A stretch of 29,169 nucleotides of DNA, from the IMG/VR virus record IMGVR_UViG_3300021959_000278, positions 1 to 29,169 of that record. One strand, given 5' to 3'. A program made the translations under genes and the position numbers. Of this stretch, positions 1 to 29,169 are shown piece by piece. This DNA is from a virus. The notes beneath the pieces were generated by a model, which saw only the letters and a program-made list of their open reading frames with translations, was not told the DNA's origin and did no database searches. The first letter of the stretch is position 1, and each line of letters begins with the position of its first letter.

Positions 1-1
1 T

Positions 2-286
2 GCAGTATCCAACTCAACTACAATCACTTTTGATACTGCAATAAATAGTAAGATAAGTGTTGGAGATGAAGTATTTTACACAGGAAACACACCTAATCCA
101 ACAATCAGTAGTATTGCAGCTGATAAATTATCAATCATATTGAATACTGCTGTAACTATAACTGAACCGAAAACGATTATGTTTGTTGGTTCAGTGCAAC
201 CAACTGATACATTTGTGGTTGCAGAAACAGTGACATTTTATGATGATGGTGCTAAAGAAACATTTAGTGAAACCGATGACAGTTAA
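2..286 (+). CDS. C-terminal fragment of a probable virion protein
   Basis: An open frame enters from the left edge and stops with TAA at 284-286, giving the last 94 residues of a protein that ends in TDDS. The visible part is rich in Thr, Ser, Val and Ile, contains the stretch KISVGDEVFYTG and looks beta-structured, as in phage neck or fibre proteins. It ends two bases before the small terminase start. In T4 the genes before 16 are the neck genes 13, 14 and 15, so a neck protein is a reasonable guess by synteny. I do not recognise the sequence itself, so the product remains unknown. Confidence 0.6.
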   Translation, partial: AVSNSTTITFDTAINSKISVGDEVFYTGNTPNPTISSIAADKLSIILNTAVTITEPKTIMFVGSVQPTDTFVVAETVTFYDDGAKETFSETDDS

Positions 287-288
287 TT

Positions 289-696
289 ATGCCAAAAGAC
301 ATTGATGCAAAACTAGATGATATCTTAGACATTTCTTCTAATATAAAAGAAAAAACAGCAGAAATAGTAAAGATACCACCTAGACAAGAAAATACAGAAA
401 CCGATTATCGTTATGCACGAGAAAATCTCTATAATCTTATAGAGAGAGGTCAAGATGCAATAGACGGTATCCTAGAACTTTCCAAAGAAACCGAACACCC
501 AAGAGCATATGAAGTTGCAGGACAACTTATCAAAACTGTTTCTGAAACAGCAGAAAAGCTAATTGATTTACAAAAGAAAATGAAAGACATAGAAAAAGAA
601 GATGACACTATTAGAACACAACATAATCATTTGTATGTTGGTTCTACTTCAGAGTTACAGAAGTTTCTAAAGAAGTCTAAAAAGGATGACAGTTGA
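289..696 (+). CDS. 16: terminase small subunit (gp16-like)
   Basis: This 135-residue protein matches the length and helical character of T4-like small terminases, which form a ring, recognise concatemeric DNA and regulate the large subunit during headful packaging. The central segment (about residues 40-100, including ERGQDAIDGILELSKE and HPRAYEVAGQLIKTVSE) is the conserved heptad-rich core of the family. The charged tail contains SELQKFLKKSKKDDS. It lies directly after the upstream virion gene and its end overlaps the methyltransferase start by 11 nt. The large terminase is one gene downstream rather than adjacent as in T4. The assignment rests on family resemblance and synteny. Confidence 0.85.
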   Translation: MPKDIDAKLDDILDISSNIKEKTAEIVKIPPRQENTETDYRYARENLYNLIERGQDAIDGILELSKETEHPRAYEVAGQLIKTVSETAEKLIDLQKKMKDIEKEDDTIRTQHNHLYVGSTSELQKFLKKSKKDDS

Positions 697-1393
697 TGTG
701 TATAAAAAGAATACACACAATGTTATTTTAGATCATGTAAGAACTAATGCATTCGATGAATGGATTAGTAAAAATGTAAAGGATAAAGTTGTTTGTGATC
801 TAGGTGCAGGTTCAGGTATACTTTGTTATCTTGCATACATATACGGTGCAAGAAAGGTATACGGAATAGAGTGTCAAACGAAGTGTTTGAAAAATCTAAA
901 AGTTATCTTCAAAGATTACCCTATAGAGATAATTGAAGGAGATGTTTTTGAGATGGACTATCCTGAGTGTGACATTTACTTACACGAACTCTTTGCAAGT
1001 AATTTTGTAGGAGAGGGTGTGATGAAAATGGTTGAGAATGCAAACAGACAGGGAGTTGGTGATAAGTTGTTCCCAAATAAGATAAACTTATATGAGGGAC
1101 ATACTGAATTGAAAAATGGTATTATTGTAGAACACACAGGATATCTCAATAAAAATCCTAGAGATTTTTTTCTTTTCAGTGGACAAAGAAGTTTCAATCT
1201 AAAAATGTGGGAATATTATTCAGTAAAACACAACACAGTGTATGAAGGATTGATAAAAGACTTAGATATGAGTAATTTACGATACAAGAAAGGAAGTATT
1301 ATATTATGGGATGCAGAGATTGTATCAAATTACTTAGATTGGTCACACTGGCAACCAAAATACAAATGGGGGTCTATAGATGGTACAACCTAA
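686..1393 (+). CDS. class I SAM methyltransferase, protein-arginine-methyltransferase-like
   Basis: This 235-residue protein has a clear SAM-binding Rossmann signature: motif I CDLGAGSGIL at residues 37-46, followed by GARKVYGIE with acidic E62 placed to bind the ribose hydroxyls. The next motif is unusual for a phage enzyme. HELFASNFVGEG at 100-111 holds two glutamates, E101 and E110, nine residues apart, which is the spacing of the double-E loop that binds the guanidinium in protein arginine methyltransferases. The C-terminal half (about 130-235) would be the beta-barrel region. The gene overlaps gp16 by 11 nt and gp17 by 14 nt, so it is translated with the packaging genes. The target is unknown; a virion or host protein is possible. 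The fold is certain, the PRMT-type specificity is inference. Confidence 0.8.
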   Translation: MTVDVYKKNTHNVILDHVRTNAFDEWISKNVKDKVVCDLGAGSGILCYLAYIYGARKVYGIECQTKCLKNLKVIFKDYPIEIIEGDVFEMDYPECDIYLHELFASNFVGEGVMKMVENANRQGVGDKLFPNKINLYEGHTELKNGIIVEHTGYLNKNPRDFFLFSGQRSFNLKMWEYYSVKHNTVYEGLIKDLDMSNLRYKKGSIILWDAEIVSNYLDWSHWQPKYKWGSIDGTT

Positions 1394-2987
1394 AAACGAA
1401 GGCTATCTAGGTAATACCCTTATAAAACGATCAGGTATTGAAACTCAATACACTGAACAGGAGATGCAAGAGTATCTCAAATGTGGTCAAGATCCTATAC
1501 ACTTCATAGAAAATTATACACAGATTATCTCACTTGATGAGGGTTTAGTTCCGTTCAAACTTCGTGGTTATCAACAAGGACTCATAGAACACTATAATAT
1601 TAATCGTTTCAATATTGTTCTTGCAAGTAGACAGAGTGGTAAGTCTATTACCTCGTGTGCATACTTATTGTGGTTCTTATTATTTAATCCTGAAGTAACA
1701 GTTGCTATCCTTGCAAACAAAGGTGCAATTGCAAGAGAGATGATTGCGCGTCTCGTAACGATGTTAGAGTCTGTTCCATTCTTTTTACAGCCTGGGGTCA
1801 AGATTTTGAACAAGGGGTCAATTGAGTTTGCAAACGATAGTAAGGTAGTTGCAGCTGCAACATCTTCAAGTTCAATTCGTGGATTGTCTATCAACTTACT
1901 ATACCTCGATGAGTTTGCATTCGTTGAGGGTGCAGAGGAGTTTTACACTTCAACCTATCCAGTGGTAACCTCAGGTAAAGATTCAAAAGTTATCATTACA
2001 TCTACTGCAAACGGTGTAGGTAATATGTTCTACAAGATATATCAATCTGCTGTACACAATCAGTCTGAATATAAACACTTCACTATCAACTGGTATGATG
2101 TGCCAGGCAGAGACGAGGAGTGGAAAAGACAAACCATTGCAAACACTTCAGAGGCACAGTTTGAACAAGAGTATGGAAATAGTTTCTTGGGGACAGGAAA
2201 TACACTTATCAATGCAGATACTCTATTAGGAATGAGGACTTCTGACCCACTTTATTCACAAAATTCCTTCAATATGTATGAAAAACCACAAGAGGGTCAT
2301 GTATATGTTTGTACAGTGGATGTATCCAAGGGGAGAGGTTTAGACTATTCTACCTTTAGTATCTTTGATACTTCAGTTCAACCCTTCAAACAAGTTGCAA
2401 CATATAGAGACAATATGATTTCACCAATGTTATTTCCTGATATCATTGCAAAATACGCAACACCCTATAATAAAGCTTTAGTGATTATAGAGAACAATGC
2501 AGAGGGGTCAATGGTTGCAACTCAGTTACACTACGATATAGAGTATGATAATGTTTTTACACAGGGTGCAACAAAGGCCGAAGATATTGGTATAACCATG
2601 AACAAAAAGATCAAAAGAATTGGTTGTTCCACTCTCAAAGAAATAACAGAAGAAAATAGATTAGAAATAGTAGATAGTAATACAATAACAGAAATGATGA
2701 CCTTTGTAAACAAAGGTAATAGTTATGAAGCAGATAGGGGGTTTTTTGATGATTGTGTTATGAATTGTGTATTATTTGCATGGTTTTTGACCACAGATTA
2801 TTTCACACTTCTAACAGATAAAGTTGCAAAGAACTTACTATATGCAGAACAACAGAAGTTAATTGAGGATGACTTATTACCTGCAGGTATTTTAGGAGAT
2901 CAAACAGGTAGTGAAGAAACATTTGTCGATGCAACAGGAGATAGATGGTTCCTCACGGATGATGAGTCAGAAACAAGAAACTTATAA
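1380..2987 (+). CDS. 17: terminase large subunit (gp17-like packaging ATPase-nuclease)
   Basis: This 535-residue protein powers DNA translocation into the prohead and cuts concatemers. The ATPase half shows Walker A SRQSGKS at about 83-89, Walker B LLYLDE at 173-178 with catalytic E178, and the coupling motif TSTA at 207-210. The RNase H-fold nuclease half shows the metal ligands D314 (in VDVSKGRGLDYS), E371 (in VIIENN) and D457/D458 (in GFFDDC). All key residues are present and the length is close to T4 gp17 after loss of some N- and C-terminal sequence. The start overlaps the methyltransferase end by 14 nt. The last codons overlap a late promoter for the sheath gene. Confidence 0.97.
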   Translation: MVQPKNEGYLGNTLIKRSGIETQYTEQEMQEYLKCGQDPIHFIENYTQIISLDEGLVPFKLRGYQQGLIEHYNINRFNIVLASRQSGKSITSCAYLLWFLLFNPEVTVAILANKGAIAREMIARLVTMLESVPFFLQPGVKILNKGSIEFANDSKVVAAATSSSSIRGLSINLLYLDEFAFVEGAEEFYTSTYPVVTSGKDSKVIITSTANGVGNMFYKIYQSAVHNQSEYKHFTINWYDVPGRDEEWKRQTIANTSEAQFEQEYGNSFLGTGNTLINADTLLGMRTSDPLYSQNSFNMYEKPQEGHVYVCTVDVSKGRGLDYSTFSIFDTSVQPFKQVATYRDNMISPMLFPDIIAKYATPYNKALVIIENNAEGSMVATQLHYDIEYDNVFTQGATKAEDIGITMNKKIKRIGCSTLKEITEENRLEIVDSNTITEMMTFVNKGNSYEADRGFFDDCVMNCVLFAWFLTTDYFTLLTDKVAKNLLYAEQQKLIEDDLLPAGILGDQTGSEETFVDATGDRWFLTDDESETRNL

Positions 2988-2990
2988 ATA
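2983..2990 (+). promoter_or_regulatory. T4-type late promoter before gp18
   Basis: A perfect TATAAATA overlaps the gp17 stop codon. Counting about 6 nt past its end puts the transcript start near 2996, leaving a 35-nt leader that holds the AGGAG ribosome site of the sheath gene. The motif is the known T4 late -10 element read by gp55, and a gp55 gene is present in this window. Confidence 0.85.
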
Positions 2991-3030
2991 AAAAGGTAAA
3001 ACAACTTTTTTACATTAACAGGAGAAAAGT

Positions 3031-5028
3031 ATGGCATTTCAAGTATCACCAGGCGTACAGGTCTCAGAGATAGACTTGACTAATGTTGTACCTGCCGTTT
3101 CAAGCACTACAGGTGCTTTCGCAGGTACTTTCAAATGGGGCCCTGTTGATGAAGTAGTAACAGTTTCAGATAGTAAAGGATTAGTAGAGGAATTCTATTC
3201 AGCTGCTAACACAGATGCTGGAGCTGAGGACTTTTTCGCAGCAGATGCATTCTTGAAGTATGGTGCTTCATTGAGAGTTGTTAGAGTCAATGCAACAGGT
3301 TTGTTTAGTGCAAACCAGTCAGGAGACTCTTCATCACTCTTAAAGAATTCAGACCATTATGAATCCACATACAAAGACGGTTCTCAAGCAGGAACAGTCG
3401 GTAAATGGGTTTCAAGATTTGCAGGTTCCTTAGGAAATTCATTAAAAGTCTCAGTTTGTGCATCCTCAAACGCTTATTTTAACGATGCTGTAACAGCCGT
3501 AGATCAGGTAGGTAACGAAGCTGCTGGTCAAACATCAATCACGGTTGATGATTCATCAGTTTTCACAGTTAGAGATATCATCAAGTTTGCAGGACATGAT
3601 ACAAAATATCGTGTTACCGAACTTACAGATGGTACAACAATTGTAATCGAAGCCCTAGATCAACCAGCTGGAACAGGATTAACAACAACAGTCAATGACA
3701 ACACTCAGATAGATAGGTACTGGGAACATTATGCTTTATTCAATAAAGCCCCAGGCACTTCTGCCACTGCAACAGCAGCTGGTGGGTCAGCTGACGAAAT
3801 ACACATTGTAGTAGTAGACGAAGATGGTGTAATAACAGGTAAAACTAATACAGTTTTAGAAACTTATGGTTTTGTCTCACTTGCATCAGATTCTAAAGAC
3901 TCACAAGGTAATTCAAATTATTACAAAGATGTGATTGCAAGAGATTCTAAGTGGATTTGGTGGTCAGGACACTCAACAGCTATGTTGAGCACTGCAACCG
4001 AAACTAGAACTCATGTCCAATCAGCAACAAGTGCTTTCTCAAGACCATCAGCACCTGAAGTAAGTTCATTATCAGGTGGTGCAGACGGTAGAACCCCAAC
4101 TGCCGCTGAAAAATATGGTGCATGGAACACACATTTTGCAGACGGAGAAACAATCGATATATCTTTCCTAATCGTAGGTTCTACAAGAACTGATAACGGT
4201 TCAGGAACAGATCAAGATATATTAACAGATCACAACACTCTAGTAAACCAAGGTATTCTTATTTGTGAAAACAGAAAAGATTGTATGTTGGTTGCATCAC
4301 CAAGAAGAGCTTCAGTAGTTGGTGTGACTTCAGAGTCATCACAACTATCTAATGTACTTGCAGATTACGCAAGTGTAACATCTTCTTCTTATGCAGTATT
4401 AGACAGTGGATGGGTATATCAATACGACAGATTCAACGATAGATATTGTTGGATACCTGCATGTTCACACACTGCTGGTATTATGGTCAGATCAGACCTT
4501 CTTAGAGACCCATGGTTCTCACCTGCTGGTTTCTCAAGAGGTCAATACTTAGGTATTACTAAACTTGCTTTCAATCCAAAACAAGCAAGTAGAGATGATC
4601 TATATCGTGCAAGGGTCAACCCAATTTGCACATTCCCAGGCCAAGGTACAGTTCTTTTCGGAGATAAAACTGCACTTACAACATCATCTGCATTCGATAG
4701 AATCAATGTAAGAAGATTATTCATTGTTTTAGAAAAAGCAATCGCAACAGCTGCAAAAGCTTCACTGTTTGAATTCAACGATGCATTTACAAGAGCACAG
4801 TTCAGAGCAACAGTAGAACCTTTCTTAAGAGATGTTAAGAACCGTAGAGGTTTGACAGACTATTCAGTATTATGTGATGAAACAAACAACACAGACACCG
4901 TTATCGATAGAAACGAGTTTGTATGTTCAATCTTCATTAAACCTTCAAGGTCAATCAACTTTATTACTTTGAACTTTGTAGCTGCAAGAAGCGGTGTAGA
5001 GTTTGAAGAAATATATGGAGCAGTTTAG
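3031..5028 (+). CDS. 18: contractile tail sheath protein (gp18-like)
   Basis: This 665-residue protein is close in size to T4 gp18 (about 660). The N-terminus MAFQVSPGVQVSEIDLTN and the following TTGAFAGTFKWGP are the typical opening of myovirus sheath proteins. The C-terminal region with VEPFLRDVKNRRGLTDY, ending near the conserved SINFITLNFVAARSGVEFEE, is the conserved inner sheath domain that contacts the tube and the neighbouring subunits. The middle (about residues 150-300) is variable and Thr/Ser/Ala-rich, as expected for the surface-exposed protruding domains. It has its own late promoter and a good AGGAG site, and is followed after 9 nt by the tube gene, fitting joint late expression. 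Confidence 0.96.
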   Translation: MAFQVSPGVQVSEIDLTNVVPAVSSTTGAFAGTFKWGPVDEVVTVSDSKGLVEEFYSAANTDAGAEDFFAADAFLKYGASLRVVRVNATGLFSANQSGDSSSLLKNSDHYESTYKDGSQAGTVGKWVSRFAGSLGNSLKVSVCASSNAYFNDAVTAVDQVGNEAAGQTSITVDDSSVFTVRDIIKFAGHDTKYRVTELTDGTTIVIEALDQPAGTGLTTTVNDNTQIDRYWEHYALFNKAPGTSATATAAGGSADEIHIVVVDEDGVITGKTNTVLETYGFVSLASDSKDSQGNSNYYKDVIARDSKWIWWSGHSTAMLSTATETRTHVQSATSAFSRPSAPEVSSLSGGADGRTPTAAEKYGAWNTHFADGETIDISFLIVGSTRTDNGSGTDQDILTDHNTLVNQGILICENRKDCMLVASPRRASVVGVTSESSQLSNVLADYASVTSSSYAVLDSGWVYQYDRFNDRYCWIPACSHTAGIMVRSDLLRDPWFSPAGFSRGQYLGITKLAFNPKQASRDDLYRARVNPICTFPGQGTVLFGDKTALTTSSAFDRINVRRLFIVLEKAIATAAKASLFEFNDAFTRAQFRATVEPFLRDVKNRRGLTDYSVLCDETNNTDTVIDRNEFVCSIFIKPSRSINFITLNFVAARSGVEFEEIYGAV

Positions 5029-5037
5029 GAGTAAAAA

Positions 5038-5535
5038 ATGGCAACAATAGATCAATTTAAAGCACAACTAATCGGTGGAGGCCCTAGAGCTAACCGATTT
5101 AGAGTTTTCATTCCTAGAACTGGTAATCGAATAGAGTTTCTATGTCGTGCAGCTAACTTACCTGCTGGAACCCTAACATCATTTGACATCAAATGGATGG
5201 GTACAACACTCAAACTTCCTGGCGACAGGACATTTGAGAACTGGGAAGTAACTGTAATCAATGATGCAGAATTTTCTGTAAGAACTGCCGTAGAAAATTG
5301 GCAGAATGAAATCGTTGGTTTCACAGATGGTAGAGGTAGTACCACATTAGATTTTATGGTTGACAGAGCATATGTTGAACAACTAGATAAAGCTGATTCA
5401 GTTTTAGCGAGATATGAATTCTTCAATATGTGGCCAACTAGTATAGGTAATGTTGAACTTAACTACGAAACTGTTGACGCATTAGAAACATTTACAGTTG
5501 GTTTCGCTTTCTCACACTGGGAAAGAGTAATCTAA
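5038..5535 (+). CDS. 19: tail tube protein (gp19-like)
   Basis: At 165 residues it nearly equals T4 gp19. It shows the tube fold signature: an early FRVFIPRTGNRIEFLCRAANLP strand pair (about 22-43), a loop ending in LKLPGDRTFENWEVTVIND (about 60-78), and a C-terminal ALETFTVGFAFSHW. Subunits stack as hexamers to form the rigid tube inside the sheath. The ribosome site TTAGGAG overlaps the sheath stop. An inverted repeat and a late promoter lie directly after the gene. A second tube-fold protein is encoded at 11538-12074. Confidence 0.95.
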   Translation: MATIDQFKAQLIGGGPRANRFRVFIPRTGNRIEFLCRAANLPAGTLTSFDIKWMGTTLKLPGDRTFENWEVTVINDAEFSVRTAVENWQNEIVGFTDGRGSTTLDFMVDRAYVEQLDKADSVLARYEFFNMWPTSIGNVELNYETVDALETFTVGFAFSHWERVI

Positions 5536-5539
5536 GTGA

Positions 5540-5560
5540 ATACCCTAAAATTTAGGGTAT
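5540..5560. repeat. perfect palindrome fused to the gp20 late promoter
   Basis: ATACCCTAAA (5540-5549) and TTTAGGGTAT (5551-5560) are exact inverted repeats separated by one base. The last three bases of the right arm are the first three of the TATAAATA element. As RNA it could end transcripts of gp19 or mark an RNA end, but it lacks a clear U-tract. As DNA it is operator-like. The function is not known. Confidence 0.7.
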
Positions 5561-5565
5561 AAATA
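5558..5565 (+). promoter_or_regulatory. T4-type late promoter at the gp20 start codon
   Basis: A perfect TATAAATA ends only 5 nt before the ATG of gp20 at 5571. With the usual late-promoter spacing, transcription would begin at or next to the A of the ATG, giving a leaderless message. gp20 could also be translated from read-through transcripts of gp18-gp19. Confidence 0.75.
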
Positions 5566-5570
5566 TAGGT

Positions 5571-7112
5571 ATGGAAATTTTTGGGTTTGAAATAACTCGT
5601 AAAAAAGACGAGTTGAGAGCAAGTGATACAGTCAGAAAGGCTGTATCATTTGTTCCACCTGTCGATGATGACGGTACTCCTGTCATTCAAAGCCAGCCTG
5701 GCGGTTTTATAACTGGTGGTGCGTATGGTTCTTATATCGACATGGAAGGTGGTATCAAGAGTGAGGCAGAACTCATTCGTAGATATCGTGAAGCGTCTTT
5801 GATACCTGAAGTTGATTCAGCCATCGAAGATATAGTTAATGAGTGTATTACTTCTGACACTTCGGATAGGATTGTAACACTCGACCTCAGAGATGTAAAA
5901 CTCTCTGACAGTATCAAAAATAAGATACGAGACGAGTTTTATCACATCCTAAACATAATGAAGTTCAATCAGAACTCTCATGAACTTTTCAGAAAATGGT
6001 ATGTAGACGGTAGAATTTATTTCCACAAGGTAGTAGATTCTAAAAGACCGAAGGCAGGGATTATCGACATTAGAAATGTTGATCCCATAAAAATCAAGAA
6101 AGTCAGGAATATAGAAAAGGAAAGAGATCCAAAGACTAAGGTCGAAAGGATTAAAAAGGTAGAAGAGTTTTATCTTTTTAATGATAAGGGTTTTGACAAG
6201 AGTGGTTCAGGAGAAGGAAACACTGTCAAAATTGCACCTGAAGCAGTAACATATACTACCTCAGGTTTATTAGACTACACTAAGAATGTTGTAGTCGGAT
6301 ATCTTCATAAATCGTTGAAGACTGCAAATCAGTTATCAATGATTGAAGATGCTCTAGTGATATACAGAATATCTAGAGCACCTGAAAGAAGAATATTCTA
6401 TATTGATGTTGGTAACTTACCAAAAGCAAAGGCAGAACAGTACCTTGCAGATGTAATGAATCGATATAGAAACAAATTAGTGTACAATGCACAGACAGGT
6501 GAACTGAAAGATGATCGTAAACACATGTCTATGCTAGAAGATTTTTGGTTACCTCGTAGAGAAGGTAACAGAGGTACGGAGATACAAACTCTGCCAGGCG
6601 GTTCAAACCTATCAGAGATTGACGATATAGAATACTTCAAAAAGAAACTATATCGTTCATTGAATGTACCAATATCTAGAATGGAATCAGAGAACGGTTT
6701 TAACATGGGTCGTTCATCTGAGATCACTAGAGACGAACTGAAGTTTAATAAATTTACTAATAGACTTCAGAAAAAGTTTGCAAGAGTATTTGTTGATGTA
6801 TTAAGAACACAACTTTTACTCAAAGAGATTGTAACTGGTGAAGAGTTTGATCAAGTCAAAGACTTCTTACAGTTTGATTTTGCAACTGACAACCACTTTA
6901 CAGAGTTGAAAGATGCAGAAATATTGAGAGAAAGATTAGATACTCTCAATCAAGTAAATGACTATGTTGGAAAATATTTCTCTAAAGAGTATGTAAGAAA
7001 ATATATACTTAGACAAACAGAAGAGGATATTAATCTCATTGATAAACAAATCGAAACCGAAAAAGAAACAGGTGGAGATGAGGGAGACAATGATCAACAA
7101 GGATATTTTTAG
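5571..7112 (+). CDS. 20: portal vertex protein (gp20-like)
   Basis: This 513-residue protein forms the dodecameric ring at the special capsid vertex, through which DNA is packaged and to which neck and tail attach; T4 gp20 has 524 residues. Recognisable conserved stretches are YIDMEGGIKSEAELIRRYRE near residues 54-73, WYVDGRIYFHKVVD near 143-156, SRAPERRIFYIDVGNLPK near 268-285, and the family hallmark LPGGSNLSEIDDIEYFKKKL near 342-361 followed by NVPISRM. The C-terminus is acidic and Gly/Asp-rich. No clear Shine-Dalgarno precedes the ATG; GGT directly upstream is part of the late promoter region. The gp67-like gene follows after 9 nt. Confidence 0.96.
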   Translation: MEIFGFEITRKKDELRASDTVRKAVSFVPPVDDDGTPVIQSQPGGFITGGAYGSYIDMEGGIKSEAELIRRYREASLIPEVDSAIEDIVNECITSDTSDRIVTLDLRDVKLSDSIKNKIRDEFYHILNIMKFNQNSHELFRKWYVDGRIYFHKVVDSKRPKAGIIDIRNVDPIKIKKVRNIEKERDPKTKVERIKKVEEFYLFNDKGFDKSGSGEGNTVKIAPEAVTYTTSGLLDYTKNVVVGYLHKSLKTANQLSMIEDALVIYRISRAPERRIFYIDVGNLPKAKAEQYLADVMNRYRNKLVYNAQTGELKDDRKHMSMLEDFWLPRREGNRGTEIQTLPGGSNLSEIDDIEYFKKKLYRSLNVPISRMESENGFNMGRSSEITRDELKFNKFTNRLQKKFARVFVDVLRTQLLLKEIVTGEEFDQVKDFLQFDFATDNHFTELKDAEILRERLDTLNQVNDYVGKYFSKEYVRKYILRQTEEDINLIDKQIETEKETGGDEGDNDQQGYF

Positions 7113-7121
7113 GAGTAATAA

Positions 7122-7295
7122 ATGAGTGAAATAAGCAAACAGATCGTAGATCAAATTGAAAAGAAAGAATTTGCAGATGCAAAAGAATCTATTTTTCAAG
7201 GTTTACACAAAGCTGCAGCTGAAGTAGTTGATATGAAAAGAGTTCAATCACAAGTTGATTGGATGAGTAAAGACGAACCAACAACAGGAGAGTAA
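7122..7295 (+). CDS. 67: small prohead core protein (gp67-like)
   Basis: A 57-residue frame runs from ATG 7122 to TAA 7293-7295, with AGGAG at 7111-7115 as a well-spaced ribosome site. The start is MSEISKQIVDQIEKKEFADA and the rest is a charged helix ending DWMSKDEPTTGE. The position between portal and protease, the size and the pattern IVDQIEKKEFADAKESIF resemble T4 gp67, a core protein cleaved by gp21 during head maturation. It lacks the long acidic tail of T4 gp67. Its stop overlaps the next start by one base (TAATG), so the two are translationally coupled. The name is based on synteny and weak similarity. Confidence 0.7.
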   Translation: MSEISKQIVDQIEKKEFADAKESIFQGLHKAAAEVVDMKRVQSQVDWMSKDEPTTGE

Positions 7296-7591
7296 TGAAA
7301 ACTTTTCAACAAATCTCTAAAGAATTGAACGAAGCAAAGTTCAAACTTCCTTCAGGTCATAAAGAACTGAAGTCTGAGATTGTTAAGGTTGGAAGTAAAA
7401 AATATGACCTTACCTTTACTCAAAAAGGTAGTAGGGTACATGTTTGGATCGATGGTATGGATACAGGTGAAGAATACAGAGACTTGAAAGCTGCTGAAAA
7501 CGAAACAAAAAACATCAAAGCAGTTTTATTACAAATGGGAGAAGATTTCTCATTTGATCAATTAGGAGATTTCAATGAAACTAATATCTGA
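7295..7591 (+). CDS. 68: prohead core protein (gp68-like)
   Basis: The 98-residue product begins MKTFQQISKELNEAKFK. This opening resembles the capsid-targeting leaders of T4 internal head proteins (MKTYQEFIAE type), and LNE followed by A at residues 11-14 fits the gp21 cleavage rule (L/I-x-E before a small residue). The body is a basic, mixed alpha/beta domain with WIDGMDTGEEYRDLKAAENE. It sits exactly where T4 has gene 68, between 67 and 21, and its end overlaps the protease start by 17 nt. T4 gp68 is longer (about 141 residues), so the name is by position. Confidence 0.65.
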   Translation: MKTFQQISKELNEAKFKLPSGHKELKSEIVKVGSKKYDLTFTQKGSRVHVWIDGMDTGEEYRDLKAAENETKNIKAVLLQMGEDFSFDQLGDFNETNI

Positions 7592-8228
7592 ATTTAACGA
7601 CCAAAATGTTGCATCTGTAATTGTAGAAGCAAACGAAAATGGAAAGAAAGATTACTTTATTCAAGGTGTCTTTATGCAGTCCGAGATAAAAAATAGGAAT
7701 GGTCGTGTATATCCTAAAGAAATAATGCTCAAAGAAGTAAACAGATACAGAAAAGATTTCATTGAACAGAAGAGAGCCTTTGGTGAATTAGGACACCCTG
7801 AAGGCCCAACAATCAATTTAGATAGAGTTTCACACCTTATTACCGAACTCAACCAAGACGGTAATAATTTTGTTGGAAAAGCAAAGATTTTAACAACACC
7901 AATGGGTAACATTGTTCGTAATCTCATAGATGACGGTGCAAAGTTAGGTGTTTCCTCTAGAGGACTAGGTTCACTAGAACAGAAGGGGGATGCCCAGTAT
8001 GTGAAAGGAGACTTTCAACTTGCAACTGCAGCTGATATAGTTGCAGACCCATCTGCACCTGCCGCTTTCGTAGAAGGTATTATGGAAGGTGTAGAGTGGA
8101 TATATGAAAATGGTAGACTAAGAATGCTTGACATTGAACAAATGAAAGAGGATCTTATGAAAACTAAAGTTCATAAGTTGGAAGAAAAAAAATTAGAACT
8201 ATGGAAGAGGTTTGTTGAGAATCTCTGA
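7575..8228 (+). CDS. 21: prohead maturation protease (gp21-like)
   Basis: This 217-residue protein matches T4 gp21 (about 212). It cleaves the scaffold and the capsid N-terminus after L/I-x-E motifs once the prohead is built. Conserved features are FMQSEIKNRNGRVYPKE near residues 33-49, GELGHPEG with candidate catalytic H74, and LGVSSRGLG with S127/S128 as nucleophile candidates, the pattern of the herpesvirus/T4 assembly-protease fold. DPSAPAAFVEGIMEG near 170 is also typical. The start overlaps gp68-like by 17 nt. Immediately after the stop lies a late promoter for the scaffold gene. Confidence 0.94.
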   Translation: MKLISEFNDQNVASVIVEANENGKKDYFIQGVFMQSEIKNRNGRVYPKEIMLKEVNRYRKDFIEQKRAFGELGHPEGPTINLDRVSHLITELNQDGNNFVGKAKILTTPMGNIVRNLIDDGAKLGVSSRGLGSLEQKGDAQYVKGDFQLATAADIVADPSAPAAFVEGIMEGVEWIYENGRLRMLDIEQMKEDLMKTKVHKLEEKKLELWKRFVENL

Positions 8229-8230
8229 TA

Positions 8231-8238
8231 TATAAATA
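8231..8238 (+). promoter_or_regulatory. T4-type late promoter before gp22
   Basis: A perfect TATAAATA lies just after the gp21 stop. The predicted start near 8244 leaves a short leader with AGGAG about 7 nt before the scaffold ATG. It would raise scaffold and capsid synthesis above the level of the preceding genes. Confidence 0.85.
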
Positions 8239-8266
8239 AATAGAAAGACTCAAACAGGAGAAAACT

Positions 8267-9616
8267 ATGGCAGAGTTAGAAAAAAACCTAAAAGCAATTG
8301 TAGAGGCACAACAGCCTAATTCAAATGCTGAGAAAGGTGACAAAGTAGCTCCAAAGCAAGGTTCGAGTGATGCAGAATCAGTAAATGTTTCAGGCAAAGC
8401 TCCAGTCGTCAAACCTGAAGAAAATCCTGTTGACAAAGCTGTCGATGCAATACATAAAGCAGAAGACGAAACTAAACCTGTCAAAGATGCAGTTAACAAA
8501 CTAGCTGCACCTGCTGAAAAAGGTGAAAAGTTAAAGGAAACTGAAGAAGATTCTAAGAAAGACGAAGTAAAATTGTCTAAAATGGAATCCATCAAAGCTG
8601 TCGTCAACACTATGAAGGATATGACTAAAGAGGAACTTCTAAAAACTTTTGGTCACATATCAGAAGAAGAAGTTGACGAATCCTTGACTAAAGCAGAAGT
8701 CGCCAGAAAAATCGTTGAAGCACTTAAGGGAATGGACGAAGCAGATGTTTTAAAATTCTCAGAAGGTTGGAACAAAAAAGGCGAAGAAGAAGAGGAAGAA
8801 GAAGAAGTTAAAAAAGAGGGAGTAGAGGAATCTATTCACACTTCAGAATTAGAATCTTCATTAGTTGAGATTGAAGTAGAAGACGACCTCAATGCAATCT
8901 CAGAAGCACTCGAATTATCAGAAGAGAATGCTGAGAAAGCAAGAACTATATTCAAAGCAGCTGTTCAATCAAAAGTTGCAGAGATTAGAGAATCATTAGA
9001 ATCTCAGTATTCTGAAGAATTAAAAACCTCAGTAGAAAAAGTCAAAGGTGACCTCGCGGAAGCCGTTGATAAGTATCTCACTTATTGTGCAGAAGAGTGG
9101 ACGAAAGAAAACGAACTCGCAATTGAAAGAGGTTTGAGGTCAGAAATGACTGAAAACTTCATCGAAGGTCTAAAAACATTGTTCGTAGAACATTATGTTG
9201 ATGTGCCTGAAGATAAGTACAATGTCATTGACGAACTCGCAAATCGTCTAGAAGAAGTCGAACAAAAACTTGACAGTGAAGTTCAAAAAAATATGGACAT
9301 TACTGAAGAGTTAGAGACTATGAAAAGACGAGAAATCGTTGTGAATGCAGGTAAGGATCTTACCGAATCACAAAAGGAGAAACTAGAATCACTATCTAAC
9401 GGTGTAGATTTCAAAGATGCAGAAGATTTCGCAGAGAAAATTTCTGAAATCAAAGAAGCCTACTTCCCAACCGAAGATGGTGAAACTATCGCTGAAGAAA
9501 CTGTAGTAGAAGAAGGTACAGGAGATTTTGAAGATGGTGAAACATCTGCGAAAACTTACACACCTGAAATGAACCAGTATCTAAAAGCAGTTTCAAAATT
9601 AAAACCATTGGGATAG
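8267..9616 (+). CDS. 22: prohead core scaffolding protein (gp22-like)
   Basis: This 449-residue, strongly acidic and helical protein sits directly before the major capsid gene. The first 180 residues are low-complexity (Lys, Glu, Asp, Pro, Ala) and include a run of Glu near 173-180. The C-terminal 260 residues match the conserved gp22 core: DLNAISEALELSEENAEKA, VAEIRESLESQYSEELKT, a TKENELAIERGLRSEMTENF segment, and a coiled coil near 335-355. It forms the internal core on which gp23 assembles and is then degraded by gp21; several L-x-E sites are present. T4 gp22 has only about 270 residues, so the N-terminal half is an extension. Confidence 0.9.
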   Translation: MAELEKNLKAIVEAQQPNSNAEKGDKVAPKQGSSDAESVNVSGKAPVVKPEENPVDKAVDAIHKAEDETKPVKDAVNKLAAPAEKGEKLKETEEDSKKDEVKLSKMESIKAVVNTMKDMTKEELLKTFGHISEEEVDESLTKAEVARKIVEALKGMDEADVLKFSEGWNKKGEEEEEEEEVKKEGVEESIHTSELESSLVEIEVEDDLNAISEALELSEENAEKARTIFKAAVQSKVAEIRESLESQYSEELKTSVEKVKGDLAEAVDKYLTYCAEEWTKENELAIERGLRSEMTENFIEGLKTLFVEHYVDVPEDKYNVIDELANRLEEVEQKLDSEVQKNMDITEELETMKRREIVVNAGKDLTESQKEKLESLSNGVDFKDAEDFAEKISEIKEAYFPTEDGETIAEETVVEEGTGDFEDGETSAKTYTPEMNQYLKAVSKLKPLG

Positions 9617-9636
9617 AATTAAAGGAAAAAAGTAAA

Positions 9637-10947
9637 ATGTTCTTATCAGAAAATTTACAACAAAAGTGGCAGCCTATTCTAGAGCACTCTGATCTTCCTG
9701 AGATCAAAGACAACTACAAGAAAGCCGTTACAGCAGTTATCCTCGAAAACCAAGAAAGAGCTCTTTCAGAAGATAGAGCAACTCTTGCCGAGGCTGCACC
9801 TTTGAACTCTACTGGAAGTGCTGTTCAGAATTGGGATCCAATCTTGATCTCATTAGTAAGAAGAGCAATGCCAAATCTCGTTGCATACGACATTTGCGGT
9901 GTTCAGCCAATGACTGGCCCTACTGGACTTATCTTTGCTATGAAAGCAAGGTATAATGACTATCCATCAGCTAATAGAGAGAGCAAATCAGAAGCATTGT
10001 TTAACGAAGCTCGTTCAACATATTCTTCATCTGCTCAAACTACAACTGCTGGATTAGGTTCAGACCCAGTTAGCGACCCATTTGATGCTACAGGCCCTGA
10101 TACATACGCAAGTGGTACAGGTGCAGGTATGACCACAGCTTCTGCAGAATCACTAGGTGATGCTGCTGGAAATCATTTTGCAGAAATGTCTTTCACAATT
10201 GAGAAAGCAACTGTAACTGCAAGGTCAAGAGCATTAAAAGCTGAGTACACATTAGAGTTGGCACAAGACCTCAAAGCAATCCACGGTCTTGATGCAGAAT
10301 CAGAATTAGCAAATATTCTTTCATCAGAAATTCTTGCTGAAATCAACAGAGAAGTAGTTAGAGAAGTTAACCTACAAGCAAAAACAGGTGCTTCATCAAC
10401 TTCAACACCAGGCACATTCAACTTAGATGTTGATGCAAATGGTCGTTGGTCTGTTGAGAAATTCAAAGGATTGTTATTCCAAATCGAAAGAGAATCAAAT
10501 GTTATCGCTAAAGAAACAAGAAGAGGTAAAGGTAACTTTATCCTTTGTTCTTCAGATGTAGCGTCTGCTCTTTCAATGGCAGGTGTATTAGATTATGCTC
10601 CTGCTCTTTCAACTAACTTGAATGTTGATGACACAGGTAATACTTTTGCTGGTGTTCTTAACGGTAGAGTTAAAGTATACATCGACCCATATGCTGGTGT
10701 TGATTACTTAACAGTTGGATACAGAGGAAGCAACCCTTATGATGCAGGTCTTTTCTACTGCCCATATGTTCCATTACAAATGGTCAGAGCTGTTGGTGAA
10801 AATACTTTCCAACCAAAAATCGGTTTCAAAACAAGATATGGAATGGTACCAAACCCATTCGTAACATCTTCACCTTTGAGTGCCGTTTCAGGTGGTAGAG
10901 GTAATAACCAATACTTCAGAAAATTAGCTGTTTCTAACATTCTGTAA
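9637..10947 (+). CDS. 23: major capsid protein (gp23-like)
   Basis: This 436-residue protein is the main head subunit with the HK97 fold. The N-terminal propeptide contains the likely maturation cut LAE before AAPL, after E52, agreeing with the gp21 rule. Family landmarks follow: WDPILISLVRRAMPNLVAYDICGVQPMTGPTGLIFAMKARY (residues about 67-107, split here only for description), ARSRALKAEYTLELAQDLKA near 195, and DPYAGVDYLTVGYRG near 350. It is shorter than T4 gp23 (521) but in the usual range for marine relatives. AAAGGAAAA upstream serves as ribosome site. A strong terminator follows the stop, as expected for the most abundant late message. Confidence 0.97.
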   Translation: MFLSENLQQKWQPILEHSDLPEIKDNYKKAVTAVILENQERALSEDRATLAEAAPLNSTGSAVQNWDPILISLVRRAMPNLVAYDICGVQPMTGPTGLIFAMKARYNDYPSANRESKSEALFNEARSTYSSSAQTTTAGLGSDPVSDPFDATGPDTYASGTGAGMTTASAESLGDAAGNHFAEMSFTIEKATVTARSRALKAEYTLELAQDLKAIHGLDAESELANILSSEILAEINREVVREVNLQAKTGASSTSTPGTFNLDVDANGRWSVEKFKGLLFQIERESNVIAKETRRGKGNFILCSSDVASALSMAGVLDYAPALSTNLNVDDTGNTFAGVLNGRVKVYIDPYAGVDYLTVGYRGSNPYDAGLFYCPYVPLQMVRAVGENTFQPKIGFKTRYGMVPNPFVTSSPLSAVSGGRGNNQYFRKLAVSNIL

Positions 10948-10966
10948 TAAACAATTTATTGTTTTT

Positions 10967-10996
10967 AGAGGGGTCTTTTGACCCCTCTTTTTTTTT
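10967..10996 (+). terminator. rho-independent terminator after gp23
   Basis: AGAGGGGTC (10967-10975) pairs perfectly with GACCCCTCT (10980-10988) around a TTTT loop, followed by T residues through 10996. This is the only textbook intrinsic terminator I can see in the window, and it closes the head gene block. Confidence 0.95.
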
Positions 10997-10998
10997 AA

Positions 10999-11005
10999 CT
11001 AAATA
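10999..11005 (+). promoter_or_regulatory. candidate late promoter (CTAAATA variant)
   Basis: CTAAATA directly follows the gp23 terminator and precedes the gene at 11057, which has AGGAG at a normal distance. The same variant occurs at 11279 and 12071, each time in a gap before a gene, which supports a real variant of the TATAAATA late element. Confidence 0.55.
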
Positions 11006-11056
11006 TAATTGTAGTCATGGTGATTACAATTACACATACACACACAGGAGAAAATT

Positions 11057-11272
11057 ATGAGTAATTCAAAAAGTGGATTTGAAATCCGAGCAGACTTGTT
11101 ATCACAAGCACAAGGTATACTAGAACAAAATCTCGACAGAGAAAATCAAAAGGTCTACCTTCACAATGAAAACTTCCCTAACGACAAAAGAAATTTGGGT
11201 GACCAAACAATTTCTGTTGAACAGGTTATTGCAACTGCAAGACAACTCAACGAGTTCGTAAACGAGAAGTAA
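11057..11272 (+). CDS. small conserved-type phage protein, function unknown
   Basis: This 71-residue protein begins MSNSKSGFEIRADLLSQAQG and has AGGAG seven nt before the start. It is amphipathic, with a helical first third (ADLLSQAQGILEQNL), a short charged middle and a final helix with SVEQVIATARQLNEFVNE. No catalytic or metal-binding pattern and no membrane segment is seen. It stands alone between the gp23 terminator and a stable hairpin, with its own candidate late promoter, so it is probably a late, perhaps virion-linked protein. I recall similar small proteins after gp23 in marine T4-like phages but know no function. Confidence 0.75.
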   Translation: MSNSKSGFEIRADLLSQAQGILEQNLDRENQKVYLHNENFPNDKRNLGDQTISVEQVIATARQLNEFVNEK

Positions 11273-11278
11273 ATTGAC

Positions 11279-11285
11279 CTAAATA
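11279..11285 (+). promoter_or_regulatory. candidate late promoter (CTAAATA variant)
   Basis: CTAAATA lies between the 71- and 74-residue genes. The predicted transcript start near 11291 falls inside a 10-bp hairpin, so the mRNA would begin within the left arm. Confidence 0.5.
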
Positions 11286-11286
11286 G

Positions 11287-11315
11287 TATACAGGGGGATA
11301 TTTTTCCCCTGTATA
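11287..11315 (+). other. 10-bp hairpin between small late genes
   Basis: TATACAGGGG (11287-11296) and CCCCTGTATA (11306-11315) are perfect inverted repeats around a 9-nt loop GATATTTTT. There is no U-tract after the right arm, so it is not a standard terminator. It ends 15 nt before the next ATG with GGAG between them. It may protect or end an mRNA, or act on translation of the 74-residue gene. Confidence 0.7.
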
Positions 11316-11329
11316 TTACGGAGTAAATT

Positions 11330-11554
11330 ATGTCAGAATATGCAAAAGAAGTGAAAGTGTTAGAAGGGCCATGGGAAAGGAATGCATTTCCCAATGGTAT
11401 AGAAACAACTAATGTATTGAATCGTAAAATCATTACACAGTATGTAAAAGATGGTTATCTTTGTGAAAAAACTGTTACAAGAGAATACAAAGGAAATGAC
11501 TACTTTGATACCACCTCAACAAAAAGGATTATAAAACTTGACAACAATCAATAA
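11330..11554 (+). CDS. small phage protein, function unknown
   Basis: The 74-residue product starts MSEYAKEVKVLEGPWERNAF with ACGGAG ten nt upstream. Alternating hydrophobic and charged residues (NVLNRKIITQYVKDG, KTVTREYKGNDYF) suggest a small beta-rich domain. No recognised motif or membrane segment is seen. Its 3' end overlaps the following structural gene by 17 nt, suggesting coupled translation and late expression. I do not recognise a family. Confidence 0.7.
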   Translation: MSEYAKEVKVLEGPWERNAFPNGIETTNVLNRKIITQYVKDGYLCEKTVTREYKGNDYFDTTSTKRIIKLDNNQ

Positions 11555-12074
11555 GTCTATACTTAATAAAAACAACTTTAGATTACTGATAGATAAGGTA
11601 CCTACTGTAGAGTACTATGTTCAGTCAGTCAATATCCCAGGCTTACAGTTTTCAGAAACAGTGCAAGCTGCTGGTGTCGGTTTGGATGCATATTTTCCAG
11701 GCGACAAGGTGACATTTGGTACACTTGATGTAACCTTTCTTGTTGATGAGGACTTAGAAAACTTCAAAGAAATATACGATTGGATTGATGCAATCGTTCC
11801 TGTTGCAGATCCATCTGCATATCAGGCATATACTTCAACAGTAAAAACCTCTACAGGTTTAGTAAGTGCAATAGACAATGATCTAAATCAATACAGTGAT
11901 ATTACACTTGTTATAAACACAAACAAAAATGTTCCCAATAAGTTCTTTCGTTTCCACGATTGTTTCCCTATATCATTGGGTGCATTAGAATTACAATCAG
12001 GTGCAGAAAGTGAAGCAGTGACATGTCAAGTGTCATTTAGATTTACATATTATAATATAGAATCCACTTCCTAA
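11538..12074 (+). CDS. tail-tube-fold virion protein (gp19-like paralog)
   Basis: This 178-residue protein shares the layout of the tube protein gp19 in this same window. NNFRLLIDKVPTVEYYVQ, then SVNIPGL, a PGDKVTFGTLDVTFLVDED segment and IYDWI line up with gp19 FRVFIPRTGNRIEFL, AANLPAG, PGDRTFENWEVTVIND and VENW. The C-terminus FPISLGALEL followed by VSFRFTYYNIE is the usual closing strand pair. Tube-fold proteins include tube subunits, tube initiators and baseplate tube proteins, so this one may be a tube-end or baseplate component. By position it is also where marine relatives may carry the tail-completion gene 3, whose size is similar. It overlaps the preceding gene by 17 nt. Confidence 0.7.
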   Translation: MTTINKSILNKNNFRLLIDKVPTVEYYVQSVNIPGLQFSETVQAAGVGLDAYFPGDKVTFGTLDVTFLVDEDLENFKEIYDWIDAIVPVADPSAYQAYTSTVKTSTGLVSAIDNDLNQYSDITLVINTNKNVPNKFFRFHDCFPISLGALELQSGAESEAVTCQVSFRFTYYNIESTS

Positions 12075-12077
12075 ATA
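12071..12077 (+). promoter_or_regulatory. candidate late promoter (CTAAATA variant) before uvsY
   Basis: CTAAATA overlaps the stop of the tube-like gene (TAA within it). The predicted start near 12083 leaves a 22-nt leader for uvsY. It may be fortuitous, as the stop codon supplies part of the motif. Confidence 0.4.
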
Positions 12078-12088
12078 CCCATAATCGT

Positions 12089-12096
12089 GGTATAAT
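12089..12096 (+). promoter_or_regulatory. candidate extended -10 promoter before uvsY
   Basis: GGTATAAT, preceded by T, forms an extended -10 (TGGTATAAT) 8 nt before the uvsY ATG. No good -35 element is seen. It may supply early or middle expression of the recombination genes independent of gp55. Confidence 0.4.
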
Positions 12097-12104
12097 AGTA
12101 TATT

Positions 12105-12548
12105 ATGAATTTAGATAAAATCAAAGAAATGTGGAAAGAAGATTGTGTTATCGATGACATCGAATTAGACAAATCATCTTTAGATGTTCCTAAACTTCAT
12201 GCAAAATATTCAGAACTACTAACTGATCAAATAGTTCGTATCAAAAATCTTCAGTTTCAAAAAAACATTCTTATGAAAGATAAGTGGTTATGGTATAACG
12301 GTAAATTAGATCAGTCAAGAATACAAGAATTGGGATGGACACCTGATCCTTTTGATGGTCTAAAAGTTCTAAAAAACGATCATCAGGTGTGGTTGAATGC
12401 AGATGCAGATGTGCAAAAAATTGATGCACAGATAGAGTTGACCAATATCACTATAAACTTTCTAAGAGAGTGTATGCAAAACATCACTTGGAGACATCAA
12501 ACAATTAAAAACACTATAGAGTGGCGTAAGTTCATGGCAGGTTCCTAA
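12105..12548 (+). CDS. uvsY: UvsY recombination mediator
   Basis: This 147-residue helical, charged protein matches T4 UvsY (137 residues), which loads the UvsX recombinase on single-stranded DNA coated with gp32. Similarity runs along the length: the start with MWKEDCVIDD, a central KLHAKYSELLTDQ with VRIKNLQFQKNILMKDKWLWYNG, VWLNADADVQKIDAQIELT, and a final TIEWRKFMAG that parallels the T4 end QDMRAFEAGK. It is followed directly by the oxygenase gene with a 1-nt overlap (TAATG) and then uvsW, an order known from marine T4-like phages. No UvsX or gp32 gene is inside the window. No clear ribosome site is seen. Confidence 0.9.
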   Translation: MNLDKIKEMWKEDCVIDDIELDKSSLDVPKLHAKYSELLTDQIVRIKNLQFQKNILMKDKWLWYNGKLDQSRIQELGWTPDPFDGLKVLKNDHQVWLNADADVQKIDAQIELTNITINFLRECMQNITWRHQTIKNTIEWRKFMAGS

Positions 12549-13213
12549 TGATTTTGAAAAATTATTTTTGGGGTGTATCTAAAGCCTTTACATCAGAAGA
12601 GATAGAAGAAATTCATACTATTGCATCTAAAATAAATGAAGATATTGGAAAGGTAGGAGAAGGTGTTTCATCTGATCCTGATGGTAATATAGACGAAAAG
12701 TTTAGAGAAGAAATCAGGAGTTCAACTGTCAAATGGATGGAACGATTACCTGATCACTTAGAAAATAAAATGTCTGAACTAATGTTTAGGTGTTTAGATG
12801 AAACTGGATGGCGGTTTACAATTGATGAACATCAACCGTTTCAATATACCATATACAATGCTCAACCTCAAAAACCCAAGGGAGATTTTTACACTTGGCA
12901 TACTGATGCAGGGCCTCTTCCTTATAAAGATGGGAGAATTAGAAAACTGTCAATGACTATCCAATTATCTGATCCTGAAGAATATGAAGGTGGTTATTTT
13001 CAATGGTTAGTTCCTAATCAAATATTTGACAGATTAGAACTAAATCAAACAAAAGTAGATTTGACTAATGCGATATCTACAACACCATTTAGTATGAAAG
13101 AGAAGGGTAGCATTCTTTTCTTTCCATCTTTTCTCTATCATCAAGTAACCCCAGTAACATGGGGGACACGAAAATCCTTGGTGGGATGGATGATAGGTCA
13201 ACCTTATGTCTGA
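12548..13213 (+). CDS. 2OG-Fe(II) oxygenase, PKHD-hydroxylase type
   Basis: This 221-residue protein has the full iron and cosubstrate set of the family. WHTD at 117-120 gives H118 and D120, FLYHQVTPV gives H198, and GTRKSLVGWMIGQPY gives R208 for 2-oxoglutarate. The order and spacing match PKHD-type (PiuC-like) hydroxylases, which hydroxylate protein side chains or small molecules in the cytoplasm. The substrate cannot be read from the sequence. The gene overlaps uvsY by 1 nt and uvsW by 8 nt, so it is co-translated with two recombination proteins. A second, different member of the superfamily lies at 20836-21459. Confidence 0.9.
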   Translation: MILKNYFWGVSKAFTSEEIEEIHTIASKINEDIGKVGEGVSSDPDGNIDEKFREEIRSSTVKWMERLPDHLENKMSELMFRCLDETGWRFTIDEHQPFQYTIYNAQPQKPKGDFYTWHTDAGPLPYKDGRIRKLSMTIQLSDPEEYEGGYFQWLVPNQIFDRLELNQTKVDLTNAISTTPFSMKEKGSILFFPSFLYHQVTPVTWGTRKSLVGWMIGQPYV

Positions 13214-14627
13214 TACCGTTAGAGTTTCCAAAGTAGATGAAGTTTTTCTACAAGTGCATTGTGATAATGGACTTGCAAGGGATCTTTATGAGTTCTTTTC
13301 ATTCACTGTACCCAACGCAAAATTCATGCCTTCAGTTCGTAATAGGTTTTGGGATGGTAAAGTTAGACTGTTTTCAATCAAAACTAATAAGGTTTACATA
13401 GGTTTATTACCCTATATCGATCAATTTTGTACCGAAAGAGGATATAAGTTTGAGGGTATAGAGGATGTAATTGGTACTAAAACACGACTTACAGACGATA
13501 AAATCAATGAGTTTGTCAAGGCCCTTGACATGGGGTTAACACCTCGTGATTATCAGATAAGTGCATTCCGAAGTGTAATAGAGTATGGTAGACAGTTATT
13601 GTTATCCCCCACTGCAAGTGGTAAGTCTCTCATCATATATCTACTTGCTCGTTGGTATAATAAGAAAACAGTTATCATTGTTCCTACCACATCACTTGTA
13701 GAACAGATGTCAAAGGACTTTATTGATTATGGATACAAGGATAAAATTTGTAAGATCTATCATGGTCAGGAAGTATTCCCTGCACCTATCACTATAACCA
13801 CATGGCAGTCATTTAGTAAAGCACCTAAAGAGGTGATGCAATCATTTGATGTGGTAGTAGGAGACGAAGCACATCTATTCAAAGCACAGACACTTAAAAG
13901 TATATTAGAAAAAATGAAAAAGACTGCAATTCGTATAGGAACAACTGGTACATTGGATGGTTCGGAGTGTCATAGATTACAACTTGAAGGAATGTTCGGC
14001 CCAGTAAAAAAAGTGATCACCTCTTCTGAACTTATGGAACAGGGAACAATTGCAAATATTGATATACAATGTATTATACTTAAACATCCAAAGTGTCCTA
14101 ATATGTCATACCAAGAGGAAATGGATTATTTGGTTTCTAATGAAAAACGAAACTTCTTTATTACTAATCTAGTAAAGAGCCTCAAAGGAAATACATTGGT
14201 GTTATTTCAATATGTCGAGAAACATGGTGTAGTATTGTATGACATGATGTCTCAGACTGACTTAGGTGGTAATCTACACTATGTGTATGGTGGAACAGAT
14301 ACCGAAGATAGAGAGTCAGTTAGAGAAATTGTAGAGAAGAATACAGAGGATACTATACTTGCATCCTATGGAACATTCTCTACTGGAGTGAACATCAAAC
14401 GAATCAATAACATTGTCTTTGCAAGTCCATCTAAATCAAGAATAAGAAACTTGCAGTCAATTGGTAGAGGCTTGAGAAAGGTTGAAGGTAAAACTAAGAT
14501 GAGATTATTTGATATTGCAGATGATTTACAGACAGAAAATTACACTCTCAATCACCTGAAAGAACGCATAAATACTTATAACGAGGAAAACTTTCCTTAC
14601 GAAATTTTACAATTTGACTTAAAATAA
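13206..14627 (+). CDS. uvsW: UvsW DNA/RNA helicase
   Basis: This 473-residue SF2 helicase compares with T4 UvsW (about 500). It unwinds R-loops and branched DNA and drives the switch from origin to recombination-dependent replication. The N-terminal domain (1-105) includes FWDGKVRLF. Then come the Q-like LTPRDYQ at 111-117, Walker A SPTASGKS at 134-141, DEAH at 220-223, a TGT motif near 250 and motif VI QSIGRGLRK near 417-425. All catalytic motifs look intact. It overlaps the oxygenase end by 8 nt, and the next gene begins immediately after its stop. A CATAAATA near its 3' end might be a weak late element. Confidence 0.95.
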   Translation: MSDTVRVSKVDEVFLQVHCDNGLARDLYEFFSFTVPNAKFMPSVRNRFWDGKVRLFSIKTNKVYIGLLPYIDQFCTERGYKFEGIEDVIGTKTRLTDDKINEFVKALDMGLTPRDYQISAFRSVIEYGRQLLLSPTASGKSLIIYLLARWYNKKTVIIVPTTSLVEQMSKDFIDYGYKDKICKIYHGQEVFPAPITITTWQSFSKAPKEVMQSFDVVVGDEAHLFKAQTLKSILEKMKKTAIRIGTTGTLDGSECHRLQLEGMFGPVKKVITSSELMEQGTIANIDIQCIILKHPKCPNMSYQEEMDYLVSNEKRNFFITNLVKSLKGNTLVLFQYVEKHGVVLYDMMSQTDLGGNLHYVYGGTDTEDRESVREIVEKNTEDTILASYGTFSTGVNIKRINNIVFASPSKSRIRNLQSIGRGLRKVEGKTKMRLFDIADDLQTENYTLNHLKERINTYNEENFPYEILQFDLK

Positions 14628-15116
14628 ATGGCAACACCAAAAGATCTGATCCCACAAAAATACGAAGTTCTTAGACTTAGGAACGGTGTAGAAATTTGTG
14701 GTATGACAAGAGATACAGGAGTTGAGGTAATCATTACATTACCCATGATCTGTCGTCTTATGGCTAGAAGCCCTAAAGAGACAGTTGCAACTTTCTATCC
14801 CTATGCACCTTTGACTTCAGATCACAATATCAAAATCCCTAGAGATTATGTTGTGCATAGAAATAATATGAACGATCAGTATATACCTTTTTACGATGAT
14901 GCATCCTCACAATGGATGAATATGATTGAGAATAAGAGTATTCCTCTTATCACTCCACAAGAAATATCAGAATTTGACAGAGAAGATTTTGACGAAATGT
15001 TATCTGAAATAATGGATGAAATGCGACACAGAGGTGACAAACCTGAAACATTTGAAGATAGATACGATGAGTTTACAAAGTTGTTAAAACCTAAAAAAGG
15101 ACAAAAGGTTCATTAG
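14628..15116 (+). CDS. conserved-type phage protein, function unknown
   Basis: The 162-residue product starts MATPKDLIPQKYEVLRLRNG directly after the uvsW stop with no gap, so translation is probably coupled. The first 95 residues (VLRLRNGVEICGMTRDTG, VEVIITLPMICRLM, KIPRDYVVH) look like a small beta-barrel such as an SH3- or Sm-like fold, which is my inference from strand pattern. The last 60 residues are acidic and helical (EFDREDFDEMLSEIMDEM) and end in a basic tail KPKKGQKVH. No catalytic residues are recognised. Position between uvsW and gp55 suggests a nucleic-acid or transcription-related role, but that is only context. Confidence 0.75.
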   Translation: MATPKDLIPQKYEVLRLRNGVEICGMTRDTGVEVIITLPMICRLMARSPKETVATFYPYAPLTSDHNIKIPRDYVVHRNNMNDQYIPFYDDASSQWMNMIENKSIPLITPQEISEFDREDFDEMLSEIMDEMRHRGDKPETFEDRYDEFTKLLKPKKGQKVH

Positions 15117-15128
15117 GATTTAATTCTT

Positions 15129-15136
15129 TATAAATA
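15129..15136 (+). promoter_or_regulatory. T4-type late promoter before the 44-residue membrane gene
   Basis: A perfect TATAAATA. The predicted start near 15142 leads into a leader with GGAG at 15175-15178 and the ATG at 15185. This supports the small gene being real and expressed late. Confidence 0.75.
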
Positions 15137-15184
15137 TCGTGCGTCATAACGACACTTTATAATAATATATCAATGGAGTTTATA

Positions 15185-15319
15185 ATGACTGAATTAGTCA
15201 AAAGAGTAATAAGAGAATTACCTGAAATAGAGACCGATCATATATGGGATGTGATTGAGGTGACTGTTTTAATTATCATGTTTGTAACGACTACGATTGC
15301 AGTTGCACCTGTTATTTAA
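15185..15319 (+). CDS. small single-pass membrane protein
   Basis: ATG 15185 to TAA 15317-15319 encodes 44 residues: a charged N-terminal part (MTELVKRVIRELPEIETDHI) and one hydrophobic segment from about 22 to 44 (VIEVTVLIIMFVTTTIAVAP). GGAG stands 6 nt before the start and a late promoter lies 49 nt upstream. The layout suggests a type of small inner-membrane protein such as a holin-like, antiholin-like or superinfection-exclusion peptide. Nothing identifies it further. It is too short for many gene callers and could be missed. The hydrophobic run plus signals on both sides make chance unlikely. Confidence 0.7.
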   Translation: MTELVKRVIRELPEIETDHIWDVIEVTVLIIMFVTTTIAVAPVI

Positions 15320-15410
15320 TATATCTCACCGCGGCAACATAGTAATCATATCATACTAAATGAGATTTGAAAAGGGACTTTTCTAAAAAAATCTAAAAAA
15401 AAATCATTTG

Positions 15411-15418
15411 AATAAATA
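15411..15418 (+). promoter_or_regulatory. candidate late promoter (AATAAATA) before gp55
   Basis: AATAAATA with a predicted start near 15424 would give a 41-nt leader for the sigma factor. It would let gp55 sustain its own synthesis late in infection. Confidence 0.45.
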
Positions 15419-15430
15419 CTAAAAACCCCC

Positions 15431-15458
15431 TTGTAGAATGGGGATTTATAAGTATAAT
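15431..15458 (+). promoter_or_regulatory. candidate sigma70-type promoter for gp55
   Basis: A consensus TATAAT (15453-15458) has a weak TTGTAG 16 nt upstream. It ends 6 nt before the chosen ATG 15465, so the message would have almost no leader. A promoter read by the host enzyme is expected for gp55, which must be made before late genes. Confidence 0.45.
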
Positions 15459-15464
15459 ATAATT

Positions 15465-16019
15465 ATGACTACGAAAAAACCTAATGAACACTATGTAAAC
15501 AACAAAGAGTTCACTCAAGCAGTCTCCGAGTATAACAAAGCTGTTGCACTCGCAGAATCAAAGGGGAAAACCCCACCTAGAATGACTGAATACATAGGAG
15601 AGTGCATCTATAAGATTGCAACTCGTTTATCTACTCGGCCCAACTTTATCAATTATACTTACCGAGACGAAATGATTTGTGATGCAATTGAAAACTGTAT
15701 TCAGTACATCGGTAATTTCGATGCAGAAAAATCAGACAATGCATTTGCATACATTACACAGATTTGTTATTATGCATTTTTAAGAAGAATACAAAAAGAG
15801 AAAAAACAAGTTTACATCAAACAGAAAAGTATTCAAGAAGCTGGTATTCTTACCGAAGTTTTAGGAACACTAGATGGTTCTCATGATCCTGATTTAGTAA
15901 ACACTAATGTAGAGTGGTTACAAGAAAATATGAACCTTGTAGAGTACGAACCTAGAAAGGTCAAAAGAACAAAAACCAAAAAAAGCAAAAATAACTTAGA
16001 TAATTTTACAGAAGAATAA
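15465..16019 (+). CDS. 55: late transcription sigma factor (gp55-like)
   Basis: Starting at ATG 15465 the protein has 184 residues, the same as T4 gp55 (185). An upstream in-frame ATG at 15438 would place the start inside the promoter region. gp55 is a minimal sigma that directs host RNA polymerase to TATAAATA promoters together with the clamp gp45 and gp33. The core RMTEYIGECIYKIATRLSTR, then NFINYTYRDEMICDAIENC and NAFAYITQICYYAFLRRI, is the sigma region 2-like part of the family. KEKKQVYIKQKSIQEAG follows. The C-terminus is Lys/Thr-rich. The stop overlaps the gp47 start by 1 nt. Its presence supports all late promoters listed here. Confidence 0.93.
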   Translation: MTTKKPNEHYVNNKEFTQAVSEYNKAVALAESKGKTPPRMTEYIGECIYKIATRLSTRPNFINYTYRDEMICDAIENCIQYIGNFDAEKSDNAFAYITQICYYAFLRRIQKEKKQVYIKQKSIQEAGILTEVLGTLDGSHDPDLVNTNVEWLQENMNLVEYEPRKVKRTKTKKSKNNLDNFTEE

Positions 16020-17086
16020 TGCAAATAGCCATACTGAACGACACACACTGTGGAGTTCGTGGGGATATGATAGAAATGTCCAACTATCAAGGACGGTTCT
16101 ATAACGAAATATTTTTTCCATATCTAGACGAACACAACATCAAACACATCATTCACTTAGGTGATTACTTCGATAGACGAAAGTTCATCAACTTTGCATC
16201 CATGAAAGCAAACCTCAAACATTTCATAGAACCTATGAATGAAAGAGGTATCACAATGGATTTGATACTGGGTAATCACGATACTTATTATAAGAATACT
16301 AATGATGTCAATTCACCTGAGTTGTTATTATATAACCAACCTAATGTCAATGTTATATCAGAATGTATTACCAAAGAATACGATGGTTTCAATATTGCAT
16401 TAGTTCCTTGGATCAATAATGAAAACTATGCAGACAGTGTAGAATTTTTATTGGGGGCCGAGGCCTCGATTGCAATGGGACACTTTGAGATTGAGGGTGC
16501 ATTGATGCAGCCAGGCATGATGTGTCAACATGGACTTGATCATTCATATTTGAAAAGATTTGATAAAGTGTTCAGTGGTCACTTCCATCATAAATCAGAA
16601 GTCAAGAACATTCGTTATCTTGGTTCACAAATGCAATTCACATGGTCAGATTATGGTGATCAAAAATACTTTCATATTTTTGATACAGACACTCAAGAGA
16701 TATCACCTATTCATAATCCACTCACTATGTTTGAAAAGGCGTTCTATGATGATACTAAAGAAACTTTTGAAAGTATCACTAATGCAGATTATAGTAAGTA
16801 TGCAGGTAAGTTCACCAAAATCATTGTAGTCAATAAAGAGAACCCATATTGGTTTGATGCATTCTTAGATAGAATACACATGGTAAACCCTTTACATATA
16901 TCTGTAGTCGATGATAACAAACACATGGACTTTATGGATGATGAGGATATGGGTGATGTTGAAGACACACTTACCATTCTCACAAAGTACATCGATGGTC
17001 TTGATATCCAAGGAAAGAAAAAACCCCTTGCAGATTTGATGACTTCGTTGTATCATGAAGCATTGGATGAACACAATTATCTATGA
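16019..17086 (+). CDS. 47: recombination nuclease subunit gp47 (Mre11/SbcD-like)
   Basis: This 355-residue metallophosphoesterase pairs with gp46 to resect DNA ends for recombination-dependent replication. Metal ligands are visible in order: D8 and H10 (ILNDTH), D49 (HLGDYFD), N86/H87 (LGNHDTY), a histidine in IAMGHFEIEG near 160, and H188/H190 (SGHFHHK). This is the complete Mre11 set. T4 gp47 has 339 residues. The C-terminal 100 residues are more divergent and acidic (MDDEDMGDVEDTL). It overlaps gp55 by 1 nt and gp46 by 4 nt, so the complex subunits are translated together. Confidence 0.95.
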   Translation: MQIAILNDTHCGVRGDMIEMSNYQGRFYNEIFFPYLDEHNIKHIIHLGDYFDRRKFINFASMKANLKHFIEPMNERGITMDLILGNHDTYYKNTNDVNSPELLLYNQPNVNVISECITKEYDGFNIALVPWINNENYADSVEFLLGAEASIAMGHFEIEGALMQPGMMCQHGLDHSYLKRFDKVFSGHFHHKSEVKNIRYLGSQMQFTWSDYGDQKYFHIFDTDTQEISPIHNPLTMFEKAFYDDTKETFESITNADYSKYAGKFTKIIVVNKENPYWFDAFLDRIHMVNPLHISVVDDNKHMDFMDDEDMGDVEDTLTILTKYIDGLDIQGKKKPLADLMTSLYHEALDEHNYL

Positions 17087-18798
17087 TAAATTTCAAAACT
17101 ATAAGATATAAAAACTTATTGTCATCAGGAAATAAGTTTACAGAAATAGAATTAGACAAACACCAAACTACACTTATACTAGGTGAGAATGGTGCAGGGA
17201 AATCAACTATACTGGATGCACTTTGTTTTGCACTCTATGGTAAAGGTTTCCGTAATCTCAAAAAAGAACTTCTTATCAATTCCATCAATCAAAAAGAATT
17301 ACTCGTTGAGTTGGAATTTTCTGTTGGTAAGAAACAATACAAAGTCATTCGTGGTGCAAAACCAAATAAGTTTGAGTTATACACGAGTGGTGTCCTTATA
17401 AACCAAGATGCAACTATGAGAGACTATCAGGAACATTTGGAGAAGAACATTCTCAAAATGAGTTATAGATCGTTTACTCAGATTGCAATTCTTGGTTCTG
17501 CAAACTTCACACCTTTTATGCAGTTGAAGGCTGCTGAAAGAAGAAGACTTGTAGAAGATCTATTAGATATTTCAATCTTTAGTACTATGGGTGATATACT
17601 AAAGAAAAGAATTTCTAATCATACCGTTGAATTGAAAGAAACTAAACATGAAATTGCTATTCTAGAAGAAAGAATCAATGGTCTACATGAACAACAAAAT
17701 GCACTCCGTGAAAATCGTGATCAAAAACTCAAAAAGTTTGAGAACACCGTTGATGAAACCCAAACCAACATTGATAATCTCATGGAGAGAATAGATGAAA
17801 AGACGAAAAATGTGGTGGAGAAAAAATCCACTATCTCGGATGTCGATCCTCAGAAAGATAGACTCAAACAAGCAACTGACTTGGAGACTAAACTCAAAGA
17901 AAATTATAACAAGGCTAGGAAAGAGATTGAGTTTTACCAATCAAATGATGAATGTCCAACCTGTAAACAAGACATGGACGAGGAACACAAACAATCACAC
18001 ATAGAAGAGATCGACAAAAAGAAAGAAGAATTACAATCTGCAATTGAACAACTTGGTATCACTGTCAAAGAAACAAAAAAACGACTTGATGAAATACAAA
18101 GGATTCAAGATGAGATAGAAAAAGTACAAAAAGAGATCGGAATACTTCAAACAGAAGTTATGTCTAATCAAAAGTTCATTCAGAAAATACAAAAAGAAAT
18201 TGAAGATCTAAAAGCAGAAGAACACAATAATACCAATGTACAATCAAAGATTGAAGATAGTGAAGATGGGTTAGATATATTACATAAGAAATCCGAATCA
18301 CTCACACAACAAGGACACTACTTTGATATTGCACAAATGTTGCTTCGAGATCAAGGTGTCAAACAAAAGATCATCAAACAATATGTTCCGATCATGAACA
18401 AACTTATCAACAAGTATCTTGCATCACTAGAGTTCTTTGTGGGATTTGAATTGAATGAAGCCTTTGAAGAAACCATCAAGTCAAGATTTAGAGACGAGTT
18501 CAAATACGACAACTTCTCACAAGGTGAAAAGATGAGAATCGACCTTGCACTTCTATTCACATGGAGAGCCGTTGCAAGAATGAAGAACTCAGTGAACACC
18601 AACCTATTGATATTAGACGAAGTGTTTGACTCCTCACTTGATACACAAGGTACAGATGACTTCTTAAAACTTCTGAATACACTTACAGAGAAAACTAATG
18701 CATTCATTATATCTCATAAAGGGGATGCACTGTACGATAAGTTCAATGATGTCCTAAGATTTGAGAAATACAAGAACTTCAGTCGTCTTTCTGAATAA
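17083..18798 (+). CDS. 46: recombination nuclease subunit gp46 (Rad50/SbcC-like)
   Basis: This 571-residue SMC-type ATPase (T4 gp46 about 560) shows Walker A GENGAGKS at 34-41, long coiled coils from about 165 to 420, a zinc hook CPTCKQ with C291 and C294 at the coil tip, the ABC signature FSQGEKM at 478-484 and Walker B LLILDE at 508-513. The Q-loop lies near FTQIAILGSANFTPFM. All motifs for ATP-driven clamping with gp47 are intact. Its ATG overlaps the gp47 stop region by 4 nt. An AATAAATA element overlaps its stop codon region and faces the next gene. Confidence 0.96.
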   Translation: MINFKTIRYKNLLSSGNKFTEIELDKHQTTLILGENGAGKSTILDALCFALYGKGFRNLKKELLINSINQKELLVELEFSVGKKQYKVIRGAKPNKFELYTSGVLINQDATMRDYQEHLEKNILKMSYRSFTQIAILGSANFTPFMQLKAAERRRLVEDLLDISIFSTMGDILKKRISNHTVELKETKHEIAILEERINGLHEQQNALRENRDQKLKKFENTVDETQTNIDNLMERIDEKTKNVVEKKSTISDVDPQKDRLKQATDLETKLKENYNKARKEIEFYQSNDECPTCKQDMDEEHKQSHIEEIDKKKEELQSAIEQLGITVKETKKRLDEIQRIQDEIEKVQKEIGILQTEVMSNQKFIQKIQKEIEDLKAEEHNNTNVQSKIEDSEDGLDILHKKSESLTQQGHYFDIAQMLLRDQGVKQKIIKQYVPIMNKLINKYLASLEFFVGFELNEAFEETIKSRFRDEFKYDNFSQGEKMRIDLALLFTWRAVARMKNSVNTNLLILDEVFDSSLDTQGTDDFLKLLNTLTEKTNAFIISHKGDALYDKFNDVLRFEKYKNFSRLSE

Positions 18799-18801
18799 AT
18801 A
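18794..18801 (+). promoter_or_regulatory. candidate late promoter at the start of the 484-residue gene
   Basis: AATAAATA ends 5 nt before the ATG at 18807. With normal spacing the transcript would begin at the A of the ATG. The geometry is the same as at gp20 (5558-5565). Confidence 0.6.
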
Positions 18802-18806
18802 GTAGT

Positions 18807-20261
18807 ATGAAAACATTTTCAGAGTATTCAAATCCACCACTAGACAAACTTACACTTCGTGAAGATACAAATACATTTGATTTCAAAATTCTAAGTAAGT
18901 TCAAGACTACCATAGAATCAAAAAAATTTGTAAAAGTGGAAGTAGAAAGAACACCTCAGAGAACAGAGGTACGACAAGCTCTAATGGACACTCTTGCAAA
19001 AAACAATATTGCATGTAAGTTAGTAGATTTGGGATCTAAATCATCCTTTGATGGTGTTGAAACAGAAGATGGAACTGTTTTTTATTTCAAAGCTGCAAAA
19101 GGTGGAAGCGGTGGTGAACCTAATGCAACACAATGGGAAGCAATCATATCCGTTGCAGTGAATAAACTTATTGGTGTATCCTCATGGAACCGTGGAAAGG
19201 ATTGGAACATTGCACAAGGGTTTTGGGATGATTATGAAAAAAGTGCAATAGGTATAGGAACTAATCTTCTCAGAGAAATTACAGGTATTGATAAGTTAGA
19301 GGGAGTAGGTTCATCTAAACTTCCAACCAACAAACTATGGAAAAGTTCAGATGGAACACCTAAAACAGATATCCATTCTAGTAAAGTTAACATATCACTA
19401 AAGAAAAAAGGTGGTTCACAGTTGATGTCAGGTAAACGAGACGAGGCAATATCAACTGTTGAAGCTGCAATGAGAACTTATGGTTCAAGTAGTGCAGGTC
19501 AGAAAACTGTAGAGAACCTACTCAAAACAATGGAAGAAAAGATGATATCTCTTTCAGAAAAGGACTCTGTTACAAAGATAGACAAACTAAGAGATAAAAC
19601 AAAACTAACTCAAAAAGAAGTTGAACAAATTGCAGAACTTGATCAGGTAAGACTTGATGCAAAAGAAATCAATAATGAAATGGATAAGGTATTCAAAGAT
19701 ATGTTATTCAAGGCACATTTCTGTTTTGAAGCTGCATCAGGTGCTGAAAAATTTCAACCCTCACCACTAGGTATTGCACATCAGATCATCACATTTGATG
19801 ACAGTGCAGGTAAGGTTTATAACAAACTTGTATTAGATAGTCCTGAGGGTGCAGGAATGAAACTTGCAAGAAGTAATAATTTTTATGTTTCTTTCAAATC
19901 AAGTGCAGGATCAGCACCTTATCTTGCATTTAGAAGTAAAAAGTTATCAGTTCCAATTACTGAGACATTTAGAAACATAGTTTTTGAAGAAATGAATAAG
20001 TCAAAACTTTTGACTGAAGATTTTCAAAAACTAAATGAATGGCAAGTGTTTCAAAAGTTAGGTCAAAAAATCAAAGACATTTCTGTAGATACAGTAAATA
20101 TGTTCAAAAAAGTATTTGATGCAATAATGGAAAGAGTGAAAAAGGCATTCAATTACATTTTGACACTAGGAAGAAGAATGATTGCAACACTGTTGAATTT
20201 TTTTGGTGTTTCAATTTCAGGTGTGAGTATAAGTGGTGGTGGAGACTACCCATTAGCATAA
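18807..20261 (+). CDS. 484-residue protein with PD-(D/E)XK-like signature and possible capsid-targeting leader
   Basis: I do not recognise a family by name. The N-terminus MKTFSEYSNPPLDKLTLRED resembles the MKTYQEF-type leaders that send T4 internal proteins into the prohead, and LRE at 17-19 fits the gp21 cut rule. Residues 105-201 show the residue order of PD-(D/E)XK nucleases: E111 on a helix (TQWEAIISVAVNKL), then TPKTDI with D188, then VNISLKKKGG with S197-x-K199, followed by GGSQLMSG. The middle (about 235-300) is a coiled coil. The C-terminus (about 425-475) is basic then hydrophobic (MIATLLNFFGVSISG). No ribosome site is seen. It may be a packaged, injected nuclease; this is inference. 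It opens the accessory island between gp46 and gp45. Confidence 0.65.
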   Translation: MKTFSEYSNPPLDKLTLREDTNTFDFKILSKFKTTIESKKFVKVEVERTPQRTEVRQALMDTLAKNNIACKLVDLGSKSSFDGVETEDGTVFYFKAAKGGSGGEPNATQWEAIISVAVNKLIGVSSWNRGKDWNIAQGFWDDYEKSAIGIGTNLLREITGIDKLEGVGSSKLPTNKLWKSSDGTPKTDIHSSKVNISLKKKGGSQLMSGKRDEAISTVEAAMRTYGSSSAGQKTVENLLKTMEEKMISLSEKDSVTKIDKLRDKTKLTQKEVEQIAELDQVRLDAKEINNEMDKVFKDMLFKAHFCFEAASGAEKFQPSPLGIAHQIITFDDSAGKVYNKLVLDSPEGAGMKLARSNNFYVSFKSSAGSAPYLAFRSKKLSVPITETFRNIVFEEMNKSKLLTEDFQKLNEWQVFQKLGQKIKDISVDTVNMFKKVFDAIMERVKKAFNYILTLGRRMIATLLNFFGVSISGVSISGGGDYPLA

Positions 20262-20270
20262 GGATATATA

Positions 20271-20897
20271 ATGTATGAATTAATTAATGAAGCAAGTAAG
20301 GTTCTAAGAACCCCCCCACAATTATTTGACTTTGAGACAAGAACAGATGCAAAAGAAATTGCAGAAGCACTTTCTAATGCAATGATTAGGTTTGGTGGAA
20401 TAGGTTTGAGTGCAAACCAAGTTGGATTAGACGCAAGAGTGTTTGTTATGAAAACAAATGACAAGGGTATTGTAGCATTCTTCAATCCACAAATCAAAAA
20501 AATATCTCAAGAAACAGACCTAATGAAAGAGGGATGTTTATCCTTTCCTGATATCTATCTAATGATTACTAGATCTAAATTTATTGAACTTGAATATCAG
20601 GATGTTGAGGGAGAAACACACACTGTTCAGTTAGAGGGTCTTGCAGCTCGTTGTGTGCAACATGAGATTGATCATCTAAACGGTATTCTATTCTTACAAA
20701 GAGCATCAAGACTGAAACTTGAAAGAGCATTGAAGGTTAGACCTAAAGAACAGAAAAAAAGAATAGAATTTGAGAAAAGAATGGCTATTGCAAGACATCT
20801 TCAAAAATTAGAACAAGAGAAAGCAGAAAGACAAAATGAAGAAAGTGAAATTCAAAATACTGACAGTCAACCAAGTTCTGTCGCAACAGGAAGCTGA
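20271..20897 (+). CDS. def: peptide deformylase
   Basis: This 208-residue enzyme removes the formyl group from the initiator methionine of new proteins. All three family motifs are intact: GIGLSANQ at 43-50 (motif 1, with Ser for the usual Ala), EGCLS at 87-91 with metal ligand C89, and HEIDH at 131-135 with ligands H131 and H135 and catalytic E132. The catalytic domain ends near 155. A further 50 residues form a highly charged helix (EKRMAIARHLQKLEQEKAER) absent from short phage deformylases. AAGGA stands 6 nt upstream of the start. The last 62 nt overlap the next gene in another frame. Phage deformylases are known from marine T4-like phages and may favour processing of phage proteins. Confidence 0.93.
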   Translation: MYELINEASKVLRTPPQLFDFETRTDAKEIAEALSNAMIRFGGIGLSANQVGLDARVFVMKTNDKGIVAFFNPQIKKISQETDLMKEGCLSFPDIYLMITRSKFIELEYQDVEGETHTVQLEGLAARCVQHEIDHLNGILFLQRASRLKLERALKVRPKEQKKRIEFEKRMAIARHLQKLEQEKAERQNEESEIQNTDSQPSSVATGS

Positions 20898-21459
20898 CCG
20901 TCTCATTTACTGGAGTGCAACCCACACACATAAAAGAGCGTTGGGTGATGGTTCAGACTACACTGGATATAACAAGGTACACATAAAGGATCATTGGGTT
21001 AGAGATACACTCAATGCACTAGAGTGTATTGCAATCACTGAAATCAGAAAGGAAACGGATCAAATAGTTTTCCCTGAAATGACTACTATTACAGAATGGC
21101 CTATAGGTGGAATTCAAGAACCTCATACAGACATCTACACTAACTCAGAAATAGAGAGTGATACTAAAGATCCTAACCCAAGTAGAGAGTGGACTGCAAT
21201 AGTTTACCTCAATACCAACTACACTGGGGGAAGAACTTATTTTCCACCTAGTGATTATAACTCAATACTATACACACACCAACCTGAGACTTGTCAGATG
21301 ATATTATTTCAGGGTATCTATCACCCCCATGGGGTAGAAAAAGTGTTTAGAAATTCTAGACACACAGTTGCAATGTGGTTTACCACAAATAAAGATCGCA
21401 TTCTAACAGATTACATCACCGAAGATCTTTCCCTAGATCAATTCACCCTAAGAAAATAA
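20836..21459 (+). CDS. 2OG-Fe(II) oxygenase, prolyl-4-hydroxylase-like
   Basis: The 207-residue protein carries the iron triad H97 and D99 (PHTDIY) and H165 (YHPHGV), with R175 (NSRHTVAMWF) for 2-oxoglutarate. The double-stranded beta-helix strands AIVYLNTNYTGGRTYFP and CQMILFQGIYHPHG are typical of prolyl-4-hydroxylase-like enzymes. It differs from the PKHD-type enzyme at 12548 and is not a recent duplicate. The ATG used here overlaps deformylase by 62 nt; a later start would remove the first strands, so the overlap seems real. Substrate unknown. No terminator follows, but a strong early-type promoter begins about 20 nt after the stop. Confidence 0.87.
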   Translation: MKKVKFKILTVNQVLSQQEADRLIYWSATHTHKRALGDGSDYTGYNKVHIKDHWVRDTLNALECIAITEIRKETDQIVFPEMTTITEWPIGGIQEPHTDIYTNSEIESDTKDPNPSREWTAIVYLNTNYTGGRTYFPPSDYNSILYTHQPETCQMILFQGIYHPHGVEKVFRNSRHTVAMWFTTNKDRILTDYITEDLSLDQFTLRK

Positions 21460-21482
21460 TTTATCTTTTTTCTCTCTAGGGG

Positions 21483-21512
21483 TTGACAATACCCCCTACT
21501 TTTTTATATAAT
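21483..21512 (+). promoter_or_regulatory. sigma70-type early promoter (first of three)
   Basis: TTGACA (21483-21488), 18 nt, TATAAT (21507-21512). The surrounding bases, GGTTGACAATA before and CTTTTTTATATAATTAAAA with ATGATGAG after, recur almost unchanged at 24390. It should be read by unmodified host RNA polymerase early in infection. Confidence 0.9.
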
Positions 21513-21540
21513 TAAAACATGATGAGAAAAGGAGATAAAA

Positions 21541-21744
21541 ATGTCACATTTTAGTAAACAAATACTTGCAGACAGAGCAGTTGATGATGCAATCGCTCTA
21601 GTCGATACATTTTCTGATATGAAAGTAAAACAAGTCCTTCACCTAAACTTTGGTGTTAGGGATGGAGATAGAGACGACCTAGTAGAATTCATTGCAAATG
21701 ATTTCTTCAACGACTACATGAATGCCCCTACCCCACATGGGTAA
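21541..21744 (+). CDS. small early protein, function unknown
   Basis: This 67-residue acidic protein begins MSHFSKQILADRAVDDAIAL, with AAAAGGAG 6-7 nt before the start and its own near-consensus promoter. It reads as two helices joined by a short beta segment (QVLHLNFGVRDGDRDDLVEF), ending NDYMNAPTPHG. No motif is recognised. A second promoter of the same type follows 35 nt later, so this gene forms a one-gene early unit. Small, strongly expressed early phage proteins often bind host regulators, but nothing here names a target. Confidence 0.75.
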   Translation: MSHFSKQILADRAVDDAIALVDTFSDMKVKQVLHLNFGVRDGDRDDLVEFIANDFFNDYMNAPTPHG

Positions 21745-21778
21745 GGGTAAGTCTTTGTTTTTCAAGGAAATAAAAAAC

Positions 21779-21808
21779 TTGACAATACCCTTCACTTTTT
21801 AGTATACT
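21779..21808 (+). promoter_or_regulatory. sigma70-type early promoter (second of three)
   Basis: TTGACA (21779-21784), 18 nt, TATACT (21803-21808), with the same TTGACAATACCC upstream half as the first. The ATG of the CobT-like gene is only 8 nt past the -10, so this transcript would be leaderless or nearly so. Confidence 0.8.
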
Positions 21809-21815
21809 TAATATT

Positions 21816-24107
21816 ATGGAAAACCTAAGAACACAAAAAGACAATCTTGCCAAACTAATGGCCACTGAGAACCTGACTATCGTGCATAGGAAAATCCCTA
21901 CTGCATATTTTGATATCAAAAACAGAGTTCTTGCTTGTCCTATTCTAAAGGACGATATCTCACCTGAACTTTATGACTTGTTTATGGGTCATGAAGTATC
22001 ACATGCATTACACACACCTTTTGAGGGATTACACTCTACTCTCAAAGAAAATAGAACTCTCAAGGGATACCTCAATGTTGTTGAGGATGTCAGAATTGAG
22101 AAAATGATCAAAGAGAAGTATGCAGGTCTTAGAAAGTCTTTCTTCAAAGCATACAATGAATTGATGAACATGGACTTCTTTAGTCTAAAAGGTAGAAACC
22201 TACAAGAACTTTCGTTGATTGATAAGATCAACTTGCTCACTAAAGTTGGTTCAAGGGTCAACATCAAACTGACTGACAAAGAACAGGAGTTTTTAGACTG
22301 GTCTTATAGATGTCAGACTTGGGAAGATGTTGTTGAATGTGCAACTGCGATTTATGAATACTCTAAAGAGAATGAAACAAGAACAAAAGAAGATGAGGAA
22401 ATCAAAGGATCATTTGAATACGACATAGAAGAAAGTGATGATGAAGTTGATCTAGGTGAAGAAGATTATCCTTTTGAGCCATACACTGGTGAAGAAGATG
22501 ATGATATAGAAGAAAGTGATATAGAACTAGATGAAACTCAACAATCAACAGTGCATGATCATTCTGCTGGTTCTCAATTTGATGATGAAGATGGTGCAAG
22601 AGAAGCTCTTACCGAATACAATGCACATGAAAACGAAGATACTCTTTACAGCACAGAGAACAGGATCAGAACACAAATTGATTTGAGAAAAGAATGGAAA
22701 GAAGTAAAAAACCAAGAGGTTATTGTTCCTAACAAAGAGTTCAACAGTGATTGGTCTAAGTTTTGGAATTCACCTACAGATGATTACAGTTATAGATGGG
22801 GTGCCTACAGTGTAGGTGATGGATACAATCTTGCAAAGAAAACTTCTAACATCATAGAGTTGAAAAACAAAAAGACCGTTATGCACATGGTCAAAGAATT
22901 TGAAATGAGACAATCAGCTGCTATAAGTGCAAAAGCATATACTGGTAAAACTGGTCAACTTGATATGAACAGACTTGCAAAATATCAGATTGTTGATGAT
23001 GTTTTCAAAAGAGCAGTCTACCTTCCTGAAGGTAAAAATCATGGTATCACAGTGTTGATAGATTGGTCAGGTTCTATTTCAAATGTAGTTCCTGATTTAT
23101 TAGAACAAGCAATCATTCTCACAATGTTTTGTAGAAAAGCACAGATACCTCACAGAGTATATCTTTTTACTGATAGTTATGGTAAAAGAGATCTAGGTAT
23201 GAGTACAAACCTTATTGAAATATTCTCAAACGAACAGAGTTCAAGAGACTACAAACAAAGTTTACTCAATGTAAGTGCATTATATAACGCACATGCTTTT
23301 AGTGATAGAGGATGGAGAGGATACGAAAAGTTCAAAGCAAAATGGGAAGGACACTTCAAAGAAGCACTCAAAGTAGATGATAGTACAAGATGGGTGCAGA
23401 TACCACATTTTGTTCAAGGTCGTTATCATTTAGGTGGAACACCTTTAGATGCATCACTTGTGTATTTGAGAGAAACTTTACCTAAGTTCAACAAACAATA
23501 TAGCATTGAGAAATCTATACTAACCGTTATTACAGATGGTGAAAGTCATAGTTCAAGATTATTCAGTAGAGATAAAGTTCAAGAACAAATCCAAGATCAA
23601 ACTGTTGAGGGAACAAATCATTATACACCTGTTGAGATTGAGATCATTGATCCTTACAATAACAAAGTTTATCCGATTGTAAAACCTGTTGGAAAATACA
23701 ATGGTTCTTCAAACTTCAGAACAACCCAACATATTTTAGAATGGATTTCTAAATCTTGTAATGTAAGTTGCACTGGATACTTTATTGGAACATCAAGAAA
23801 TGATTTCTACCACATCTATGATAAAATTAGGGAAGATAGTCGAATTAACTCTGAAAACCATTCATACATGAGATTTGATGAATGGTATAAAGTTGCAAAA
23901 AAAGAAGGTCAGGTTGCAAACATAAAAGGATATAACAAAATGTTCATTACAAGTGCAAACCTAATCAAAGTAGATGATGAGGATACACTAGATGATAAAT
24001 TCATTGGAGCTACAAAAACCTCAGTGCTTGCAGCTTTCAAAAGAAACAGAAAATCAAAAACAACATCAAGGTTCCTAACTAACGAATTTATAAAGGAGAT
24101 ATCATAA
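21816..24107 (+). CDS. CobT-like protein with HExxH and VWA domains
   Basis: The 763-residue protein has three parts. The N-terminal region carries HEVSH at 59-63 (FMGHEVSHALHT) followed by NVVEDVRIEKM near 90-100, a zincin-like arrangement of HExxH plus a downstream Glu. Residues about 185-265 are a very acidic linker. The C-terminal half is a von Willebrand A domain with MIDAS motif DWSGS at 416-420, a Thr in GGTPLDASL near 543, and ITDGES with D574. This layout resembles CobT-type partners of MoxR/CobS AAA+ ATPases, and such an ATPase lies two genes downstream. A cobalamin role is not implied. It is followed with 1-nt overlap by the Cys4 gene. Confidence 0.85.
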   Translation: MENLRTQKDNLAKLMATENLTIVHRKIPTAYFDIKNRVLACPILKDDISPELYDLFMGHEVSHALHTPFEGLHSTLKENRTLKGYLNVVEDVRIEKMIKEKYAGLRKSFFKAYNELMNMDFFSLKGRNLQELSLIDKINLLTKVGSRVNIKLTDKEQEFLDWSYRCQTWEDVVECATAIYEYSKENETRTKEDEEIKGSFEYDIEESDDEVDLGEEDYPFEPYTGEEDDDIEESDIELDETQQSTVHDHSAGSQFDDEDGAREALTEYNAHENEDTLYSTENRIRTQIDLRKEWKEVKNQEVIVPNKEFNSDWSKFWNSPTDDYSYRWGAYSVGDGYNLAKKTSNIIELKNKKTVMHMVKEFEMRQSAAISAKAYTGKTGQLDMNRLAKYQIVDDVFKRAVYLPEGKNHGITVLIDWSGSISNVVPDLLEQAIILTMFCRKAQIPHRVYLFTDSYGKRDLGMSTNLIEIFSNEQSSRDYKQSLLNVSALYNAHAFSDRGWRGYEKFKAKWEGHFKEALKVDDSTRWVQIPHFVQGRYHLGGTPLDASLVYLRETLPKFNKQYSIEKSILTVITDGESHSSRLFSRDKVQEQIQDQTVEGTNHYTPVEIEIIDPYNNKVYPIVKPVGKYNGSSNFRTTQHILEWISKSCNVSCTGYFIGTSRNDFYHIYDKIREDSRINSENHSYMRFDEWYKVAKKEGQVANIKGYNKMFITSANLIKVDDEDTLDDKFIGATKTSVLAAFKRNRKSKTTSRFLTNEFIKEIS

Positions 24108-24385
24108 TGGGAATAAATGCAATACAATTAGATACAGATTACTACTGGGGAACCATGTCGGATGGTGCATACAACAAGTTTGCAGATGCAGTTCAAGATG
24201 TCGGGCCTAGTCCTTGTAAAAAGTTTGATTGTCCTAGACAATCTCTTTGTGCAACGGAAGGAGTAGAATGTAAAGCTTTTAGGTTTTGGGTAAACAATGG
24301 ATCATTAGAAACCTATTCTTTAAAAGAGGATAAGAAGATTTCTATTGAGAAAGATATCCAAAGAATTTTGAGAAATTGTGAATAA
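24107..24385 (+). CDS. small Cys4 protein, function unknown
   Basis: The 92-residue protein overlaps the CobT-like stop by 1 nt (TAATG), with AAGGAG upstream in the coding end. Four cysteines lie in a compact cluster, C37, C42, C48 and C55 (PCKKFDCPRQSLCATEGVEC), suggesting a zinc or iron-sulfur site. The N-terminus is DTDYYWGTMSDGAYNKFADA and the C-terminus is a charged helix. It is sandwiched between the VWA protein and the AAA+ ATPase, so it may be a partner of that pair. I know no named family. Confidence 0.75.
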   Translation: MGINAIQLDTDYYWGTMSDGAYNKFADAVQDVGPSPCKKFDCPRQSLCATEGVECKAFRFWVNNGSLETYSLKEDKKISIEKDIQRILRNCE

Positions 24386-24389
24386 AGGG

Positions 24390-24419
24390 TTGACAATAGC
24401 GACAACTTTTTTATATAAT
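24390..24419 (+). promoter_or_regulatory. sigma70-type early promoter (third of three)
   Basis: TTGACA (24390-24395), 18 nt, TATAAT (24414-24419). The stretch from the -10 to ATGATGAG is nearly identical to that at 21507. It drives the CobS-like gene, leaving a roughly 28-nt leader with AAGGAG. Confidence 0.9.
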
Positions 24420-24453
24420 TAAAAAATGATGAGTAATAATAAGGAGACTGCTT

Positions 24454-25707
24454 ATGAATAAAAGAACCTATGATAGGTCGGAGAGTGTTACCGTTGCAGG
24501 TAAACCTTTCCATTTTACGCCAGATAGAAAGGAATTTCTAACTGCACTAACCACAAACTTCCCCAATCAGGTGGAGTTTACTTCAGAACAGATCAACCAA
24601 GTAGGAGACTTTCCATACTGGATAAAATCTGCAAGGTATAATTTCAAACAAAATGGGGTTTTCAATCTATCCCAAGTTTTGAATGTGGTGCCTATGACCA
24701 AGACTACACCACCACCAAAAGCTTTTATGCCTACTGCACCTAAGGTATCGAATATGCCTGTTGCAGCTCAGACACAAAAGACAATCAATCTTATTGAGGA
24801 CAATGTAAAAATCATTCCTGAGAAGATGACAAACTATGTTCCTTTTGGTCATTTCAAAGATGTAGAGAATATCATCAAGTCTAAGATATTCTTTCCAATC
24901 TTTATTACTGGTCTAAGTGGTAATGGTAAGACACTTATGGTTGAACAAGTGTGTGCTAAACTCAAGAGAGAACTCTACAGGGTCAATATCACCATCGAGA
25001 CAGATGAAGATGATTTGATGGGTGGACACACTTTAGTCAATGGTAACATTACTTTCAGAGAAGGCCCAGTTATCAAAGCTATGAGAAAAGGTGCCGTCCT
25101 TCTCTTAGACGAAGTTGACTTGGGTTCTAACAAAATGATGTGTTTACAATCAGTTCTTGAGGGTAAAGGATATCTAATCAAGAAAACTGGTGAATGGGTA
25201 TCTCCTGCAGAAGGGTTCACAGTGGTTGCAACTGCAAACACTAAAGGACAAGGATCTGAGGATGGTAAATTCATTGGAACTCAAATCATGAACGAAGCTA
25301 TGTTGGAAAGGTTTGCTATTTCAATGCAACAAGAATATCCACCAGTCAATATTGAGAGAAAAATTCTTGAAAAGGAAATGGAACTTCATGGTGAAGTTGA
25401 TATGGAGTTTATCAAGAAACTTGTAGACTGGGCGGACATTATCAGAAAAACCTACTACGAAGGTGCAATTGATGATGTCATCACCACTAGAAGATTGGTT
25501 CACATCATCAACGCATTCAAAATGTTTGGTGATAAACTCAAGTCAATCCAAATGTGTATCACAAGATTTGACGAAGATACCAAGAATGCAATACTTGATC
25601 TCTATTCTAAAATAGACGAAGGTGTTGATGTGTCAGGAATGTTTGGTGAAGTATCGGAAGATACCTCATCAGACGAGGATTACCAAGAGGATACACAATA
25701 TCCATAA
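24454..25707 (+). CDS. cobS: MoxR/CobS-like AAA+ ATPase
   Basis: This 417-residue AAA+ protein shows Walker A GLSGNGKT at 153-160, Walker B VLLLDE at 215-220, sensor 1 VVATANTKG near 253-261 and the arginine-finger region NEAMLERF near 277. DEDDLMGGHTLVNGN near 184-198 and the insert before Walker B are typical of CobS/MoxR ATPases. Residues 1-130 form an extra N-terminal domain with a Pro-rich linker (TTPPPKAFMPTAP). Marine T4-like phages commonly encode a protein annotated CobS. Bacterial CobS with CobT and CobN inserts cobalt into corrin, but no CobN is here, and the nearby VWA protein suggests a remodelling pair. The C-terminus is acidic. Confidence 0.92.
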   Translation: MNKRTYDRSESVTVAGKPFHFTPDRKEFLTALTTNFPNQVEFTSEQINQVGDFPYWIKSARYNFKQNGVFNLSQVLNVVPMTKTTPPPKAFMPTAPKVSNMPVAAQTQKTINLIEDNVKIIPEKMTNYVPFGHFKDVENIIKSKIFFPIFITGLSGNGKTLMVEQVCAKLKRELYRVNITIETDEDDLMGGHTLVNGNITFREGPVIKAMRKGAVLLLDEVDLGSNKMMCLQSVLEGKGYLIKKTGEWVSPAEGFTVVATANTKGQGSEDGKFIGTQIMNEAMLERFAISMQQEYPPVNIERKILEKEMELHGEVDMEFIKKLVDWADIIRKTYYEGAIDDVITTRRLVHIINAFKMFGDKLKSIQMCITRFDEDTKNAILDLYSKIDEGVDVSGMFGEVSEDTSSDEDYQEDTQYP

Positions 25708-25714
25708 AACCCCA

Positions 25715-25743
25715 TTGACGAACAAGTGGATTGGAAGTATAAT
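25715..25743 (+). promoter_or_regulatory. sigma70-type promoter before the DUF3310 gene and gp45
   Basis: TTGACG (25715-25720), 17 nt, TATAAT (25738-25743). The -10 overlaps the first in-frame ATG (25742), so transcripts from here would start near 25750. They could express the shorter form from ATG 25751 and then gp45. Confidence 0.7.
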
Positions 25744-26053
25744 GAGTAAAATGTTTAGAAAGTTTGAGAAAGTTGGGTACAAATACGAGGAAGATAAACT
25801 CCTCAAAGAATTGCGTACCTATATTGACGGAACCTACAAACAACATTACAGTCTGAACAACTTTCAGTCCACAGAGTTCATTATTGATAGTGGACACGGT
25901 GAAGGATTTTGTATCGGAAACATACTCAAGTATGCACAACGATACGGAAAAAAGGACGGAAAGAACAGAGCAGATTTATTGAAAGTATTGCACTACGCTC
26001 TAATAATGTTACATGTGCATGATAAGGAGAAAAAGAGTGGAAATGAAAATTAG
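25742..26053 (+). CDS. DUF3310-like small protein
   Basis: From ATG 25742 the product has 103 residues (MSKMFRKFEKVGYKYEED); ATG 25751 is an alternative, giving 100. The frame is open further upstream but overlaps the ATPase gene, so the later starts are preferred. GGAAG at 25733-25737 is a possible ribosome site. GFCIGNILKYAQRYGKKDG followed by RADLLKVLHYALIML is the core pattern of DUF3310, a family widespread in phages and annotated as nucleotide-kinase-like without proof. It overlaps the gp45 start by 11 nt, so clamp translation is coupled to it. Confidence 0.8.
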   Translation: MSKMFRKFEKVGYKYEEDKLLKELRTYIDGTYKQHYSLNNFQSTEFIIDSGHGEGFCIGNILKYAQRYGKKDGKNRADLLKVLHYALIMLHVHDKEKKSGNEN

Positions 26054-26708
26054 TAATGACACTAGAAATATATTGAAAAACTTTTCTACCATCAACAGTG
26101 GTATCAAAGTAAAAACTGGGAACAAGTTGGAAACAATTTCTAACATGAAGAACATACTTGCAGTTGCAACGGTAGATGAGACATTTCCCAAAAATTTCTC
26201 TATCTACAATCTACCTGAGTTCTTAGGTGCAACTTCTTTATTGGAAGATGCAGACTATGAGTTTGGGGATGTAAGTGTATCTATCTCTGATACAGATAGT
26301 TCACTTTCATATTTTTATGCAAGTGAGGGTATGATTACTGCACCTGAGAAAGAGGTCAAGATGCCTGAGGCAGAAGTAAACATAACTGTATCCTCTACAC
26401 TACTTTCTGAATTACAGAAAGCTGCAAGTGTTTTAGGAGTAAATGACTTAGTTCTGAAATCTGATGGTACTACTATCTCTCTTGTTGTAGTTGATAAGAA
26501 AAACCCAACTTCAAATACATTCTCAAGAATAGTTGGTGAAGGTAGTGGAACAACTTTCACTTTCAATTTCAAAATCGAGAACTTGAAAATTCTTGATGGT
26601 AATTATGATGTTGCAGTATCGTCTAAAGGAATATCCCATTTCAAAAACAAGGATGTTGATTTAGAGTACTTTATTGCACTCGAACCTGATTCAAAATATG
26701 GTTCTTAG
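26043..26708 (+). CDS. 45: DNA polymerase sliding clamp (gp45-like)
   Basis: The start chosen is ATG 26043, giving MKISNDTRNILKNFSTINSG, which matches the T4 gp45 opening MKLSKDTTALLKNFATINSG. Upstream in-frame ATG codons would add ten unrelated residues. The 221-residue protein is near T4 gp45 (228) and forms a trimeric ring that tethers the polymerase and also activates late transcription with gp55 and gp33. Conserved pieces include FSIYNLPEFLGATSLL and the domain-2 strands FNFKIENLKILDGNYDVAVSS. It overlaps the DUF3310 gene by 11 nt. A late promoter motif and three hairpins follow. Confidence 0.95.
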   Translation: MKISNDTRNILKNFSTINSGIKVKTGNKLETISNMKNILAVATVDETFPKNFSIYNLPEFLGATSLLEDADYEFGDVSVSISDTDSSLSYFYASEGMITAPEKEVKMPEAEVNITVSSTLLSELQKAASVLGVNDLVLKSDGTTISLVVVDKKNPTSNTFSRIVGEGSGTTFTFNFKIENLKILDGNYDVAVSSKGISHFKNKDVDLEYFIALEPDSKYGS

Positions 26709-26716
26709 TATAAATA
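26709..26716 (+). promoter_or_regulatory. T4-type late promoter motif between gp45 and gp44
   Basis: A perfect TATAAATA starts one base after the gp45 stop. The predicted transcript would begin near 26722, just before the first hairpin, so the three hairpins would form its entire 5' leader. A late promoter for a clamp loader is unexpected. Confidence 0.6.
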
Positions 26717-26728
26717 ATACTACAAACG

Positions 26729-26831
26729 GCAGTAAGAAATTCAGTCTCTATTCTTACTGCGGGAGTATCCGAAAATCTCATCATTGTTCTCTTTGGGTCG
26801 GATACACGAACAAATCGGCGGGGGTTTGTTC
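26729..26831 (+). ncRNA. three-hairpin structured leader before gp44
   Basis: Three perfect inverted repeats follow each other. The first is GCAGTAAGAA (26729-26738) with TTCTTACTGC (26751-26760). The second is GTATCCGA (26765-26772) with TCGGATAC (26798-26805), enclosing 25 nt. The third is GAACAAA (26808-26814) with TTTGTTC (26825-26831), with GGCGGGGG in its loop. The last stem ends 3 nt before the TTG start of gp44, and its G-rich loop holds the only Shine-Dalgarno-like sequence. It may be a cis-regulatory leader or a small RNA. I do not recognise an RNA family. Confidence 0.65.
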
Positions 26832-26834
26832 ACT

Positions 26835-27782
26835 TTGAATACTGAATTTTTATATGTGGAGAAATATAGACCTCAAACCATTGAGGAAACCATACTTCCT
26901 AAACCAATCAAAAACACTTTCAATGAGTTTGTAAAGAAAGGTGAAATACCTAATCTTATGTTGTGTGGTTCTGCTGGTGTAGGTAAAACTACTATTGCAA
27001 AGGCACTTTGTAATGAGTTGGGTGCAGACTTCATTGTGATCAATGGTTCTGATGAAGGACGATTGATCGACACACTACGAACCAAGATCAAAAACTTTGC
27101 ATCTACAACATCTTTGGGTGGAGGCCCTAAGGTGGTTATACTAGACGAAGCAGATTATATAAGTGCAGAGAGTGTTCAACCTGCATTGAGAAACTTCATT
27201 GAGGAGTTCTCATCCAACTGTAGGTTTATTTTTACTTGCAATTACAAGAATAGAATTATTGCACCTCTACACTCACGAACTACTGTCATTGACTTCTCTT
27301 TGACACCTCAGGACAAACAACAACTTGCAGGTCAATTTCTTTCACGACTAGAAGAAATTTGCACTACAGAGAATATCAAATACGATCAAAAGGTTCTTGT
27401 AGAACTTATACTCAAGTTCTTTCCTGATTTCAGAAGATGTATCAACGAAGTTCAAAGATACGGAGTATCAGGAGAGATTGATAGTGGTTTACTTGCAACA
27501 CTAACTGAAGAAAAACTAACTCCTCTCATAACTACTATACAAGAGAAAAACTGGAAAGGAATGAGGAAGTGGGTTGCACAAAACTCAGACAATGATTTCA
27601 ATACACTTTATCGTAAAGTGTTCAATGCATTAGAAACAAAATTACAACCAACATCACTTCCTGCAGCTGTTTTGATCATTGCAGATTATCAACATAAAGC
27701 TGCCTTTGCAATGGATAGTGAGATCAACTTTGTTGCTTGTTTGACAGAGATTATGTCAGAATGTAAATTTAGAGGAGACTGA
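26835..27782 (+). CDS. 44: clamp loader large subunit (gp44-like), TTG start
   Basis: No ATG precedes the conserved region. TTG 26835 gives (M)NTEFLYVEKYRPQTIEET, which places the VEKYRP motif where relatives have it; longer starts would run through the hairpins. The 315-residue protein equals T4 gp44 (319). It shows Walker A GSAGVGKT at about 45-52, Walker B VVILDEAD with D104/E105, sensor 1 FTCN near 132-135, and HSRT near 146-149, where the usual SRC motif has Thr for Cys. With gp62 it opens and loads the gp45 clamp. The gene after it starts 1 nt past the stop. Confidence 0.92.
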   Translation: MNTEFLYVEKYRPQTIEETILPKPIKNTFNEFVKKGEIPNLMLCGSAGVGKTTIAKALCNELGADFIVINGSDEGRLIDTLRTKIKNFASTTSLGGGPKVVILDEADYISAESVQPALRNFIEEFSSNCRFIFTCNYKNRIIAPLHSRTTVIDFSLTPQDKQQLAGQFLSRLEEICTTENIKYDQKVLVELILKFFPDFRRCINEVQRYGVSGEIDSGLLATLTEEKLTPLITTIQEKNWKGMRKWVAQNSDNDFNTLYRKVFNALETKLQPTSLPAAVLIIADYQHKAAFAMDSEINFVACLTEIMSECKFRGD

Positions 27783-27783
27783 T

Positions 27784-28083
27784 ATGGGACAATATGACGA
27801 TAGAGTAGAAAGACAGAGAGTTCTGTTGGAGGCAGAGGAATGGGCAAAGGGGGTGAAATCCATTCATGCACACAGACTTCAATCCTTGTGGTATGACAAT
27901 AGACCCATGGATACATTTGAGGGTAGTGTATGTGACACTACCTACAATGATGATTCTATCAAACGAGAACTAGAAAATGGTAAGGTCGTTTGGATGAATT
28001 CTGAAAAGAAAACAGGTGACGATCTTATTGATCAATATCTCAAAAAAGTCAATCCTTCTAAAACACAGCGTATTCTATTGTAA
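27784..28083 (+). CDS. small protein between gp44 and gp62, function unknown
   Basis: The 99-residue product (MGQYDDRVERQRVLLEAEEW) begins right after gp44, with AGAGGAG in the gp44 end as ribosome site. It is charged, with an N-terminal helix, an aromatic middle (SIHAHRLQSLWYDNRPMDTF) and a basic C-terminus LKKVNPSKTQRILL. T4 has no gene here. Location inside the clamp-loader operon suggests expression at the same time as the replisome, but there is no motif to assign a role. Confidence 0.75.
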   Translation: MGQYDDRVERQRVLLEAEEWAKGVKSIHAHRLQSLWYDNRPMDTFEGSVCDTTYNDDSIKRELENGKVVWMNSEKKTGDDLIDQYLKKVNPSKTQRILL

Positions 28084-28084
28084 T

Positions 28085-28477
28085 ATGGATAAGACTAATC
28101 CTTTTGACTTTGTCAAGTCAGTGTCATATACAAAAAAAGACATCATGTTTGATGAAGTCGAGGAAAAGTCTTATGCACCATTCCTAACCAATAAAGCATT
28201 ATCCTATCACCAAGATAGTATCATTTTTGCAAACGAAATGAACATCAGACACGGTGCAGATAGTCGTCTTCAATACCTGTTTTTCCTAAATACTTTGAGA
28301 AAAAGAAATAGGTTTTCCACATGGATAAAACCTTATCAGAGTCAAAAACTCGAAGTTATTAGACAAGCATATCAGGTAAGCACCAAAGAGGCGAAAGACT
28401 ATGCATCACTGTTATCTGAAAGTCAATATCGTGAGTTGAAAAAAAGAATGAACATTGGTGGTCAGGATAATGGATGA
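28085..28477 (+). CDS. 62: clamp loader small subunit (gp62-like)
   Basis: ATG 28085, one base after the previous stop, gives a 130-residue protein starting MDKTNPFDFVKSVSYTKKDI. The NPFDFVK opening, the PFLTNKALSYHQDSIIFANEMN segment (split by convention at 20), the RLQYLFFLNTLRKRNRFSTW segment and the closing LSESQYRELKKRM match marine gp62 proteins; T4 gp62 is longer (187). An in-frame upstream ATG would add 23 residues overlapping the previous gene and is not supported. It is the single arm of the gp44-gp62 loader. The end overlaps regA by 8 nt, preserving the T4 order. Confidence 0.88.
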   Translation: MDKTNPFDFVKSVSYTKKDIMFDEVEEKSYAPFLTNKALSYHQDSIIFANEMNIRHGADSRLQYLFFLNTLRKRNRFSTWIKPYQSQKLEVIRQAYQVSTKEAKDYASLLSESQYRELKKRMNIGGQDNG

Positions 28478-28865
28478 AATAATAAAAAACTTAGTCGAAG
28501 TAACTTTTGATAAAGATGACGATTTCTTAAAAATCAAAGAGACACTATCAAGAATAGGTGTTGCATCACGAAAAGAACAAGAACTGTTTCAATCGTGTCA
28601 TATACTTCACAAAAGAGGTAAATACTACATCGTACACTTCAAAGAACTTTTTATGTTAGATGGGAAACCAACTAACATTGATGAGAATGACATTGGTAGA
28701 AGGAATACAATTGTAAGACTTTTACAACAATGGAATCTCTTGAAAGTGGTTGACAAGGGTCAGATAGAAGAACCACAAGCTCCTCTATCACAGATCAAGG
28801 TCATACCTTATAAAGAAAAGAGTATGTGGAAGTTGACTACTAAATACTCTATAGGTGTAAAATAG
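28470..28865 (+). CDS. regA: RegA translational repressor
   Basis: Starting at ATG 28470 the protein has 131 residues (T4 RegA 122). An upstream ATG at 28455 adds MVVRI and is less likely. FLKIKETLSRIGVASRKE, FQSCHILHKRGKYYIVHFKE and DGKPTNIDENDIGRR match T4 RegA nearly along its length. RegA binds ribosome sites of early mRNAs and blocks their translation; in T4 the gene 44 and 45 messages are targets. Here regA follows gp62 with 8-nt overlap. In T4 DNA polymerase gene 43 comes next, but here small membrane genes follow. Confidence 0.95.
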   Translation: MDEIIKNLVEVTFDKDDDFLKIKETLSRIGVASRKEQELFQSCHILHKRGKYYIVHFKELFMLDGKPTNIDENDIGRRNTIVRLLQQWNLLKVVDKGQIEEPQAPLSQIKVIPYKEKSMWKLTTKYSIGVK

Positions 28866-28867
28866 TA

Positions 28868-28875
28868 TATAAATA
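28868..28875 (+). promoter_or_regulatory. T4-type late promoter before the membrane gene pair
   Basis: A perfect TATAAATA just after the regA stop. The predicted start near 28881 gives a 28-nt leader with a strong AAAGGAGG site. It separates early regA from a late unit. Confidence 0.85.
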
Positions 28876-28908
28876 CTACTTACATAAAACAATAAAGGAG
28901 GCGGAATT

Positions 28909-29115
28909 ATGTTTCAAGGCATAATCGACTTCGTTATGGGGATATGGAACCTTCTAATGATCGTTCCAATTGTAATATCAATCTGTAGTGTTATTGTCGC
29001 ATTGACACCAACACCACATGATGACAAGTTATGGGCCAAGGTATATAAATACCTTGAAGTTCTTGCACTTGCCGTTGGTAAAGCAAAGGACAAAAATCCA
29101 TTACTTGACAAGTAA
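28909..29115 (+). CDS. small membrane protein, possibly holin-like
   Basis: The 68-residue product has one hydrophobic segment at about residues 4-32 (IIDFVMGIWNLLMIVPIVIS, continuing into ICSVIVALTPTP) and a hydrophilic tail DDKLWAKVYKYLEVLALAVG ending in KDKNPLLDK. It is preceded by AAAGGAGG, the strongest ribosome site in the window, and by a late promoter. Size, membrane segment and late timing fit a holin or another small envelope protein, but no family is certain. A second small hydrophobic gene starts 18 nt later. Confidence 0.75.
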   Translation: MFQGIIDFVMGIWNLLMIVPIVISICSVIVALTPTPHDDKLWAKVYKYLEVLALAVGKAKDKNPLLDK

Positions 29116-29133
29116 TTAAATTGAGGATAAATT

Positions 29134-29169
29134 ATGGACTTTTTGATATTTTTAGGAGTTGTTGCAGTT
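29134..29169 (+). CDS. start of a second small hydrophobic protein (cut by window end)
   Basis: ATG 29134 with GAGGA 6-7 nt upstream opens MDFLIFLGVVAV, entirely hydrophobic, before the window ends. It probably begins with a membrane segment or signal anchor and is co-transcribed with the preceding membrane gene. Length and function cannot be judged. Confidence 0.6.
   Translation, partial: MDFLIFLGVVAV

Follow-up and report, generated by a model that had tools for sequence, protein, structure and literature searches.

A three-hairpin RNA element between the sliding-clamp and clamp-loader genes of uncultured marine T4-like phages

What does the non-coding gap between gene 45 (sliding clamp) and gene 44 (clamp-loader large subunit) contain, and what might it do for the phages that carry it? 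The question was raised by a stretch of viral DNA of 29,169 nucleotides (IMG/VR record IMGVR_UViG_3300021959_000278), analysed as a whole and hereafter called the window. It is attributed to an uncultured marine T4-like phage because its nearest cultured relatives in a capsid comparison are pelagiphage HTVC008M and Methylophilales phage Melnitz (65% identity). No cultured member of the ocean phage group described below was found. A first-pass annotation had seen in this gap three consecutive hairpins, interpreted as a dedicated RNA element, in a genome where gaps would normally stay below 40 nt. The last point holds in part: the 45-44 gap is among the longest non-coding ones, but other gaps also exceed 40 nt (e.g. 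21459-21541 and 24385-24454).

The 45-44 gap in the window

Three perfect stems of 10, 8 and 7 bp were read directly from the sequence within 26729-26831 (103 nt). The features of the locus are as follows.

26043-26708, + strand: gene 45, sliding clamp (PHROG 223, E 9e-72), stop codon TAG at 26706-26708
26709-26716, + strand: TATAAATA, T4-type late promoter box, perfect in the window
26725-26831, + strand: full extent of the conserved RNA (positions 1-101 of covariance model R1)
26729-26760, + strand: hairpin 1, GCAGUAAGAA/UUCUUACUGC, 26729-26738 with 26751-26760, 10 bp
26743-26748, + strand: AGUCUC in the apical loop of hairpin 1, each position at least 95% conserved
26761-26764, + strand: unpaired linker GGGA, invariant in 68/68 distinct sequences
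26765-26805, + strand: hairpin 2, GUAUCCGA/UCGGAUAC, 26765-26772 with 26798-26805, 8 bp
26777-26782, + strand: CUCAUC in hairpin 2, near-invariant
26806-26807, + strand: AC between hairpins 2 and 3, conserved at 93% and 99%
26808-26831, + strand: hairpin 3, GAACAAA/UUUGUUC, 26808-26814 with 26825-26831, 7 bp (9 in the fold)
26817-26822, + strand: loop GGCGGG of hairpin 3, part of the invariant GGHGGGG
26835-27782, + strand: gene 44, clamp-loader large subunit, TTG start (PHROG 168, E 4e-121)
27784-28083, + strand: gene of an orphan 99-aa protein, 3' of gene 44, found only in RNA-bearing phages
28455-28865: regA, downstream of gene 44 in the same operon

The start of gene 45 was placed at 26043, where the alignment of the relatives begins; a further in-frame ATG lies at 26013. 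As for gene 44, the TTG start proposed earlier was retained: it lies 11 nt from the GGHGGGG loop, which is the commonest spacing among relatives (19/46), and the resulting N-terminus, MNTEF, is shared with some of them.

The fold energy of 26709-26860 is -40.5 kcal/mol (z = -4.1), none of 200 shuffled sequences being equally stable, and just 3 of 1163 sliding windows across the 29-kb sequence are more stable than the 103-nt fold. Most relatives have a shorter and less regular hairpin 1 than the window, and the CUC of CUCAUC in hairpin 2 probably pairs with GGG at 26795-26797. The stability of hairpin 3 is modest, with a median of -5.8 kcal/mol. No intrinsic terminator was called within the element on the + strand of the window.

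Elsewhere in the window, TTGACA...TATAAT-like promoters with similar surroundings (TTGACAATA..CCC..CTTTTT) precede genes at 21483-21512, 21780-21810 and 24390-24419, and probably constitute an early promoter family. Two tail-tube genes (gp19-like, PHROG 45) are present in this one phage, at 5038-5535 and 11538-12074, and a strong intrinsic-terminator-like hairpin (GAGGGGTCTTTTGACCCCTC followed by a T run) lies behind the major capsid gene, at 10967-10995.

Covariation and distribution among relatives

Scanning IMG/VR with gp45 and gp44 provided about 50 distinct 45-44 gaps, and the same layout was found in them despite gp45 identities down to 60%. A seed alignment of 30 relatives, from which the window was left out, supports 31 base pairs: 88% of its cells are paired and 23 of the 31 pairs have changed on both sides, while slid controls reach about 33-55% pairing vs. 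88-90% at the true register. The covariance model derived from this seed matches the window at 66.1 bits (E 2.1e-15), with no other match in the 29 kb, as well as 73 other contigs; among its matches are 48 members retrieved by a motif scan. The diverged held-out loci L108, L114, L109 and L111 are also matched; most other loci of that search, which are largely unrelated, have no match to the model.

When 68 distinct sequences were considered, compensatory changes were found at 26 of the 31 base pairs, including 11 of 12 in hairpin 1 and all seven in the stem of hairpin 2 (99.6% paired). In a ranking of covariation free of structural constraints, the top 17 column pairs are all base pairs of the model, and RNAalifold alone recovers the same three hairpins. 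Pairing is less certain towards the inside of hairpin 2 and for the uppermost two or three base pairs of hairpin 3. Concerning the strand, GU/UG wobbles outnumber AC/CA by 107 to 14, and the gene strand is therefore the strand that folds. Compensatory changes, the mark by which a dedicated RNA element was to be recognised, are thus present, and this comparison of sequences shows an RNA with three hairpins on the gene strand, always in the gap that separates gene 45 from gene 44. An outer helix AGUGU/ACACU, seen by eye, was dropped since it is absent from the covarying pairs.

The near-invariant nucleotides are unpaired: AGUCUC in loop 1, the GGGA linker, CUCAUC in hairpin 2 and GG-GGG in loop 3. 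Fixed unpaired nucleotides amid freely covarying stems resemble a specific binding site, and those of this leader may well form one. The invariant loops show no covariation, the signal by which tertiary contacts would be recognised. A loop-loop pairing of CUCAUC with GGHGGG is not supported, as H varies (U/A/C) with the partner unchanged. UCUC of loop 1 and GGGA are pairable on paper; both are invariant and lack covariation, and hairpin 1 leaves no linker.

All members sit in the 45-44 gap, directly after gene 45, and the 13 long records searched whole, among them a 140-kb contig, have one copy each. Within one gp44 clade, made up of uncultured T4-like marine phages, the RNA was present in every member sampled (83 of 83); some of these were retrieved via the RNA motif itself, and none retrieved by gp45 or gp44 is RNA-less. 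These 83 sequences form a single group on the gp44 tree (SH-aLRT 97), on which the RNA requires one change, with no loss inside its clade. It is absent from 64/64 sequences outside the clade, HTVC008M, Melnitz and cyanophages included. RNA-less phages include some with 45-44 gaps of 18 and 22 nt; the RNA was not found in cyanophage and pelagiphage 45-44 gaps, and the long gap of S-CAM9 appears to contain a short ORF instead. When 84,980 genomes of bacteria and archaea were scanned, two matches were obtained, neither of which fits the covariance model. A loose pattern scan for the element was abandoned, chance matches being predominant.

The statement that no RNA family matches was borne out: the window has no match in Rfam 15 at the gathering score, and searching Rfam with L094, L105, L083 and L108 at E up to 10 gave none over the element. 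No paper describing it was found in the open-access literature. The marine-only Ocean-VI motif (PMC2864571) has no Rfam accession; judged against Rfam, where Ocean-VI has no model, the element is a genuine new RNA family by its sequence: a conserved covarying structure before one gene, enclosing its ribosome site. The support for this family is about as strong as comparative sequence allows.

The ribosome site of gene 44 and the late promoter box

The G-rich ribosome-site candidate noticed in hairpin 3 proved to be the sole SD-like sequence in all 46 close-start relatives, that is, distinct loci whose ATG lies under 20 nt past loop 3, as judged by a rough motif test. A separate SD-like motif was found in five of the ten listed distant-start loci, among which are loci with a tRNA or ORF insertion and the window itself, whose TTG start was not counted by the script. 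Other genes of RNA-bearing phages carry ordinary aggag-type sites, whereas gene 44 appears to rely on a G-run that lies within the fold of hairpin 3. That this run is the only SD-like sequence in most RNA-bearing phages is the chief reason to propose translational control in cis. When the same rough test is applied to RNA-less relatives, a clear SD precedes gene 44 in just 27 of 44; a missing stand-alone SD thus also occurs outside RNA-bearing phages.

Loop 3 does not vary even in L108, L114 and L216, where a separate SD of gene 44 lies further on, and SD function alone is therefore an insufficient explanation of its conservation. In L108, a tRNA-Gly(GCC) at 2900-2973 is inserted between the RNA and gene 44, which there has its own GGAG. 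In L006 (3780-4125; also in L007 and L010), an orphan ORF of about 115 aa separates the RNA from gene 44, and its ATG occupies the expected position of the gene 44 ATG.

We favour, at a probability of about 0.58, the reading of the element as a cis-acting leader RNA of gene 44, which would probably control the amount of clamp loader.

The late promoter box raises another reading, already proposed in the first-pass annotation, namely a small RNA made late in infection. T4 late promoters have a TATA box of 8 bp, which lies roughly one turn ahead of the transcript start (PMC2988020). The box before hairpin 1 is indeed perfect in the window, so that transcription would be expected to start about one helical turn downstream, and the same TATAAATA is found ahead of genes 18, 20 and 22, both here and in two relatives. 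Among 49 distinct leaders, the box at the RNA is exact in 6 (vs. 0.8% in shuffles), within one mismatch in 16 (vs. 10%), and has two or more mismatches in 33; in several leaders it is absent. The RNA is retained in relatives where the box is gone. Late transcription from the box is thus likely in the phage of the window, without being a defining part of the element, and the idea of a late small RNA is weaker than that of a leader.

A discrete regulatory RNA acting in trans, running from the late promoter to an end after hairpin 3 and binding a protein or other RNAs through its C/U- and G-rich loops, would fit the perfect box just before hairpin 1, the excess of exact boxes over shuffles, the persistence of the element where a tRNA or an ORF is inserted behind it, and the UUUUU directly after hairpin 3 in L108, the only locus with such a U run. 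We regard it as unlikely, since many relatives have an off-consensus promoter or none, a conserved terminator is missing, and the element contains the only SD of gene 44, away from which it is never found.

Proposed role and comparison with known systems

The position of the element between two genes of one operon, with stable hairpins directly behind the gene 45 stop, would also suit an mRNA processing or stability element, allowing unequal amounts of clamp and clamp loader. Generic stability hairpins need no invariant loops or linker, however, and with GGGA kept in 68/68 sequences this role appears rather improbable.

A further suggestion was that RegA might be the ligand. In T4, RegA binds and represses gene 44 mRNA (PMC3014915), and regA lies downstream in the same operon of the window. 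The RegA operators of T4 and RB69, that of gene 44 included, thus share with the element the translational control of gene 44 itself. The T4 sites, however, lack structure, are rich in A+U and lie at the AUG or immediately ahead of it (PMC3014915), whereas the conserved part of the element is structured and reaches up to 100 nt upstream; moreover, regA is also present in RNA-less relatives (46/64 loci). A RegA operator is accordingly very improbable here. Finally, the possibility that the motifs are codons, either of a leader peptide (an attenuator) or of an extended gene product, is rejected as next to impossible. One frame (GGA GTx ...) is stop-free in 54 of 74 members, but stops occur in the other 20, and in the window this frame lacks a start codon. 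Every frame has stops in some members, the three codon positions have similar numbers of substitutions (217/188/237), and some indels have lengths not divisible by three.

Other phage leaders offer likenesses to the cis-acting leader that we prefer. The autoregulatory hairpin of gene 43 in T4 and RB69 also lies upstream of the ribosome site of a replisome gene and controls its translation, but it is a single hairpin with a UAAC loop (PMC3014915), while the element has three, with loops CCAGUCUC, AUCA and GGHGGG. The gene 32 leader of T4, T2 and RB69 is likewise a structured RNA controlling translation of a T4-type replication gene; its H-type pseudoknot (PMC3014915) and A+U-rich repeats bound by gp32 are features neither of which is shown in the element. 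manA, wcaG and PhotoRC-II (PMC2864571) and the Melnitz glutamine riboswitch (PMC9004378) are structured cis RNAs of marine T4-like phages as well, with different structures and genes. Riboswitches are described as rare in phages (PMC9004378).

Within the preferred reading, 16S rRNA would have to reach the G-run inside hairpin 3, which would then set the translation of gene 44 and perhaps, by coupling, that of the genes that follow, as far as regA. A putative phage- or host-encoded regulator (protein, metabolite or RNA) would recognise hairpins 1 and 2 together with the GGGA linker, and its binding may open or lock hairpin 3. The RNA would act in the read-through mRNA; in window-like phages it would probably act at the 5' end of late transcripts as well.

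Concerning possible partners, the orphan 99-aa protein is encoded at 66 of the 67 RNA-bearing loci where regA is within reach vs. 0 of 46 RNA-less loci; the sole exception is L108, which has the lowest-scoring RNA. The protein has no Pfam, PHROG, PDB or fold match, nor does its predicted structure (pLDDT 84) have a structural one. As a partner of the RNA it is a speculative candidate, and shared ancestry alone could explain the co-occurrence. A separate observation concerns the region behind regA, where a small hydrophobic ORF of 68 aa (window 28909-29115), with TATAAATA ahead of it at 28868, belongs to the RNA-bearing clade only (60/83 vs. 0/64 loci).

The gp45 clamp also feeds late transcription. 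A more ambitious and still tentative proposal is that the leader is a sensor RNA, riboswitch-like or sensing a replisome protein, which would make clamp-loader synthesis depend, throughout the clade, on how far replication or late transcription has progressed or is active, possibly with the 99-aa protein as partner.

The structured RNAs reported in marine T4-like phages are mostly on metabolic, photosynthesis and tmRNA genes, and this one is on the core replication machine. As a leader of gene 44, it would be a specific control point of that machine, and at 105 nt the RNA is small enough for structure work and ligand searches.
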